This document shows, one piece after another, positions 1-64,000 of a stretch of DNA of 64,000 bases. The notes beneath the pieces are model-generated. The model was given only the letters and a program-made list of their open reading frames with translations. It was not told the origin of the DNA and did not search any database. The position numbers were made by a program, and so were the translations under genes. The stretch comes from Sphingopyxis sp. (GTDB taxonomy: Bacteria; Pseudomonadota; Alphaproteobacteria; Sphingomonadales; Sphingomonadaceae): NCBI GenBank assembly GCA_030148985.1, contig JASBSJ010000085.1, forward strand, positions 1 through 64,000, given 5' to 3'. How positions within the stretch are numbered: the first letter of the stretch is position 1; each line of letters begins with the position of its first letter.

Positions 1-1322
1 TCCTTGCGCATCCCGTTGACGAGATAGCGTTCATAGCTGCCGGGCAGCGCGTCGGTGCGCGACCCGAAGACGACGAAGGTCGGCGGCCGCGTGCGCGCCT
101 GCGTGATGTAACGCAGCTTGATCCGCTTGCCGCCCGGCGCCGGCGGCGGATTCGCGGTCACCGCCCCCTCGAACCAGCGGTTGAGCCGCGCGGTCGAGAC
201 GCGGTTCGTCCAGATCGCGCGCTGTTCGAACGCCACGCGGACCAGCGTGTCGATCCCCTTGCCCGTCGCGCCCGAAATGCTGAGCACCGGCACGCCCTTG
301 ACCTGGCTGAGCCCATCGTCGAGCGCGGCGCGCACGCCGTTGAACAGCGACGAGGGATCTTCGGCCACATCCCATTTGTTAAGCGCGACGATCAGCGCGC
401 GGCCTTCCTGGAGCACACGGTCGGCGATGCGCAGGTCCTGCGCCTCCAGCCCCTTGGTCGCGTCGAGCAACAGCACGACGACCTCGGCGAAATCGACCGC
501 GTGGAGCGCGTCGGCGACCGAGAGCTTCTCCAGCTTGTCCTGCACCTTCGCGCGCTTGCGCATCCCGGCGGTGTCGAACAGCTGGATCTCGTGAACCTCG
601 CCATCGTCTTCCCATTTCCAGTCGATGCGGATCGAATCGCGCGTGATCCCCGCCTCGGGCCCGGTGATCAGCCGATCCTCGCCGATCATGCGGTTGACGA
701 GGGTCGACTTGCCCGCATTCGGACGGCCGACGATCGCCAGCTTCATCGGGCCGAGCGGCGCGTCGTCGTCCTCATCATCCTCGGTGGGCGGCGGCAGGGC
801 TTCGGCTTCGGCGGCATCGAACCCCTCGACGATCGGGCGCAGCGCGTCGAACAGGTCGACGATGCCCTCGCCATGCTCGGCGCTGAGTGCAATCGGATTG
901 TCGAAGCCCAGCGAATAGGATTCCATCAAGCCGTTTTCGCCCTGCTTCCCCTCGGCCTTGTTGACGAGGAGGATGATCGGCGTGTCCTCGCTGCGCAGCC
1001 AGCGCGCGATTTCTTCGTCGAGCGGGGTCACCCCCGCGCGGCCGTCGATCATGAACAGCGCGGCGTCGGCCTCGCGCACCGCCTTTTCGGTCTGGACGCG
1101 CATCCGGCCGGGCAGGGTCGCCGCGTCATAATCCTCGAACCCCGCGGTATCGACGATGGTGAATTTCAGCCCGAGCAGTTCGCCGTCGCCCTCGCGCCGG
1201 TCGCGCGTCACGCCCGGCTGGTCGTCGACGAGCGCAAGGCGCTTGCCGACCAGCCGGTTGAACAGCGTCGATTTGCCGACATTGGGTCGGCCGACAATGG
1301 CAATCGTCGCATGTCGCGACAT
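1..1322 (-). CDS. der: Ribosome biogenesis GTPase Der (EngA), 3' end cut by window
   Basis: Der is an essential tandem GTPase that acts in maturation of the 50S ribosomal subunit. Two complete G domains are visible: the first P-loop GRPNVGKS lies at residues 11-18 and the second, GRPNAGKS, near residue 199. They are joined by a proline/acid-rich linker (PPPTEDDEDDDAP). A basic KH-like C-terminal domain follows and runs off the window edge after about 440 codons, so only the last residues are missing. The start ATG at 1322 gives MSRHATIAIVG, placing the P-loop at the usual distance. It is the last gene of the YfgM-bamB-der set, 44 nt after bamB. The frame is open and intact as far as it can be read. 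Confidence 0.96.
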   Translation of the reverse strand, partial: MSRHATIAIVGRPNVGKSTLFNRLVGKRLALVDDQPGVTRDRREGDGELLGLKFTIVDTAGFEDYDAATLPGRMRVQTEKAVREADAALFMIDGRAGVTPLDEEIARWLRSEDTPIILLVNKAEGKQGENGLMESYSLGFDNPIALSAEHGEGIVDLFDALRPIVEGFDAAEAEALPPPTEDDEDDDAPLGPMKLAIVGRPNAGKSTLVNRMIGEDRLITGPEAGITRDSIRIDWKWEDDGEVHEIQLFDTAGMRKRAKVQDKLEKLSVADALHAVDFAEVVVLLLDATKGLEAQDLRIADRVLQEGRALIVALNKWDVAEDPSSLFNGVRAALDDGLSQVKGVPVLSISGATGKGIDTLVRVAFEQRAIWTNRVSTARLNRWFEGAVTANPPPAPGGKRIKLRYITQARTRPPTFVVFGSRTDALPGSYERYLVNGMRK

Positions 1323-1366
1323 GACTTGGTTCCTATCCTATCCGGGCCGCCCCGGCCCGAACGCGG

Positions 1367-2701
1367 TCAGCGCCAGGCCGTGAGACGTCCGTCGTCCGCC
1401 AGAATATACAAAATATTGTTCGCGACCACCGGCGACTGCGACAGCGACGATTTGAATTCGGTGGTGGCGAGCAGGCTGCCGTCGGTCGGCGAGAATTCCT
1501 GCATCTGCCCTTCGCTGTTCACCGCGATCAGGCGCCCGCCCGCAAGGATCGGGCCGGTCCAGCGGATCGGGTCTTTCTTTTTCTTCTCGGTCTCGACGCG
1601 AAAGCGCGCGAGTTGCTGGAGCCAGCGCACCTTGCCGCTCGACCGCGCGACACACAGCAGCTTGCCGTCGTCGGTCATCGCATAGACCCATTCGCCGACC
1701 ACATAGGGCGTCGAAATGCCGGCGATCGAGATTTCCCAGCTGCGCTGGCCGGTGACCAGTTCGTAGCTCGCCATGCGGCCACCCTGGCCGAGCGCAAAGA
1801 CGCGGCCGCGGTCGATGACGGGATCGGCATCGACGTCGGTCAGCGTCGACACCGACAGCGCCATCGACGTGCGCGCGAGCGCATCTTCCCAAAGGTCGCG
1901 GCCGTTTTCGTAGCGATAGGCCTGCACCTCGCCCGACGAGAAGCCGGCGACGATCGTCCCCTGCCCCGCCGCGGGCGATGCCGCACCGAACACGCTGCCC
2001 GCCTCCAGCGACGCCGTCGCCTGCCACTGGACGGCGCCGTCGGCGGCGTTGAGCGCGAAAATCTGATTGTCCTGGCTGATGACATAGACGCCGCCAAAGG
2101 CCACCGTCGGCGCGCCGCGCAGCGGACCCGCGGGCCGCACCTTCCAGATCACCGACCCGTCGGTGACATTGAGCGCCGTGACGTCGCCAACGCCGCTCGT
2201 CGCATAGACGACATTGCCATCGATCGCCGCGCCGCCGCCAAACAGCGAATCCTTGAAATCCTTGCCCGTGCTGCCGATCGCGACGCTCCAAAGCTTTGCG
2301 CCGGTATCGGCGGCAAAGGCGGAGACCACCGCATCGGTGTCGACGACGAACAGCCGGTTGTCGGCAATCACTGGCGACGAGGCGAGGCGCTGTTTGTTCG
2401 TGCTGCCCGCGATGTCCGCTTCCCACAGCTTCGCGCGCGTCGCGCCGAGCGCGGGGTGGCCCATCGATTTCGATGCATTGCCGCCCGATTGCGCCCAGGC
2501 GGCGTTGACCGCCGGTTCGGGCAGGACGACGGCGATTTCGGCGGTTGCCGGATCGACCTTGATGCTGGCATCGTTCGACAGGATCGACACGCGATTGCCG
2601 ATCGTCGGCGTCTTGGGTCCACCGTCGCCCTTGAACACCCCGCAACCCGCCAGCGGCAGCGCCAGCAGCGCCGCATAAAGTCCGAAACGCGCTTTCCACA
2701 T
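1367..2701 (-). CDS. bamB: Outer membrane assembly lipoprotein BamB
   Basis: BamB is the beta-propeller lipoprotein of the BAM complex, which inserts barrel proteins into the outer membrane. The product is 444 aa. I chose the ATG at 2701 because it yields a lipoprotein signal, MWKARFGLYAALLALPLAGC, with lipid-modified Cys20; a longer upstream reading adds an arginine/proline-rich stretch with no signal. The rest shows repeated PQQ-type blades (for example GNVVYATSGVGDVTALN and GRVFALGQGGRMASYELVTG). It begins one base after the stop of the YfgM-like gene and is followed by der, the same order known from many proteobacteria (yfgM-bamB-der). Confidence 0.95.
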   Translation of the reverse strand: MWKARFGLYAALLALPLAGCGVFKGDGGPKTPTIGNRVSILSNDASIKVDPATAEIAVVLPEPAVNAAWAQSGGNASKSMGHPALGATRAKLWEADIAGSTNKQRLASSPVIADNRLFVVDTDAVVSAFAADTGAKLWSVAIGSTGKDFKDSLFGGGAAIDGNVVYATSGVGDVTALNVTDGSVIWKVRPAGPLRGAPTVAFGGVYVISQDNQIFALNAADGAVQWQATASLEAGSVFGAASPAAGQGTIVAGFSSGEVQAYRYENGRDLWEDALARTSMALSVSTLTDVDADPVIDRGRVFALGQGGRMASYELVTGQRSWEISIAGISTPYVVGEWVYAMTDDGKLLCVARSSGKVRWLQQLARFRVETEKKKKDPIRWTGPILAGGRLIAVNSEGQMQEFSPTDGSLLATTEFKSSLSQSPVVANNILYILADDGRLTAWR

Positions 2702-2702
2702 A

Positions 2703-3467
2703 TTAATTGGCTTCCTCAGTCTTGTCGGCGGCGGCGGGCGCCGCCCCCTTTTGCTCGGCCGCGACGCTCTCGGCGGCGCGGTCGGCGACGGCATCGACGC
2801 CCAGCATCCCTGCCATCTGGACCGACCGCGATTGCAGCGACTTCGTCACGTTGGGCAATTGGGCGATCCGGCCATAGAGCGCACCGGCCTGATCGAACTG
2901 GCCGAGCTGATAATGCGCGCTCGCCGACAGCTCGGCCGCGCTCGCAAACCAGCTCGACGCCGGATCCTTGGCGTCGACCATCGGCTTCATCCTCGCAATC
3001 ACCGCCTCGGGCTTCAGCGTGTCATATTCGAACGCCGTCTGGCGGATCAGCGCCAGGTCGCGGAGCGACTGGTCAACCTCTGCATCGGCGGCGACCTTGG
3101 CCATCAGCGCGGCGGCGGCTTTCAGGTCGCCTGCGTCGGCCTTGATATTCGCCTGCTGCATCATCGCCGCAGCGCGATAGGCGGGGGTGCCTTCGGCAGC
3201 GATCTTCTCGAGCTCGCTTGCCGCGGCGCGCGGCTGATTGGTCTGGAGCTTGTCCAGCGCCGCAACCAACTGTTCAGCCTGTTCGCCGCGCGCGACGTCC
3301 TGCCGGTGATTCCAGTAAAGATAGCCGCCGAACGCCAGCAGGACCACCAGCACGCCGCCGATGATCCAGCGGCCATAGCGCTGCATGATCGTGTCGAGCC
3401 GGTCCTTGCGGACGGCTTCATCGACTTCCTGCAACAGCGCGGCGTCATTCGTCGGGCTCAGGGCCAA
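2703..3467 (-). CDS. YfgM-like membrane-anchored TPR protein
   Basis: This 254-aa protein has a short cytoplasmic N-terminus, one membrane segment at about residues 34-50 (WIIGGVLVVLLAFGGYLYW) and a helical, alanine-rich periplasmic part with TPR-like repeats. It matches YfgM-type proteins, ancillary subunits of the SecYEG translocon that work with periplasmic chaperones. The start is a TTG at 3467: a GGAGG sits 5 nt upstream (3473-3477) and no better ATG fits the conserved N-terminus. Placement directly before bamB and der supports the assignment. The C-terminal 30 residues are low-complexity (AAAEKGAAPAAADKTEEAN-like). Confidence 0.85.
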   Translation of the reverse strand: MALSPTNDAALLQEVDEAVRKDRLDTIMQRYGRWIIGGVLVVLLAFGGYLYWNHRQDVARGEQAEQLVAALDKLQTNQPRAAASELEKIAAEGTPAYRAAAMMQQANIKADAGDLKAAAALMAKVAADAEVDQSLRDLALIRQTAFEYDTLKPEAVIARMKPMVDAKDPASSWFASAAELSASAHYQLGQFDQAGALYGRIAQLPNVTKSLQSRSVQMAGMLGVDAVADRAAESVAAEQKGAAPAAADKTEEAN

Positions 3468-3567
3468 TCAAACCTCCGTAAACTTCATGGCGGCACAGGG
3501 CCGGCCCGCTTCCTTAGCGACGGCACGGGGAAAGGCCAAGCGTTTCACTTGGTCCGACGCGCGGCCT

Positions 3568-4431
3568 TTATCCAGCGTAGATCTGATCCTCGGTCGGGAA
3601 TGAACGGGACCTGACTTCGCTGGCATAATCCTGCACCGCGCCGCTCACGACGCTCGCCATATCCTGATAGCGCTTCACGAATTTGGGAACGCGCTCGAAC
3701 ATCCCCAGCATGTCGTCAGTGACGAGCACCTGGCCGTCGCACTCGGCCGAGGCACCGATACCGATCGTCGGGCAATCGACCTTGTTCGTGATCTCGATCG
3801 CGATCGATTCGAGCACGCCCTCGATCACGATCGAAAAGGCACCCGCCTGCGCGACCGCGACCGCATCTTCGACGATCGAACGCGCTTCTTCCTCGCTCTT
3901 GCCGCGCACGCCATAGCCGCCGAGGATGTTCACCGCCTGCGGGGTCAGCCCGACATGGCCCATCACCGGGATGCCGCGCTGGGTCAGGAATTCGATCGTC
4001 GGTGCGAGCACCTTGCCGCCCTCGACCTTCACCGCAGCAGCGCCGGTTTCCTTGAGCAGCCGCGCGGCATTGTCGAACGCCAGCTGCGGGCTCGCCTCAT
4101 AGCTGCCAAAGGGCATGTCGACGATGACCGCGGCATGATAACTGCCGCGGACGACCGCGGCACCGTGTAGCGCCATCATCTCCATCGTCACGCCCACCGT
4201 GTGCGGCAGGCCATAGATCACCTGCGCCAGCGAATCGCCGACGAGCAGCATGTCGCAATGCGGATCGAGCAATTGCGCCATGCGCACCGTATAGGCGGTG
4301 AGCATGACGATCGGCTCGCCGCCCTTGCGCTGGCGGATGCGCGGCACCGTCAGGCGCTTCATCGGCTGCGGCGTCGGGTTCGCGCGGCTGGTGGATGTGT
4401 CGAGGGTGAGCGTTTTGGGGAGCGTAGACAT
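3568..4431 (-). CDS. panB: 3-methyl-2-oxobutanoate hydroxymethyltransferase PanB
   Basis: PanB makes ketopantoate from 2-oxoisovalerate and methylene-tetrahydrofolate, the first step of pantothenate and CoA synthesis, in the cytoplasm. The 287-aa product shows the family signatures: VMLTAYT near the N-terminus, LVGDSL for metal binding, AVKVEGG, MGHVGLTPQ, VIEGV and the C-terminal IGIGAS block with DGQVLVTDDMLG. Length is slightly above the usual 260-280 because of a 25-residue N-terminal extension before KRLTVPRIRQRKG. It is about 100 nt upstream of the YfgM gene on the same strand and may lead that operon. No panC is seen nearby. Confidence 0.96.
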   Translation of the reverse strand: MSTLPKTLTLDTSTSRANPTPQPMKRLTVPRIRQRKGGEPIVMLTAYTVRMAQLLDPHCDMLLVGDSLAQVIYGLPHTVGVTMEMMALHGAAVVRGSYHAAVIVDMPFGSYEASPQLAFDNAARLLKETGAAAVKVEGGKVLAPTIEFLTQRGIPVMGHVGLTPQAVNILGGYGVRGKSEEEARSIVEDAVAVAQAGAFSIVIEGVLESIAIEITNKVDCPTIGIGASAECDGQVLVTDDMLGMFERVPKFVKRYQDMASVVSGAVQDYASEVRSRSFPTEDQIYAG

Positions 4432-4503
4432 GGCGCGAGGGCTTAGCCGATGCGACCATCTTTTGCCAATGCAATCGCGGGTGGTCTCAGCGCGGCGCGG
4501 CGG

Positions 4504-5580
4504 TCAACGGCGCGCCGTCGCTCCCACCGCCGCCACCGCTTCGCGCACATTGTCGCTGAACAGGCCGTCGATGCCGGTCGCGAGATAGGCGTCGATCTCG
4601 CCGCCGAGGTCGCCGGGTGCTGCCGGATTGACGCTGCCCTTGTCGCCGAGCGGCAGGAAATAATTTTCGCGGCGAAAGGTCCAGGGATGCACCTTCAGCC
4701 CCGCTTCATGCGCATCGCGCACCAGGCTGGTCGGTTCGCCGAGCCGGCCGAGCGCGCCGCGCGGAATGACCATCGCCTTGTTCGGACCAATCCCGTCGGC
4801 GTAAGCGGCGATCATCTTGAGTCCGGCGGGCGACGTCATGGCGGCATAGCTCATATCCGGGCGGTCGGCGGGGCCGCCGCTCGCATCGACCAGCTGGATC
4901 AGCGGCAGATCGCTGTTTTCGCGCAGGTCCATCAGATTGCCGACCTCGAAGCTCTGGATGAACACCGGCGCGGTGCGGCCGCGATAACCGAAGCGGTCGA
5001 GCAGCGCGAGTAGTGGCGCTTCGTGCGGCAGGCCGATCGCCGCGAAATAGCTCGGGTGCTTGGTCTCGGGATAGACGCCGACCGGCGTCGTGCGCCCGCG
5101 GTTCACCTCGGCGAGCAGCGTCAATATCTCCTCAAAGGTCGGCACCGCGAACTGCCCGTCGAACGCCGTCCCGCGCAGCTGCGGCAGCCGCTCCTTCGCG
5201 CGCAAGGTCTTGAGTTCGGCGAGCGTGAAATCCTCGGTGAACCAGCCCGTCACCGCGTGCCCGTCGATCGTCTTCGTCGCCTTGCGATCGGCAAATTCGG
5301 GCCGGTCCGCGACGTCGGTCGTCTCCGAAATCTCATTCTCGTGGCGCGCCACGAGCACCCCGTCGCGCGTCAGCACCAGATCGGGCTCGATGAAATCGGC
5401 GCCCTGTTCGATCGCCAGCCTATAGCTTGCGATCGTATGTTCGGGCCGCTCGCCCGACGCACCGCGATGCGCGATGACGATGGGCGGCTTGCCGTCGAGC
5501 GTGGGCTGCGCGGTCACCGGATCAGCCGAGCAGCCGGCGGGCAGCATGAGGGCCAGAAGGGCCGCAAACCATCGCGTCAT
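4504..5580 (-). CDS. Glycerophosphodiester phosphodiesterase, lipoprotein
   Basis: This enzyme hydrolyses glycerophosphodiesters to glycerol-3-phosphate and an alcohol; the GlpQ-type fold is recognised by PIVIAHRGASGERPEHT, which holds the catalytic His-Arg and Glu, and by the metal-binding DFIEPDLVLTRDG and later His in VLVARHE. The C-terminal IDGLFSDN block is typical. The start at 5580 (MTRWFAALLALMLPAGC) overlaps the stop of the upstream gene by 4 nt (ATGA) and gives a signal peptide with a probable lipidated Cys17, although proline at the -3 position is less usual. The product is 358 aa, similar to periplasmic GlpQ. It is the last gene of a three-gene leftward set. Confidence 0.93.
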   Translation of the reverse strand: MTRWFAALLALMLPAGCSADPVTAQPTLDGKPPIVIAHRGASGERPEHTIASYRLAIEQGADFIEPDLVLTRDGVLVARHENEISETTDVADRPEFADRKATKTIDGHAVTGWFTEDFTLAELKTLRAKERLPQLRGTAFDGQFAVPTFEEILTLLAEVNRGRTTPVGVYPETKHPSYFAAIGLPHEAPLLALLDRFGYRGRTAPVFIQSFEVGNLMDLRENSDLPLIQLVDASGGPADRPDMSYAAMTSPAGLKMIAAYADGIGPNKAMVIPRGALGRLGEPTSLVRDAHEAGLKVHPWTFRRENYFLPLGDKGSVNPAAPGDLGGEIDAYLATGIDGLFSDNVREAVAAVGATARR

Positions 5581-5927
5581 GCCGCAAAGCGCGCCTGCCA
5601 TTCGTCGGCGGAAAAGCCGACGCTGACCCCGTCCGCCGCTTCGACCACCGGCCGCCGGATCATCGCCGGCTGGTCGAGCATCAACGCCTTGGCCGCGGCG
5701 GCATCCAGTCCTGCCTTGGCCTCATCGGGCAATTTGCGAAAAGTCGTGCCGGCCTTGTTGAGCAGCTTTTCCCAGCCGAGCGCATCGATCCAGCGCTGAA
5801 GCCGGTCGGGGTCCAGCCCGTCTTTCCGAAAGTCGTGGAACCGGTGTGCGACACCCTGTTCATCGAGCCAGCGGCGTGCCTTCTTCACCGTGTCGCAGTT
5901 TGGAATGCCATAGAGAATCATCGTCAT
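5577..5927 (-). CDS. ArsC/Spx-family thioredoxin-fold protein (YffB type)
   Basis: This 116-aa protein has the thioredoxin-like ArsC fold: a single N-terminal cysteine in YGIPNCDTVKKARRW, a long helical middle and a C-terminal RRPVV block that matches the substrate-arginine region of the family. YffB members lack demonstrated arsenate reductase activity, so I do not assign one. Starts at 5927 (MTMILYG) or 5921 (MILYG) are both possible; neither has a strong ribosome binding site. Longer upstream reading is arginine-rich shadow. Its stop overlaps the start of the phosphodiesterase gene, so the two are translationally coupled. Confidence 0.87.
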   Translation of the reverse strand: MTMILYGIPNCDTVKKARRWLDEQGVAHRFHDFRKDGLDPDRLQRWIDALGWEKLLNKAGTTFRKLPDEAKAGLDAAAAKALMLDQPAMIRRPVVEAADGVSVGFSADEWQARFAA

Positions 5928-5982
5928 GGCGAGGGGATTAGCAGGCGTCGGTTGCAGATTCGAGGCTGCACAGCGGCGATGA

Positions 5983-6660
5983 TCAAGAAACCACCGGGCG
6001 GTCCGCGATGCGCGTGTTGGCGCTCGCCAGCTTGCCGCGCAGGGCGCGCGCGAAACCCTCGTGCAGCTCGGCCGCGATCCCGGGATTGGCGGCGAGATAG
6101 GCGCGCAGCGCCGCGGCGGGGACGAACCACAGCCGCGCATTGCTACCGAGCACGACCGTGCCCGTCGCGTGCGACCCGTCGAGCACCGTCGCCTCACCGA
6201 TCAGCTCGCCGTCGGACAAGCGGCCGACCTCGACGCCATCGCGCAGGATCGCCGCGCGTCCCTCGGCCAGATAGAATAGGCTGGGTGCTGCCTGACTCTC
6301 GCGGATCAGCACCTCGCCGCGCTTCGCCGAGATCCAGTGCCCCTGGTCGATCAGGCCGCGCGCAGCGTGCGCGCCCAGCCCCGGAAAATGCCGACGCCGC
6401 AATTCTTCGTCCTCGGGCGAGAAGCGCACTTTCGCGCTGCGGAGCCACAACCGCAAAAGGATGCCGATGTTGACCGCGAGGATTGCCAGGACGAGCAGGC
6501 TGTAACCGGGGTCCGACGCGCGAAAGAGGGTGAGCGGCAGCGCGACCAGCGCCGCCGCGGCCAGCCCGATCCGCGCATAGTCGATACGCACGACGAAGCT
6601 TGTCGCCAGAAGGAGCAGCAATGCCCCGTAAAGGAACCACGCGAAGTCGAAACTCGCCAT
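5983..6660 (-). CDS. Membrane protein with cyclic-nucleotide-binding domain
   Basis: The 225-aa product has two or three N-terminal membrane segments (residues about 8-23, 28-43 and 53-70) followed by a cytoplasmic cupin-like cNMP-binding domain. The domain is seen from ISAKRGEVLIRE, YLAEGRAAIL and GELIGEATVLDGSHATGTV, the last being the phosphate-binding cassette region. This layout resembles Popeye-domain-like sensor proteins. The start may be ATG 6660 or the in-frame TTG two codons upstream; I prefer the ATG. It heads the three-gene set with the ArsC-like and phosphodiesterase genes (55-nt gap). Ligand and role cannot be told from sequence. Confidence 0.8.
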   Translation of the reverse strand: MASFDFAWFLYGALLLLLATSFVVRIDYARIGLAAAALVALPLTLFRASDPGYSLLVLAILAVNIGILLRLWLRSAKVRFSPEDEELRRRHFPGLGAHAARGLIDQGHWISAKRGEVLIRESQAAPSLFYLAEGRAAILRDGVEVGRLSDGELIGEATVLDGSHATGTVVLGSNARLWFVPAAALRAYLAANPGIAAELHEGFARALRGKLASANTRIADRPVVS

Positions 6661-6912
6661 AGCCAATCGCTCGCATCCCGACCCGCCGCGGGGTCACTGG
6701 GTATATAACGTCGTCGATAGCCCTGCACCTTGGACGCGCACCCATTGCGGCGCCAAGTCGCAATAAACTATCAGTTCATGGTCCCGAAGAAAAGCATAGG
6801 TGCGCAAATGTCACGATAATGCTAATTTTCCGCCCCGTTCGCTCCGCAAACATTGCGTCCCGCGGACATAGGCGCCATGGGGCGCATGATTCGATGATGA
6901 AATGACAGGCTG

Positions 6913-8286
6913 ATGACGAAAAACTGGCAACCGCATAGCTGGCGCTCGCACGAGGCGCGCCAGCTGCCCACCTATCGCGACGCCGATGCGCTCGCGGCCG
7001 CCGAACGCGAACTCGCGGGCTATCCCCCGCTTGTCTTTGCGGGCGAGGCGCGCGAGCTGACGAGCGATCTCGCGCGCGTTGCGGAGGGCAAGGCGTTTTT
7101 GCTTCAGGGCGGCGACTGCGCCGAAAGCTTTGCCGAATTCCATCCGAACAATATCCGCGACACCTTCCGCGTCCTCCTCCAGATGGCGGTCGTGCTGACC
7201 TTCGCGTCGAAAATGCCCGTGGTAAAACTCGGCCGCATGGCGGGTCAGTTCGCCAAGCCGCGCTCGGCCGACATGGAAGAGATCGATGGCGTGTCGCTGC
7301 CGAGCTATCGCGGCGACAACATCAACGACATCGCGTTCGAGGAAGCGGGCCGCGAGCCCGACCCCGCACGGATGGTCAAGGCGTATAACCAGTCGGCGGC
7401 GACGCTCAACCTGCTGCGCGCCTTCGCCGGCGGCGGCTATGCCAATCTGCATCAGGTCAACGCCTGGACGCACGACTTCATGGACCGCAGCCCGTGGGCG
7501 AAGAAATATCAGGAAACCGCCGCGCGGATTTCCGAAGCGCTCGCCTTCATGGAAGCGTGCGGCGTGACGCCCGAAACCGTCCCGCAGATCAAGGGCACCA
7601 GCTTCTACACCAGCCACGAGGCGCTGCTGCTCCCTTACGAGCAGGCGCTCACCCGGCAGGACAGCCTGACCGGTGGCTGGTACGACACCTCGGGCCACTT
7701 CCTGTGGGTCGGCGACCGCACCCGTTTCGAGGGGTCGGCGCATATCGAATATCTGCGCGGCATCGGCAATCCGGTCGGCATGAAATGCGGACCGAGCCTC
7801 GAACCCGACGTACTGCTGCGCCTGCTCGACACGCTGAACCCGAACCATGTGTCGGGGCGGATGACGCTGATTACCCGCTATGGCCATGACAAGATCGAGG
7901 CGCAGCTGCCCAAGCTGGTGCGCGCGGTGAAGGAATCGGGGCACCCCGTCGTCTGGTCGTGCGACCCGATGCACGGCAATGTTATCAAGACGCCCAACGG
8001 CTACAAGACGCGCCCGTTCGAGCGCATCCTTGCCGAAGTGCGCGGCTTCTTCGCCGTCCACCGCGCCGAGGGCACGCATGGCGGCGGCATCCATATCGAG
8101 ATGACCGGCCAGAATGTCACCGAATGCACCGGCGGCGCGATGGACGTGACGCAGATGGACCTCGCCGATCGTTATCACACGCACTGCGACCCGCGCCTGA
8201 ATGCGGGGCAAAGCCTCGAACTCGCCTTCCTGCTGGCCGAAATGCTCAATCAGGAAATGGCGGATCGCGCCAAGCAGGCGGCTTAA
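6913..8286 (+). CDS. aroG: Class II 3-deoxy-7-phosphoheptulonate synthase
   Basis: The enzyme condenses phosphoenolpyruvate with erythrose 4-phosphate, the entry step of the shikimate pathway. The 457-aa length and motifs are those of the class II (plant/actinobacterial) type: [12 protein letters not shown] with the metal-binding Cys, [57 protein letters not shown] and [15 protein letters not shown]. The symbol follows the M. tuberculosis class II enzyme; other names are in use. The upstream 250-nt gap (6661-6912) holds no gene. A palindromic repeat pair follows directly downstream and may end transcription. Confidence 0.96.
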
Positions 8287-8305
8287 TATCGCCAACCCTG
8301 ATTTG

Positions 8306-8392
8306 GTGTGCCCCCGCGAAGGCGGGGGTCCATCTCCCACCGTTTAATTCCGAAAGAGCCGGTGATGGGTCCCCGCCTTCGCGGGGACACAC
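8306..8392. repeat. Inverted pair of REP-like palindromes
   Basis: Two 29-nt arms (8306-8334 and 8364-8392) are near-perfect reverse complements; each arm itself contains a small palindrome around CCCCGCGAAGGCGGGG. The 29-nt spacer carries no gene. The pair lies between the convergent stops of the DAHP synthase and the M28 peptidase, where it could also act as a bidirectional terminator. Its GCGAAGGC core is shared with other repeats in this window. Confidence 0.85.
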
Positions 8393-8400
8393 GCTTTTGC

Positions 8401-9909
8401 TTATTCAGCGTCGCCTGGCCACCGCTTCGTATCCGCAAACGCCCGTCCCAGCGCGACGTGCAAATCGGCATCCTCGGCCGCACCGCCCAGCGGGATCTGA
8501 TCGGAGAAATTGTCCGTCGCGCGGTGATAATCGCCCGACAGAAAGGTTTCGAGCAGCTTCATGTCCGAAAAGCTGCCGCCGACCATCAACGACGTGACAC
8601 CCTTCGCGCCCAGCGCCCAGCCGTCCTGCCGCTGGATGAAGGGATCGGCCTCGCCATCCTCGTCGAGCGTGCGGCCAAGCTTCGTCGCTGCCTCGCGCAC
8701 CACCGCATCATAAGCGGGCTTGCCGCGGCCGATCGTCGCGACCGGCGTGCCGCGCGGCGAAATTGCGATCGTGTCGACGTTGAGCGCCACGGTGATCTCG
8801 CCCAGCGGCACCACCGGATGATCGGCAAAATAACGCGCACCGAGCAGGCCCTTTTCTTCGGCGGTCGCCGCCAGGAAATAGATGTCGCGGTCGGGGCGCG
8901 CACCCTTGCCCAGCCGCTTCGCTACCTCGATCAGCACCGCGATCCCGCTCGCATTGTCGACCGCACCGTTGCAGATGCGATCGGCCTCGCCCTCGGGCGC
9001 GCAAATGCCCAGATGGTCCCAGTGACCCAGGAACAGCACCGCCTTGCCGTCGGGTTTCGCGCCGGGCAGCTTGGCGATCACATTGTGGCTGGCAAAGGCG
9101 CGAACCGCCGACTGCGCCGTGAAATTCGCGGTCACGGGCAGCGCGGCGCCCTTATAGTCCGCCGCCTTGGCCGCCTCGCGCAGCGCGGCGCCATCCTGAC
9201 CCGCGGCTTTGAACAGTGCATCGGCGGCGGCGCTCGACAGGAAGCCGCTGACCGGCGCGCCCGCCTCGGCGCTGGCCAGGCGCATGGATTTGCTGCCGAC
9301 GCTTTCGCGCAGCGCGTCCCACGGCACCGCGTCGGTCGCGATCACCAGCACCGCGCTCGCCCCCGCATCGGCGAGCATCTGCCGCCGCTCGCGATAGCGC
9401 GGCAGCGTCTCGCCAAAGGGCGCATTGTCGAACAGCATGATCGCGAGTTTGCCCCGGACGTCGGCGTTGACCTGACCCGCCCCGTCGATGCCATAGCCGA
9501 CGAAGACCGCGGGAAGACCCGCGAGCGCCACCGACGCATCGCGTCCGGTCACGACGATGCCGTCATCGCCGAGCGCGAAATCGCGGCCGTTTACCTTGAA
9601 GGTCGCGGTTCCGCTGAGCGCCTGCGTTTCGACAAAGGGCACCGGCTGGAGCCACGGCGTCGCGCTGCCCGGCACGGCTTCGAGCCCCGCCTTCGCCCAT
9701 TCGCCGACGATATAGGCGATCGTGCGATCCTCGCCATCGGTGCCCGGCGCGCGCCCTTCGAACGCATCGTCCGCCAGCACCCTGATATGGGCGGCCAGCT
9801 CTGCCTCGGTGATCGGCGCGTCGGCCTTGGCGGGCGCGGCCAGAGCCGGGGTCGATAAGGTGATGAGGGCGACGGCCGCAACGGCGGCGCGGAAGGGAGC
9901 AGCGTTCAT
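8401..9909 (-). CDS. M28-family metallopeptidase, exported
   Basis: This 502-aa zinc exopeptidase has a signal peptide (MNAAPFRAAVAAVALITLSTPALAA style, cleavage after ALA near residue 24), a PA-like inserted domain in the first half and an M28 catalytic domain in the second. The two-zinc ligand set is visible: GHWDHLG, GAVDNASG, AATAEEKGLLG (catalytic Glu pair), ALNVDTI and SGDYHRATDN. It is therefore likely a periplasmic or secreted aminopeptidase. The ATG at 9909 was chosen over the one six codons upstream because it opens the signal peptide. It stands alone between two repeat elements. Confidence 0.92.
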   Translation of the reverse strand: MNAAPFRAAVAAVALITLSTPALAAPAKADAPITEAELAAHIRVLADDAFEGRAPGTDGEDRTIAYIVGEWAKAGLEAVPGSATPWLQPVPFVETQALSGTATFKVNGRDFALGDDGIVVTGRDASVALAGLPAVFVGYGIDGAGQVNADVRGKLAIMLFDNAPFGETLPRYRERRQMLADAGASAVLVIATDAVPWDALRESVGSKSMRLASAEAGAPVSGFLSSAAADALFKAAGQDGAALREAAKAADYKGAALPVTANFTAQSAVRAFASHNVIAKLPGAKPDGKAVLFLGHWDHLGICAPEGEADRICNGAVDNASGIAVLIEVAKRLGKGARPDRDIYFLAATAEEKGLLGARYFADHPVVPLGEITVALNVDTIAISPRGTPVATIGRGKPAYDAVVREAATKLGRTLDEDGEADPFIQRQDGWALGAKGVTSLMVGGSFSDMKLLETFLSGDYHRATDNFSDQIPLGGAAEDADLHVALGRAFADTKRWPGDAE

Positions 9910-9980
9910 GGGCGCGCGGCATGACATTTCCGCCGCGGGCAGGCAAGGCGGTTCGTCGAACGACGAACGACCTTCCTTTC

Positions 9981-10106
9981 GCCCTCCCCTTCAGGGGAGG
10001 GCAGCGAGACTTGGCAGCTTGCTGCCTAGTCGCAGCGGGTGGGGTCCATCGGCCTTGCGCAAGGCCGATGGACCCCGCCCCAACCCCTCCCCTGAAGGGG
10101 AGGGGC
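9981..10106. repeat. 126-bp nested palindromic element, copy 1
   Basis: The element starts with GCCCTCCCCTTCAGGGGAGG and ends with the same kind of hairpin; in the middle lies a perfect hairpin of GGTCCATCGGCCTTGCGC paired with its complement. A nearly identical element of the same 126-bp length, in opposite orientation, occurs at 58719-58844. It fills the gap between the convergent/divergent ends of the peptidase and CitE-like genes and has no coding capacity. Confidence 0.9.
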
Positions 10107-10113
10107 TAAGATC

Positions 10114-10917
10114 TCACCGCCCCGCCCGCGCCAGCATCGCGCGCGCCGCGGCGACGTGCATATCCTCGATCATCCGGCCTTCGTGCCGCTGCGCCCCGCC
10201 CGTCGCCGCCGCAACCAGCGCTTCAGCCGCGGCGACCTCGCGCGCTGTCGGCGCGAAAGCGGCGTTGCACGGATCGACCTGCGACGGGTGGATCAGCGTC
10301 TTGCCGTCGAAGCCCAGCCGCCGCCCGTCGGCCGCCTCGGCGGCGAAGCCCGCCGCATCGTCGATCGCATTGTAAACGCCGTCGAAGCACCAGACGCCGC
10401 CCGCGCGCGCCGCCAGCACGATCGCCTGAATCGCGTGGCTCATCGCGCCGCGATCCACCCCGCCCGGCAGCTTCAGCTCGTGCGCGAAGTCGTTAAGTCC
10501 CGCGATCAGCCCCGCAACGGCGTCGTCCGCGGCGATCTCGCGCGCGGCGTAAATGGCGGCGGGCGTCTCGATCATCGCGAGCAGCGGCACGCCAAGGCCG
10601 CGTGTGAGGTCGAGGTCGCCGACCGCATCGACCTTGGGCAGCACAATGGCATCGATCGCCAGCCCCGCGACCGCATCGATGTCCGCCGCCTGATGCGCAC
10701 TCCCCGCGCCGTTGATCCGCACCGCCACCCGCTTGCCCGAATACCCCGCTGTCACCGCCGCGCGCATCGCCGCACGCGCCTCGGCCTTGCGGTCGGCGGG
10801 CACCGCGTCCTCCAGGTCGATAATCAGCATGTCGGCCGCGAGACCCGCGGCCTTTTCGAGCGCGCGGGCATTCGATCCGGGGACATAGAGCAGCGAGCGG
10901 GGAGCAAAATCGATCAT
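10114..10917 (-). CDS. CitE-like HpcH/HpaI aldolase (CoA ester lyase)
   Basis: The 267-aa product belongs to the CitE/malyl-CoA-lyase-like branch of the HpcH/HpaI family: RSLLYVPGSNARALEKA at the N-terminus, DMLIIDLEDAVP with the metal-binding acids, VRINGAGSA, LPKVDAVGDL, AMIETPAAIY with the metal-binding Glu, GLNDFAHEL, and GKTLIHPSQVDPCNAAF. Members cleave or hydrolyse citramalyl-, malyl- or similar CoA esters; the exact substrate is not clear. The start at 10917 (MIDFAPRSLLY) fits the family; the frame upstream is noise. No citrate lyase alpha or gamma gene is adjacent, so it is not part of citrate lyase. Confidence 0.87.
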   Translation of the reverse strand: MIDFAPRSLLYVPGSNARALEKAAGLAADMLIIDLEDAVPADRKAEARAAMRAAVTAGYSGKRVAVRINGAGSAHQAADIDAVAGLAIDAIVLPKVDAVGDLDLTRGLGVPLLAMIETPAAIYAAREIAADDAVAGLIAGLNDFAHELKLPGGVDRGAMSHAIQAIVLAARAGGVWCFDGVYNAIDDAAGFAAEAADGRRLGFDGKTLIHPSQVDPCNAAFAPTAREVAAAEALVAAATGGAQRHEGRMIEDMHVAAARAMLARAGR

Positions 10918-11002
10918 GCGCTTTTCTGTGGCGCAGCCGGGCCATTGCCGCAATAAGGAAGGCGGGTTTGCAAAGAGACGTTTTTGCAAGAGGGGATAAT
11001 CG

Positions 11003-11917
11003 ATGGAATTTGCAATCGCACTGGTGGTTCTGGCGCTGGTGTTCCTGATCTGGGCGTTGACGCCCGTGCGCCAGGGCTTCGCCTATACGATCGAACGCTT
11101 CGGTCGCTACACGCACACCGCGCAGCCGGGGCTCAACTTCATCATGCCGATCTTCGACCGTGTGGGTCGCAAAGTGAATATGATGGAACAGGTGCTCGAC
11201 ATTCCGGGACAGGAAATCATCACCAAGGACAATGCGATGGTCGCGGTCGACGGGGTGGTGTTCTTTCAGGTGCTCGACGCCGCCAAGGCGGCCTATGAAG
11301 TCAGCGATCTTTACCTGTCGATCATGAACCTGACGACGACGAACCTGCGCACCGTCATGGGGTCGATGGACCTCGACGAAACGCTGTCGAAGCGTGACGA
11401 GATCAACCTTCGCCTGCTCCACGTCGTCGACGATGCGACGACCCCCTGGGGGGTCAAGATCACGCGCGTCGAGATCAAGGACATCCGCCCGCCCGCCGAC
11501 ATTTCGAACGCCATGGCCCGCCAGATGAAGGCCGAGCGCGAAAAGCGCGCCAACATCCTCGAAGCCGAAGGGATGCGGGCATCCGAGATCCTGCGCGCCG
11601 AGGGCGAAAAGCAGGGCCAGATATTGCAGGCCGAGGGCCGCCGCGAGGCCGCCTTCCGCGACGCCGAAGCGCGCGAGCGCGAAGCCGAGGCCGAAGCGAA
11701 GGCGACGCAAATGGTGTCCGACGCGATCGCCAGCGGCAATGCGCAGGCAATCAACTATTTCATCGCGCAGAAATATGTCGAGGCGGTCAATGCCTTTGCG
11801 ACCAGCCCGAACAGCAAGACGATCCTGTTCCCGGTCGAGGCGACGCAGCTGATCGGCACCTTGGGCGGCATCGGCGAACTCGCCAAGGATGCGTTCGAAC
11901 GCAAGGGGGGCGCCTGA
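11003..11917 (+). CDS. SPFH/band-7 membrane protein (QmcA-type slipin)
   Basis: The 304-aa protein has one N-terminal membrane segment (residues 3-19) and a long SPFH domain ([22 protein letters not shown], then [21 protein letters not shown]), ending in an alanine/glutamate-rich coiled coil with [23 protein letters not shown] heptads. Proteins of this group form large membrane-associated rings or microdomains and are usually encoded beside an NfeD protein, as here: the nfeD-like gene starts one base after this stop. QmcA of E. coli is the closest named type I recall. An upstream SD is weakly seen (GAGGGGATAATCG before ATG). Confidence 0.92.
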
Positions 11918-11918
11918 C

Positions 11919-12365
11919 ATGCCCGACTGGCTCAGCAATATGGAACCGCATTGGGCGTGGCTCTCGCTCGGCGTGCTGCTCGCGGCGGCCGAAATCATCG
12001 CGCCCGGTTTCTTCCTCATCTGGATCGGCGCCGCAGCGGTCGTCACCGGGGTCATCGCCTGGGTCGTGCCGCTCAGCGTCCCGCTTCAGCTCGGCATCTT
12101 TGCCATCCTGTCCTTTATCGCGCTCTATGGCGGGCGCCGCTGGCTCAAGGCGAACCCGATCACCACGACCGACCCGCACCTCAACCTTCGCGGCGGCCGT
12201 CTGGTCGGTGAGGTGCTGATGGTCACCCAAGCGATCGAGAATGGCCGCGGCCGCGCCAAGGTCGGCGACGGCGAATGGCCGGTGCGCGGCCCCGACGTGG
12301 CCGAGGGCGCGAAGGTGCGCGTGGTCAGCGCCGACGGCGGGGTGCTGGTGGTGGAGTTGGCGTGA
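11919..12365 (+). CDS. NfeD-family membrane protein
   Basis: A 148-aa protein with two to three membrane segments in the first 75 residues (WLSLGVLLAAAEIIAPGFFL; AAAVVTGVIAWVV; LGIFAILSFIALYG) and a C-terminal OB-fold domain (GRAKVGDGEWPVRG..GAKVRVVSADGGVLVVE). This is the short NfeD form that partners SPFH proteins. The ATG at 11919 follows the upstream stop by one base, so the genes are coupled. The partner role is known for the family; the function of the complex here is inferred. Confidence 0.9.
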   Translation: MPDWLSNMEPHWAWLSLGVLLAAAEIIAPGFFLIWIGAAAVVTGVIAWVVPLSVPLQLGIFAILSFIALYGGRRWLKANPITTTDPHLNLRGGRLVGEVLMVTQAIENGRGRAKVGDGEWPVRGPDVAEGAKVRVVSADGGVLVVELA

Positions 12366-12372
12366 CCACATC

Positions 12373-12462
12373 CGTCGCCCCCGCGCAGGCGGGGGCCGTT
12401 GTCGGCCTTGCCCAGCGCTGAAGCGTAAACCGATTGCGGCCCCCGCCTGCGCGGGGGCGACG
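12373..12462. repeat. Inverted pair of REP-like palindromes, GCGCAGGC type
   Basis: Two 26-nt arms (12373-12398 and 12437-12462) are perfect reverse complements; each contains CCCCCGCGCAGGCGGGGG. The pair sits between the convergent ends of the NfeD gene and a GNAT gene. The layout (two inverted units about 40 nt apart) is the same as at 8306-8392 although the stem sequence differs. Confidence 0.88.
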
Positions 12463-12470
12463 ACTACGTC

Positions 12471-13001
12471 TCAGCCACCCCTTGGCCGCGAATAAATTGC
12501 CGTCACATGCCCCAGCGCGTCGGTGTCGCCGATGTGTCGGAACCCCAGCTTCGCCGCCACCCGCTCCGACGCTTCATGGCCGCGGTCGATGATGCAGCGC
12601 ACATGCTTTGCGTCGAGGTTCGCGTCGGCCCAGCCGAGCACCGCGGTCATCGCCTCGGTCGCATAGCCCGCGCCCCAATGGTCGGCATCGAACGCCCAGC
12701 CCGCTTCGGGCACACCTTCGAGTTCGGGGATGCCACGGCCAAAATAGCTAAGCCCGCCCATACCGATCAGCCGGTCGCTCACCTTGTCGGCGAACACCCA
12801 GTAACCGAAGCCCATCACCGGCCACAGCCCCGCCGAGCTTAAAAACTTGCCCCAGCTGACATCGGGCGCGCGCGGTTCGCCGCCGATAAAGCGCGTGACG
12901 CGCGCGTCGGCCCACATCGCAATATGCGTATCCTTGTCGGCAAGGCGTCCGGGACGCAGGCGCAGGCGATCGGTTTCGATGACGGGGGCGATATTCGACA
13001 T
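12471..13001 (-). CDS. GNAT-family N-acetyltransferase (RimJ/RimL type)
   Basis: The 176-aa product begins with the typical IETDRLRLRPGRLADKD and shows the acetyl-CoA-binding region at WGAGYATEAMTAVLGWA, followed by IIDRGHEASERVAAKLGFRHIG. These are features of the RimJ/RimL-like GNAT group, which acetylate protein N-termini or small amines; no substrate can be assigned. The start at 13001 (MSNIAPVIETDRL) fits; the frame above is basic noise. It follows the methyltransferase-like gene by 32 nt in the same direction. Confidence 0.9.
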   Translation of the reverse strand: MSNIAPVIETDRLRLRPGRLADKDTHIAMWADARVTRFIGGEPRAPDVSWGKFLSSAGLWPVMGFGYWVFADKVSDRLIGMGGLSYFGRGIPELEGVPEAGWAFDADHWGAGYATEAMTAVLGWADANLDAKHVRCIIDRGHEASERVAAKLGFRHIGDTDALGHVTAIYSRPRGG

Positions 13002-13033
13002 GCGCCGCGATGTGCCGAAGCGAACGCGCGCGG

Positions 13034-13594
13034 TCAATCGGGGTTCAGATAATGATCGAACAGGTCGTGCAGCACCGCCTTGCCATCGACCTGTTGCCTG
13101 GCGCGCATCACCGCCAGCGTGTCGACGCGCGTCAGCACGTCCACATGGCGCAGTACGGCGTGATAGTGCGGCCGGTCGGTGAAATCGTGGAACAGCAGGA
13201 CGCAGTCGGGTTTGCAGTGGATGATCGCCTGGAGCAGGCAGGCGACGCGAAAGCGCCCGTCGATCAGCACCGCGTCGGGGCTGCCCCCCATACCGCGCCA
13301 GACCTGCGTGTGATAGCGCGGCCAGTCGCGAAGGCGGCTTTCATCGGCCGGATAGCCCCATTCGCCGACCGGACCGATGTCGATATGGACCGGGGTGAAC
13401 TCGACGGGCTCGGCGGCGATCCCCGCCTGCACGCGCGCGAGCCAGGCGGGGTCGCTGTCGACGCTGACGATGCGCCGCACCTGCCGCGCCGCGACGAGCG
13501 TGCTGCCGCCGCAGCCGAATTCGAGCAGCGATCCCAGCCCCGCCAGCTGCAATTCGAAATGCCGCACTTCGGCGGCGGTCATATGTGGTTGCAT
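13034..13594 (-). CDS. SAM-dependent methyltransferase-like protein
   Basis: The 186-aa protein shows a Rossmann methyltransferase motif I (LLEFGCGGSTLVAA) followed by the strand-2 acid in RIVSVDSDPAW, and a later DAVLIDGRFRVACLLQAI block and HDFTDRP. It resembles small methyltransferases found in surface-glycan or lipid loci, but no partner is adjacent. The start at 13594 (MQPHMTAAEVRHFE) is fixed by GGGGAGGGGGACC directly upstream, a strong ribosome binding site. Substrate unknown. Confidence 0.8.
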   Translation of the reverse strand: MQPHMTAAEVRHFELQLAGLGSLLEFGCGGSTLVAARQVRRIVSVDSDPAWLARVQAGIAAEPVEFTPVHIDIGPVGEWGYPADESRLRDWPRYHTQVWRGMGGSPDAVLIDGRFRVACLLQAIIHCKPDCVLLFHDFTDRPHYHAVLRHVDVLTRVDTLAVMRARQQVDGKAVLHDLFDHYLNPD

Positions 13595-13967
13595 GGTCCC
13601 CCTCCCCATGATCCCCCCGAGCGCGCAGCGTTATGGCAATCGGCGCCGGGCGTCCAGTTCGGCGCCGCCTGCCCGGACGCTTGTGCCGCCCCCAAAAATT
13701 GCTGTCCTACTTCGCTGCGACGTGCCAGCCTCCCTCTCGCTCTTTCACATCACCGGCTTCGGCAAATTCCGCTTAAAGCCACAAAGGAGACAAATTGGCT
13801 GCGCACATGCGTATATTTTGTCGCTTTAAGTGCCGGTCGTCGCGGCGCCGCCAGCGCCCGCGCCTGTCCCCTCGCCCCTGCATGACCTTTGGAATCGGCC
13901 GGCGCGGCACGCCTCCATCGCGACATTCGCATTGGCGCGGCGCGGCACCCGCGCTATCGGCGGCGGC
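13595..13967. promoter_or_regulatory. Divergent intergenic region with a 14-bp inverted repeat
   Basis: This 373-nt gap separates the leftward methyltransferase gene from proB. It holds no conserved gene. An inverted repeat pairs 13772-13785 (CTTAAAGCCACAAA) with 13817-13830 (TTTGTCGCTTTAAG), 13 of 14 positions, around a 31-nt loop. The loop contains AGGAG (13785-13789 overlaps the arm) followed after 5 nt by TTG, opening a 58-codon frame that ends in ATGA overlapping the proB start. The structure could regulate proB; this is inference. Confidence 0.45.
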
Positions 13968-13971
13968 ATGA
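13795..13971 (+). CDS. Possible leader ORF coupled to proB
   Basis: An open frame of 58 codons runs from a TTG with AAGGAG at good spacing to a stop that overlaps the proB ATG by 4 nt. The encoded peptide is rich in Arg, Ser, Pro and Ala (for example RSSRRRQRPRLSPRPC), which is also what a chance frame in GC-rich DNA gives. I do not recognise a homologue. The case rests only on the ribosome binding site, the stop-start overlap and the surrounding inverted repeat, so treat it as a candidate. Confidence 0.22.
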   Translation: MAAHMRIFCRFKCRSSRRRQRPRLSPRPCMTFGIGRRGTPPSRHSHWRGAAPALSAAA

Positions 13972-15074
13972 GCCTGTTTCCGCCCGCCTCCTGCCCGCGG
14001 CTGATCGTCAAGATCGGGTCGGCGCTGCTTGTCGATCCCGATGGCGCGGTGCGGCGCGACTGGCTCGCGGGCATCGCCGCCGACATCGCCGAGCGCACGC
14101 GCGCCGGGCAGCAGGTCGCGGTGGTGTCGTCGGGGGCGATCGCGCTCGGCGCGCGGCGGCTGGGGCTTGCCAAGGGCGGCCGCGCGAGCCTCGAGGATGC
14201 GCAGGCCGCTGCCGCGACGGGGCAGATCGCGCTCAGCCAGGTGTGGGCCGAGGTTCTCGGCGCCGAAGGGCTGACCGCGGCGCAGATGCTCGTGACGCTC
14301 GGCGACCTCGAACATCGCCGCCGCTACCTCAACGCCGCGGCGACGCTCGACCGGCTGCTCAGCCTGGGCGTTGTGCCGATCATCAATGAGAATGACAGCG
14401 TCGCGACCGAGGAAATCCGTTTCGGCGACAACGACCGGCTCGCCGCGCGCGTCGCGCAGGCCGCCGCGGCGCGCGGCGTCATCCTGCTGTCCGACATCGA
14501 CGGCCTGTACGACCGCAACCCGGCGCAGCCGGGGGCGGTGCATATCGCGCGGATCGAGCGGATCGACGCGAAGATCGAGGCGATGGCCGACACCGGATCG
14601 GCGTCGGGCATGGGATCGGGCGGCATGGTGTCGAAAATCGCCGCGGCGCGGATCGCCAACGCCGCGGGCGCGCATCTGGCCATCGCGTCGGGGCGGATCG
14701 ACCGCCCGCTGTCGACCGAGGCGCGGCACAGCCTGTTCGTCGCCGAGCGTGGCGCGAGCGCGCGCAAGGCGTGGCTCGCCGGCGGACTGACCGCCGAGGG
14801 ACGGCTCACCATCGACGCAGGCGCGCTGAAGGCGCTGACGGGCGGCGCCAGCCTGCTCGCCGCCGGGGTGACTGCGGTATCGGGCGGCTTCGCGCGCGGC
14901 GACATCCTCGACATCGCCGGACCCGACGGGCGCGTCGTCGCGCGCGGCCTGTCCGAATATCCCGCCGCCGACGCCGCCGCAATCGTCGGCCTTGGCCGCG
15001 ACGCGCAGGAAGCCGCGCTCGGCTATGCGCCGCGCAGCGCGATGGTCCACCGCGATCATATGGTGCTGCTGTGA
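13968..15074 (+). CDS. proB: Glutamate 5-kinase ProB
   Basis: ProB phosphorylates glutamate in the first step of proline synthesis. The 368-aa length indicates the two-domain form: an amino-acid-kinase domain (LIVKIGSALL; VVSSGAIALG; VVPIINENDSVATEEIRFGDND; GMGSGGMVSKIAAA) and a C-terminal PUA domain (from about residue 280, ending GLSEYPAADAAAIVGLG). The ATG at 13968 (MSLFPPASCPRLIVKIG) puts the kinase domain at the normal position; 46 further upstream codons in frame are low-quality. The gene is followed directly by a palindromic element. Confidence 0.95.
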   Translation: MSLFPPASCPRLIVKIGSALLVDPDGAVRRDWLAGIAADIAERTRAGQQVAVVSSGAIALGARRLGLAKGGRASLEDAQAAAATGQIALSQVWAEVLGAEGLTAAQMLVTLGDLEHRRRYLNAAATLDRLLSLGVVPIINENDSVATEEIRFGDNDRLAARVAQAAAARGVILLSDIDGLYDRNPAQPGAVHIARIERIDAKIEAMADTGSASGMGSGGMVSKIAAARIANAAGAHLAIASGRIDRPLSTEARHSLFVAERGASARKAWLAGGLTAEGRLTIDAGALKALTGGASLLAAGVTAVSGGFARGDILDIAGPDGRVVARGLSEYPAADAAAIVGLGRDAQEAALGYAPRSAMVHRDHMVLL

Positions 15075-15203
15075 TCCTCCCCTGCAAGGGGAGGGGGACC
15101 ACCCGCAGGGTGGTGGAGGGGCACGCGCAGTCAAATGCGGCGTTCGACCTCCTGTGCCCCTCCCCCATGCTTCGCATGGTCCCCCTCCCCGTTCCGGGGA
15201 GGA
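15075..15203. repeat. 129-bp nested palindromic element
   Basis: The element begins TCCTCCCCTGCAAGGGGAGG immediately after the proB stop and ends with CCCCGTTCCGGGGAGGA. Inside are paired blocks such as ACCACCCGCAGGGTGGT and CCATGCTTCGCATGG. The outer arms TCCTCCCC/GGGGAGGA can pair. It belongs to the same general class as the elements at 51654-51786 and 63724-63857. Its last eight bases (GGGGAGGA, 15196-15203) serve as the likely ribosome binding site of the next gene. Confidence 0.85.
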
Positions 15204-15210
15204 ACGTCTT

Positions 15211-16131
15211 ATGACGCACCGCACCCTCGCGATGACCGGCGCGACGGGTTTCGTCGGCGGCGCGACGCTCCGCCAAGCCATCGAGGCAGGCTGGCACGTC
15301 CGCGCCCTCACCCGCCGCCCGCAGCCCGAGCGCGAGGGCGTGACCTGGATCGCCGGCGCGCTCGACGATCGTCAAAGCCTTACCGAAATGGCGGCGGGCG
15401 CCGACGTCGTCATGCACATTGCGGGCGTCGTCAACGTGCCCAACCGCGCCGCTTTCGAAGCGGGCAACGCCACCGCAACCGCGAATGTCGTCAAGGCCGC
15501 GCGCGACGCCGGCGTGACGCGCTTCGTCCATGTCTCGTCGCTCGCGGCGCGCGAACCCGCGCTTTCCGACTATGGCTGGTCGAAGGAGCGCGCCGAGGCC
15601 GTCGTGCAGGAGAGCGGGCTCGACTGGACGATCGTGCGCCCGCCCGCGGTGTTCGGCCCCGGCGATACCGAGATGCTCGACCTGTTCCGTATGGTCCGGC
15701 GCGGCATCGCGCTGCTGCCGCCGTCGGGGCGCATGTCGGCGATCTATGTCGACGACCTTGCCCGCCTGCTCGTCGCGCTCGCCGCCGACCGCGACGCGAG
15801 CATCGGCCAGGTCTATGAACCCGACGACGGCGTGCCGGGCGGCTGGTCGCACCGCGGCTTCGCCCGCGCGATCGGCCGCGCGGTCGGCCGCGCCTATGTG
15901 CCGACGCTCACGACCCCGGCGCTGCTGCTCAAGGCGGGCGGGCGGATCGATCGGTTGGTCCGCCGCGACCGCGCCAAACTGACCCCCGACCGCGCGCGCT
16001 ATATCGCGCATCCCGACTGGGTGGTGACCGAGGGCGCGCGCCCGCCCGCGACGCTCTGGCGCCCCGAGCGCGAAACCGACGATGCGCTCGCCGAAACCGT
16101 GCGCTGGTATCGCCGCGAAGGCTGGCTTTGA
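15211..16131 (+). CDS. NAD(P)-binding epimerase-like protein
   Basis: The 306-aa product is an extended/atypical short-chain dehydrogenase: GATGFVGG nucleotide-binding motif at residues 10-17, VVMHIAGVVNVP, VHVSSLAAR, and the YGWSKERAE segment holding the catalytic Tyr-x3-Lys. It resembles the NDUFA9-like/epimerase group often annotated as complex I-associated or sugar epimerases; substrate unknown. The start at 15211 has GGGGAGGA 7 nt upstream, contributed by the end of the palindromic element before it. Confidence 0.87.
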   Translation: MTHRTLAMTGATGFVGGATLRQAIEAGWHVRALTRRPQPEREGVTWIAGALDDRQSLTEMAAGADVVMHIAGVVNVPNRAAFEAGNATATANVVKAARDAGVTRFVHVSSLAAREPALSDYGWSKERAEAVVQESGLDWTIVRPPAVFGPGDTEMLDLFRMVRRGIALLPPSGRMSAIYVDDLARLLVALAADRDASIGQVYEPDDGVPGGWSHRGFARAIGRAVGRAYVPTLTTPALLLKAGGRIDRLVRRDRAKLTPDRARYIAHPDWVVTEGARPPATLWRPERETDDALAETVRWYRREGWL

Positions 16132-16170
16132 TGTCTGACCCCGATCCCGACAACACCGCCACAACCCAAT

Positions 16171-16248
16171 CGTCATCCCGGCGAAGGCCGGGATCTCACC
16201 CTATCGATTTACCGCACCGGCGAGATTCCGGCCTTCGCCGGAATGACG
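16171..16248. repeat. 78-bp paired REP element, copy 1
   Basis: Left arm 16171-16197 (CGTCATCCCGGCGAAGGCCG and on) and right arm 16222-16248 are near-complementary, separated by a 24-nt spacer. The copy at 44218-44295 has the same arms and almost the same spacer (two differences by eye), so the pair behaves as one unit. The GGCGAAGGCC core relates it to the other GCGAAGGC repeats here. Confidence 0.9.
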
Positions 16249-16340
16249 GATTGAGGGAATATCGGCCGCCCATGCCCCTCCATCGCCCGCCCGTCGAAGC
16301 GTGCATTGCCAAGGACCGGGTGCATCCCTAGATTTGTCCG

Positions 16341-18326
16341 ATGACCGACAGTAGCGCGACCTCGCCCAACGATCCCGCCGGCCCCTGGGCCATCCCCGTC
16401 CGCCGGCCGCTGCCGGGTGAGGACAAGCCGCGCAGCACAACGAGCTTTCCGCGCAAGGTCTGGAACCTGCTCGTCGGGATAAAGGACGCGCTGGCGCTCA
16501 TTTTCCTGCTGCTTTTCTTCGTCGCGCTCTTCGGGCTGCTCGCGGGGCGCCCCAATGCGGGCCTGCCGGTCAGCGAAGGCGCATTGCTGATCGAGCTCGA
16601 CGGCATCGTCAGCGAACAACCCGCCGAGGTCGATCCCTTTGCGGCGCTGTCGGGCGGCGCGCAGATCAAGGAAATCCGCACGCGCGACGTCGTCCACGCG
16701 CTCGAAACCGCCGCCGATGACAAACGCATCACCTCGGTCGTGCTCGACCTCGACCGCTTTCTTGGCGGCGGACAGGTGTCGCTCGCCGACATCGGCGCCG
16801 CGGTCGACAAGGTGCGTGCGAAAAAGAAGCCGGTGCTCGCCTTTGCCACCGCTTACACCACCGACAGCTATCAGATCGCCTCGCACGCCAGCGAAATCTG
16901 GGCCGACAGCATCGGCGGCGTCGCGATTGCGGGGCCGGGCGGGTCGCGTCTCTATTACAAGGGGCTGATGGATCGCCTCGGCATCACCGCGAACATCTAT
17001 CGCGTGGGCACCTTCAAGAGCGCGGTCGAACCCTTCCTTCGCAGCGATCAGTCGCCCGAAGCGAAGGAGGCCAATCTCGCCTATGCCAGCGTACTTTGGG
17101 ACAATTGGCTGGCTGATGTGAAGAAGGCCCGCCCGGCGGCCAAGCTCGACGCCTATATCGCCGATACCGCCGGCGCCGTTCGCGCGGCGGGCAACGATCT
17201 GTCGAAGGCGTCGCTCGACGCGGGCCTCATCGACAAGCTCGGCAGCCGTATGGCGTTCAGCCGCCGCGTCGCCGAAATCAGCGGCGCCACCGACGATGGC
17301 AAGCCTTGGGATTATAACGCCATTCCGCTCGAAAACTGGGTCGCGGCGAACCCGCCCGCTCAGCCGGGCAGCGTGATTGCGGTCGTTCCCGTCGTCGGCG
17401 AAATCGTCGATGGCGAAGCGCCGACCGGCCTCGCGGGCGGCACGACGATCGCCGAGCATATCCTTGATGCTGCGACCGACAGCAGCGTCAAGGCGATTGT
17501 GCTCCGCGTCGATTCGCCCGGCGGATCGGTGCTGGCGTCGGAGGAGATCCGCCAGGCGCTGCTCGCGGCCAAGGCCAAGAAGCTGCCCGTCGTCGTCTCG
17601 ATGGCGAATGTCGCCGCGTCGGGCGGTTATTGGATTTCGACCCCCGCCGACCGCATCTTTGCCGAGCCTGAAACGATCACCGGGTCGATTGGCGTGTTCG
17701 GCATCCTGCCAAGCTTCGATCAGGCGCTCGCCAAGATCGGCGTCAACGCCGACGGCATCGCAACGACGCCGCTGTCGGGTCAGCCCGACATTTTCGGCGG
17801 GGTGAACGACGAATTCAACGCGCTGGCGCAGGCGAGCGTCGAGGACATTTATACGCGCTTCACCGGCCTGGTCGCCAAGAGCCGCAAGCAGCCGCTCGAC
17901 AAGATCCTGCCCATCGCCGAAGGGCGCGTGTGGGCGGGCGGAACCGCGCGCCAGCTGGGCCTCGTCGACCAGTTCGGCGGCCTGCCCGATGCGCTCGCCG
18001 CGGCAGCGAAGCTCGCCAAGGTCGAGGGCGATTTCCACGCCAAATATTTCGAGGAAGAACCGAGCGAATTTTCCAGGATGCTCGCCAACTGGTCGGGTGC
18101 TGGCGAAGAGGAAACCGCAGCGCTCCCGCGCGGCTGGTTCGGCATCGCGGCGATGAACCGCCAGCTCACCGAGCGGCGGCTGGTGCAGGATCTGACGATG
18201 CTGACCCGGTCGGGGTCGATCCAGGCGTCGTGCCTCGACTGCCGCGCCTATATGCCCGCCGTTCCGCGGCCGGGTCAGGGTGAGGCAAGTGGCGTGTTGG
18301 CGACGCTGGCGCTGCTGTTCAAATAA
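16341..18326 (+). CDS. sppA: Signal peptide peptidase SppA, 67K type
   Basis: SppA is a membrane-bound serine protease that digests cleaved signal peptides. The 661-aa length is the long, duplicated form. One membrane segment lies at about residues 50-68 (ALALIFLLLFFVALFGLLAG). The catalytic dyad is visible: Lys226 in RVGTFKSAVEPF in the first half and nucleophile Ser427 in MANVAASGGYW in the second. The C-terminal part carries GRVWAGGTARQLGLVDQFGG, typical of the family. The protein ends with an unusual tail containing CLDCRAY. Gene is monocistronic as far as can be seen. Confidence 0.95.
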   Translation: MTDSSATSPNDPAGPWAIPVRRPLPGEDKPRSTTSFPRKVWNLLVGIKDALALIFLLLFFVALFGLLAGRPNAGLPVSEGALLIELDGIVSEQPAEVDPFAALSGGAQIKEIRTRDVVHALETAADDKRITSVVLDLDRFLGGGQVSLADIGAAVDKVRAKKKPVLAFATAYTTDSYQIASHASEIWADSIGGVAIAGPGGSRLYYKGLMDRLGITANIYRVGTFKSAVEPFLRSDQSPEAKEANLAYASVLWDNWLADVKKARPAAKLDAYIADTAGAVRAAGNDLSKASLDAGLIDKLGSRMAFSRRVAEISGATDDGKPWDYNAIPLENWVAANPPAQPGSVIAVVPVVGEIVDGEAPTGLAGGTTIAEHILDAATDSSVKAIVLRVDSPGGSVLASEEIRQALLAAKAKKLPVVVSMANVAASGGYWISTPADRIFAEPETITGSIGVFGILPSFDQALAKIGVNADGIATTPLSGQPDIFGGVNDEFNALAQASVEDIYTRFTGLVAKSRKQPLDKILPIAEGRVWAGGTARQLGLVDQFGGLPDALAAAAKLAKVEGDFHAKYFEEEPSEFSRMLANWSGAGEEETAALPRGWFGIAAMNRQLTERRLVQDLTMLTRSGSIQASCLDCRAYMPAVPRPGQGEASGVLATLALLFK

Positions 18327-18346
18327 CCACCGAGGCCGTCCGCCCC

Positions 18347-19252
18347 TTAGGCCGCGACCTTCGCCACCTCGCCGATATGCCCCGCAATCGCATCGGCAAG
18401 CGTATCGACGAGCGCGAGCGGCAGGTCATGCCCCATGCCTGGAATCGTCAGCAGCCGCGCCCCTGCGATATGCGCCGCCGTGTCGCGTCCGCCCGCCAGC
18501 GGGACGAGCGGATCGTCCTCGCCGTGGATCACCAGCGTCGGCGCCTTGATCGACTTCAGCATCGGCCGCCGGTCGCCGTCGGCGACGATCGCCGCGACCT
18601 GTCGCGCAAAACCCGGCGGATACCAGCCGCGCTCGAAATCGGTGCGCACGCGGCGCTGGAGCCTTTCCTCGTCGGACGGATAGCCGGGGCTGCCGATCAC
18701 CCGCGCCGCCTTCACCCCATAGGCAATCAGCGCCTCCTTGTCGCCGCTCGTCGGCCGGTTCGCCAGCGCCTGCATCGCCTCCTTCCGCGCTTTCGGAAGG
18801 CGGCGGTTGCCCGTCGTCGACATGATCGAAGTCAGCGACAGCACGCGGCCCGGATAGCGCGCGGCGATATGCTGCGAAATCATCCCGCCCATCGACACGC
18901 CGACGATATGCGCTTGGGTAATGCCCAGATGGTCGAGCAGGCCGATGCCGTCGGCCGCCATATCGGCGAGCGTATAGGCGGGGCGCACCGGCAGGCCGAT
19001 CGCCGCCTTGACGAACATCCACTTGAGGTTCGGCACCCCCGCCGCGTCGAAGCGCGTCGACAGCCCGACGTCGCGGTTGTCGTAACGGATCGTGCAAAAA
19101 CCCCGATCGTTGAGCGCCGCGACGAATTCGTCGGGCCACAGCGTCAATTGTCCGCCCAGCCCCATCACCATCAGGATCGCGGGCGCATCCTTCGGCCCCC
19201 GATCCTCATAGGTAATGTCGATGCCGTTCACGGCCGCCTGTTCGGTCTGCAT
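18347..19252 (-). CDS. Alpha/beta hydrolase
   Basis: The 301-aa protein shows an alpha/beta-hydrolase core: VMGLGGQLTLWPDEF (oxyanion region), YDNRDVGLST, nucleophile elbow GVSMGGM, catalytic Asp in HGEDDPLVPL and His in IPGMGHDLP. The YDNRDVGLS signature is common in esterases/aclacinomycin-methylesterase-like proteins. The start at 19252 is preceded by AGGGA at proper spacing. It is convergent with sppA, with only 20 nt between the stops. Substrate unknown. Confidence 0.9.
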   Translation of the reverse strand: MQTEQAAVNGIDITYEDRGPKDAPAILMVMGLGGQLTLWPDEFVAALNDRGFCTIRYDNRDVGLSTRFDAAGVPNLKWMFVKAAIGLPVRPAYTLADMAADGIGLLDHLGITQAHIVGVSMGGMISQHIAARYPGRVLSLTSIMSTTGNRRLPKARKEAMQALANRPTSGDKEALIAYGVKAARVIGSPGYPSDEERLQRRVRTDFERGWYPPGFARQVAAIVADGDRRPMLKSIKAPTLVIHGEDDPLVPLAGGRDTAAHIAGARLLTIPGMGHDLPLALVDTLADAIAGHIGEVAKVAA

Positions 19253-19343
19253 GAAATATCCCTGGCTCAAGCGCCGACCATCGGTCGATGCTGACATGAT
19301 TGTTCACAGGGGAACCTGCCCATAACCGGTCGATTAGGCAAGC

Positions 19344-19967
19344 CTAGCCATCGCCGCGGGGGCCGCGATAGGCGGGCAGCGCGAGTGACCAGTGGATCGC
19401 CGCGCCGCGCAGCGCAAAGCCCGCGAGCGCGCCGACGATCGCCGCCACCGGCGTTCCCGCGCCCAGCCAGATGAGCAGCAGGAACAGCCCCGACGCCAGC
19501 GCCGCGGCGGTCACATAGACTTCGGGGCGCACGATGATCGACGGCACGCCCGCCAAAATGTCGCGGATCGTCCCGCCGACGCAGCCGGTGATGACCCCCA
19601 TCAGCAGCGCTGGAACGGGCGGCACGCCCCACGCCAGCGCCTTTGCGGTGCCGAACACCGCATAGGCGGCGAGCCCCACCGCGTCGGCCCATTCGAGCAA
19701 CTGCCCCTGCCACCAGCGTTCGGGCGTGACCCAGACGATCAGCGCGATCGCAATGCACACCGCGGCGATCGCCCCGTCCTGCACCCAGAAGACCGGCGCG
19801 CCGATCAGCAGGTCGCGTACGCTGCCGCCGCCGACCCCCGTGACGAGCGCGAAAAAAGCCGCGGTGACCAGCGTCTGCCGCAGCCGAACCGCCATCAACG
19901 CGCCCGACAGCGCAAAGACGCCGATGCCGATCAGGTCGAGCAGGCGAATGAGGGACTGGGTTTCCAT
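19344..19967 (-). CDS. UPF0126/TRIC-like membrane protein
   Basis: The 207-aa protein has about seven membrane segments and the duplicated glycine-rich signature of the UPF0126 (YadS/YicG) group: GVGGGSVRDLLIG in the first half and GCVGGTIRDILAG in the second. Bacterial relatives of the trimeric intracellular cation (TRIC) channel share this pattern. The ATG at 19967 (METQSLIRLLDLIGIG) is chosen because the preceding codons are not hydrophobic. Transport substrate cannot be stated, though a cation or glycine transport role has been proposed for relatives. Confidence 0.9.
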   Translation of the reverse strand: METQSLIRLLDLIGIGVFALSGALMAVRLRQTLVTAAFFALVTGVGGGSVRDLLIGAPVFWVQDGAIAAVCIAIALIVWVTPERWWQGQLLEWADAVGLAAYAVFGTAKALAWGVPPVPALLMGVITGCVGGTIRDILAGVPSIIVRPEVYVTAAALASGLFLLLIWLGAGTPVAAIVGALAGFALRGAAIHWSLALPAYRGPRGDG

Positions 19968-20029
19968 TATTTGCGGCGCTAACACTCGCCCCACAGTCGC
20001 ACAATGGACGATGCACAAGGAGGTTGACG

Positions 20030-20491
20030 ATGAAGGGTCGATGCACCTGCGGAGGTGTGAGCTATGAACTGACGACGGCGCCGATGATCGTCCATTGCTG
20101 TCACTGCCGCCACTGCCAGCGCGAGACGGGAAGCGCCTTTGTCATCAACGCCCTGATCGAAAGCGAGCGCCTGCAAGTCGAAGGAACGGTCGAGTTGGTG
20201 CTGACGCCGTCCGAAAGCGGCCGGGGGCAGGAAATCGCGCGTTGCCCCAGCTGCCGCATCGCGCTGTGGAGCCATTATCCGACCGCCGGGCGCCGATCGT
20301 CCTTCGTGCGCGTCGGCACGCTCGACGAACCGGCTGCGTGCCCGCCCGACGTCCACATCTTCACGCGCAGCAAGCAGCCGTGGGTCGGATTGCCGGCAGA
20401 CACGCCGACCTTCGCCGACTTTTACCCGTTGCGCGAGGAAGTCTGGAGCGCCGCGGCGATGGAGCGGTGGCACGCGATGATGGCATCGTAA
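20030..20491 (+). CDS. GFA-family (Gfa-like) zinc protein
   Basis: The 153-aa product carries the zinc-binding cysteines of the glutathione-dependent formaldehyde-activating enzyme (GFA) family: GRCTCGGVSYE, HCCHCRHCQRETGS and CPSCRIALWSHY. Most GFA-family members are not true formaldehyde enzymes, so only the fold is assigned. AAGGAGG at 20017-20023 lies 6 nt before the ATG, which fixes this start over the TTG two codons earlier. It is divergent from the UPF0126 gene. Confidence 0.9.
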   Translation: MKGRCTCGGVSYELTTAPMIVHCCHCRHCQRETGSAFVINALIESERLQVEGTVELVLTPSESGRGQEIARCPSCRIALWSHYPTAGRRSSFVRVGTLDEPAACPPDVHIFTRSKQPWVGLPADTPTFADFYPLREEVWSAAAMERWHAMMAS

Positions 20492-20527
20492 CGCGCCGCC
20501 GGTCCGCGCCGGTCGGATTTGGGCCGG

Positions 20528-21925
20528 TCAGATGTGGATCGGCTTGCCCGTCACCGCCATTGCGGCTTCCTTGATCGCCTCGCTGTGCGTCGGGTGCGCG
20601 TGGCAGGTATAGGCGATGTCTTCGGACGTCGCGCCGAACTCCATCGCCTGCGCCGCCTGCGCGATCATCGTGCCCGCGACGCTCGCGATGCACCACACGC
20701 CGAGCACGCGGTCGGTCCTGGCGTCGGCGATGATTTTCACGAAACCGTCGGGCTCGTGGTTGGTCTTGGCGCGGCTGTTCGCGAGCATCGGGAATTTGCC
20801 GACCTTGACCTCGCCCTTTTCCTTCGCCTGTTCCTCGGTCAGCCCGACGCCGGCGATTTCGGGCCAGGTATAGACGACCGACGGGATGACATCATGGTTC
20901 ACGATGCCGGTCTGTCCCGCGATATTCTCGGCGCAGGCGATGCCTTCATCCTCGGCCTTGTGCGCGAGCATCGGCCCCGGCACGACATCACCGACCGCCC
21001 AGATGCCATCGACAGCGGTGCGGAAATCATGATCGATCTCGATCTGGCCGCGCTGGTTGACGGTCAGACCCGCCTTGTCGAGCGCAAGGCCGTCGGTGTT
21101 GGGTCGCCGGCCGATCGACACGAGCACGACATCGGCTTCCAGCGTCTCGGCTTCACCGCCCGTGGCGGGCTCGAGCGTCAGCACGGCCTTCTTGCCCTTC
21201 ACTTCGGCCTTCGTCACCTTGGTCTTCAGCTTGAATTCGATGCCCTGCTTCTTGAAGATCTTGTTCGCTTCCTTGCGCACATCGGCATCCATGCCGGGCA
21301 GGATCTGGTCGAGAAACTCGACGCAGGTGACCTTGGCGCCCAGGCGGCGCCACACGCTGCCCAGTTCCAGCCCGATCACGCCGCCGCCGATCACGACCAT
21401 GTGATCCGGAACCTTGGCGAGTTCGAGCGCGCCGGTTGAATCGACAATCACGCCCTTGTCATTGTCGACCTCGACACCCGGCAGCGGGGTCACCGACGAT
21501 CCGGTCGCCACGATGATATTCTTCGCGCGATAGGTCTTGCCCGCGACCTCGACCGTGTCGGCGCTGGTGAATTTCGCATAGCCCTTCAGCCAGTCGACCT
21601 TGTTCTTCTTGAACAGGAATTCGATGCCGCCGGTCAGGCCCTTGACCGCATCCTTGCGCTGGCCGTGCATCGTATCGAGGTCGAGTTCGGGCTTCACCTT
21701 GATGCCCATCTTCGCCATCGACCCGTTCGCCGCCGCATCGAAATATTCGGACGCATGAAGCATCGCCTTCGACGGGATGCAGCCGACGTTAAGGCAGGTG
21801 CCACCCAGCGTCTCGCGCCCCTCGGCGCATGCGGTCTTGAGCCCCAGCTGCGCCGCGCGGATCGCCGCGACATAACCTCCGGGACCGGCACCGATGACAA
21901 GGACGTCATAGTCGTAATCAGCCAT
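20528..21925 (-). CDS. lpdA: Dihydrolipoyl dehydrogenase (E3)
   Basis: E3 re-oxidises the dihydrolipoyl arm of 2-oxoacid dehydrogenase complexes with NAD. The 465-aa product has FAD motif GAGPGGYVA, the redox disulfide Cys44/Cys49 in GGTCLNVGCIPSK, the NAD motif GGGVIGLELGSV and the C-terminal active-site HAHPTHSE. It is the last gene of the mdh-sucD-sucA-sucB-lpd order, so it likely serves the 2-oxoglutarate dehydrogenase complex. It is separated from sucB by a 437-bp insert holding a GIY-YIG gene and palindromes. Confidence 0.97.
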   Translation of the reverse strand: MADYDYDVLVIGAGPGGYVAAIRAAQLGLKTACAEGRETLGGTCLNVGCIPSKAMLHASEYFDAAANGSMAKMGIKVKPELDLDTMHGQRKDAVKGLTGGIEFLFKKNKVDWLKGYAKFTSADTVEVAGKTYRAKNIIVATGSSVTPLPGVEVDNDKGVIVDSTGALELAKVPDHMVVIGGGVIGLELGSVWRRLGAKVTCVEFLDQILPGMDADVRKEANKIFKKQGIEFKLKTKVTKAEVKGKKAVLTLEPATGGEAETLEADVVLVSIGRRPNTDGLALDKAGLTVNQRGQIEIDHDFRTAVDGIWAVGDVVPGPMLAHKAEDEGIACAENIAGQTGIVNHDVIPSVVYTWPEIAGVGLTEEQAKEKGEVKVGKFPMLANSRAKTNHEPDGFVKIIADARTDRVLGVWCIASVAGTMIAQAAQAMEFGATSEDIAYTCHAHPTHSEAIKEAAMAVTGKPIHI

Positions 21926-21941
21926 AACTCACTCCATATGC

Positions 21942-21961
21942 GTTCCTGCGAACGCAGGAAC
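21942..21961. repeat. REP palindrome, left of GIY-YIG gene 1
   Basis: A 20-nt perfect palindrome (GTTCCTGCG-AA-CGCAGGAAC, 9-bp arms) followed by CCAGGG. It lies 8 nt from the stop of GIY-YIG gene 1. With the flanking CCCAGGG it is the inverted counterpart of the unit at 22335-22354. Confidence 0.9.
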
Positions 21962-21969
21962 CCAGGGCG

Positions 21970-22263
21970 TCAAAGTGATAACCCGTCGAACAAATCCAGC
22001 CATTGCGGATTATCGCGTTCGATCAGCTCAATTTTCCACGCCCGCTTCCATTTTTTCATTTGCAGTTCGCGCTGACGCGCTTGCTGAATATCGTCGAACG
22101 CTTCGTACCAGACCAATCGCGTACAGCCATATTTCTTGCTGAAACTCTCGGTCACCTCATTGCGATGCTGCCAGACCCGTTTCAAAAGGTCACCGGTTAC
22201 GCCTAGATACAAGGTGCCATTGCGTGCACTCGCCATCAGGTAGACATATCCGGGCCGGGTCAT
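21970..22263 (-). CDS. Small GIY-YIG endonuclease-domain protein 1
   Basis: This 97-aa protein is a single GIY-YIG domain: the paired strand motif appears as VYL (residues 7-9) and YLG (19-21), with the conserved Arg29, His33 and Glu66 of the active site, and a basic helix MKKWKRAWK. GIY-YIG domains cut DNA in homing endonucleases, UvrC and some restriction enzymes. The ATG at 22263 (MTRPGYVYLM) gives the same length as the second copy in this window; an ATG at 22278 would begin inside the palindrome. The gene is bracketed by REP palindromes (21942-21961, 22277-22296, 22335-22354) within the sucB-lpd gap, which points to a mobile unit. Confidence 0.9.
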   Translation of the reverse strand: MTRPGYVYLMASARNGTLYLGVTGDLLKRVWQHRNEVTESFSKKYGCTRLVWYEAFDDIQQARQRELQMKKWKRAWKIELIERDNPQWLDLFDGLSL

Positions 22264-22276
22264 TTTGCCGTTCCGC

Positions 22277-22296
22277 ATTCCTGCGAACGCAGGAAT
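22277..22296. repeat. REP palindrome, at the 5' end of GIY-YIG gene 1
   Basis: A 20-nt perfect palindrome (ATTCCTGCG-AA-CGCAGGAAT) 13 nt upstream of the GIY-YIG start. Compared with the neighbouring copies the outermost pair changes from G-C to A-T on both sides, preserving the hairpin. Confidence 0.9.
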
Positions 22297-22334
22297 CCAG
22301 AGTCTGATTGCACCGTCATTTCATCCTACCCTGG

Positions 22335-22354
22335 GCTCCTGCGTTCGCAGGAGC
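22335..22354. repeat. REP palindrome, inverted unit between sucB and GIY-YIG gene 1
   Basis: A 20-nt perfect palindrome (GCTCCTGCG-TT-CGCAGGAGC) preceded by CCCTGG. Including flanks it is the reverse complement of the unit at 21942-21961, so the GIY-YIG gene lies between inverted repeats. It ends 8 nt before the sucB stop. Confidence 0.9.
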
Positions 22355-22362
22355 ACGTGTCA

Positions 22363-23586
22363 TTACAAATCGATCAGCAACCGCGTCGGATCCTCGATCG
22401 CTTCCTTGATCGTCTTGAGGAAGGTCACCGCCTCGCGGCCGTCGATCAGGCGGTGGTCATAGCTCAGCGCCAGATACATCATCGGGCGCACGACGATCTC
22501 ACCGTTCACAACGACCGGACGCTCGTCGATGCGGTGGAGGCCCAGCACCGCCGACTGCGGCGGGTTGATGATCGGCGTCGACATCAGCGATCCGAACACG
22601 CCGCCGTTCGAAATGGTGAAGGTGCCGCCCGCCATGTCGTCCATCGTCAGCGTGCCCTCCTTGGCGCGCTTGCCGAAATCGCCGATCGTCTTTTCGATGT
22701 CGGCAAAGCTCAGCGTTTCCGCATTGCGGATCACCGGCACGACGAGCCCGCTCGGGCCGCTCACCGCGACCGAAATGTCCATATAATTGTTATAGACGAT
22801 CTCGTCGCCGTCGATGCGGCCGTTGACCGCCGGGATGTCCTTGAGCGCCAGACACGCGGCCTTGGTGAAGAAGCCCATGAAGCCCAGCCGCACGCCATGC
22901 TTCTTCTCGAACAGATCCTTGTAACGCGCGCGCGCCTCGATCACCGCTGACATGTCGACGTCGTTGAAGGTCGTCAGCATCGCCGCGGTATCCTGCGCCG
23001 CCTTCAGCCGCTTGGCGATCGTCTGGCGCAGGCGGGTCATCTTGACGCGCTCTTCCTGACGAGCGGGCGCGCCGCTCGCAGCGGGAGCCGCAGCAGGGGC
23101 CGGAGCCGACGCAGGCGCCGCTTCGGGCGCGGCATTTGCTGCGGCGAGCACATCTTCCTTGGTCAGACGGCCGTCCTTGCCGCTGCCCTTGATCTTCGTC
23201 GGGTCGAGCCCGTGTTCGAGCACCAGACGGCGCACCGCGGGCGACATGGTCGTGACCGTATCGACGCCCTCGCTCGCGGCGGGCGCGGTCGCGGCGGGGG
23301 TCGGCGCCGCCGCTTCGGCCTTCGCGGGGGCGGGCGACGCGGCCGCACCGCCCGCTTCGATCGTCGCGATCACCGCACCGACATTGACCGTGTCACCCAC
23401 TGCCACGACCTGCTGTCCCATCACCCCGGCGACGGGCGACGGCACTTCGACCGCGACCTTGTCGGTTTCAAGGCTGGCGATCGGTTCGTCGAGCGCGACC
23501 GCTTCACCGGGCTGTTTCAGCCATTCGCCGATCGTCGCTTCGGTGACGCTTTCGCCCAGCGTGGGGACTTTGACTTCGGTGCTCAT
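22363..23586 (-). CDS. sucB: 2-oxoglutarate dehydrogenase E2, dihydrolipoyl succinyltransferase
   Basis: The 407-aa product has an N-terminal lipoyl domain with the lipoylated lysine in ETDKVAVEV (near residue 43), an Ala/Pro-rich linker, a peripheral-subunit-binding domain ([32 protein letters not shown] region) and a C-terminal acyltransferase core ending in [12 protein letters not shown], which holds the catalytic His and Asp. This is the succinyl-transferring core of the 2-oxoglutarate dehydrogenase complex. It starts 20 nt after sucA, with AAGGAA as ribosome binding site. Confidence 0.97.
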
Positions 23587-23606
23587 CAGATGCAGTTCCT
23601 TGGGGC

Positions 23607-26429
23607 TCAGGCTTTATTCTTGGTACGGCGGATTTCGGCGCGAACCGACAGACCGAGCGCATCGGCAACGAGCGCCGACTGTTCGGTCTGGTGGCGGCTC
23701 ATCAGGCCGGTCGCGGGCGACGCTGCGGAGGCGCGACCGGCATAGCGCGGACGCATATTCTTCTTGCCCGCCTCGATCAGCGATTCCTCGATCAGTTCGT
23801 TGACGAAGAACCAGGCGCCGTTGTTGCGCGGTTCTTCCTGCGCCCAGACGACATCCTCAAGCTTCGGCATCCGCTTCAGCCGGATCGCCAGCGCTTCGCC
23901 AGGGAAAGGATAAAGTTGTTCGATGCGGATCACCGTCGTGTCGGTCAGGCCCGCGGCATCGCGCGCCTCCATCAGGTCGTACCCGACCTTGCCCGAACAC
24001 AGGACGACGCGCTTGATGTCGGCGTCAGCGGGCGGGGTGCGGTCGGACATAATGCGGCGGAAATGCGCGTCGCCGATGAAGTCCGACCGTTGCGACACCG
24101 CCAGCTTGTGGCGGAGCAAAGATTTCGGGGTCATGATGATCAGCGGCTTGCGGAACGAGCGCAGCATCTGGCGGCGCAGGACGTGGAAATAGTTCGACGG
24201 GGTCGAAATATTGCACACCTGGATATTGTCACCCGCGCACAGCTGCAGGAAGCGTTCGAGGCGCGCCGAGCTATGCTCGGGCCCCTGCCCTTCATAACCG
24301 TGGGGGAGCAGCATCACGAGCCCGTTGGCGCGCAGCCACTTGGCTTCGCCCGCGGCGATGAACTGGTCGATCATGATCTGCGCGCCGTTGGCGAAGTCGC
24401 CGAACTGCGCTTCCCACAGCACGAGGCTTTTCGGATCGGCCATCGCATAGCCATATTCGAAGCCGAGCACGCCATATTCGGACAGCGGGCTGTCGAGCAC
24501 CTCGAACCGGCCGTGCGGCACGGTCGTCAGCGGCACATATTTCTCTTCGGTCTTCTGGTCGACCCAGACGGCGTGACGCTGGCTGAACGTGCCGCGGCCC
24601 GAATCCTGGCCCGACAGGCGGACCTGATAGCCTTCGCTGAGCAAGGTGCCAAAGGCGAGGCTTTCGGCAGTCGCCCAGTCGAACACCTCGGCGTCGCTCT
24701 TGTCGGCGAACATTGCGGCGCGACCGTCGATCACGCGGCGCAGCGTTTTGTGGACCTCGACATTGTCGGGGATCGTGGTCAGCGTGCGACCGATCGAATC
24801 GAACAGCTTTTCGGACACGCCGGTCGCGATGTTGCGGCGGGCATTTTCGGAATCGGTCGGCGCATAAAGGCCCGACCAGCGCCCGGCGAACCAGTCGGCC
24901 TTGTTCGGCTTGTAGCTTTTCGCGGCTTCGAAATCACCTTCCAGTCGCGCGACGAATTCGGCGCGGCGCGCATCGGCCCAGCCCGCGTCGATCACGCCCT
25001 CGGCCTCCAGCTTCGCGGCGCACAGCTGCGACACCGGCGGATGCTTGCGGATGCGCTCGTACATCAGCGGCTGGGTGAACGACGGTTCGTCACCCTCATT
25101 ATGGCCGAAGCGACGATAGCACCACATGTCGATCACCACGTCGCGCTTGAACTGCTGGCGGAAATCGATCGCAAGCTTGCACGCAAAGGTCACCGCCTCG
25201 GGATCGTCGCCGTTGACGTGCAAAATCGGCGCCTGAACGCCCTTGGCGACGTCCGACGGATAGGGAGACGATCTGGCAAATTTCGGGCTCGTCGTAAAAC
25301 CGATCTGGTTATTGACGATGAAGTGAATGCAGCCGCCGGTGTTGTAACCACGAATGCCCGAGAAACCGAGGCATTCCCACACGATCCCTTGCCCCGCGAA
25401 CGCGGCGTCGCCGTGGATCAGCACCGGCAGCACCTGTTCATGCTTGACCAGGTCGTCGCGCACGACCTGCTGCGCGCGCACCTTGCCGAGCACGACCGGA
25501 TCGACCGCCTCGAGGTGCGAAGGGTTGGGGACGAGCGACATATGCACCGAGGCGCCGCCGAACTCGCGGTCGGTCGACGTGCCGAGGTGATATTTGACGT
25601 CGCCCGAGCCGCCGACGTCGTCGGGATTCGCGCTGCCGCCCGAAAATTCGTGGAAGATCACCTGATAGGGTTTCGCCATGACGTTCGCGAGCATGTTCAG
25701 CCGCCCGCGGTGCGCCATGCCATAGACGATTTCCTTGACGCCATATTGGCCGCCATATTTGATGATGGCTTCCATCGCGGGGATCATGCTTTCGCCGCCG
25801 TCGAGCCCGAACCGCTTGGTACCGACATATTTGCGCGCGAGGAATTTTTCCCATTCCTCGGCCTCGATCACCTTGTTCAGGATGGCGCGTTTGCCCTCGA
25901 CCGAAAATTCGATGATCTTGTCGGCGCCTTCCATCCGCTCCTGCAGGAACTGGCGCTCCTCAATGTCGGCGATATACATATATTCCAGGCCGACCGAGCC
26001 GCAGTAATTCGCCTGCAGGATCGCCACGATCTCGCGCACCGTCGCCTTTTCGAGGCCCAGCGTGCCGCCCAGCCAGACCGGCCGATCGAGGTCGGCGCCG
26101 ACGAAGCCATGATATTCAGGGGTCAGGTCCGCGGGCAGCTCGCGCTGGCTGAGCCCCAGCGGGTCGAGATTGGCGGCGAGATGGCCGCGCACGCGATAGG
26201 TACGGATCAGCATCATCGCGCGGATCGAATCATTCGCCGCGCGCTCGACCTCGGCCGACGACAGCGGGGCCCCCGCCTTCGCCGCGGCGGCCTTCACCGC
26301 AACCTGCATCTGCTGCGGGTCGAGCGCCGCGGTCAGGTCGTCGCTGTCGATGACCGGCCAGTTCTTCGGCGCCCAGCTGGGACCGGCCTGCGGCTCGTCG
26401 ATGTCGAAGCTTTGTCGTTCGAGGTTCAT
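23607..26429 (-). CDS. sucA: 2-oxoglutarate dehydrogenase E1
   Basis: This thiamine-diphosphate enzyme decarboxylates 2-oxoglutarate and loads succinyl groups on E2. The 940-aa length is normal. Visible blocks include [74 protein letters not shown] and [24 protein letters not shown]. The N-terminal part with [11 protein letters not shown] is the E2-interaction region. It lies between sucB (20 nt downstream) and a 441-nt gap with the second GIY-YIG unit, beyond which sucD lies. Confidence 0.97.
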
Positions 26430-26446
26430 AATCTCACACTCGCAGC

Positions 26447-26466
26447 GCCCCTGCGAAGGCAGGGGC
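26447..26466. repeat. REP palindrome, left of GIY-YIG gene 2
   Basis: GCCCCTGC-GAAG-GCAGGGGC, 8-bp arms with a GAAG loop, followed by CCATCTCCTGGGG. The longer unit GTGCCCCTGCGAAGGCAGGG with its flank recurs at 27781 and, reversed, at 26821-26846, 27857-27883 and 44389-44415. Confidence 0.9.
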
Positions 26467-26511
26467 CCATCTCCTGGGGCCTAAACATGGTGCTGACGGG
26501 GCAGTTTTTCA

Positions 26512-26802
26512 TCACCCTTGGATCTCGAACCACAAATCCCGCCAATCGGGATTTGCTTCCTCGATCATCCGCACCTTCCAACTTCGTTTCCATCGCTTGA
26601 TCTGCCATTCGCGCCTGCGCGCTTCTTGCAAATCCTCATGCACTTCGAACCAAACCAATAACGTACAGCCGTGGGACTTCGTAAATCCTTCGATCAACAT
26701 CTCCCGATGCTGATAGACACGCTGCACCAGAATTGCGGTCGATCCGGTATAGATGGCGCCGTTTTTGCGGTTCGCCATGATATAGACTGCGCCGCTCTTC
26801 AT
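26512..26802 (-). CDS. Small GIY-YIG endonuclease-domain protein 2
   Basis: A 96-aa single-domain GIY-YIG protein, roughly half identical by eye to the copy at 21970-22263. The motif strands are VYI (6-8) and YTG (18-20); Arg28, His32 and Glu65 occupy the conserved positions, followed by the basic IKRWKRSWKVR. All catalytic positions are kept, so it is probably active. It lies between inverted REP palindromes at 26447-26466 and 26825-26844 in the gap between sucA and sucD. The paralogue pair therefore shares both gene and palindrome organisation, while each palindrome type differs. Confidence 0.9.
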   Translation of the reverse strand: MKSGAVYIMANRKNGAIYTGSTAILVQRVYQHREMLIEGFTKSHGCTLLVWFEVHEDLQEARRREWQIKRWKRSWKVRMIEEANPDWRDLWFEIQG

Positions 26803-26824
26803 GATTCACCGCGTCGGGTGATGG

Positions 26825-26844
26825 GCCCCTGCCTTCGCAGGGGC
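26825..26844. repeat. REP palindrome, right of GIY-YIG gene 2
   Basis: GCCCCTGC-CTTC-GCAGGGGC, the reverse complement of the 26447-26466 palindrome; with flanks, ATGGGCCCCTGCCTTCGCAG. It lies 22 nt upstream of the GIY-YIG start and 26 nt from the sucD stop. Confidence 0.9.
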
Positions 26845-26870
26845 ACAGGCACGAAAGAGCGGCGCAAAAA

Positions 26871-27761
26871 TCAGACGCGTTCCTTCAGCACTTCGGCCAG
26901 CGTCGTGCCGAGTTCGGACGGACTTGCCGACACCTTGATGCCCGCGGCTTCCATCGCCGCGATCTTGCTTTCGGCGTCGCCCTTGCCGCCCGACACGATC
27001 GCGCCGGCATGGCCCATGCGACGGCCCGGCGGCGCGGTGCGGCCCGCGATGAAGCCCGCCATCGGCTTCTTGCGACCGCGCTTCGCTTCGTCGATCAGGA
27101 ACTGTGCCGCCTGCTCCTCGGCATCGCCGCCGATTTCGCCGATCATGATGATGCTCTTCGTGGCTTCATCGGCAAGGAAGAGTTCGAGCACGTCGATGAA
27201 GTTGGTGCCGTTGACCGGGTCGCCGCCGATGCCGACCGCGGTCGTCTGACCCAGCCCGACATTCGAGGTCTGGAACACCGCTTCATAGGTCAGCGTGCCC
27301 GATCGCGAGACGACGCCGACGCTGCCCTTTTTGAAGATGTTGCCGGGCATGATGCCGATCTTGCACTCTTCGGGGGTCAACACGCCGGGGCAATTCGGGC
27401 CGATCAGGCGCGATTTCGAACCCGACAGCGCGCGCTTCACCTTGACCATGTCGAGCACCGGAATACCCTCGGTGATGCACACGATCAGCTCGATCTCGGC
27501 ATCGATCGCCTCAAGGATTGAATCGGCGGCGAACGGCGGCGGCACATAGATGACCGACGCGGTCGCGCCCGTCGCATGTTTCGCTTCGTCGACGGTATTG
27601 AACATCGGCAGGCCGATGTGCGTCGTGCCGCCCTTGCCCGGCGTGACGCCGCCGACCATCTGCGTGCCATAGGCGAGCGCCTGTTCGGTGTGGAAGGTGC
27701 CGGTGGCACCGGTCATCCCTTGCGTGATGACCTTGGTATTCTTGTCGATGAGGATGCTCAT
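26871..27761 (-). CDS. sucD: Succinate-CoA ligase, alpha subunit
   Basis: The alpha subunit of succinyl-CoA synthetase binds CoA and carries the phosphohistidine. The 296-aa product has [17 protein letters not shown], the CoA-binding [45 protein letters not shown] and [20 protein letters not shown] with the phosphorylated His. The start at 27761 ([11 protein letters not shown]) fits the family. The beta-subunit gene sucC is not adjacent: mdh lies upstream instead. Confidence 0.96.
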
Positions 27762-27780
27762 AGATTTCGTTCCGTTTCTC

Positions 27781-27883
27781 GTGCCCCTGCGAAGGCAGGG
27801 GCCCATCTCCAGATGTATCGGCCACCCGCTCGCTGCCCCTGCCTTCGAGCGCAGGTGATGGGCCCCTGCCTGCGCAGGGGCAC
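27781..27883. repeat. REP pair without a gene, between mdh and sucD
   Basis: A forward unit (27781-27806, GTGCCCCTGCGAAGGCAGGG and on) and a reversed unit (27857-27883, ending CCTGCGCAGGGGCAC) flank a degenerate third unit around 27831-27856. They are the same family as the palindromes around GIY-YIG gene 2 but no nuclease gene is present. This looks like a non-autonomous relative. Confidence 0.88.
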
Positions 27884-27890
27884 AATCCGT

Positions 27891-29138
<1,248 letters not shown>

Positions 29139-30182
29139 GTGACGCGCGCGATCATCAGCTTCGATACCGAATTGTCGGCGGGCCTCTATAAACGGGGCGA
29201 GGACGCGCGCGCCAATTTCGAAAGCTCGATCCTCGGCCGCTGCCGCGAGGGCGATTTCGGCATCATTTTCCAGATGGACATGCTCGAAAAATACGGCCTC
29301 AGGGGGGTGTTTTTCGTCGATCCAATGCCCGCGCTTGTCCACGGGCCATCGATCGTCCGCGACATCGTGGCACCGATCGTCGCGCGCGGGCACGAGGTAC
29401 AGCTCCATATCCACACCGAATGGCTCGCGTTCGCGCGGTTCAATCCCGTCGGGCGGCTGACCGGGCGCAACATGGGCGACTTCCCGCTCGGCGCGCAGAA
29501 AAAGCTGATCGGGCTCGCCGCCGACATGCTGATACGCGCCGGCGCGCCCGACCCGGTCGCCTTTCGCGCGGGCAATTTCGGCGCCAACGACGATACGCTG
29601 CGCGCGCTCGCCGCGCTGGGTTTCGCCTATGACAGCAGTTTCAACGGCGCTTATGTCGGCCATGGCTGCGACATCGCGATCGACCGCACCAATATCGGGA
29701 TGCGGATGCATCATGGCGTGTGTGAAGCGCCGGTCAGCGGCCTGATGGACCGCGCCGACAGCTTTCGCCCCGCGCAGCTGTGCGCCATGTCCGAAGAAGA
29801 AATGCGCGACGCGCTGGGTCATGCGGTCGACAGCGGCGCGATCCAGTTCTCAGCGTTCAGCCACAGTTTCGAGCTTTTGAGCCGCGACCGCGCAGTCCCC
29901 AACCGGCTCGCGATCGCACGTATGGAGGCGCTGTGCCAGGCCGTCGCAGCGGACCGCCGCGTAACCAACGGTGGTTTTGCAGACCTGTCCCCGCCGCCCG
30001 CGCAGCCGGGGCCGATCGGGATGCCCGAACCGCGACCGCTGCGGACATTGCGCCGCACCGCCGAGCAGGCGGCAGGGCATCTCGCCCACGAAGTGCGCTA
30101 CGTCCGCAGCCTTGCCTATGTCACCGCCAACACGTCACGCTGGGGGAAGATCGCCGGGGGCATCCTGCTGGCCATGGCCTAA
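29139..30182 (+). CDS. Polysaccharide deacetylase-like (NodB fold) protein
   Basis: The 347-aa protein carries NodB-type motifs: ISFDTEL with the first catalytic Asp, QLHIHTEW with the metal-binding histidines and AFRAGNFGAND. It thus probably deacetylates an N- or O-acetylated glycan, but no signal peptide is seen. The start is a GTG at 29139 (GTG ACG CGC GCG ATC). Its last 48 nt overlap the 3' end of zapE on the other strand. The C-terminal 60 residues are basic and not part of the catalytic domain. Confidence 0.82.
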   Translation: MTRAIISFDTELSAGLYKRGEDARANFESSILGRCREGDFGIIFQMDMLEKYGLRGVFFVDPMPALVHGPSIVRDIVAPIVARGHEVQLHIHTEWLAFARFNPVGRLTGRNMGDFPLGAQKKLIGLAADMLIRAGAPDPVAFRAGNFGANDDTLRALAALGFAYDSSFNGAYVGHGCDIAIDRTNIGMRMHHGVCEAPVSGLMDRADSFRPAQLCAMSEEEMRDALGHAVDSGAIQFSAFSHSFELLSRDRAVPNRLAIARMEALCQAVAADRRVTNGGFADLSPPPAQPGPIGMPEPRPLRTLRRTAEQAAGHLAHEVRYVRSLAYVTANTSRWGKIAGGILLAMA

Positions 30183-31274
30183 GGCGAGATAATCGTCCGA
30201 CTGCATTTCGGCGAGGCGGCTTGCCGTGCGCTCGAACTCGAACGCGCCGTCGCCCGCGACATAAAGCTGATCGGGCATCGCCGCGGCGCTCGCGAGCAGC
30301 TTGACCTTATATTCGTAAAGCGCGTCGATCAGCGTAACGAAGCGCGCCGCCTCGTTGCGGTTCTCCGGCCCCATGCGCGGGATGCCGACGATGATCACCG
30401 CGTGGAAGTGCCGCGCTACCGCCAGATAATCGGCGGCGCCGCGCGCCTCGCCGCACAAGCGCTTGAACGAAAAGACCGCGACACCCTTCAGCGCCTTCGG
30501 AACATGCAGCGTCCGCCCGCCGCCGACGTCGAGGTCGAGCGATGGCACATGTGCGCGATCTTCGGGCGGATAGTCGGTGAGGCGGAAGAAGGCCGCCGAC
30601 AACGCCGCGCTCGCCGCATCATCGGCGGGGACGAACCAGCGCGCCCCATCGCCCAGCCGGTCACGGCGATAATCGGTCGGACCATTCAGCCCCATCACGT
30701 CGAGCCGGTCCTCGACCAGCGCGATGAAGGGCAGGAAATGCTCGCGGTTGAGCCCGTCCTTATAGAGATCCTTGGGCGGGCGGTTTGACGTCGCGACCAT
30801 CGTGACGCCGCGATCGATCAGCGCGGTGAACAGGCGCGACAGGATCATCGCGTCGGCACTGTTATTCACCACCATCTCGTCGAACGCGAGGCAGCGGACA
30901 TTCTCGGCCAGCGCGTCCGCAACCAGCGGGATCGGATCGCCGCTCTCGCTCTTCCGGACCTCGCGCATCCGCGCATGGACGTCGAGCATGAAGGCGTGGA
31001 AATGAACACGCTGCTTCCGCTCGATCGAAAGCTGGTCGTAGAAAAGGTCCATCAGCATCGACTTGCCGCGCCCGACCGCGCCCCACAGATAGACGCCGCG
31101 CGGCGCCTCGGGCTTGCGGCCCGCAAGGCGCCACAGCAGGCTGCCGCGCTTCGGCACCGCCTGCAATTCCTCCTGCAACTGGTTCAGCCGAACCGCGGCG
31201 GCGCGCTGTTCGGGATCGGGCCGCAGCTCCCCCGCCGCGACGAGCGCGTCGTATGTCGCAAGGACAGTGGTCAT
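30135..31274 (-). CDS. zapE: Cell division protein ZapE (AFG1-like ATPase)
   Basis: ZapE is an ATPase of the AFG1 family that acts on the FtsZ ring in proteobacteria; the yeast relative assists respiratory-complex turnover. The 379-aa product shows Walker A LWGAVGRGKSMLMDLF, the Walker B-like CLAFDEMVV and sensor TSNRPPKDLYKDGLNR. The C-terminal FSFKRLCGEARGAADYLAVA is typical. Its ATG overlaps the thioesterase stop by 4 nt (ATGA), forming the operon sdhB-thioesterase-zapE. The 3' end overlaps the deacetylase gene. Confidence 0.94.
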   Translation of the reverse strand: MTTVLATYDALVAAGELRPDPEQRAAAVRLNQLQEELQAVPKRGSLLWRLAGRKPEAPRGVYLWGAVGRGKSMLMDLFYDQLSIERKQRVHFHAFMLDVHARMREVRKSESGDPIPLVADALAENVRCLAFDEMVVNNSADAMILSRLFTALIDRGVTMVATSNRPPKDLYKDGLNREHFLPFIALVEDRLDVMGLNGPTDYRRDRLGDGARWFVPADDAASAALSAAFFRLTDYPPEDRAHVPSLDLDVGGGRTLHVPKALKGVAVFSFKRLCGEARGAADYLAVARHFHAVIIVGIPRMGPENRNEAARFVTLIDALYEYKVKLLASAAAMPDQLYVAGDGAFEFERTASRLAEMQSDDYLALGHGQQDAPGDLPPA

Positions 31275-31759
31275 CTGCTCGCCTTGCGGATCGTCCCGGC
31301 AAAACTCAGCACGATATGGCTGTCGTCCGCGCCCTGCACGACGAGGCCGCGCAGGAAGATGAGCCGCCCCGTCTCCCGTACCAGCTCAACCACAGCGTCG
31401 AGCGGCTCGCCCACCCGTCCCGCGCCGACGAACTGCGTCGACAGATCGAGCGTCACCGAATGACCCGCGTTTAGCGATCCGAACTGGTGCGACGCCGCGA
31501 ACAGCGCGATGTCGACCAGCGCCAGCGTCACCGCGCCATGGACATTGTCGCCCAAATTGCTGTGCTTGCGTTCGGGCAGCATCCGCACCCGCGCGCGCGG
31601 ACGGCCATCGGACGTCGGCGATTCGACGCGCACCGTCAGCGGTTCGATGAAGGCGTTGAAGCGCGTCGGGTCTTTCAGATCCCAGCTGACCCAGCCGCCC
31701 TCCAGTTCCTCGGCGCTGAAATTGTCGCGGCGCTTCGGTTCCTCGATGCCGTCGTTCAC
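31271..31759 (-). CDS. Hotdog-fold thioesterase (PaaI-like)
   Basis: A 162-aa PaaI/YdiI-type hotdog protein: [22 protein letters not shown] contains the active-site region (HG followed by the catalytic acid helix), then [19 protein letters not shown]. It likely hydrolyses an acyl-CoA thioester. The start is a GTG at 31759 that overlaps the sdhB stop (GTGA), so it is coupled to sdhB; the long in-frame extension upstream is sdhB shadow. Substrate unknown. Confidence 0.85.
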
Positions 31760-32538
31760 ACCTGCCGCTCGGCCTCGAGCTTCTTGATCTCGGCGATCGC
31801 GCGCGCGGGGCTCAGACCCTTGGGGCACGCATTGGCGCAGTTCATGATCGTGTGGCAGCGATAGAGGCGGAAGGGATCTTCCAGCTCGTCGAGCCGCTCG
31901 CCCGTCATCTCGTCGCGGCTGTCGGCGAGCCAGCGATACGCCTGGAGCAGGATCGCGGGGCCAAGGAACTTGTCGCTGTTCCACCAATAGCTGGGGCAGC
32001 TCGTCGAGCAGCAGGCGCACAGAATGCACTCGTAAAGCCCGTCGAGCTTTTCGCGTTCGGCGGGCGATTGCAGCCGTTCCTTACCGCTCGGCGTCGTCGT
32101 CTTGGTCTTCAGCCACGGTTCGATCGACGCATATTGCGCATAGACATGGGTGAAGTCGGGGACCAGATCCTTGATCACGTCCATCGCGGGGAGGGGCGTG
32201 ATCGTGATGTCGCCCTTCAGATCTTCGATCGCGGTGGTGCAGGCAAGGCCGTTCTTGCCGTTCATGTTCATCGAACAGCTGCCGCAGATGCCCTCGCGGC
32301 ACGAGCGGCGGAAGGTCAGCGTCGAATCCTGCTCGCTCTTCATCTTGATGAGCGCGTCGAGCACCATCGGGCCGCATTTATCAGTGTCGATCTCGAACGT
32401 GTCGAAATGCGGGTTCTGTCCCTTGTCGGGATCGTAGCGATAGACTTTGAATTTTTTGACGTTCGTCGCGCCTTCGGCCGTGTGGACCTTGCCGCCCTTT
32501 TGCGGGCGGCTGTTCTTGGGCAGGCGGAATTCGGCCAT
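31756..32538 (-). CDS. sdhB: Succinate dehydrogenase iron-sulfur subunit
   Basis: SdhB passes electrons from the flavoprotein SdhA to quinone in complex II. The 260-aa product has the [2Fe-2S] ligands in [16 protein letters not shown] plus the later Cys, and the 4Fe/3Fe cluster ligands in [17 protein letters not shown] and [13 protein letters not shown]. The start at 32538 (MAEFRLPKN) has GGAG 8 nt upstream. It leads the sdhB-thioesterase-zapE operon. No sdhC, sdhD or sdhA is present beside it; the upstream neighbour is a repeat and an opposite-strand flippase. Confidence 0.96.
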
Positions 32539-32616
32539 GTCGGGCTCCAATGATGCAGTCGCGGGATCGACTAGACCCGATTGGCGGCGCCGACAAGGGG
32601 GTGATGACGCGAAATG

Positions 32617-32793
32617 CCTTCCCCCTTGATGGGGGAAGGATAAGCAGCCTTATCGCAAAGCGATTAGGCGAAGTTGGATGGGGGGTGATGGTGCGTCCTT
32701 GCACCGTCGCTTCGGGCCGAGACTCCACCCCCTCCGCTGCGACGAGCCAGCAAGCCGGCAAGTCTCGCTGCCTCCCCCATCAAGGGGGAGGGC
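32617..32793. repeat. 177-bp palindromic element between sdhB and the flippase gene
   Basis: Left end CCTTCCCCCTTGATGGGGGAAGG (32617-32639) and right end with CTCCCCCATCAAGGGGGAG (within 32770-32793) are related inverted hairpins. Between them lies GCAGCCTTATCGCAAAGCGATTAGGCG-type internal pairing and a GACTCCACCCCCTCC stretch resembling the long palindromes elsewhere in the window. No gene is seen. It marks the junction between the respiratory operon and the phosphodiester cluster. Confidence 0.75.
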
Positions 32794-32837
32794 AGCTCGC
32801 TTTATTCACCCGCCAACTAACGCTAGGTGCGGCAACG

Positions 32838-34382
32838 ATGAGCGAAGACGCCGATCACCCAGCCGTCACCAGCCGCAGCGCCGCGCGCGGGCTCGGCACC
32901 ACAGTGCTCGCGCGCCTGGGTGCGGTGGTCGAGATCGTTGCGCAACCGCTTTATGTCCTGATGTTCGGCCTTGCGGGCTATGGCCTCTACGCCGTGCTGT
33001 GGGCGGCGGTGAATCTCATCGAAAATATCTTCGACCTCGGCATGACCAGCGCGATGCAGCGCACCGTTCCGCAATCGGCGAGCGATGCCGAGGCGGCGGC
33101 GGCGCTGCGCACCGCGATGATCTTCGGCGTCGGGCCCTGCATCCTCGTCGCCGCGCTGATTTTCATGTTCGCCGCCGACCTGGGCCCCTTCCTCAACGTC
33201 GCAGCAAAAGACCGCGAACTCGTCATCCCGGCGATCAAGATTTTCGTCTGGGCGCTGCCGCTCTGGGCCTTCGTCGAAATCGCGACGTCGGCGCTGCGCG
33301 CGCGCATGGTGTTCGGCGCCGAAATCCGCCTGCGGATCGTGTGGGAACAATTGCTGCGCCTGGTCTTCGCGGGCCTCTTCTTTGCCGGCGGCCTCGGTCT
33401 CAAGGGGTTGTTCATCGCGCACCTCTTCTCGCTCGCGATCACCGCCGCGCTGTCGGTCCGCCTGCTCGCGCGGCAATATAGCTTTGCCGATCTCTGGCGC
33501 GGGCCGTGGACCAGTCAGACGTCGCGCGACACCTTCTGGGCGGGGCTATCGATCCTGCCGTCGAACGTCATCACGCGGCTGTTCGGCGACGCGCCCGCGC
33601 TGATCCTCAACATGCTGCTCCCCGGCGCAGCGGGTGCGGCGGCGGCGGGCCTCTTCACGATCGCGCGCAAATTGTCGAGCGTGGTTCAGCTTGTGCGCAT
33701 CGCCTTCACCTATGTGATGGCGCCGCTCGCCGCGAGCGCCGAACGCCGCGACCGGCGGCAGGTTGCCGACATCTATGCCTATGCGACCCGGCTGATCGCG
33801 GCGATCGCGCTGCCGCTCGCCGCGGTGCTCGCCGCGGGCAGCGCGTCGCTGCTCAGCCTGTTCGGCGATCAGGCGCAGGCGGCGCAGGCGGCTTTGGTGA
33901 TCCTGCTCTTCGCGCGCGCGGCCGAGGCGGTGCTCGGCATCTCGGCGCCGGTGCTGCAAGTCGTCGCCGCCTTTCGCCACCAGCTCACCGCCAGCATCAT
34001 CGGGGTTGCCGTCGCCGTCGCCGCGGGGTGGCTGATGGTCGGCCATATCGACCCGCTGACCGGCGTGACGCTGGCGACCGCGATCGGGCTGGTCGTGATG
34101 GCCGCGATCCCGACGCTGCAACTCGCCGCGGTCGAGCGGCTGCATCCCTTCGATGCGCAATTCCCGGCAGTGGCGGTGCGCGGGATCGGCATCACGATCG
34201 TCGCCGGGATTGCCGCGATGCTCGCCGACCTGTTGCCCGATCCGGTCGCGCTGCCGCTGCTCCTCCTCATCGCCGCCGCGGCGATCTGGCTGGCGCTGCG
34301 CTTTGCGCTGCCGCTCGCCGACCGCGCCTCGCTTGGCAAGACCGCGCGCCGCCTTCGCCTGATCGGACCCGACGACCGATGA
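32838..34382 (+). CDS. Polysaccharide/lipid flippase-like membrane protein
   Basis: The 514-aa integral membrane protein has about 12-14 hydrophobic segments and the start MSEDADHPAVTSRSAARGLGTT, with a multidrug/oligosaccharidyl-lipid/polysaccharide (MOP) flippase-like arrangement (Wzx type). Such proteins flip lipid-linked glycans across the inner membrane. It opens a rightward set in which each next gene overlaps by 4 nt (ATGA), so it is likely co-transcribed with the phosphatase and transferases downstream. No sequence motif identifies the cargo. Confidence 0.82.
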   Translation: MSEDADHPAVTSRSAARGLGTTVLARLGAVVEIVAQPLYVLMFGLAGYGLYAVLWAAVNLIENIFDLGMTSAMQRTVPQSASDAEAAAALRTAMIFGVGPCILVAALIFMFAADLGPFLNVAAKDRELVIPAIKIFVWALPLWAFVEIATSALRARMVFGAEIRLRIVWEQLLRLVFAGLFFAGGLGLKGLFIAHLFSLAITAALSVRLLARQYSFADLWRGPWTSQTSRDTFWAGLSILPSNVITRLFGDAPALILNMLLPGAAGAAAAGLFTIARKLSSVVQLVRIAFTYVMAPLAASAERRDRRQVADIYAYATRLIAAIALPLAAVLAAGSASLLSLFGDQAQAAQAALVILLFARAAEAVLGISAPVLQVVAAFRHQLTASIIGVAVAVAAGWLMVGHIDPLTGVTLATAIGLVVMAAIPTLQLAAVERLHPFDAQFPAVAVRGIGITIVAGIAAMLADLLPDPVALPLLLLIAAAAIWLALRFALPLADRASLGKTARRLRLIGPDDR

Positions 34383-35089
34383 CCGACACTTCGCTCCGCG
34401 TCGCCGTCTATGACCTCGACCGCACCGTGCTGCGCACGCCGACCTTCACGCTGTTCCTGCTATGGGCGGCATGGCGCGAGACACCGTGGCGCCTGCTACT
34501 GCTGCCCGCGCTCGCGGTATTGATGATCGGCTATGCGCTGCGCCTCTACGGCCGCGACCGGTTCAAGCCCGCGGCGATCCGACTGATGCTCGGCCGCACC
34601 ATTGCGCAGGCGCGCGCCGAGCGGCTCGCCACGCGGTTCGCCGCGCGGCGCGTGCCGCGCGACGTGCCGCCGGGCGCCGCCGCGTGCATCGCACGCGACC
34701 GCGCCGAAGGTTTCCGGCTGCTGATGGCGACCGCGGCGCCTGAGTTTTATGCGGGCGCAATCGCCGATGCGCTGGGTTTCGACGCCGTCATTGCCTCGCG
34801 CCATCGCCGCGACGCTGCCGGAAACTGGCTACCCACGCTCGACGGAACCAATTGCTATGGTGCCGAAAAGGCGCGGCGCGTCGCCGAATGGCTCGCCGCC
34901 AACGGGGCCGAGGGCGCGCATATCCGCGCCTATTCGGATCATGTCAGCGACGCGCCGACCTTTGCGCTGGCGCGCGAGGCGTGGCTCGTCGGGCGCGGCG
35001 ACAAATTCGTGCGGCTCGCCACCAAACATGGCTGGCAGGTCGCCGATTTCGAGGATGCCGCCGCGGGACCATCGGTCGGGGTCCAATGA
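34379..35089 (+). CDS. HAD-family phosphatase (type IB)
   Basis: The 236-aa product begins with the HAD nucleophile motif YDLDRTV, Asp12 and Asp14, and carries later motifs LLMATAAPEF and AYSDHVSDAPTF. A hydrophobic segment at about residues 35-52 suggests a cap helix. Type IB HADs include phosphoserine and glycerol-3-phosphate phosphatases. Within this operon it may remove phosphate from a polyol or lipid intermediate; that is inference. The start overlaps the flippase stop (ATGA). Confidence 0.88.
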   Translation: MTDTSLRVAVYDLDRTVLRTPTFTLFLLWAAWRETPWRLLLLPALAVLMIGYALRLYGRDRFKPAAIRLMLGRTIAQARAERLATRFAARRVPRDVPPGAAACIARDRAEGFRLLMATAAPEFYAGAIADALGFDAVIASRHRRDAAGNWLPTLDGTNCYGAEKARRVAEWLAANGAEGAHIRAYSDHVSDAPTFALAREAWLVGRGDKFVRLATKHGWQVADFEDAAAGPSVGVQ

Positions 35090-36228
35090 CGCGCATCCTG
35101 TTCCTCTTCATCGGCGAGCCGCATCACCTGTTCCACGCGCTGCCCATCGCCGCCGAAATGGCCGCGCAGGGTCAGGCGGTCGAGGTTGCGGTGGCGAGCG
35201 CCGACCACCTGCCCGTCGTACAGCAAGTCATCCTCGCCTATCCGGGCTTTGCGCCGAAAATCACCCTGCTCGGGCAAAAGGGCATCGCGCGCTGGCTTCG
35301 CGCGCGCGGCCTGTTCCGCAATCCGCGCCTGCCGATCCTGCTCGACGCGCTGCCCTTTCTCCGCCGGTTCGACGCGATCATCGTTCCCGAGCGGACGACG
35401 ACGACGATCCGCCATTTCCTGCCGCGCCGGACGCGCCTTGTCTTCACGCCGCACGGCGCGGGCGACCGCGCGATCACCTTCGATGCGCGCGACCGCCATT
35501 TCGATTTTGCCCTCGTCGCGGGCGCGAAGAGCGAGGCGCGGATGCTGGAGGCCGGGACGATCCGCCCCGGCCATTATGCGGTCACCGGCTATGTGAAGCT
35601 CGACCTGATGCGGCGCCTGCAAAAGTCGCGCGCACCGATTTTCGACAATGCGCGGCCGACCATCCTTTATGCCCCGCATTTCCGGCGCGATCTGTCGTCA
35701 TGGGACCGGTTCGGGCGCCCGATCATCGACTGGTTCGCCGCGCAGGATCGTTACAATCTGGTCGTCGCGCCGCACGTCCGCCTGTTCGCCGAAGCGAGCG
35801 AGGCCGAGCGGGCGGCGGTCGAGCGGCTCGCAGTGCCGGGCAAAATCCACATCGACCTCGGGTCCGAACGCCTGTTCGACATGAGCTATACCAGCGGCGC
35901 CGACCTCTATCTGGGCGACGTCAGCAGCCAGGTTTACGAATTTCTCGCCACGCCGCGGCCGTGCATATTCCTCAACGCTCACCAGGTCGATTGGGCGGGC
36001 GATCCCGACTATCTCTTCTGGACGCTTGGCGATGTTCTCCATGACCTCGCAGAGCTGCCCGCGGCACTCGACGCCGCCCCCGGCCGCCATCCGTTCTATG
36101 CCGATGCCCAGCGCGCGCGCCTCGCCGAATCGATCGGCGGCGATCCCACAGGCGCGGCGGCGCGCGGCGCCGAGGCGATCCTGCACTTTCTTGCAAAGGA
36201 CGCCGGGCAGGATAAGAGCGGCGGATGA
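35086..36228 (+). CDS. CDP-glycerol glycerophosphotransferase-like protein
   Basis: The 380-aa protein resembles teichoic-acid-type glycerophosphotransferases (PF04464-like): PHGAGDRAITF, VTGYVKLDLM, TILYAPHFRRDLSSW, LVVAPHVRLF and ADLYLGDVSSQVYEFL, the last matching the nucleotide/CDP-binding region near the C-terminus. Enzymes of this family transfer polyol-phosphate from CDP-polyol to a growing chain or sugar. In a Gram-negative cell this suggests a phosphodiester-linked surface polymer or lipid. The start overlaps the HAD gene (ATGA). Confidence 0.8.
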   Translation: MTRILFLFIGEPHHLFHALPIAAEMAAQGQAVEVAVASADHLPVVQQVILAYPGFAPKITLLGQKGIARWLRARGLFRNPRLPILLDALPFLRRFDAIIVPERTTTTIRHFLPRRTRLVFTPHGAGDRAITFDARDRHFDFALVAGAKSEARMLEAGTIRPGHYAVTGYVKLDLMRRLQKSRAPIFDNARPTILYAPHFRRDLSSWDRFGRPIIDWFAAQDRYNLVVAPHVRLFAEASEAERAAVERLAVPGKIHIDLGSERLFDMSYTSGADLYLGDVSSQVYEFLATPRPCIFLNAHQVDWAGDPDYLFWTLGDVLHDLAELPAALDAAPGRHPFYADAQRARLAESIGGDPTGAAARGAEAILHFLAKDAGQDKSGG

Positions 36229-37328
36229 CCGACGCCAAACCCCTCCCCGCGCTGACGCCGATCGGCGACAATCCGACTCCGATCTGGGGCATGACCAATG
36301 CCGGGCGCCTGCGCCGGCTGGCGCGCGCCGAGGGACTGCCCGACACACCGGGTGCATCGGGCGCACGGCTTTACGTCAATCTCGCCTATGTCTTCGATCC
36401 GGTGTGGCTGCGCCATGTCGTGGCGCTTCCCGGCACGGCGGTGATGGACGGCGATGCGCTGGTGATGGCGCACCTCGTCGGCGGAATGACGCCGGACGAC
36501 ATTGCGGCCAACCGCGGCGCACTGTCGATCATCGATTATCGCGACAATCCGCAAATCTATAACCGCCAGCTGCGCAAGCTCGACTGCCCGTTCATCCAGC
36601 CGCTGACCCCCGAAACGCGGCGCGCGATCGAACGCAAAAGCTATTTCGGCGCCTATAAGGGCGTCACCGACGCGCTCACCAAATATCTCTGGCCCGAACT
36701 CGCGCTGTGGCTGACGCGCGGCGCGGCGAGCATCGGCATGACGCCGAACATGGTGACGGCGATCGGCGCGGCGCTGTGCATCTATGCGACCTATCTCTTT
36801 GCGCAGGGACAATATTGGGAAGGGATGCTCGCGGGCTTCATCTTCATGGTGCTCGACACCGTCGATGGAAAGCTCGCGCGCTGCACGATCACTTCGTCGA
36901 AATGGGGCAATGTTGCCGACCATGGCGTCGACCTAGTCCACCCGCCCTTCTGGTGGTATTTCTGGGGCGTCGGGCTCGGCGCCTGGGGCCTTGCGCTGCC
37001 CGATCAGACCTTCCTGCTGGTGATGATTGCGGTGGTCGCGGGCTACGTGCTCCAGCGCGTGATCGAGGGGTTGTTCATCAAGGATTTCGGCATGGACGTC
37101 CATGTCTGGCGCCGGTTCGACAGCCAGTTCCGCCTGATCACCGCGCGGCGCAACCCCAATTTCGCGATCCTGTTCTTCGCCACCCTCGCCGGACGCCCCG
37201 ACATCGGGCTGATCGCGGTGGCATGGTGGACAATCATCTCGCTGCTCGTCCATGCCGTGCAGCTGGTGGAGGCCTATGCAGCGCGGCGCGCGGGGAAACC
37301 GATCGTCAGCTGGATGGAGGACGCATGA
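36225..37328 (+). CDS. CDP-alcohol phosphatidyltransferase with N-terminal extension
   Basis: The 367-aa product contains the full CDP-alcohol phosphotransferase signature, D-x2-DG-x2-AR-x8-G-x3-D-x3-D, at Asp211, Asp214, Gly215, Ala218-Arg219, Gly228, Asp232 and Asp236, followed by four to five membrane segments. About 140 residues precede it (LYVNLAYVFDPVWLRHVVAL, DGDALVMAHLVGG), which look like a degenerate nucleotidyltransferase-type domain. Such enzymes swap CMP from a CDP-alcohol for another alcohol. This long form recalls the two-domain inositol-phosphate enzymes of thermophiles, but substrate is not assigned. It overlaps its neighbours by 4 nt. Confidence 0.85.
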   Translation: MTDAKPLPALTPIGDNPTPIWGMTNAGRLRRLARAEGLPDTPGASGARLYVNLAYVFDPVWLRHVVALPGTAVMDGDALVMAHLVGGMTPDDIAANRGALSIIDYRDNPQIYNRQLRKLDCPFIQPLTPETRRAIERKSYFGAYKGVTDALTKYLWPELALWLTRGAASIGMTPNMVTAIGAALCIYATYLFAQGQYWEGMLAGFIFMVLDTVDGKLARCTITSSKWGNVADHGVDLVHPPFWWYFWGVGLGAWGLALPDQTFLLVMIAVVAGYVLQRVIEGLFIKDFGMDVHVWRRFDSQFRLITARRNPNFAILFFATLAGRPDIGLIAVAWWTIISLLVHAVQLVEAYAARRAGKPIVSWMEDA

Positions 37329-37753
37329 ACGACACCATCGCCAAATTCGGGCATCCGGCGACGCTGATTGCCGACTATGACCATTGGGTCGTGCTGCTGC
37401 GCCCCGCGCAGCCGGTGCTCGGCGCACTCGTGCTCGCGGCGAAATCGGACGCGACGGCGTTCGGCGACCTTCCCGCCGAAGCGCACGCCGAGCTCAAGAC
37501 CGTCACCGCCGCCATCGAGGCGGCGCTGACGCAGGCCGTCGGCTATGCCAAGATCAACTACCTCATGCTGATGATGGTCGACCCGCACGTCCATTTCCAC
37601 GTCCTGCCGCGTTATGACGGCGAACGCAGCGGCGTGGGATTGTCGGTCGCCGATGCGGGCTGGCCGGGACAGCCCGATCTGGCGCAAGCAGTAAAGCTCG
37701 ATGAAAGCCAGATCGCCGCGCTCACCGGCTGGCTCAAACCCTATTTCGCGTAG
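37325..37753 (+). CDS. HIT-family protein
   Basis: The 142-aa product has the histidine-triad motif DPHVHFHVLPR, preceded by KINYLMLMMVD, as in HIT nucleotide hydrolases and transferases. In this operon it may remove or transfer nucleotide from the CDP- or NDP-linked intermediates, or simply be a housekeeping nucleotide hydrolase. It begins at an ATG overlapping the previous stop and its last 13 nt overlap the convergent nucleotidyltransferase gene on the other strand. Confidence 0.85.
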   Translation: MNDTIAKFGHPATLIADYDHWVVLLRPAQPVLGALVLAAKSDATAFGDLPAEAHAELKTVTAAIEAALTQAVGYAKINYLMLMMVDPHVHFHVLPRYDGERSGVGLSVADAGWPGQPDLAQAVKLDESQIAALTGWLKPYFA

Positions 37754-38505
37754 CGGCCTTCGGCGGCCCATTTGGCGGTGAGCGCCTCGGCAGCGTCAAC
37801 ATCCTGCGGGAAGTCGACTTCCTGCCATTCGAGCCCTTCGATCGACACCGTGCCGACGCGGTTGCCCTTGGCGATGATGTCGATCGCGCGCAGATACCAG
37901 CGTTCGACCCCGTCGGGGGTGCGCATCATCTGATCGACCTGGTTGCGAAAGATCGACGGGCCGTCGCCTGTAAAGGCGAGCATCCCGATCGACTCGGCAT
38001 TGGTGTCGGGGGGCAGCAGCCGCTTGCCGATCTGGTGCAGCCGCCCTTCGGCGTCGCGGTTCACCTTCATATCGTCGTCGTCATAGTCGGCTTTGACATC
38101 GACGGTGACGGTGATCGGCTCGTTTGCGCCCTCGATCAGCTTTGCTACGATCTCGTCCGAAACGATCGTATCGCCATTCAAAATGATGAAATCGCGGTCC
38201 ATCTCCTCACGCGCGATCCAGCAGGTGCCCAGATTGTCGGCGACCTGAAAGAAGGGATTGAACAAGGTGCGGATCCGCGCGCCGGTGTCGCGATAAAGCT
38301 GGAGCGCATGATCCTCGACGCGCTCGGTGCGGAAACCCGTGACGACAACGATATCCTTGATCCCGTTCGCAACCAGCGCCGCGACCTGCCAGCTGATAAG
38401 GCTGCGACCGCCCAGTTCGATCAGGCATTTGGGGATGTCGCGCGTCAGCGGCAACAGGCGCGAGCCCTGTCCGGCCGACAGGATGATGGCTTTGGTGATG
38501 GTCAT
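37741..38505 (-). CDS. Sugar/choline-phosphate nucleotidyltransferase-like protein
   Basis: The 254-aa product has the nucleotidyltransferase signature AIILSAGQGSRLLPLTRDIPKCLIELGG, with the Mg site DFIILNGDTIV. It is closest in character to LicC-type phosphocholine or inositol/sugar-1-phosphate transferases that make CDP- or NDP-activated head groups. It may provide the activated alcohol used by the CDP-alcohol transferase across the convergent junction. Its start overlaps the second nucleotidyltransferase stop (ATGA). Confidence 0.87.
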   Translation of the reverse strand: MTITKAIILSAGQGSRLLPLTRDIPKCLIELGGRSLISWQVAALVANGIKDIVVVTGFRTERVEDHALQLYRDTGARIRTLFNPFFQVADNLGTCWIAREEMDRDFIILNGDTIVSDEIVAKLIEGANEPITVTVDVKADYDDDDMKVNRDAEGRLHQIGKRLLPPDTNAESIGMLAFTGDGPSIFRNQVDQMMRTPDGVERWYLRAIDIIAKGNRVGTVSIEGLEWQEVDFPQDVDAAEALTAKWAAEGRYAK

Positions 38506-39296
38506 GGCCGCCGCCCTATAGCCGCTTCGCCCCGCGCGGCAAATATCGCTTCGATCAGGACGATGTCGGCGGGCTTATCGGCGTCGATGCATGCTTCGGG
38601 TTCGGACATCGGCACGACCTTCGCCGCCAGACCAAAGCGCCGCCCCGCCCGCGCGATGCCCTGCTGGATGGTGAAGAGGCGCAATAGCGCCCCGATGAGC
38701 AGCCACGGCCCGAACGCCGCGACGATCTTCAGCCCCTTCTTGCGGTCGCGCTCGATCCGCCCCCAGAAATCGAGCAGCGGCAGCACCCGCCGTCCGCGCA
38801 GGCGAAACAGGTTCGCCCCCGACCACCAGCCGCCGCGGAATTTCAGCCAGGTCCGCCGCGATTCGGGATAACGTGTAAGCAGCACGTCGCGCTCGACCAT
38901 CGCCACCGCGACGTCGCTGTCCGCCGCGCCGCGCAAAAATTCGGCGATCATCGCCGGGGTCAGCAGTACATTGTCGGCGGTGGTGACGAGCAGCGGATCG
39001 TCGCCCGGCGGTAGCGCGGCGGCGAGCGAGCTGCTGATCCCCTGTCCCGAGTCCGCAAAGTGCAGGTCGACGATCCCCGTCAGTGCCGGCTCGGCGGCCA
39101 GCGCCGCGCTGTCCTGCGCCAAAATGGTGATCGCCCCGACCTCGGGCGCGGCGCGCAGCGCGGTCACGACATGGACGAGCATCGCCTGCCCCGCGACGGG
39201 GAGCAGCGCCTTGGTCGATACCCCCGTGCCAGCAAGCAGCGGGTCGGGACCGGGGCGGCTGCCCGCAAGCACGATCGCCGCGATCGGCGCCGTCAT
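38502..39296 (-). CDS. MobA-like nucleotidyltransferase
   Basis: The 264-aa product starts IAAIVLAGSRPGPDPLLAGTG-like, a degenerate nucleotide-binding loop, followed by TKALLPVAGQAMLVHVV, and has a metal-site LLVTTADNVLLT. This is the NTP_transf_3 (MobA/IspD-like) type. The later part is unusually hydrophobic (FGPWLLIGALLRLFTIQQ), suggesting membrane association. The gene is coupled at both ends by 4-nt overlaps with the hydrolase and the first nucleotidyltransferase. Confidence 0.83.
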   Translation of the reverse strand: MTAPIAAIVLAGSRPGPDPLLAGTGVSTKALLPVAGQAMLVHVVTALRAAPEVGAITILAQDSAALAAEPALTGIVDLHFADSGQGISSSLAAALPPGDDPLLVTTADNVLLTPAMIAEFLRGAADSDVAVAMVERDVLLTRYPESRRTWLKFRGGWWSGANLFRLRGRRVLPLLDFWGRIERDRKKGLKIVAAFGPWLLIGALLRLFTIQQGIARAGRRFGLAAKVVPMSEPEACIDADKPADIVLIEAIFAARGEAAIGRRP

Positions 39297-40246
39297 CGCG
39301 CCGCGTCCGCCGGCGCGATGCGCCGCGCCGTCACCCCGCGCAGGAAATCGCTCGCTTCATCGAGCACCGGCCCGCGGCTGCGAAACGGCGCGGCGAGCGC
39401 CATGACGATGCCGGTGTGGCCGACGCCGGGATAGATGCGCAGCGTCGCCGACCCGCCCGCGCGCTCGACCGCGGCGGCCAGATTCTGGCTGTTGCGCGGG
39501 CGCACCACTTCATCCTCATCGCCGCTCGCAAGCCACAGCGGCGGCGCGTCGCCGCGCGCGAAATGGATCGGCTGCGTCCGCTCGATCGGCCGAACCTTGC
39601 CCATCGCCTTTTCGGCGCGGCCACCCTTTTCGAGCGGCAGGAAATCATATGGCCCGGCAAGACCCGCGACGCCGCGGACGATCGACGGGTCGCTCTTCGC
39701 GGCGCGCAGCCATTGCGGGTCGAGCGCGAGCATCGCGGCATTATAGGCGCCCGCCGAATGCCCCATCAGCGCGATGCGGTCGGGATCGCCGCCAAGCGTT
39801 CCGACATGTTCGTGCGTCCACGCGACCGCCGCGGCGCTGTCCTCCAGATAATCGGGCCAATGCGCCTTCGGCACCAGCCGGTAATCGGGGATCACGACGA
39901 CAAAGCCCTGCCGCGCGAGCGCACGTCCCGCGAAACCATAATGGCCGCGCTCGCCGCTGTTCCAGCCGCCGCCATAGAAAAAGACCACGACCGGCAGCCG
40001 GTCGCCTTCGCGCAGGCTGTCGGGCACCCAGATGTCGAGCGACTGGCGCGGCCCGCGGCCATAGGGCTGGTCGGCAATAAGCAATCGGGCGCCGTCGCCT
40101 TGGCCCAGCAGCCGGTCGGCCATGTTGAGCGACTTCGCACCGCCCGCGGCGATCATCTTGGCCCCGCCGCCGAACAGCAGCACGAGCAGCAACACCACGA
40201 AGAGGATCTTGATCAATCGCCGTCCCTTGAAAAGCCGCGTCGCCAT
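39293..40246 (-). CDS. Membrane-anchored alpha/beta hydrolase (lipase/esterase)
   Basis: The 317-aa product has a signal anchor near residues 12-27 (IKILFVVLLLVLLFGGG) and then an esterase/lipase core: VVFFYGGGWNSGERGHY (oxyanion motif, HGGG-type), nucleophile MGHSAGAYNAAM, Asp in SGDEDEVV and His near VGHTGIVM. It could hydrolyse acyl esters in the periplasm. It is the first gene of the leftward set of three, 94 nt from the divergent diacylglycerol-kinase-like gene. Role in the cluster is inferred. Confidence 0.87.
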   Translation of the reverse strand: MATRLFKGRRLIKILFVVLLLVLLFGGGAKMIAAGGAKSLNMADRLLGQGDGARLLIADQPYGRGPRQSLDIWVPDSLREGDRLPVVVFFYGGGWNSGERGHYGFAGRALARQGFVVVIPDYRLVPKAHWPDYLEDSAAAVAWTHEHVGTLGGDPDRIALMGHSAGAYNAAMLALDPQWLRAAKSDPSIVRGVAGLAGPYDFLPLEKGGRAEKAMGKVRPIERTQPIHFARGDAPPLWLASGDEDEVVRPRNSQNLAAAVERAGGSATLRIYPGVGHTGIVMALAAPFRSRGPVLDEASDFLRGVTARRIAPADAAR

Positions 40247-40340
40247 CCCGCCGCGCCCTACAGGGCCGCGAAGCGCGTAACAAGCGCCGACCAATGGCGC
40301 GGCGCGCGACCTTTTTTCCGCTCGCGCGTAGAAGAAGGCA

Positions 40341-41171
40341 ATGACCAGCCCCTTTTCCCGCCCCGCCCTTGTCTGCAACAGCCAGAGCGGCAGCCACGAC
40401 GAGGCTATCCTCGAAGCGATCGAGGCGGTCTGCCGCGAACAGGGCGCCCCGCTCGCCGCGACCTTTGCGCTGCCCGATGATGCGATCCCCGACGCCGACG
40501 CGCTTTCCCGGCGCGAGATCGACCTCTTGATCGTCTGGACCGGCGACGGCACGATCAACGCGGCGGCGCGCGGTGCGGCGGGGTGGGACGGCGCGATCCT
40601 GCCGCTGCCCGGCGGCACGCTCAACCTCCTGTCGAAGTCGCTCCATGGCGACCGCGACGCACCCGACATATTGGCCGATGCGCTGCGAGGAACCGGGCGA
40701 CGTGCCGCGATTCCGACAATCCGGTCGAAGGACGGCGAAGCCTTCATCACCATCGTCGCCGGCCCCGCGACCCGCTGGGCCGAGGTGCGCGAAACGATGC
40801 GGCAGGACGGGTTGATCGAGGCGAGCCGCGCGGCGCCCGAGGCGCTCGACGCGATGATGAACGCGCCGGGCGTGCGGATCGCCGGGCAGGATCGGGACTG
40901 GCCCGCGATCATCCTGACCCCCACCCCGCACGGCATCCGCGCCGACGGCATCGTGGCCGAGGGTTCGGGCGATGTGCTGCGCCACGGCCTCGCCTGGCTC
41001 GGCGGCGATTTTCGCGACGGGCCGACCGAGGCGCTCGAGACCGGAGAATTGATCATCCTCGAAGGCGAAGCGCCGATCAGCCTCGAATATGATGGCGAGC
41101 TTAAGGAAACGGAATCGCCCGCGCGCTTTGCGCTTGGCACGAGCGCGGTCGATTTCGTCGCGACGGCATGA
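40341..41171 (+). CDS. Diacylglycerol-kinase-family protein
   Basis: The 276-aa product carries the kinase signature WTGDGTINAAARG (residues 66-78) and LPLPGGTLNLLSK (88-99), the DAGK catalytic ATP-binding motifs. It lacks a membrane segment. Family members phosphorylate diacylglycerol or related lipids such as sphingosine or ceramide. Because sphingomonads use sphingolipids, a lipid substrate is plausible but not shown. The next gene overlaps by 4 nt. Confidence 0.85.
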   Translation: MTSPFSRPALVCNSQSGSHDEAILEAIEAVCREQGAPLAATFALPDDAIPDADALSRREIDLLIVWTGDGTINAAARGAAGWDGAILPLPGGTLNLLSKSLHGDRDAPDILADALRGTGRRAAIPTIRSKDGEAFITIVAGPATRWAEVRETMRQDGLIEASRAAPEALDAMMNAPGVRIAGQDRDWPAIILTPTPHGIRADGIVAEGSGDVLRHGLAWLGGDFRDGPTEALETGELIILEGEAPISLEYDGELKETESPARFALGTSAVDFVATA

Positions 41172-42016
41172 CGCGGCTCTTTCATATCAGCGACCTGCAT
41201 TTCGGGCTCGAAGACCCGGCGGCGCTCGACTGGTTTACCGATTGCGTGCGCGCCGAGCGGCCCGACGCGGTGCTCATCACCGGCGACCTCACGATGCGCG
41301 CGCGCGCGCGTGAATTCGCCGCCGCCTGCGACTGGATCGAAACGCTCGACGTTCCCGTAACGGTCGAGGTTGGCAACCACGACCTCCCCTATTTCAACCC
41401 GATCGCGCGCTTCTTCTATCCCTATCGCCGCATCCGCCGCATCGCACGGCTCGTGGAGCGCGAAATCGACCTGCCAGGCCTCGCGATCGTGCCGCTCAAG
41501 ACCACCGCGCGCGCGCAGTGGCGGCTCGACTGGTCGAAAGGATGGGTGACCGACAGGGCGCTGAACCGCACGCTCGCCGCGATCGACGCGCTGCCGCACG
41601 GCACCATGGTGCTCGTTACCGCGCATCATCCGCTGGTCGAGGCGGGCACGAAAGGCCGCGCGCTGACCCGCGGCGGCGAACGCGCGCTCGCCGCGCTAGC
41701 GAAGCGCGGCGTCGCGGCGGTGCTGACCGGCCACGTCCACGATGCTTTCGATCTGGTGAAACAGACCGCGGGCGGGCCGATCCGCATGATCGGCGCCGGA
41801 ACCCTGTCGCAGCGCATCCGCTCGACCCCGCCCAGCTTCAACGACCTGCTGATCGAGGACCGCACATTGTCGGTGCGCGTGCGCAACCTCGCCGACGTGC
41901 CGACCCCCGACATGCAGATCGCCGACATCCCCCCCGACGCGCTCCCGCCGCGCGATCCCGACGAACCCGTCGCGCCCGTCCGCGCCATCCCGCCGGTCGA
42001 TCCGCCGGTGCATTGA
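41168..42016 (+). CDS. Calcineurin-like metallophosphoesterase
   Basis: The 282-aa product has all five metallophosphoesterase blocks: ISDLHFG (Asp9, His11), ITGDLTMRA, EVGNHDLPYF, VTAHHPL and TGHVHDAF. Substrates include phosphodiesters such as cyclic nucleotides and UDP-diacylglucosamine. It is coupled to the diacylglycerol-kinase-like gene (ATGA overlap). The C-terminal 40 residues are proline-rich (IADIPPDALPPRDPDEP). Confidence 0.92.
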   Translation: MTRLFHISDLHFGLEDPAALDWFTDCVRAERPDAVLITGDLTMRARAREFAAACDWIETLDVPVTVEVGNHDLPYFNPIARFFYPYRRIRRIARLVEREIDLPGLAIVPLKTTARAQWRLDWSKGWVTDRALNRTLAAIDALPHGTMVLVTAHHPLVEAGTKGRALTRGGERALAALAKRGVAAVLTGHVHDAFDLVKQTAGGPIRMIGAGTLSQRIRSTPPSFNDLLIEDRTLSVRVRNLADVPTPDMQIADIPPDALPPRDPDEPVAPVRAIPPVDPPVH

Positions 42017-42065
42017 CGCGGCCGTCCACCCCGTTAGGTTGCAACAAAAAACGGGATGAGGGACG

Positions 42066-43156
42066 ATGCTGACCAAGGGCGACGATTTTCCGCTGCACCA
42101 GAGCGCCGAGCCGATCGCGTTCGCGGGCACCGACCGCAATTTTTACGACCGCTATTTCTTCAACGGCTATGCGCCCGACGGGTCGGTGTTTTTCGCCGCG
42201 GCGATGGGCTTTTATCCGCAGCTCGGCATTGTCGATGCCAGCTTTTGCGTCGTCATCGACGGGGTGCAGCATAATCTTCGCGCCAGCCGGCGGTCGGGCG
42301 GCGAAAGGCTGGAGCTGTCGGTCGGGCCGATTGCGATCACGATCGACGTGCCGCTCGAAACCGTCACACTGGACATTGCGGCGAACGATGGCCCCCTCGC
42401 GGGCAAGCTGTGCTTCGCGGGTCGCCATTTCCCGATCGAGGAACCGCGCTTCACGCGCCGCAACGGCACGCGCCTGTCATGGACTATACGCGCATGACGC
42501 AGAACGGCCGCTGGTCGGGCTGGCTGTCGGTCGGCGGCCAGCGCGTCGACGTCGCCGATGGCTGGACGGGCACGCGCGACCGCAGCTGGGGCATCCGCCC
42601 GGTCGGGGCGAGCGAACCGCAACCACCGCCCGGGGGCAATTTCGCGCAATTCTTCTGGCTGTGGACGCCGTGCAATTTTGCCGACCGTTCGCTCTTCTTC
42701 CACAGCAACGACGATGCCGCGGGCGCGCCGTGGAACCGCCGCGCGGTGATCGTCACCGACAAGGGCACCGAAAATCATTTCGACGACGCGGGCTTTGCCG
42801 TCACCTGGCAGCCGGGAACACGCCGCATCGCCAGCCTGTCCGCCGACCTCGGCGGCGAGCGACGGCTGGCGCTGACCCCCAACGGCCCCGTCTTTGCGAT
42901 GAGTGGGCTCGGCTATACCCACCCTATTTGGGGCCACGGGCTCGACCATGGGCCGGACCTGGCGGTGGCGCACGATGCGCTGGGCGCCGAGGAGCGCGGC
43001 TGGGCCAACCCGCTCGCAATGCATATTCAGGCGCTCGTCACCGCAGACCTTTCCGACGGCGGCACCGTCCATCGCGGCACCGGCGTGCTCGAACAATTGT
43101 TCGTCGGGCCGCACGCGCCGACCGGCCTTGCGGGGCTGATGGATCCCGTATCTTGA
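42066..43156 (+). pseudogene. Frameshifted hypothetical gene (single missing base near 42475)
   Basis: Two overlapping frames together give one continuous protein of about 363 aa. Frame one (42066 on) reads through FPIEEPRFTRRNGTRL and then turns to WTIRA-stop at 42497; frame three, entered near 42475, continues VMDYTRMTQNGRWSGWLSV to the stop at 43156. Adding one G in CGCCTGTCATGG restores RLVMDYTRM. Both halves are otherwise clean, so the break is recent, or a sequencing or assembly error, or rarely a programmed shift. The intact protein looks like a lipocalin-like or AttH-type hydrolase relative, but I do not assign a function. Confidence 0.8.
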
Positions 43157-44193
43157 GCTTTCCGACATCGCCCGATGCGATGACGCCCGACTGGCTCGGC
43201 GCGGTGATGGGGCATCCCGGCAAGCTCAGGGACTTCACCGCGACAAAGGTCGGCACCGGGCAGATGTGCGACAGCTTCCGCCTGACGCTCGATTGGGCGG
43301 AAGCGGTCGATGGCCCGGCGAGCGTGATCGCCAAATGCCCGAGCCATGACGAAGCCAGCCGCCATATCGCGCGGCTGACCGGCACCTATGTCAAGGAAGT
43401 GAGCTGGTATCGCGAACTGGCCGCGGGGAGCGGGGTCGCCGCACCGCAGTGCCACCATGCCGAAATCGCCGACGACGAGGTCGAGTTCATCCTGATCCTC
43501 GCCGACCTTGCCCCTGCGCGGCAGGGCGACCAACTCGCGGGTATCGACGCCGCCGGGCTCGTCCCCTGTATCGACGTAGCGGCGGCGCTGCACGCACTGC
43601 TCTGGAACGACCCGCGGCTGGGCACGCTGCCCTGGCTCGCGCGCGACAATGGCGATGTGGTGCGCGCGCTGTTCCCGCAGCTTTATACAGGGTTTCGCGA
43701 ACGCTATGCGGCGCGGCTCGCGCCCGAGGTGCTGGATCTCGGCGCCGGGATCACCCAGCGGCTCGACCGCTATCTCGCGCGCGAACCCGCGGCGCGCACG
43801 ATCGTCCACGGCGACCTGCGTATCGACAATATCCTGTTCGCCCCCGGCGGCGCACCTTGCTGGCTCGTCGACTGGCAGACCCTTGGCCGCGGCAGCGGCG
43901 CGACCGACCTTGCCTATCTGGTCGGCACCAGCATCGCCGACCCCGCCGCGCGCGCCGCCGCCGACCGGCCGGCGTTCGACCAGTGGATCGCCGCACTACG
44001 CAAGCGAGGCATAGCGCCCGATCCCGACGCGCTGTGGACCGATTATCGCGTCGGCGCGCTCAGCGGCTATTTCATGGCGGTCTTCGCCTCGATGAGCGTC
44101 GAGCGCACGCCGCGCGGCGACGAAATGTTCGCGCTGATGGCCGAGCGCCCGGCGCGGCAGGCGCTCGCACTGGGCAGTCTCGACCTGCTTTAG
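43153..44193 (+). CDS. Aminoglycoside-phosphotransferase-family kinase-like protein
   Basis: The 346-aa product has the APH/choline-kinase catalytic loop HGDLRIDNILF and metal-binding VDWQTLGRG. These phosphotransferase-like proteins phosphorylate small molecules or act as acyl-CoA-linked kinases; the neighbour (frameshifted gene) often travels with such kinases, and phosphorylation of a hydroxylated substrate is plausible. The start is a TTG at 43153 overlapping the previous stop (TTGA); an in-frame ATG lies nine codons on at 43180. No N-terminal signal. Confidence 0.85.
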   Translation: MSFPTSPDAMTPDWLGAVMGHPGKLRDFTATKVGTGQMCDSFRLTLDWAEAVDGPASVIAKCPSHDEASRHIARLTGTYVKEVSWYRELAAGSGVAAPQCHHAEIADDEVEFILILADLAPARQGDQLAGIDAAGLVPCIDVAAALHALLWNDPRLGTLPWLARDNGDVVRALFPQLYTGFRERYAARLAPEVLDLGAGITQRLDRYLAREPAARTIVHGDLRIDNILFAPGGAPCWLVDWQTLGRGSGATDLAYLVGTSIADPAARAAADRPAFDQWIAALRKRGIAPDPDALWTDYRVGALSGYFMAVFASMSVERTPRGDEMFALMAERPARQALALGSLDLL

Positions 44194-44217
44194 CGGCTAA
44201 TCGTTTTTCGATCGGAA

Positions 44218-44295
44218 CGTCATCCCGGCGAAGGCCGGGATCTCACCCTCTCGATTTACCGCACGGGCGAGATCCCGGCCTTCGCCGGGATGACG
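44218..44295. repeat. 78-bp paired REP element, copy 2
   Basis: Left arm 44218-44244 (CGTCATCCCGGCGAAGGCCG and on) and right arm 44269-44295 are perfect complements; the 24-nt spacer is nearly identical to that at 16171-16248. The two copies lie 28 kb apart in the same orientation and both follow the stop of a rightward gene. Confidence 0.9.
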
Positions 44296-44388
44296 AAAAT
44301 GGAATGGCAGTGCTTCAGCTCAACCCAACTCCAAAACTGTGCCCCTGGGAGGTAAAAGCCGAGGGTGCTTCGGCCGTCGAGGGCAGAT

Positions 44389-44415
44389 GATGGGCCCCTG
44401 CCTTCGCAGGCGCAC
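44389..44415. repeat. Single REP unit
   Basis: GATGGGCCCCTGCCTTCGCA and the following bases are one reversed unit of the family seen around GIY-YIG gene 2 and at 27857-27883, with the second arm slightly decayed (GCAGGCGCAC). No partner unit is present here. Confidence 0.8.
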
Positions 44416-44459
44416 GGCGGTAAAATCCGTTGCAAACCCCCACCATCACGCCTCGCCGC

Positions 44460-44828
44460 TCACCCCATGATAAAGGCGTTGAGCTTGTTGCCATCGGGAT
44501 CGCGGAAATAACCCGCGTAAAACCCCTCGCCGCGCGGTCCCGGCGGGCCCTCGCACGTCCCGCCGTTGGCGAGCGCGATGTCGTAAAGCCGATGGACCTG
44601 GTCCTTGTCCTTGGCCTGCAAAGCGACCATCACGCCGTTGCCCACACTCGCCGGATTGCCGTCGAACGGCTTGGTCAGGCCGATCCCCGCCGCGCCATCG
44701 GGCTTGCCCCAGGCGATGAAGGTTTCGAACTCCATCATCCGCGGCGTATCCAGCTCCGCCGCGATCGCGTCGTAAAATCCCGCCGCCCGCGCCAGATCAT
44801 TGGTTCCCAGCATCACATATCCGATCAT
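44460..44828 (-). CDS. Glyoxalase/VOC-fold protein
   Basis: The 122-aa product has the vicinal-oxygen-chelate fold: VMLGTNDLARAAGFYDAI at the start, FETFIAWGK, a GNGVMVALQA middle and the ending YAGYFRDPDGNKLNAFIMG. This is the small single-domain glyoxalase-like type often annotated as lactoylglutathione-lyase-like; real activity is not shown. The ATG at 44828 has GGGAG at suitable spacing; another ATG two codons upstream lies too close to it. Confidence 0.88.
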   Translation of the reverse strand: MIGYVMLGTNDLARAAGFYDAIAAELDTPRMMEFETFIAWGKPDGAAGIGLTKPFDGNPASVGNGVMVALQAKDKDQVHRLYDIALANGGTCEGPPGPRGEGFYAGYFRDPDGNKLNAFIMG

Positions 44829-44880
44829 CGCCATTCTCCCGATTCGATTGAGCGAACATATTAAGAACATATGCGCGCGC

Positions 44881-44921
44881 GCGCAAAGAAAAAGGGGGCG
44901 CTGCAAACGCAGCGCCCCCTT
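44881..44921 (-). terminator. Rho-independent terminator of the Do-type protease gene
   Basis: On the minus strand a perfect 13-bp stem (44892-44904 with 44909-44921, AAGGGGGCGCTGC) and a 4-nt loop is followed by TTTTTCTTTGCGC. It lies 25 nt past the protease stop, in the right direction to end its transcript. Confidence 0.92.
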
Positions 44922-44946
44922 GTCCCGTTTCGTGCGCGCGGCGCGA

Positions 44947-46461
44947 TTATTTGATGCGGATGGCGATGAAGGCCGACGGCCCGCCACGGCGCAGGATTTC
45001 GAGCAGCACCGCGTCGCGGCCGGCCTTTTTCGCATCGGCGACGACCTTCGCCAGCGCCTCGGCCGAAGTGACCGGCGTGCGGTTGGCGCTGAGAATCGCG
45101 TCGCCGCGGCGCAGCCCCTTGCGGCCCGCGTCACTGCTTCCCGAAACGGCGCCGATGACCAGCCCCTTGCTGTCGGCGTCGATGCCGACGGCGCGCGCGA
45201 TCGCCGGGGTCAGCGGCTGCACGGCCATGCCCAGGCTGTTCTGGATCGCCTCGTCCGCCGCACCCGACGGATCCTCGGGCATCGTCTGTTCTTCTTCGGG
45301 ATCGAAATTGTCCCCGGCGAGCTGATCTTCGGGCGGACGCGTGCCGACGACGGCATTGAGCGTCATCGTCTTGCCATCGCGCACGATTTCGAGCGGAATG
45401 CGGGTTCCCGGCTTGGTGTTGGCGACGATGTACGACAAAGTCTGTTGCGGCGTGACTTCCTTGCCATTGACCTTGACCACCACGTCGCCGCGCTTCAGCC
45501 CCGCTTTCTCACCCGCCTCGCCGGGTTCGATGCGCTGGACGAACTCGCCGCGATCCTTGGCCAGCCCGAGCGCCGCCGCCAGATCCTCGGTCACCGGCGC
45601 GATGCCGATGCCCAGATAGCCGCGCTGCGGCGCTTCGCCCGCGCGCAGCGCCTCGATCACCGGGATCGCCGCTTCGGCAGGGATCGCGAAGTTGACGCCG
45701 ATGTTCGCGCCGACGGGCGAAATCAGCATATTGTTGATGCCGACGACATTGCCTTGCAGGTCGAACAGCGGGCCGCCCGAATTGCCGCGATTGATCGCGG
45801 TATCGGTCTGGATATAGCGGTCATAGGCGCCGCCCTGACCGATGTTGCGCTGCACCGCCGAAATGATCCCCGCGGTCACCGTCGAGCCAAGGCCGAGCGG
45901 ATTGCCGATCGCGACCACCCAGTCGCCGACGCGCGCCGGGCTGCCGTCGGCGAATTTGACGAAGGGCAGGCCCGATGCGTCGATCTTGAGCAGCGCAAGG
46001 TCCGAGGTCGCATCGCGGCCGACGATCTTCGCCTTATATTCGCGCTGGTTGGTAAGGGTCACGGTGACTTCGTTCACCGCCTCGCCGCGCGGGCCGCCCG
46101 AAATGACGTGGTTGTTGGTGACGATATAGCCGTCGGACGAAATCAGGAATCCCGATCCGCCGCCCTGCTGTTCCTGCGTGATCGGCTCACGCGTCCCCGC
46201 AAAGGGATTGAGCCGGACGCCCAGCGTCACTTCCTGTTTGGTCGAGATGTTAACAACCGCGGGCTGCAATTGTTCGACCAGGTCGGCAAAGCTTTCGGGC
46301 GCCCCCGCGCGCGGGGCGACGCGCGCCATTTCGCTGCGTTCATTCTGCGCCACCTGGGCGCCGACGGGCGATTGGGTAACCAGCGCCAGCGCCGTTCCGC
46401 CCATCAACAGCGCCGAAGTGATGCCATATACATAACGCACGATCGCAAATCCTCTTCTCAT
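44947..46461 (-). CDS. degP: Do-type periplasmic serine protease (DegP/HtrA family)
   Basis: The 504-aa product has a signal/anchor near residues 12-28, the catalytic triad His118 (TNNHVI), Asp154 (SDLALLKI) and Ser228 (GNSGGP), then two PDZ domains (GYLGIGIAPVTEDLA..GLKRGDVVVKVNGKEV and the C-terminal GLVIGAVSGSSDAGRKGLRRGD). An acidic linker, FDPEEEQTMPEDP, separates them. It is a periplasmic quality-control protease. The start at 46461 has no clear ribosome binding site; the longer in-frame region lacks signal features. It is followed by a strong terminator. Confidence 0.94.
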   Translation of the reverse strand: MRRGFAIVRYVYGITSALLMGGTALALVTQSPVGAQVAQNERSEMARVAPRAGAPESFADLVEQLQPAVVNISTKQEVTLGVRLNPFAGTREPITQEQQGGGSGFLISSDGYIVTNNHVISGGPRGEAVNEVTVTLTNQREYKAKIVGRDATSDLALLKIDASGLPFVKFADGSPARVGDWVVAIGNPLGLGSTVTAGIISAVQRNIGQGGAYDRYIQTDTAINRGNSGGPLFDLQGNVVGINNMLISPVGANIGVNFAIPAEAAIPVIEALRAGEAPQRGYLGIGIAPVTEDLAAALGLAKDRGEFVQRIEPGEAGEKAGLKRGDVVVKVNGKEVTPQQTLSYIVANTKPGTRIPLEIVRDGKTMTLNAVVGTRPPEDQLAGDNFDPEEEQTMPEDPSGAADEAIQNSLGMAVQPLTPAIARAVGIDADSKGLVIGAVSGSSDAGRKGLRRGDAILSANRTPVTSAEALAKVVADAKKAGRDAVLLEILRRGGPSAFIAIRIK

Positions 46462-46795
46462 ACGAATTTCAGGAAACGCATTAACCCCGGCGCGGCCTCT
46501 GTGGCGCCCCATGGCTTAACGCCGTTTGAACATGAACGATGCTTGCACGGTCGGTTCATCGGTTACCGCCCCTTGCCTCGAACCGCAAGCGGCAGCATTT
46601 CGCGGCCTAGGTGGTGCCCCCATCACCGCATTCAACCCGCGGCGCGCCGCCCGCCAGGAAAAATACGACTTTTCAAGGCTTAGCGGCAAGGTCTCCGTCA
46701 TTGGCATGGAAAGTCGATCGCGGGCGACGCCGCGCGACCCGGCCTTCCGTCCGCAGACGGACTCCCCCATCCACCGACGGAAAAGGAAAAGAAGA
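46462..46795. promoter_or_regulatory. Divergent intergenic region between degP and an outer-membrane protein gene
   Basis: The 334-nt gap separates a leftward protease gene and a rightward outer membrane protein gene. It contains no conserved gene; a long frame running through it in the direction of the barrel gene is a shadow with no homology that I recognise. Promoters for both genes must lie here. The short AGGCTTAGC and TCAATCG-like stretches are not enough to place boxes. Confidence 0.35.
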
Positions 46796-47494
46796 ATGAG
46801 ATACGCCCTATCGATCGCCGTGGCCCTCGCGGCCTTTGCGACCCCGGCCCACGCCCAGGAACTGTCGGGCTTCCGCATCGAGGCGCGCGGCGGCTGGGAG
46901 CAGCTGGGAGGCAAGGCGAGCATCCCCAATCCCGACTATGACGAAGACGACGAAGACAGCGGCCCCGAATTTCTGAAGGCGTCGGACAAGGACGGCTCGA
47001 TCGGCTATGGCGTCGAACTCGGCTATGATGTGCAGATGGACGGCGGCTTCGTGATCGGCGGTTACGCCGGCGCCGAACTGTCGGACAGCCGCATGTGCGT
47101 CGAACTGATCGAGGACGACTTGAGCTGCACCAAGCTGAAGCGCACCTTCACGGTCGGGGCGCGCGCCGGTCTGCCGATCGGCGAAACCGCGCTGATCTAC
47201 GTCAAGGGCGGCTATTCGCACGGCAAGCTCAGCACCGTTTACGACCCCGATCTCACCGACAATGACGATGAGGAACCGGGCGACATCTTTGAATTTTCAA
47301 AGAACCGCAGCGGCTTTCATGCGGGTGGCGGCGTCCAGCTCGGCCTGACCGAGAGCATCTATGCCAAGCTGGAATATGTTTACACCAAATATGGCAGCGG
47401 ATCCTATCGCATCGGCGACGACGAGGAAGATCCGGCGCTCAAGGTGCGGTCCGACCGGCACCAGCTTTCGGCAGGCATCGGATTGCGCTTCTGA
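46796..47494 (+). CDS. Outer-membrane beta-barrel protein with acidic loops
   Basis: The 232-aa product has a signal peptide (MRYALSIAVALAAFATPAHAQ, cleavage after AHA) and an OmpA/Opa-type eight-strand barrel layout: alternating strands such as GGFVIGGYAGAEL, TFTVGARAGLPIGE and the final QLSAGIGLRF, ending in phenylalanine for barrel assembly. Three predicted outer loops are very acidic: DYDEDDEDSGPE, DNDDEEPGD and GDDEEDP. AAGGAAAAGAAGA precedes the ATG at 46796. A strong terminator follows. Confidence 0.88.
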   Translation: MRYALSIAVALAAFATPAHAQELSGFRIEARGGWEQLGGKASIPNPDYDEDDEDSGPEFLKASDKDGSIGYGVELGYDVQMDGGFVIGGYAGAELSDSRMCVELIEDDLSCTKLKRTFTVGARAGLPIGETALIYVKGGYSHGKLSTVYDPDLTDNDDEEPGDIFEFSKNRSGFHAGGGVQLGLTESIYAKLEYVYTKYGSGSYRIGDDEEDPALKVRSDRHQLSAGIGLRF

Positions 47495-47503
47495 TGCCTC
47501 ACT

Positions 47504-47542
47504 GGGCGGGAGGTCGCCGACGGCGATTCCCGCCCCCTTTTT
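47504..47542 (+). terminator. Rho-independent terminator after the barrel gene
   Basis: A stem of GGGCGGGA (47504-47511) with TCCCGCCC (47528-47535), enclosing an inner TCGCC/GGCGA pairing, is followed by CCTTTTT. It lies 10 nt past the barrel stop and before the convergent hflC. Confidence 0.88.
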
Positions 47543-47550
47543 GTCGGCGA

Positions 47551-48405
47551 TCAACCGCCGCTGAAGCGCTTCAGATATTCATTGTCGGGCGACATGATGA
47601 TCGACGTTCCGCCCTCGTTATTCTCGCCGAGGAACGTCTGCCGATAGCTTTGCATCGCGCGATAGAAATCATAGAATTCGGGGTCCTTGCCAAAGCTTGC
47701 GGCATAGATGCGCGCGGCTTCGCCGTCCGCGTTGCCGCGAATGATCTGCGCTTCCTTCTGCCCTTCGGCGCGGATCGAAATCGCTTCCTGCTGCCGCGCG
47801 GTGCGCATCCGGTTGTACGCCGCCTCCAGCGTCGCGCCTTCGGGCAGGTCGGCGCGCTTGATCCTGACATCGATGATCTCGGCACCATATTTCCGGGCCT
47901 CGCGATTGAGCGCGACCTGGATATTGTCCATCACCGCGCCCCGTTCGGGCGACAACAGGGTGGCAAAAGTGCGCTTGCCCAGTTCGTTGCGCAGCGACGA
48001 ACCGAGGATCGTCCCAAGTTGCTGCTGCAACCGTTCCTCGGTGCGGATCGCGGTATACATGCGCACCGGATTGGTAATGCGGAAACGGGCGAAGGCATCG
48101 ACCTGCAACCTTTGCTGGTCGGTCGACAGCACCTGCTGCCGCTCCATGTTCACGCCCAGGATACGTTTGTCGATCAGCTGCACCGAATCGGCAAAGGGCA
48201 TGGTGAAGAGCAGCCCCGCGCCCGTTCGGCCGAATCGCTCGCCCGGCTTATAGGCGTTTTTGGTGCCATAGACCTCGCCCACGCGCAGCACGACCGCCTG
48301 GCGGTCCTCGGGCACGATCGACACCGTCATCGACAAAAGCACCAGCGCGGCAACGACGCCGACCAGCAGGCGCACCGGGTTGCTAAACAGCGAGCCGAAC
48401 ATCAT
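47551..48405 (-). CDS. hflC: HflC, regulator of FtsH protease
   Basis: HflC is a membrane-anchored SPFH protein that, with HflK, encloses the FtsH protease. The 284-aa product has one N-terminal segment (VGVVAALVLLSMTVSIVPE) and an SPFH domain with ADSVQLIDKRILGVNM, then an alanine/glutamate-rich RMRTARQQEAISIRAEGQKEA helix. Its ATG at 48405 overlaps the hflK stop (ATGA), so the two are coupled and made together, as in other proteobacteria. Confidence 0.95.
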   Translation of the reverse strand: MMFGSLFSNPVRLLVGVVAALVLLSMTVSIVPEDRQAVVLRVGEVYGTKNAYKPGERFGRTGAGLLFTMPFADSVQLIDKRILGVNMERQQVLSTDQQRLQVDAFARFRITNPVRMYTAIRTEERLQQQLGTILGSSLRNELGKRTFATLLSPERGAVMDNIQVALNREARKYGAEIIDVRIKRADLPEGATLEAAYNRMRTARQQEAISIRAEGQKEAQIIRGNADGEAARIYAASFGKDPEFYDFYRAMQSYRQTFLGENNEGGTSIIMSPDNEYLKRFSGG

Positions 48406-49562
48406 TCGCCTCCCTTCGGCGCGGCTTCGGGCGCGCGGAGCCGTTTCTGCACCTCGTTGAGCGGCAGATAGGGGGTCACCCCGCGCGCTTCGACAATCGT
48501 CTTGTCGACGTTCGACAACACGGCCTCCATCGTTTCATAATATAGGCGCTGGCGCGTCACTTGGGGGGCCAACTCATATTGGGCGTAAATCTGGTCGAAC
48601 GCCGACGTGTCGCCGCGCGCGCGTTCCAGCACCTGCTGCTGATAAGCGCGGGCCAGGTTGATCGCGGCTTCGCGTTCCTGCCTTGCGGCGGTGACCTCCT
48701 TGAACGCCTCGTCGACCTGGCTCGGTGGATCGACCTGGCGGATCGCGATGCCCTGGATCGTCACGCCGGCGCGATATTCGTCGAGCAGCGCCTGCATCCG
48801 CCGCTGCACCTGCGCCTCGATCTCGACACGGCCGGGGCCGATCGCCTGCACAAGATCGAAATTCGCGACCGTCGCGCGCATCGCGCTTTCAGCGACTTCG
48901 CGAATCGTGTCTTCGGGATTGGCGATCTGGAAGAAGAACAGCTCGGGCGCGCGCACCGACCAGCGGACCTCATAGGCCAGGTCGACGATGCTCTGGTCGC
49001 GCGTCAGCACGAAATTCTCGTCGGTTGCGTTGGGCGACCCGATCGCCATCGTGCGGATCGCGCGGACGTCCTCCATCCGCATGCGCTCGATCGGCGCGGG
49101 CCAGGTGAGCTTGACGCCGGGACCGACCGTGCGCGCATAGCTGCCGAGCTGCGTTACCACACCTTCCTTTTCGGGCGGCACGATGTGGAAGGACGAAAAG
49201 AACAGCCAGACCGCGACGATCGCCAGGACCGCCCATTTCCAGATGCGTCCCGAATCGGCGAAGTCGAAACCGCCGCCGCCCGAGCCGCCGCCGCCGAAAC
49301 CGCCGCGCCCCTTGCGCAGCAATTCGTCGAGCGCCGAGGGACCGCGCGGCTTGCGGCCGCGGTTGATGTCGATGGGATCGGGCGTGACCCACGGGTTGCG
49401 CGGACCCGGACGCTTGCCGTCGCCATCGCCCTTGCCGCCGTCATCGCCGCCTTTGGGACCGCCGCCCCACGGGCTGTTGGCCATCAGGCTGATCGAATCG
49501 AAAAATTGCCGCAATCCCCGGAGGGTGCGGCGCCCCATGCTGCCTTCAATCTGGTCGTTCAT
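48402..49562 (-). CDS. hflK: HflK, regulator of FtsH protease
   Basis: The 386-aa product has a glycine-rich cytoplasmic region (GGGPKGGDDGGKGDGDGKRPG; GGGFGGGG), one membrane segment around residues 110-127 (WAVLAIVAVWLFFSSFHIV) and an SPFH domain (GVVTQLGSYARTVGPGVKLTW). This is HflK. The start may be the ATG at 49562 or the internal ATG at 49481 (MANSPWGGGP), which is the more usual opening; I kept the longer form with doubt. It leads the hflKC pair and is divergent from the mrp gene by 92 nt. Confidence 0.93.
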   Translation of the reverse strand: MNDQIEGSMGRRTLRGLRQFFDSISLMANSPWGGGPKGGDDGGKGDGDGKRPGPRNPWVTPDPIDINRGRKPRGPSALDELLRKGRGGFGGGGSGGGGFDFADSGRIWKWAVLAIVAVWLFFSSFHIVPPEKEGVVTQLGSYARTVGPGVKLTWPAPIERMRMEDVRAIRTMAIGSPNATDENFVLTRDQSIVDLAYEVRWSVRAPELFFFQIANPEDTIREVAESAMRATVANFDLVQAIGPGRVEIEAQVQRRMQALLDEYRAGVTIQGIAIRQVDPPSQVDEAFKEVTAARQEREAAINLARAYQQQVLERARGDTSAFDQIYAQYELAPQVTRQRLYYETMEAVLSNVDKTIVEARGVTPYLPLNEVQKRLRAPEAAPKGGE

Positions 49563-49654
49563 AATGCTTTTATAGGGGCGGCGCGCGCGATTAACAGGGG
49601 GTGCGCGCGAAAATGGCTGGCAAAGCGCGTCCGCTTCCCTATTTCGGCGCAGAC

Positions 49655-50632
49655 ATGACCGATACCGCTCCCCTCGCCAGCATCGCCGCCGACCTCAGCG
49701 GCAGCCGCACCTCGGGCCTCCGCTTCCTCGACGATACGGGCACGCTCGCCATCGTCCTCGACGTGACCGGACTTGCCGCCGACGAACGCAAACCGCTCGA
49801 GGACAAGCTGCGCGCGGGCCTGCTCGAACAGCCGGGCGTGCGCGAAGTGCGCGTCGCGATGACCGCCGAGAAAAAGGCGATGACGATCATCGCGGTCGGC
49901 AGTGGTAAGGGCGGCGTCGGCAAATCGACGCTCGCCGCCAATCTCGCGGTCGCGCTCCGGCGGCAGGGTGTGAAGGTGGGCTTGGTCGACGCCGACATCT
50001 ATGGTCCGTCGCAGCCCCGCTTGATGGACAGCGAACATGTGAAACCCGAAGCGCGTGGATCGAAGCTGGCCCCCGTCCCCAACGCCTATGGCGTCCCGAT
50101 GCTGTCGACCGGGCAGATCGCCGCGCCCGGTCAGGCGATCGCGTGGCGCGGCCCGATGGCGGGCAAGGCATTGGAGCAACTCGTCGACGCGAGCTGGGGC
50201 GACATCGACACCCTCGTCGTCGACCTGCCGCCCGGCACCGGCGACGTCCAGCTGACGATGATTCAGCGGCACAAGCCCGCGGGCGCGGTGATCGTCTCGA
50301 CCCCGCAGGATCTGGCGCTGATGGACGCGACGCGCGCGATCAGCCTGTTCGAACAGGCCGAGGTGCCGATCATCGGGCTCGTCGAGAATATGGCGGGCTA
50401 TGCCTGCCCGCATTGCGGCGAAGTCAGCGATCCGTTCGGCAGTGGCGGTGCAGAGGCGGCGGCGGCGGCGATGGGTCTCGATTTCCTCGGCCGCGTGCCG
50501 CTCTCGATGGGCATCCGCCTCGCGAGCGACGGTGGGGTGCCTCCGGCGGCGGGAACCGATCCCGCAGGTGAACCATTCCACGCGATAGCGGCAAAGGTCG
50601 CCGAATGGCTGGATGCACGAAAGGGCAAATGA
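49655..50632 (+). CDS. apbC: Mrp/ApbC-family Fe-S carrier ATPase
   Basis: The 325-aa protein is a P-loop ATPase with the deviant Walker motif GSGKGGVGKSTLAANLA, VDADIYGPSQPRLM, LVVDLPPGTGDVQLT and the Cys pair in YACPHCGE used for Fe-S binding. Mrp/ApbC carries iron-sulfur clusters to apo-proteins. An N-terminal DUF59-like region (ADERKPLEDKLRAGLLEQPGVREVRV) precedes the ATPase. The start at 49655 is favoured because the earlier GTG and ATG add a non-conserved segment. Followed by an overlapping CoA-binding gene. Confidence 0.93.
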   Translation: MTDTAPLASIAADLSGSRTSGLRFLDDTGTLAIVLDVTGLAADERKPLEDKLRAGLLEQPGVREVRVAMTAEKKAMTIIAVGSGKGGVGKSTLAANLAVALRRQGVKVGLVDADIYGPSQPRLMDSEHVKPEARGSKLAPVPNAYGVPMLSTGQIAAPGQAIAWRGPMAGKALEQLVDASWGDIDTLVVDLPPGTGDVQLTMIQRHKPAGAVIVSTPQDLALMDATRAISLFEQAEVPIIGLVENMAGYACPHCGEVSDPFGSGGAEAAAAAMGLDFLGRVPLSMGIRLASDGGVPPAAGTDPAGEPFHAIAAKVAEWLDARKGK

Positions 50633-51054
50633 TGGCGATCAACGACGAAGGCGAGATCCGTGAGCTTTTGGGCCAGCCGCGCCGTATCGCGGTGGTCGGC
50701 GCCTCGCCCAACCCCGCGCGCGCCTCGAACGGCGTGCTCGCCTTCCTGATCGCGCAGGGGCATAATGTCATCGCGGTCAACCCCGGCCACGCAGGCAAGA
50801 CGATCCACGGCGCGCCGGTCGTCGCGACGCTAGCCGATGTCGAGCCGCCCGCCGAAATCGTCGACATCTTTCGCAACAGCGACGATGCGGGGGCCGCGGT
50901 CGACGAAGCGATCGTCCATGGCGCAAAGGCGGTGTGGATGCAGATGGGCGTCATCAACGAGGCCGCAGCGAAGCGCGCCGACGCCGCCGGGCTGACGGTG
51001 GTGATGGACCGCTGTCCCAAGGTCGAGATTCCGCGCCTCGGCTTGTTGAAATGA
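50629..51054 (+). CDS. CoA-binding domain protein (YccU type)
   Basis: A 141-aa CoA-binding-domain protein: RRIAVVGASPNPARASNGV (nucleotide-binding loop), IAVNPGHAGKTIHG, VVDI-type IVDIFRNSDDA and KAVWMQMGVINEAAA, with MDRCPK near the end. YccU proteins bind CoA but their function is unknown. The ATG overlaps the mrp stop (ATGA) and its stop overlaps the next ATG, so the three genes mrp, this one and the lipoprotein are one transcript. Confidence 0.9.
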   Translation: MMAINDEGEIRELLGQPRRIAVVGASPNPARASNGVLAFLIAQGHNVIAVNPGHAGKTIHGAPVVATLADVEPPAEIVDIFRNSDDAGAAVDEAIVHGAKAVWMQMGVINEAAAKRADAAGLTVVMDRCPKVEIPRLGLLK

Positions 51055-51647
51055 AACCGATCCTTGCCATCGCCGCCGTGGCGCTGCTCGCCGGCTGCGC
51101 CACCACCCCCGCCGCGACCGATCCGCAGGACGCCTTCTTCGCCGCGCTCGCCACGCATTGCGGCAAGGCCTATGCGGGCAAGCTCGCCAGTTCGCAGAAA
51201 CTGGACGCCGACATGCGCGGCAAGGCGATGGTGATGCACGTCCGCAGTTGCTCCCCCGGCCGCATCGAAATCCCGTTCCACATCGACGGGCTCGGCCCCG
51301 ATGGCGGCTGGGACCGCTCGCGCACCTGGATCGTCACGCGGACGGCCACCGGGCTGCGCCTCAAGCACGACCATCGCCACGCCGACGGCAGCAAGGACGA
51401 GCTGACGATGTACGGCGGCGACACCGCCGAACCCGGCACCGCGACGCGCCAGACCTTTCCCGTCGATGCCGAATCGATCGCGCTTTTCACCCGCACCGAC
51501 CGCAGCGTATCGAACAGCAATATCTGGTCGATCGAAACGACCGCCGACGCTTTCACCTATGGCCTCAGCCGCGAAGGCCGCGATTTTCGCGTGACCTTCG
51601 ATTACCGCCAACCGGTGACCCCGCCCCCCGCACCCTGGGGCTGGTAG
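51051..51647 (+). CDS. Hypothetical lipoprotein
   Basis: The 198-aa product starts with a lipoprotein signal MKPILAIAAVALLAGC (lipid-modified Cys16). The mature part contains two Cys (THCGKAYAG and RSCSPGR) and HDHRHADGS, with no domain I can name. It overlaps the CoA-binding gene stop by 4 nt. A palindromic element follows directly. Function unknown. Confidence 0.85.
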   Translation: MKPILAIAAVALLAGCATTPAATDPQDAFFAALATHCGKAYAGKLASSQKLDADMRGKAMVMHVRSCSPGRIEIPFHIDGLGPDGGWDRSRTWIVTRTATGLRLKHDHRHADGSKDELTMYGGDTAEPGTATRQTFPVDAESIALFTRTDRSVSNSNIWSIETTADAFTYGLSREGRDFRVTFDYRQPVTPPPAPWGW

Positions 51648-51653
51648 CAATAA

Positions 51654-51786
51654 TCCTCCCTGTGGCGAAGCCATGGGGAGGGGGACCGCTCGCGCAGCGA
51701 GTGGTGGAGGGGCCGCGACGTCGCGTTATTGCCCCTCCGTCAGCGCTTCGCGCTGCCACCTCCCCATGGCTTCGCCACAGGGAGGA
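51654..51786. repeat. 133-bp nested palindromic element
   Basis: Ends TCCTCCCTGTGGCGAAGCCA and TGGCTTCGCCACAGGGAGGA are perfect complements. Interior blocks include CGCTCGCGCAGCGAG and CAGCGCTTCGCGCTG hairpins. The copy at 63724-63857 has the same outer TCCTCCCTGT/ACAGGGAGGA but a changed inner stem. No coding capacity. Confidence 0.9.
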
Positions 51787-51841
51787 CCAATTCGCCAAAA
51801 GCCTTTGCCCTTGTAACTCACCCCGCTTATCAGCGTCGGCG

Positions 51842-54130
51842 ATGGCGGGCATTCGCGACACGGTTGGAAAGCGCAAATCGCGGCTGCCGCAGGTTAGCCG
51901 GCGCCAGATGCTCGTCGGCGCCACCGCCGCGGGCGGGCTGGCGATCGCGTGGGGCCTGTGGCCGCGCGACTACCAGCCGAACCTGACCGCCGCTCCCGGC
52001 GAACATATCTTCAACGCCTTTCTGAAAATCGGCGATGACGGGCATATCAGCGCGATCGTCCCGCAATGCGAAATGGGTCAGGGCGTCACGACCTTGCTGC
52101 CACAGATCATGGCCGACGAACTCGGCGCCGACTGGCGCACGATCGCGGTCGAAAGCGCGCCGATCAGTCCGCTCTATGCCAATACGCTGCTGGTCGATGA
52201 GGATAGCGCAGTCTTTACGCCGCGCGCGGGCGTGCCCGATTTCGTGTCCGACGTGCGCGGCTGGGTGCGCCGTGAATGGGCAGAGCGCAATGCCGTGATG
52301 CTGACCGCCAACTCATCGTCGGTACGCATGTTCGAGGGACCGTGCCGCGCCGCCGCGGCGCAGGCGCGCGCGCTGCTGATGATGGCCGCCGCCGACCGCT
52401 GGGACGCCGACTGGCAGGAGTGCGACACGCAGGACGGCTTCGTCCTTCACGGCAAAAAACGCCTGCGCTTTGCCGAGGTTGCCGCCGCCGCCGCAACGTT
52501 CGAACCGCCCGCGCAGCCAATCTACCGTGCCTCGGCCGCCGATCCGCTTTACGGCAAGGAACTGACACGGCTCGACCTGCCCGCCAAGATCGACGGGTCG
52601 GCCAATTATGCCGCCGACATCCGCCTGCCCGACATGGTGTTCGCCGCCATTCGCCAGGGGCCGCTCGGCGCAACGCGGCTCAAGAGCATCGACCGCAAGG
52701 CGGGGATGGCCTCGCCCGGCCTGCTCCACGTCGTCACCCACGACCGCTGGGTGGCGACCGTCGCGCGCAACTGGTGGGCGGCAAACCGCGCACTCGACCG
52801 TTTCGCCCCGGTGTTCGAGACCCCGGGCACGCCGATCTCGACCGATCGCATCGACCGCGCGCTGACCGCGGCGCTGAAGGCCGACGGCTATCGCATCCAC
52901 CGCGAAGGCGATGTCGCCGACGCGATGGAGGGACGTCCGCGCGTCGCCGCCGAATATGCCGTCGCCCCCGCCCTCCACGCCCCCATCGAAACGCGCAGCG
53001 CGACCGCCGCGCCCGATGGCCGCGGGCTGCGCCTCTGGGTCGCGACGCAAGCGCCGACGCAGTGCCGCGACGCCGTCGCGCGCGCCACCGGCCTGTCCGC
53101 CGCCGAGGTCACGCTGTTCCCGATGATGGCGGGCGGATCGTTCGACGCCTGCCTCGATCATAGCGTCGCGGTGCAGGCGGCGATCATCGCGCTTCAGGTC
53201 AAACGCCCGGTCCAGCTCGCCTGGTCGCGCGCCGAAGAGATCATGCGCCTGCCACCGCGCGCACCCGCGCGCGCCAGACTGACCGCGACGCTCAACGCCG
53301 CGGGCGGGATCGACGCGCTCGTCGCGCGCATTGCCGTCCCCTCGACCAATCACGAAGTGCGCGCGCGGCTCTTCGACAATATCCCCGCTGACGTCGCACA
53401 GCGCGCCGCCGCGGGCCGCGCCGATGCCGCGGCGGTCGAGGGTGCGGCGACGCGCTACGCGATCCCGCACCGCGCGGTCGATCATTGCCCCGCCGACATC
53501 GGCTTGCCGACCGGACGCTGGCGCGGCAATGCCGACAGCTACACCGCTTTCTTTACCGAATGTTTCGTCGACGAACTGGCGGTACGCGCGGGGTCGGACC
53601 CGCTGTCCTATCGCATGGCGATGCTCGGCGACGCGCCGCTGCTCGCGCGCTGCCTGCTCACCGCGACCAGTCTGGGCGGCTGGGAAGGCGGCTTGCCCGG
53701 CAGCGCGCAGGGCCTCGCCTGCCACACGATGCGCGGCAGCCACATCGCGCTGATGGCGACCGCGCGGCAAAGCGACCGGGGTTTGCAGGTCGAACAACTG
53801 GTCGCGGTCGTCGACGCCGGGCGCCTCGTCAATCCGGCGATCGCGCGGCAACAAATCGAGGGCGGGCTGATCTTCGGCCTCGCCGCCGCGGTCGGCGCGA
53901 CGACCGATTATGAAGGCGGCCTTGCGACCGCGCGCAAGCTTGGCCAGCTCGGCCTGCCGCGCCTGTCGCAGACACCCGAAATCCTCGTCGAGTTCGTCGA
54001 CAGCGACCGCGAACCCGGCGGCCTCGGTGAAATCGCCGTGCCCGTCGTTGCCCCCGCGATCGCCAATGCGATGTTCGCCGCGACCGGCCGCCGCATCCGC
54101 CGCATCCCCCTTTCGGCGCAACCCCTATGA
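51842..54130 (+). CDS. Molybdopterin hydroxylase large subunit, IorB-like, with Tat signal
   Basis: The 762-aa product belongs to the xanthine-dehydrogenase family large subunits, isoquinoline 1-oxidoreductase type: a Tat signal SRRQMLVGATAAGGLAIAWG near residue 20, then CEMGQGVTTLLPQIMADELG, LPAKIDGSANYAADIRLPD, APTQCRDAVARATG, MAGGSFDACLDHSVAVQA, GRWRGNADSYTAFFTECFVDELA and the cofactor-binding end GGLGEIAVPVVAPAIANA. It binds a molybdenum-pterin cofactor and would hydroxylate an N-heterocycle or oxidise an aldehyde. The small [2Fe-2S] partner (IorA) is not beside it, which is odd. Confidence 0.88.
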   Translation: MAGIRDTVGKRKSRLPQVSRRQMLVGATAAGGLAIAWGLWPRDYQPNLTAAPGEHIFNAFLKIGDDGHISAIVPQCEMGQGVTTLLPQIMADELGADWRTIAVESAPISPLYANTLLVDEDSAVFTPRAGVPDFVSDVRGWVRREWAERNAVMLTANSSSVRMFEGPCRAAAAQARALLMMAAADRWDADWQECDTQDGFVLHGKKRLRFAEVAAAAATFEPPAQPIYRASAADPLYGKELTRLDLPAKIDGSANYAADIRLPDMVFAAIRQGPLGATRLKSIDRKAGMASPGLLHVVTHDRWVATVARNWWAANRALDRFAPVFETPGTPISTDRIDRALTAALKADGYRIHREGDVADAMEGRPRVAAEYAVAPALHAPIETRSATAAPDGRGLRLWVATQAPTQCRDAVARATGLSAAEVTLFPMMAGGSFDACLDHSVAVQAAIIALQVKRPVQLAWSRAEEIMRLPPRAPARARLTATLNAAGGIDALVARIAVPSTNHEVRARLFDNIPADVAQRAAAGRADAAAVEGAATRYAIPHRAVDHCPADIGLPTGRWRGNADSYTAFFTECFVDELAVRAGSDPLSYRMAMLGDAPLLARCLLTATSLGGWEGGLPGSAQGLACHTMRGSHIALMATARQSDRGLQVEQLVAVVDAGRLVNPAIARQQIEGGLIFGLAAAVGATTDYEGGLATARKLGQLGLPRLSQTPEILVEFVDSDREPGGLGEIAVPVVAPAIANAMFAATGRRIRRIPLSAQPL

Positions 54131-55122
54131 CCCTGCCCCCCGATCATCCGCCCGTCGTCGCGCCGCGCGTCGGCGTCCTGCTCGTCAACCTCGGCACCCC
54201 CGACGCGCCCGATCCGCCGTCGGTGCGCCGCTATCTCAAACAATTCCTGTCCGACCGGCGCGTCGTCGAAATCCCGCCGATCCTGTGGCAGCCGATCCTG
54301 CGTGGCATCATCCTGACGACGCGGCCGAAAAAATCGGCACACGCTTATGCTCAGGTGTGGACCGAGGAGGGTTCGCCGCTCGCCGCGATCACCCGCGCGC
54401 AGGCCGCGGCGCTGCAATCCGCGCTCGGCGCCGAAGTCGAAGTCGCCTATGCGATGCGTTACGGCGAACCCGCGATCGGCCGCGCGATGGACGCGCTGAC
54501 CGCCGCGGGATGCCGCCGCATCCTGCTCGCCCCGCTCTATCCGCAATATTGCGCCGCGACGACCGCGACCGTCGTCGATGCCGCCGCCGACCATCTGAAG
54601 ACGCTGCGCTGGCAACCGTCGCTACGCTTCCTGCCGCCCTATGCCGACGATCCCGCCTATCTGGGCGCGCTCAAAACCTCGGTCGAGGCAGGGCTCGCCG
54701 CGCTCGATTTCGTCCCCGACGTGCTGCTCGCCAGCTTTCACGGGATGCCCGAACGCACGCTGCACCTCGGCGACCCCTATCATTGCCAGTGCCAAAAGAC
54801 CGTGCGGCTGCTCTCGGAAGCGCTAGGCCGCCCGGTCGAGGTGGCGTTCCAGTCGCGCTTCGGCCGCGCCAAATGGCTCGAACCCGCGACCGACGTCCAG
54901 CTCGAAGCCTTTGCAAAGGCCGGGAAAAGCGTCGCCATCTTCGCCCCCGGCTTTGCCGCCGATTGCCTCGAAACGCTCGAAGAGCTGGCGATCCGCGGCA
55001 GGGAACAGTTTGAAGCCGCGGGGGGTAAGCAATTCGCCTACTTCCCCTGCCTCAACGCCGACGCGCCCGGCACGGCGATGCTGGAGGCGCTCGTGCGGCG
55101 CGAACTGGCGGGCTGGATCTGA
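54127..55122 (+). CDS. hemH: Ferrochelatase HemH
   Basis: Ferrochelatase inserts iron into protoporphyrin IX. The 331-aa product shows VLLVNLGTPDAPDPPSVRRYLKQFLSDRRVVEI, MRYGEPAIG, the LASFHGMPERTL block with the catalytic His, and VAFQSRFGRAKWLEPATD, then the carboxylate segment FAPGFAADCLETLEEL. All family motifs are in place. The ATG overlaps the preceding hydroxylase stop (ATGA). Confidence 0.96.
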   Translation: MTLPPDHPPVVAPRVGVLLVNLGTPDAPDPPSVRRYLKQFLSDRRVVEIPPILWQPILRGIILTTRPKKSAHAYAQVWTEEGSPLAAITRAQAAALQSALGAEVEVAYAMRYGEPAIGRAMDALTAAGCRRILLAPLYPQYCAATTATVVDAAADHLKTLRWQPSLRFLPPYADDPAYLGALKTSVEAGLAALDFVPDVLLASFHGMPERTLHLGDPYHCQCQKTVRLLSEALGRPVEVAFQSRFGRAKWLEPATDVQLEAFAKAGKSVAIFAPGFAADCLETLEELAIRGREQFEAAGGKQFAYFPCLNADAPGTAMLEALVRRELAGWI

Positions 55123-55200
55123 CGCGCGGCCGCTTACCAACTGTTTAGGTCCAGACGCTAAATTGCACCATCGCGGCGGCGCCCGCTTGTGGAGTAGGTA

Positions 55201-56685
55201 ATGAACGAGGTCGAACTGGCCGCCTTGATGCTCGCGGGGGCGATGCTGCTGTGCATCGCGGTCGCCGTCGCGATCTGGCGCGGGCGCCGTCCCGTCGTGT
55301 CGTCGCCGCGCGAAAGCCGGATGCCGAAATTGCCGCGCAAAACCCCGGAGGTCGCCGACGTCGAAATCGCGCCCTCGCGGCTCGCGCGAGTCAGTGGCAA
55401 GGCGCCGCTCGAACCGCCGCGCGACCTGATGCCCGACGATCCGTTCGAACCCGATCTTCCGGTCGACATCATGGCCGAACCCGCCGCCATCGAAGCGGCA
55501 TTGGCAACGATGGTGGCCGAGGTCGAAGCGGCCGCCGCGGAGGACATCGACGTGCAGGCCGCATCGCTCACGCTGCACCTCGTCCCGCAGATCCCGCCGC
55601 GCGACGCCATTTCGACGCACAGCTGGCTCGGCGGCCGCCCGCGGCTGGCGACGGGCGCCGCATGGCCGCAGATCGACGATCAGCCCGCCGATTTCCTTGC
55701 TCAGCTTGGCTGCGCCGATCTGCCGCGCGACCTGTGGGGTGGACTCGGCCCGCGCCACGGCGCGCTCGCCTTCTTCATCCATCGCCACCGGCCCGAGGTG
55801 CGCGTGCTCCATATCGGCGAGCCCGGAGCGCCGCTCGCGCCGCCCTATGCGCTCAACCTTGGCGAGGGGTGGTTCGGCCCCTATGGCCGGCTCGGCGACG
55901 ACGAGCTGGCGCATTTTGCCGTGCGCGCCTTTCCGCAATGGCCGGTCGATCTGGCCGAAGCGGACGCCGCCAACCCCCTCCCGAGCGACGTCGCCGACGA
56001 CCTAGACACCCACGGCTACGACATCGCCGACCCGGCGTTTCACCCGTTCGACTGGGGCAGCCTGACCGCGATGGCGGCGATCCTCGAATCGCGGCTGGGC
56101 CGGCTCGTCACCGATCCCGCCGCCGACGACGATCCGGCATCGCCGATTCTCGAACGCTGCGCCGCAATCAACCAGGAGGCGCGCGAACGCGCCGCCGAGA
56201 TCATCGGCATCATCCATGAAAGCGCGGTGCGCGACCCCTTTTCGGCCGGAGACGCCACCGCGGTGATGGCGGCACTCCACGCGATCCCGTGGGCAACGCT
56301 CATTCCCAGAACGAACCCCGATGGCGCCCAAACCTTCGAGCTTGCGACACTGCCGCTGACGGAGCACCGCGCCGACGCCGATCTTTGGGTGCGCGATTAT
56401 CGGACGATGCTCTTCGACCGCGCAAAACACGCCTGGTGCGCGGATCCCGCCAATCTGTCGGCGCCCGCCCGCGCCTATTTCGAGCCGTTCTGGGAAAGCC
56501 TCGCCGCGCGCGAAATGGCAAGTGTAGGCGGCGAGCGCGACGGCGAACCCATCCTGCTCGCGCTGCCGACGAGCGGCTTGATGAGCCGCCGTTTCGGCGA
56601 CGATCAGACGCTGCTCGTCACGATTGCCAGGGCCGACCTCGCGATCGGCGACTTTGCGAAAGCGCGCGCGCAGCTAGTTCGCTGA
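55201..56685 (+). CDS. Membrane-anchored DUF1963 (YwqG-like) protein
   Basis: The 494-aa protein starts with a single membrane segment (about residues 7-26, LAALMLAGAMLLCIAVAVAI) followed by a low-complexity acid/alanine-rich region and a C-terminal part with YwqG/DUF1963 features: SWLGGRPRLATGAAWPQ, PADFLAQLGCADLP and GALAFFIHRH. DUF1963 function is unknown. The long alanine/glutamate tract (residues about 90-120) may be a coiled spacer. It is 78 nt after hemH on the same strand. Confidence 0.75.
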   Translation: MNEVELAALMLAGAMLLCIAVAVAIWRGRRPVVSSPRESRMPKLPRKTPEVADVEIAPSRLARVSGKAPLEPPRDLMPDDPFEPDLPVDIMAEPAAIEAALATMVAEVEAAAAEDIDVQAASLTLHLVPQIPPRDAISTHSWLGGRPRLATGAAWPQIDDQPADFLAQLGCADLPRDLWGGLGPRHGALAFFIHRHRPEVRVLHIGEPGAPLAPPYALNLGEGWFGPYGRLGDDELAHFAVRAFPQWPVDLAEADAANPLPSDVADDLDTHGYDIADPAFHPFDWGSLTAMAAILESRLGRLVTDPAADDDPASPILERCAAINQEARERAAEIIGIIHESAVRDPFSAGDATAVMAALHAIPWATLIPRTNPDGAQTFELATLPLTEHRADADLWVRDYRTMLFDRAKHAWCADPANLSAPARAYFEPFWESLAAREMASVGGERDGEPILLALPTSGLMSRRFGDDQTLLVTIARADLAIGDFAKARAQLVR

Positions 56686-56772
56686 ATAGCTTTGCGATTG
56701 ACGTTACGGTCAACTTGCAGGCCGCGGCGCCGCGCCCTAATCATCGATTCAAATCTGTGGGAGAGATAATCG

Positions 56773-57495
56773 ATGGCACGCATAGCAATCGTCACCGGCG
56801 GCAGCCGCGGGATCGGGGAAGCCATTTCGCTGAAGCTTCAGGAACAGGGCGTCACCGTCGTCGCCAACTATGCCGGCAATGACGAAAGGGCGCGCGCCTT
56901 TACCGAACGCACCGGGATCAAGACCTATAAATGGGACGTCGGCGACCATCAGGCATGCCTCGACGGCTGCGCACAAGTCGCAGCCGAAGTCGGCCCGATC
57001 GACATCGTCGTCAACAACGCCGGCATCACCCGCGACGGCACTCTCGCGCGGATGAGCTATGCCGATTGGGACGATGTGATGCGGGTCAATCTCGGCGGTT
57101 GCTTCAACATGGCGAAGGCAACCTTTGGCGGAATGGTCGAGCGCGGCTGGGGCCGCATCGTCAACATCGGGTCGATCAACGGGCAGGCGGGCCAGTACGG
57201 CCAGGTCAATTACGCCGCGGCGAAATCGGGCATCCACGGCTTCACCAAGGCGCTGGCGCAGGAAGGCGCGAAAAAGGGCGTGACGGTCAACGCGATCGCG
57301 CCGGGCTATATCGACACCGACATGGTCGCCGCGGTGCCGCCGCAGGTGCTCGAAAAGATCGTCGCGAAGATTCCCGTTGGTCGCTTGGGGCAAGCCGACG
57401 AAATCGCGCGTGGCGTGGCTTTTCTGTGCAGCGAGGACGCCGGGTTCGTGACGGGGTCGACGATGAGCATCAACGGCGGGCAGCATATGTACTAA
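56773..57495 (+). CDS. phbB: Acetoacetyl-CoA reductase PhbB
   Basis: An NADPH-dependent SDR of 240 aa that makes (R)-3-hydroxybutyryl-CoA for polyhydroxybutyrate. Visible: TGGSRGIG (residues 8-15), NNAGITRDGT, catalytic Ser134, Tyr147 and Lys151 in NIGSINGQAGQYGQ.NYAAAKSG, and the family end MSINGGQHMY. The ribosome binding site GGGAGAG precedes the ATG. phaA and phaC are not in the window. Confidence 0.95.
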   Translation: MARIAIVTGGSRGIGEAISLKLQEQGVTVVANYAGNDERARAFTERTGIKTYKWDVGDHQACLDGCAQVAAEVGPIDIVVNNAGITRDGTLARMSYADWDDVMRVNLGGCFNMAKATFGGMVERGWGRIVNIGSINGQAGQYGQVNYAAAKSGIHGFTKALAQEGAKKGVTVNAIAPGYIDTDMVAAVPPQVLEKIVAKIPVGRLGQADEIARGVAFLCSEDAGFVTGSTMSINGGQHMY

Positions 57496-57515
57496 GCTGG
57501 GTGAGTTCTTTCTTC

Positions 57516-57597
57516 CCGTTCGTGTCGAGCGAAGTCGAGACACCCATCGAGGTGGCGCTAAGCTGAGGGGCATCTCGACTTCGCTCGATGCGAACGG
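57516..57597. repeat. Inverted repeat, CGTTCG..CGAGCGAAGTCGAG type
   Basis: Arms CCGTTCGTGTCGAGCGAAGT with GAGACACC (57516-57544) and CATCTCGACTTCGCTCGATG with CGAACGG (57571-57597) pair with a few mismatches, 26 nt apart. This is a different sequence class from the GCGAAGGC repeats, although GCGAAG recurs. It sits between phbB and the RHH gene. Confidence 0.75.
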
Positions 57598-57609
57598 CTA
57601 AGGAGAGGC

Positions 57610-57858
57610 ATGGCGGACCAACCCCTCCACCCCCCCGTCAAACGCTCGGTGACCATCGCCGGCCACCCGACCTCGATCAGCCTCGAGCCTCTCTTCTGGG
57701 CCGCGCTCGAGGCCGAAGCGGCGCGGCAGGCGCTTCCCGTCAACGCGCTCGTCGCGCGCATCGACGTCGAGCGGATGGAGGCCGACGATCCGCCGAACCT
57801 GACCTCGGCGATCCGGCAGTGGCTGTGGCATCGCCGCAGCGATCAGACCGAAGCGTAA
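57610..57858 (+). CDS. Ribbon-helix-helix domain protein
   Basis: The 82-aa product fits the small RHH_4 type: KRSVTIAGHPTSISLEPLFWAALEAEAA, in which the first strand and two helices of an MetJ/Arc-type DNA-binding fold are visible, then NALVARIDVER. AAGGAGAGGC directly precedes the ATG. Its 3' end overlaps the convergent ATP-grasp gene by 16 nt. Such proteins are often widely conserved in alphaproteobacteria with unknown targets. Confidence 0.82.
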   Translation: MADQPLHPPVKRSVTIAGHPTSISLEPLFWAALEAEAARQALPVNALVARIDVERMEADDPPNLTSAIRQWLWHRRSDQTEA

Positions 57859-58700
57859 ACCGCCTGGGCAAATGCGGCCCCCTTATCGGCCGCGTGATGC
57901 AGGAACAGCGAGGGTTCGATCAGTTCGAGCTCCATCACATGCAGGCGCCCCGCCGCGTCGCCGACCATATCGACGCGCGCATAGACGGGCGGCACGGGAA
58001 CCGCGGCCAGCGCCATGGCGGCCAGCGTGCGCGCAGGGTCATTGGCGTCCCACGCCGTCTCGCGCCCGCCGAATTGCTCCTGCACCCGAAAGTCGCCCGC
58101 CGCAGGACGCTTGACGATCGCATGGCTGAAACGGCCGCCAAAAAAGAACAGAGAAAATTCGCCTTCGGTCAGAATGCCGGGCATCAAGGGCTGGACGAGA
58201 CGGCGCTGACCCAGCGCGTCGGCGGGAATCGGCGCGCCCGGCGCGATGCGGTGCGTGCCATCGGCGCCACCCGAAATGGCGGGCTTAATCACGACCTCTT
58301 CGGTGCCGAGCGCTCTGCGCGCATCGGTGAGCGCCGCGGCATCGAGCGCCGCTACTTCGACCGTCGGCACCACCGCGACGCCCTTTGCCGCCAGATCGGC
58401 CAGATAGGCCTTGTCGCTGTTCCAGCGCAGCACCGGCACCGGGTTGGCAACGGGCAGTGCTTCGGACTCGATCCGATCGAGCAGGTCGTACCAGCGCGCG
58501 ACGTCGCGCTGATAGCCCCAGGCGAAAAGCGGCAGGATCAGCTCATGTCCCGCCAGATCGCCGGGATCGGTCCAGACGCGCTGCTCGACGAGCAGGCCCG
58601 CGGCGGTCAGCGCCGCCGCCTTGCGCGCAAAGGCGGGCTGCCATTTTTCTTCATAATCGGGCGCCGGGACAAGAATGGCGACGCGGGGCTGATAGGGCAT
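57843..58700 (-). CDS. ATP-grasp domain protein
   Basis: The 285-aa protein has an ATP-grasp core: VAILVPAPDYEEKW, then WNSDKAYLADLAAKGVAVVPT, TEEVVIKPAISGGADGT (nucleotide-binding lysine region), LVQPLMPGILTEGEFSLFFFGG and the metal-binding HVMELELIEPSLF. It resembles glutathione-synthetase-like or RimK-like ligases of unknown substrate. The start at 58700 (MPYQPRVAIL) is the only ATG that suits. The palindromic element at 58719-58844 lies upstream of it. Confidence 0.87.
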   Translation of the reverse strand: MPYQPRVAILVPAPDYEEKWQPAFARKAAALTAAGLLVEQRVWTDPGDLAGHELILPLFAWGYQRDVARWYDLLDRIESEALPVANPVPVLRWNSDKAYLADLAAKGVAVVPTVEVAALDAAALTDARRALGTEEVVIKPAISGGADGTHRIAPGAPIPADALGQRRLVQPLMPGILTEGEFSLFFFGGRFSHAIVKRPAAGDFRVQEQFGGRETAWDANDPARTLAAMALAAVPVPPVYARVDMVGDAAGRLHVMELELIEPSLFLHHAADKGAAFAQAVYASV

Positions 58701-58718
58701 CGAGGGAGCTTTCCTGAA

Positions 58719-58844
58719 GCCCCTCCCCTTCAGGGGAGGGGTTGGGGTGGGGTCCATCGGCCTTGCGCAAGGCCGATGGACCCCACCCGCTGCAACTAGG
58801 CAGCGAGCTGCCAAGTTTCGCTGCCCTCCCCTGAAGGGGAGGGC
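58719..58844. repeat. 126-bp nested palindromic element, copy 2
   Basis: Same length and, in reverse orientation, nearly the same sequence as 9981-10106: outer CCCCTCCCCTTCAGGGGAGG and CTGCCCTCCCCTGAAGGGGA hairpins and the inner perfect GGTCCATCGGCCTTGCGC hairpin. The right end stops 8 nt before the glutamate dehydrogenase stop codon. Confidence 0.92.
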
Positions 58845-58852
58845 GTGTATTT

Positions 58853-61800
58853 TTACCGCGCCAGCAGTCCGCGCGCCTGCCCCGCAATATGCGACAGCAT
58901 CGCGCCATTGGGGTTGGGGATCATCCGCGCGCGGTCGACCGTGCTGCGGAACTGTTCGACGCGCGGTGCATGGTCGGCCAGCCATTTGGTCACCGCCGCG
59001 TCGAGGTCGCCCTTGGGCAGTCCGCCCAGGAAGCCCAGCCGCATCTGCTGGAAATCGCGCGCCAGGCTGTTGACGAGCAGGCGTTCCCATGGGTCGGCGG
59101 GGCTCATATGCGCCGCCAGCGTCTGCGCCCAGTCGAGCCCCAGCGCTTCGCCCAGATGGGTAAAGGCGTGCGTCACCGCGACCTCGTCGTCGCCGCGCCG
59201 TTCGGCCAGATCGACGATACCGATCGCGCCGTCGGTCTTGAACAATCGCACCACCGCCGATGTCAGCGCCTCGGGCGCCCCCGCGTCGAGCAGCTGCTGC
59301 GTCAGCATATCCCACTGGCGGCGCACGGAGGGGCTGAGCAGCCCGTCGACGCTTTCGTTGAGGCGATCGACCCCGGGTTCAAGCCGCGCGACGACCGGGC
59401 CGGGGCGCGACAGCGATTGCGTCACGCGCAGCAGATCCGCCATTTGCGACGTCATCGCCGCGGCGGCCTGTCCAAACAGCGACAGGCGGATCGCCTCGTC
59501 GATCTTCGCGGCGTCGAGTTCGGCCCAGATCGCGGGCATCCCCAGCAGCCGTTCGACCGCGACGAACGCCGCCGCGACGTCGCCGAGCGCGCAGCCTTCC
59601 TCTTCGACCAGTTCGAACGGATGGACGATGCCCATGCGGTTGACGATGCGGTTCGCCAGCTTGGTCGCGATGATTTCGCGGCGCAGCTGGTGATCGGCGA
59701 TCGCAGCGGCAAAGTCGCGCTGCATCTCGGCCGGGAAGGCCGCGGCCAGATCGCTCGCGAGCGCCGGATCGTTCGGCAGGTCGCTATTCTCGATCGCGTC
59801 CTGCAACGCCAGCTTCGCGGTCGATAGCAGCACCGCGAGTTCGGGGCGCGTGAGCCCGCGTCCTTCGGCGGCGCGGCGCAGCAGCTCGTCGTTCGCGGCG
59901 AGTCCCTCGACCTTGCGGTCGAGCCGCCCCGATCCCTCGAACGTCTCCATGATCCGCACCAGCGACGGCACCGCCGCGGCGGCGCCCTTTTCGGCGATCG
60001 ACAGCGCCAGCGCCTGGAGCCGGTTGTCCTCGAGCACCAGCGCCGACACATCATCGGTCATGCGCAGGAGCAGCGCGTCGCGGTCGTCCTGCGACAAGCG
60101 CCCTTCGGCCATCTCGCGATTGAGGGCGATCTTGATATTGACCTCATTATCCGAACAATCGACGCCCGCGCTATTGTCGATGAAGTCGGTGTTGATCCGC
60201 CCGCCCTTCGCCGCAAAGGCGATACGCGCCGCCTGCGTGACGCCCAGGTTCGCGCCTTCACCGACCGCACGCACGCGCAGATCCTCGGCATCGACGCGCA
60301 GCGCGTCGTTCGCCGGATCGCCGACCTCGGCATTATTCTGGCTCGCCGCCTTCACATAGGTGCCGATGCCGCCGAACCAGAGCAGGTCGACCGGCGCCTT
60401 CAGGATCGCCGAAATCAGCGAGCCGGGGTCGATCTCCGCCACCGACAGGCCGAGCAATGCCTGTACTTCGGGCGAGAGAGGGATGCTCTTCTGGCTGCGC
60501 GGAAAGACGCCGCCGCCCTTCGAGATCAGCTTTTTGTCATAATCGTCCCAGCTCGACCGCGGCAGCTCAAACATCCGCGCGCGCTCCTTCCAGCTCTTCG
60601 CCGGATCGGGATCGGGATCGAGGAAGATGTGACGATGGTCGAAGGCGGCGCAAAGCTTGATCGCCTTGCTGAGCAGCATCCCGTTACCGAACACGTCGCC
60701 CGACATGTCGCCGCAGCCGACGACGCGGATAGTGTCGCTCTGCACATCGATGCCCATTTCGGCAAAGTGACGCTGGACCGAAATCCAGGCACCCTTCGCG
60801 GTGATGCCCATCGCCTTGTGGTCATACCCCTTCGACCCGCCGCTCGCAAAAGCATCGCCCAGCCAGAAGCCGCGCTCCATCGCGAGGCCATTGGCGACGT
60901 CGGAGAAGGTCGCTGTGCCCTTGTCGGCGGCGACGACAAAGTAAGGATCGTCGTCGTCGCGGATCACCACCTGCTTCGGATGCACGACCTTGCCCGCGAC
61001 CAGATTGTCGGTGATCGACAGCAGCGATCGGATGAAGATGCGATAGCATTCGGTGCCTTCGGCGAACCAGGCGTCGCGGTCGAGCGACACGTCGGGCAGC
61101 GTCTTGGGATAGAAACCGCCCTTCGCGCCGGTCGGCACGATGACGGCATTCTTGACGCGCTGCGCCTTCATCAGCCCCAGTATCTCGGTGCGGAAGTCGT
61201 CGCGGCGGTCGGACCAGCGGAGGCCACCGCGCGCGACCGGGCCGGCGCGCAGGTGAACGCCCTCGACACGCGGCGAATAGATCCAGACCTCGCGCCACGG
61301 CAGCGGCTTGGGCAGCCCGGGAATCTGCGCGCTGTCGATCTTGAACGCCAGCGCCTCTTCGGCGGCGGGGGCAAAGGCGTTGGTGCGCAGCGTCGCGCCG
61401 ATCACCGCGTGGAACAGGCGCAGGATACGATCCTCGTCGATCGACTTGATGCCCGCAAAGCCCGCCTGGATCTCGGCATCGAGCGTTTCGGCGCGAATGG
61501 CGTCGCGCGATTTGGGATCGTGGAGCGCACGGAACCGCTCGATCAGCGCGGCGGTCACCGCTGGCGCGTGGCGCAGCGCGCTTACCACCGTGTCCATGCC
61601 ATAGGCCGAACCGCCCTGCCGCAGGTAACGGAACCAGGCGCGCAGCCAGACGATCGCCCCCGGATCGGTCTGGTTGGTGAGCACCAGTTGGTTGAACGCG
61701 TCATTCTCGGCGCGCCCATCGAGCACCGCGGCGATCGCACCCTCGATCGTCGCGGCGTAAGGAAGAAGCGCCAGCTCGTCGACATTGGCGGGCAGGCGCA

Positions 61801-63556
61801 GCGTGAAGTCGTGGATCACGATCGGCGCATCGTCGTCGCTGTCGCCGCCAGGGCCACGCGTCGGGCCAAGCGCGGTCGGGATTTCCTCGAGCACCTCGAA
61901 CCCGAAATGTTCGAGCGCGGGAACGACGTCGGACAGCGCAAGCGGCCCGACCGCGCTATAAACCTTCAGCCGCAGCCGGTCGTCGCCGTCGAGGCTTTTC
62001 TTCGCCAGCCGGACGCTGCGCGGGCTTGCTGCGTCCAGATCGCGCAGCCGCAAAATGTCGCGCGCCGCCTCTTCGGGATTGTACAGGTTGCGGTAATTGG
62101 GCGGGAACGCCGGTGCAAAGCGCGCCGCGAGCGCCGCCGCGCGGCCCGGATCGCCGCGCTTGGCCAGCGCCGCCTCGACCTCGGGCTGCCAGCCGCGGAC
62201 CATCTGTTCGAGCTGCGCGTTGAGCGCATCGGTGTCGGGCAGTACCCCGCCGCTGCGAAGGTCGAGCGTATAGCGCAGCAGCGCCGCGCCGCCGTCCTCG
62301 AGCACCATCGTCCAGCCGATGACGCCCGCCTTCGCCTCGCGCACCAGCATCGCCTCGACCGCGATGCGGCGCCCGGTCGATACCTCGTCGCGCGGCAGCC
62401 ACACGAACGCAAACAGATGCCGACCCAGCGCGCTGCGCACCATCACCAGCTTCGGCCGCGGCCGGTCGGTGATCGACATCGACGTGAGCACCAGCTCCTC
62501 GAGCGACGCCGCGTCGAACGCGATCAGCAAATCGTGCGGCAGCGCGGTCAGCGCGTGCGCCAGCGCCTTGCCCGCATGGCCCGCGGGATCGAAGCCGAAT
62601 TTGGTCATCAGCGCGTCGAGCTGCGCGCGCAGCACGGGCACCTTGGCGGGCGGCGTCGACAGCGCCTGGCTCGTCCACAGCCCCGCGTGGATCGACAGCC
62701 GCTCGACCTTCTTGCCCTTCAGTTCGGGAACGATGACCAGGTCGAGCAGCACGCGGCGATGCACCGCCGACAGCCGGTTCGACTTGATGAGCAACGGCGC
62801 GTGCCCGCCCCCATCGAACCAGGCAAACGCCGCATCGAGCGCCGCGGGCGACAGGAGCTGGCTTTCGCCGCTCTCGCTGACCCCCAGCGGATCGTGAACC
62901 TTGCCGTCGCGCGTCCGCCATTCGTGGCCGAGCTGAGTCATCGAGCCGCCTTCGAACCAGCGCAGCAGTTCGGCGCCCTCGCCCTCGACGCGCATCGCCG
63001 CATCGGCGAGCATCGCCGCGCGCATCGCGCGCCAGTCGCGCACCGCCGCGCGCACGTCGCGCAGCGCCGCCTCGATCGCGTCGAGCAACCGGCGGCGCGC
63101 ACGCGCATCGCCGCGTTCCAGCTCGATATAGATGATCGACTCGCGCGTATCGCCCGTCCCCGCTTCCTGCAAATGGCCGCTCGCATCGCGCTTCACCGCG
63201 ATAACGGGGTGAAGGATGCGGTGGACGACCAGTCCCTGCGCCGCGACGACCTGCGACGTCGAATCGACGAGGAAGGGCATGTCGTCGTTGATGATGACCA
63301 GCCGCATCCGGCGATCGGGGCCGTCGGCGGCGATCGGTTCGAGCAGCAGCGACGGCGTTTCGGCGATGCGCTCAAGCGCCGCGCGCGCAGCAAACTCGCT
63401 TGCTTCCGCTAGCGCCGCCCGGTCCATGTCATCGCCTTCGCCGGGCAGCGCGCTGCCCTCCAGCGCCGTCAGATAGGCGGCGGCGATTTTTGCGGGGATT
63501 TTGACGGGGGTGGTCGGCGTGTCCGTTTCCGGCGTGTCGGACAATGTCTTGGGCAT
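58853..63556 (-). CDS. Large NAD-specific glutamate dehydrogenase (180-kDa type)
   Basis: At 1567 aa this is the GDH180 class, found in many proteobacteria, which deaminates glutamate with NAD. It has a long N-terminal ACT-like regulatory region (FLVDSTSQVVAAQGLVVHRI) and a central catalytic domain with GGLRWSDRRDDFRTEILGLMKAQRVKNAVIVPTGAKGGFYPK, holding the conserved lysines, then GCGDMSGDVFGNGML and KGGGVFPRSQKSIPLS. The C-terminal part is helical. ATGs at 63556 (MPKTLSDTPET) and 63568 are both possible; neither has a good ribosome binding site. Confidence 0.95.
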   Translation of the reverse strand: MPKTLSDTPETDTPTTPVKIPAKIAAAYLTALEGSALPGEGDDMDRAALAEASEFAARAALERIAETPSLLLEPIAADGPDRRMRLVIINDDMPFLVDSTSQVVAAQGLVVHRILHPVIAVKRDASGHLQEAGTGDTRESIIYIELERGDARARRRLLDAIEAALRDVRAAVRDWRAMRAAMLADAAMRVEGEGAELLRWFEGGSMTQLGHEWRTRDGKVHDPLGVSESGESQLLSPAALDAAFAWFDGGGHAPLLIKSNRLSAVHRRVLLDLVIVPELKGKKVERLSIHAGLWTSQALSTPPAKVPVLRAQLDALMTKFGFDPAGHAGKALAHALTALPHDLLIAFDAASLEELVLTSMSITDRPRPKLVMVRSALGRHLFAFVWLPRDEVSTGRRIAVEAMLVREAKAGVIGWTMVLEDGGAALLRYTLDLRSGGVLPDTDALNAQLEQMVRGWQPEVEAALAKRGDPGRAAALAARFAPAFPPNYRNLYNPEEAARDILRLRDLDAASPRSVRLAKKSLDGDDRLRLKVYSAVGPLALSDVVPALEHFGFEVLEEIPTALGPTRGPGGDSDDDAPIVIHDFTLRLPANVDELALLPYAATIEGAIAAVLDGRAENDAFNQLVLTNQTDPGAIVWLRAWFRYLRQGGSAYGMDTVVSALRHAPAVTAALIERFRALHDPKSRDAIRAETLDAEIQAGFAGIKSIDEDRILRLFHAVIGATLRTNAFAPAAEEALAFKIDSAQIPGLPKPLPWREVWIYSPRVEGVHLRAGPVARGGLRWSDRRDDFRTEILGLMKAQRVKNAVIVPTGAKGGFYPKTLPDVSLDRDAWFAEGTECYRIFIRSLLSITDNLVAGKVVHPKQVVIRDDDDPYFVVAADKGTATFSDVANGLAMERGFWLGDAFASGGSKGYDHKAMGITAKGAWISVQRHFAEMGIDVQSDTIRVVGCGDMSGDVFGNGMLLSKAIKLCAAFDHRHIFLDPDPDPAKSWKERARMFELPRSSWDDYDKKLISKGGGVFPRSQKSIPLSPEVQALLGLSVAEIDPGSLISAILKAPVDLLWFGGIGTYVKAASQNNAEVGDPANDALRVDAEDLRVRAVGEGANLGVTQAARIAFAAKGGRINTDFIDNSAGVDCSDNEVNIKIALNREMAEGRLSQDDRDALLLRMTDDVSALVLEDNRLQALALSIAEKGAAAAVPSLVRIMETFEGSGRLDRKVEGLAANDELLRRAAEGRGLTRPELAVLLSTAKLALQDAIENSDLPNDPALASDLAAAFPAEMQRDFAAAIADHQLRREIIATKLANRIVNRMGIVHPFELVEEEGCALGDVAAAFVAVERLLGMPAIWAELDAAKIDEAIRLSLFGQAAAAMTSQMADLLRVTQSLSRPGPVVARLEPGVDRLNESVDGLLSPSVRRQWDMLTQQLLDAGAPEALTSAVVRLFKTDGAIGIVDLAERRGDDEVAVTHAFTHLGEALGLDWAQTLAAHMSPADPWERLLVNSLARDFQQMRLGFLGGLPKGDLDAAVTKWLADHAPRVEQFRSTVDRARMIPNPNGAMLSHIAGQARGLLAR

Positions 63557-63723
63557 AAAGTGCAGCATCCCGAACCAAAGAGGGGGATCCCAGCCGACGA
63601 TCGGCGGGGGTCCGTTCGCTGCCGCCCCCTATGCGCCTCTGGCGCGCGCGGCTCAAGGCCTCGTTCGCGCGTCCACGTAAAAATATTTCAACTTTGGGAT
63701 TGTCTGTTGCGCGGCACAATCGC

Positions 63724-63857
63724 TCCTCCCTGTCGCGCAGCGATGGGGAGGTGGCAGCGCGAAGCGCTGACGGAGGGGCCATGGCGCCGACGTCGCGGCC
63801 CCTCCACCACCGCCTGCGGCGGCGGTCCCCCTCCCCATCGCTCCGCGACAGGGAGGA
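63724..63857. repeat. 134-bp nested palindromic element
   Basis: Outer arms TCCTCCCTGTCGCGCAGCGA and TCGCTCCGCGACAGGGAGGA pair except for one mismatch. Inner blocks include GCAGCGCGAAGCGCTG and CCGCCTGCGGCGG hairpins. It matches 51654-51786 in length and outer stem. It fills the gap before the partial gene at the window end. Confidence 0.9.
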
Positions 63858-63864
63858 TGATGAC

Positions 63865-64000
63865 CTACGACGTGATCGCAATCGCCTTCTTCGCGATCTT
63901 GGCGACCAACGCCGGATCGTCCGCCGCCTTGGCGACGATGCCGACATGCCCGCCGGGCATCGCGCGCGCGATCAGCACGACGAATTCGGCATCGCCCGCG
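63865..64000 (-). CDS. C-terminal end of an unidentified protein (cut by window)
   Basis: The frame reads AGDAEFVVLIARAMPGGHV and on to KIAKKAIAITS-stop at 63865, 44 aa plus the missing 5' part. The stretch has the helical, alanine/valine-rich look of a small housekeeping protein and the downstream end is clean, so a real gene is likely, but I do not recognise it. Too little sequence is available for any further call. Confidence 0.6.
   Translation of the reverse strand, partial: AGDAEFVVLIARAMPGGHVGIVAKAADDPALVAKIAKKAIAITS

Follow-up and report, generated by a model that had tools for sequence, protein, structure and literature searches.

Among the described systems closest to the locus reported here are the CGTC-REPs which, according to the main text of the paper on them, come from five phyla and all alphaproteobacterial orders and are mostly alphaproteobacterial (Di Nocera, 2013; PMC3733652). 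They are characterized there by a CGTC tag, an 8-9-bp stem, a 4-5-nt loop and a CCA tail, and they occur mainly as tags-outward dimers (Di Nocera, 2013). The same main text, which has no word beginning with GIY, presents them as apparently lacking a dedicated transposase and leaves the question open (Di Nocera, 2013). For the REPtrons, which comprise RAYT (TnpA-REP) genes, GTAG-tagged REPs, and REPINs, the available part of one source describes the RAYTs as single-copy (PMC3116915), and in the available text of the 2025 RepRanger paper the words RAYT, transposase, and nuclease never occur (PMC12306157). Among the matches listed in open-access full text outside bioRxiv, there was no report joining GIY-YIG with REPs, in keeping with the original prediction that a GIY-YIG nuclease in such a position is not known to have been described as a REP mobilizer.

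GIY-YIG enzymes are metal-dependent nucleases that are not known to form a covalent intermediate, and in GIY-YIG homing endonucleases and Penelope-type elements such a nuclease serves selfish spread. Here we analyse a small GIY-YIG gene set among palindromes in an alphaproteobacterium. We consider it probable (roughly 0.7) that a clade of GIY-YIG nucleases of ~95-115 aa, to which this gene belongs, constitutes the gene of a REP-type mobile element.

Results

Palindromes and a GIY-YIG gene between sucB and lpd

The window is the whole stretch of DNA analysed, 64,000 nucleotides of a Sphingopyxis sp. contig (JASBSJ010000085.1). In it, a GIY-YIG nuclease gene (21970..22263, minus strand; it encodes 97 aa if read from the ATG at 22263 and 102 aa if read from an alternative ATG at 22278) lies between two host genes, also on the minus strand (22363..23586 and 20528..21925), which we take, as the original prediction does, to be sucB and lpd. 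The protein matches Pfam PF01541 (53 bits) as its sole family, and Y7, Y18, G20, R28, H32, E65, and N84, numbered by the first alignment row without Met, are invariant across 16 aligned relatives; these are presumably the catalytic residues of GIY-YIG nucleases.

Three palindromes accompany the gene. Palindrome 1 (22335..22354; GCTCCTGCG-TT-CGCAGGAGC) forms the outer end on the 5' side of the gene, its CCCAG tail pointing inward, and together with palindrome 2 (22277..22296; ATTCCTGCG-AA-CGCAGGAAT), which lies inverted beyond a 38-bp spacer (22297..22334), it makes up a REPIN-like pair on that side. Palindrome 3 (21942..21961; GTTCCTGCG-AA-CGCAGGAAC) marks the end at the 3' side and is a direct repeat of palindrome 2, the two bracketing the gene. 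The three 9-bp-arm palindromes predicted around an intact 97-aa gene in this gap are all present and perfect, and the predicted pairing between differing arms and matching partners is borne out by outer bases that change in pairs. Each can be read as an 8-bp stem with a 4-nt loop (9+2 if fully paired) and a CCCAG or TCCAG tail, and the tails of palindromes 1 and 2 point inward, as in a tags-outward (HH) dimer. In the window copy one side bears CGTG as its tag and the opposite side lacks a clear one, and TGTG is found in other carriers of the locus.

The exact 16-bp core, TCCTGCGNNCGCAGGA, was counted three times in the own genome, a 73% complete assembly of 2.94 Mb, each time at the window locus, and not once in a reversed control. 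With arms of at least 9 and loops of at most 2, the 64 kb contain 12 rows of palindromes (10 distinct places, two listed twice) whereas 60 dinucleotide shuffles averaged 3.95 rows, and three such palindromes inside 420 bp arose in 1 of the 60. Chance palindromes were rejected on the exact-core count and this last figure; a looser test, in which the core with at most two mismatches was matched three times in the window, a count attained by 9 of 100 shuffles, would not exclude chance by itself. The cluster is thus real and non-random, yet its type is not dispersed in the own genome, since the exact copies are confined to the locus; related types are numerous. The repeats group with CGTC-tagged and not with GTAG-tagged REPs; the window palindromes carry no GTAG tag, and the unit contains no HUH Y1 transposase (PF01797).

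Other GIY-YIG genes and REP pairs in the own genome

A search of the own genome found six small GIY-YIG genes and UvrC. Similar palindromes stand at both ends of five of the six, with starts 340-455 bp apart and a sequence particular to each gene, and no matched pair was found at the sixth (L004) or at UvrC (L007). One of the five lies within the window in the sucD-sucA gap (26512..26802, minus strand), between a palindrome at 26447..26466 (GCCCCTGCGAAGGCAGGGGC; 1373-1392 of L002) and its inverted counterpart at 26825..26844 (GCCCCTGCCTTCGCAGGGGC; 1751-1770 of L002).

Sites of a general REP core, CCNGCGNANGCNGG, number 367 in the own genome versus 49 in the reversed control. Among the first 100 of these sites, 86 form 43 close pairs, 48-82 bp apart, and all 43 are inverted in the tags-outward sense as judged by the core alone. 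PF01797 (Y1/RAYT-type) had no match in this 73% complete genome, on which ground RAYT-driven REPs were rejected for it; matches occurred in 5 of the 36 genus genomes and in 12 of all 60 genomes searched. Dozens of copies of a single palindrome are present in genomes lacking PF01797 (e.g., G012). Another repeat family is represented in the window by two near-identical composite palindromes (9981-10105 and 58720-58844), each a 36-44-bp perfect palindrome between CCCTCCCC..GGGGAGGG hairpins.

Association of gene and palindromes across relatives

The named loci, 80 in number and spread over many phyla, contain 82 related genes, and matched palindromes were found at both ends of 49 of these versus 5 of 352 other genes called within the same loci. 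These are the best 80 of at least 568 confirmed stretches, many of them metagenome-assembled, and they represent the clade but not GIY-YIG proteins at large, because they were found through motifs typical of palindrome-bearing members. The 49 pairs comprise 24 that are clearly tags-outward, 12 and 4 that are tandem in one or the other direction, and 9 that are unclear. In a first sample of relatives, palindromes at least 80% alike and at most 160 bp from both gene ends flanked 42 of 81 GIY-YIG genes versus 0 of 269 random 300-bp spans from the same loci, with one locus (L003 = L078) and one tandem pair (L032 = L046) counted twice; with further loci of the genus and order added, the figure was 63 of 138. 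In a plasmid collection, 10 of 13 loci (13 of the 34 records matched) were flanked under wider limits (200 bp, overlap 35), with no control of their own. Outer sequences are CGTC-like across units and TGTG or CGTG in the window's subfamily, and many homologous units bear CGTC (or TGTC/CCTC) tags.

A tree built from 200 distinct proteins, each 80-170 aa long, separates a side group of 22, none with matched palindromes, from the remaining 178, of which 107 have them by a strict test. The other 71 fail that test, which undercounts, since the MERYPC subfamily described below fails it because its right palindrome overlaps the gene end. The palindrome label changes 38 times on the tree, a number as low as in none of 500 shuffles, whose mean was 66, with near-copies aiding the clustering. 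Most side-group proteins bear the motif YxLxCxD..YYxG, which we take to be UPF0213/YhbQ-like, and the window protein (L003) falls outside this group in a tree that has no named UPF0213 reference. By profile, its nearest solved relatives are 1zg2 and 1ywl, both named UPF0213; the profile also weakly matches UvrC and SLX1, the latter presumably a branched-DNA nuclease. A preponderance of homologs without flanking palindromes, the contrary outcome named in the original prediction, was found neither in the named loci (49 of 82 flanked) nor in the clade (107 of 178, strict).

A gene-blind pattern search of five genomes behind the named loci came upon a REP pair ~400 bp apart (G061, C9) that enclosed a GIY-YIG gene. 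Ten small palindrome-clade genes were read in these genomes, the reading leaving out five large frames (L262, L264, L265, L266, and L268). Seven have matched palindromes, five at already known loci and two among five newly found genes; no matched palindromes were found at L251, L256, or the broken L267, and no matched pair at six genes of another motif.

Protein and palindrome likeness correlate weakly across the 49 named loci (r 0.195; 20 of 5000 permutations) and not significantly once close pairs are removed (516 of 5000). Within the genus, the correlation is r 0.37 (0 of 2000 permutations; 40 rows, identical ones removed), a result weakened by those loci being mostly syntenic. Most palindrome types in the genus occupy one syntenic place each, and the GIY-YIG genes there are therefore mostly inherited, not hopping. 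The palindrome type CCCCGGCGAAAGCCGGGG is abundant also where no gene of the same type is among those listed (e.g., G012 and G016), and genus-wide co-occurrence of palindrome type and gene type failed for the one type tested.

Unit ends and short derivatives in the MERYPC subfamily

For the MERYPC subfamily, eight copies were compared, which lie at different loci in five genomes: G014, G024, and G026 have two copies apiece, G035 and G004 a single one. The copies align from CGTCACCCC (CGTCACCCCGGGCTTGACCCGGGG) to TGACG (GGGATGACG; GGGGTGACG in one copy) and hardly beyond, and outside these limits there are only a few recurring edge bases and ~17 bases common upstream of both G024 copies. Both ends are seen in six of the eight, as both G026 copies are cut by contig ends. 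Comparison of flanks sorted the eight into seven groups, with L122 and L139 together in one large chained group. The unit measures 395 bp in L115. With their inverted termini and sharp ends in unrelated flanks, these units, which do not include the window copy, are built like an insertion sequence or a MITE.

When one MERYPC locus was compared with nine relatives, many adjacent matches were to the two unit ends only. All 18 short pairs chosen for inspection consist of the two ends without the gene, 74-90 bp in total, to which one end contributes 21-41 bp and the other 22-45 bp, the first bases being missing from one pair; having been chosen because both ends lay together, they speak to structure and not to frequency. 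The printed flanks differ for most of them, but the 15-bp flanks printed for L311 and L315 (both in G006) are identical, and several G019 copies resemble one another in their 5' flanks, so not all are independent insertions. In Sinorhizobium meliloti Ak57, a copy without most of the gene stands directly beside a full copy, and together with the 18 short pairs it gives the palindrome pairs the look of internal-deletion derivatives, related to the units as miniature elements are to insertion sequences. No target-site duplication was apparent by eye in the 8 full and 18 short copies, and no base-exact empty site came to light. Several short pairs among L310-L327 have weak flank motifs in common (GGAC..CTCTT before, AAGAGGGACGTCC after), perhaps a target preference or a longer terminus.

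Presence and absence in intergenic gaps

For sucB-lpd, 30 regions were fetched and 29 gaps were readable. Intact genes of the window type occupy three of the 29, the window included (a fourth was found later in G011, L153), a broken one lies in G019, and the gap of G004 (L093) holds a pair of the window type without the gene, sharing the lpd-side flank. The rest hold five pairs of other types and a looser pair in G022 (L085), and 18 are without any. The predicted variation in occupancy among relatives is thus present, whereas no base-exact empty site was found among the 29 gaps, the flanking DNA being too different for the junction to be read to the base. Recombination of palindrome 2 with palindrome 3 could produce a gene-less form like that of G004. 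The window-type copy is syntenic among its carriers, and the window's own example, whose nuclease gene is intact and accompanied by three palindromes, is a stationary one; the predicted mobile unit in this gap therefore draws its support from MERYPC units at different loci and not from any movement seen in the window copy.

The sucD-sucA gap measures 83-97 bp in 17 of 20 regions, two others hold units, and L284 was not cleanly parsed. The empty gaps contain another hairpin and differ in sequence from the occupied gap's outer flanks; no base-exact empty site emerged among them. In one occupied gap (L288, in G002), the unit is a different GIY-YIG unit with CCCCCGC palindromes, and its right edge bears a decayed palindrome resembling that of the window's second unit, as if one unit had replaced another. 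At the sites of L115 and L317, relatives have variable intergenic DNA, again with no base-exact empty site. The short pair L317 (G028) occupies the position of other DNA in the relatives L330, L331, L333, and L336, and insertion may thus bring loss of neighboring DNA.

In Azospirillum lipoferum, a unit lies between sufB and sufC, and it is absent from that place in all four relatives read (A. ramasamyi, A. oryzae, strain B510, and A. thermophilum). In strain 4B (L345), the gene lies between two complete inverted pairs within this sufB-sufC gap, again an operon gap. In Sphingobium plasmids, one and the same gap contains the full unit in TomTYG46, a single hairpin in TomTYG74, and neither of these in TomTYG72; the single CGTCA..TGACG hairpin of TomTYG74 (L361), situated where the sister plasmid has the full unit, is possibly a deletion scar.

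Among taxa named for CGTC-REPs, GIY-YIG genes lie between such repeats in A. lipoferum, Novosphingobium aromaticivorans, and S. meliloti. Neisseria gonorrhoeae also carries a GIY-YIG gene between repeats of the CGTC-REP type; the main text of the CGTC-REP paper names the genus only and describes its repeats as clustered, which makes this the least telling case (Di Nocera, 2013). The record concerned (L344, NZ_CP119140.1), 2.17 Mb long, is filed as a plasmid, and its gene is flanked on either side by ATTCCC..GGGAAT repeats that resemble dRS3 as given in that main text (Di Nocera, 2013).

Discussion

Related loci in many bacteria point to gene and palindromes as parts of a single mobile unit. 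In our best reading, the GIY-YIG nuclease would play a RAYT-like role for CGTC-REPs, and the window enzyme becomes a candidate for the mobilizer so far missing from a widespread bacterial repeat class. The original prediction had placed the nuclease where a RAYT would stand, and the MERYPC units at different loci, with their short derivatives, support this placement at the level of sequence.

That the hairpins are ordinary operon terminators or processing signals, with the gene beside them by accident, is very improbable. GC-rich hairpins in an operon gap are what such signals would look like, and even the empty sucD-sucA gaps contain another hairpin; against this stand the recurring tags and tails, the gene-less pairs at the same and other sites, and the frequency of matched palindromes at related genes (49 of 82) versus neighboring ones (5 of 352), the control on which simple terminators were rejected. 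The gene might instead be a passenger, with another enzyme moving inverted REPs that enclose it in some copies. Such an enzyme would account for REPs of one type that abound in genomes with no matching gene among those listed, and for the 71 of 178 clade genes without matched palindromes in the strict test. We nevertheless regard a passenger as unlikely, given the association across the clade and many phyla, the boundaries that REP ends and gene have in common in MERYPC, the invariance of the presumed catalytic residues in 16 diverse members, and PF01797 transposases that have no match in the own genome (73% complete) and are few in its relatives.

Perhaps, on the other hand, the nuclease serves the host or behaves like a homing enzyme, cutting or resolving REP hairpins, with its gene fixed beside the target and spreading by gene conversion between REP sites and not by transposition. 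The fixed syntenic loci of the genus fit this, as do the weak profile matches to UvrC and SLX1, and yet full units with sharp ends occur at different loci, short pairs lie in mostly different flanks, and gene and REPs are together absent from the same gap in four of four Azospirillum relatives, all of which makes this quite unlikely in our view. We therefore return to the nuclease as the gene of a mobile element.

How might such an element move? A full unit, ~395 bp in MERYPC as the best-resolved subfamily, consists of an outward CGTC-like tag, a hairpin, a CCA tail, the gene, and then an inverted tail, hairpin, and tag. We infer that the nuclease would recognize the hairpin ends when extruded and nick at or near the tags, and that nicking would free or template the unit, with host replication or end-joining completing the move elsewhere. 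Internal deletion would reduce the unit to its ends, a pair of 74-90 bp that corresponds to a REPIN, or miniature inverted-repeat element, and can become numerous, and the nuclease may act both on its own unit and in trans on the short pairs.

It is tempting to go further, and with less assurance we lean toward a new class of autonomous bacterial element, present in several phyla, with a GIY-YIG nuclease of ~100 aa as its only protein, hairpin ends, and abundant miniature derivatives. It would provide the long-missing mobilizer of CGTC-REPs, including the dRS3-type repeats of Neisseria, and an independent counterpart of the RAYT/REPIN system. If this is true, it represents a route of transposition without a DDE, HUH, serine, or tyrosine transposase. 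An enzyme family found inside the repeat dimers also makes the question of a CGTC-REP transposase directly testable.

Small GIY-YIG proteins of the UPF0213/YhbQ-like kind belong to the same domain family as the window protein, and those assigned by motif form the 22-protein side group without palindromes in our tree, which includes no named UPF0213 protein. GIY-YIG homing endonucleases and Penelope-type elements are alike in using such a nuclease for selfish spread, but no intron, intein, or reverse transcriptase was seen in the units described here, which have palindromic ends and miniature derivatives instead. The window unit shares with CGTC-REPs, as the main text of their paper presents them, the stem, short loop, CCA-type tail, and tags-outward dimer; many homologous units also have the tag, abundance in alphaproteobacteria is common to both systems, and what sets the present one apart from that description is a GIY-YIG gene inside the dimer (Di Nocera, 2013). 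As in REPtrons, a small gene stands between tagged palindromes in inverted orientation, loci are mostly vertical and single-copy, and gene-less palindrome pairs are dispersed; in contrast, the enzyme is a GIY-YIG protein and not an HUH tyrosine transposase, the tag is CGTC-like and not GTAG, and MERYPC is multi-locus, with two copies in each of three genomes, whereas RAYTs are single-copy in the available part of the source (PMC3116915). If the nuclease does mobilize CGTC-REPs, then a very small nuclease suffices for spread, and REP/REPIN systems arose twice, with unrelated enzymes.
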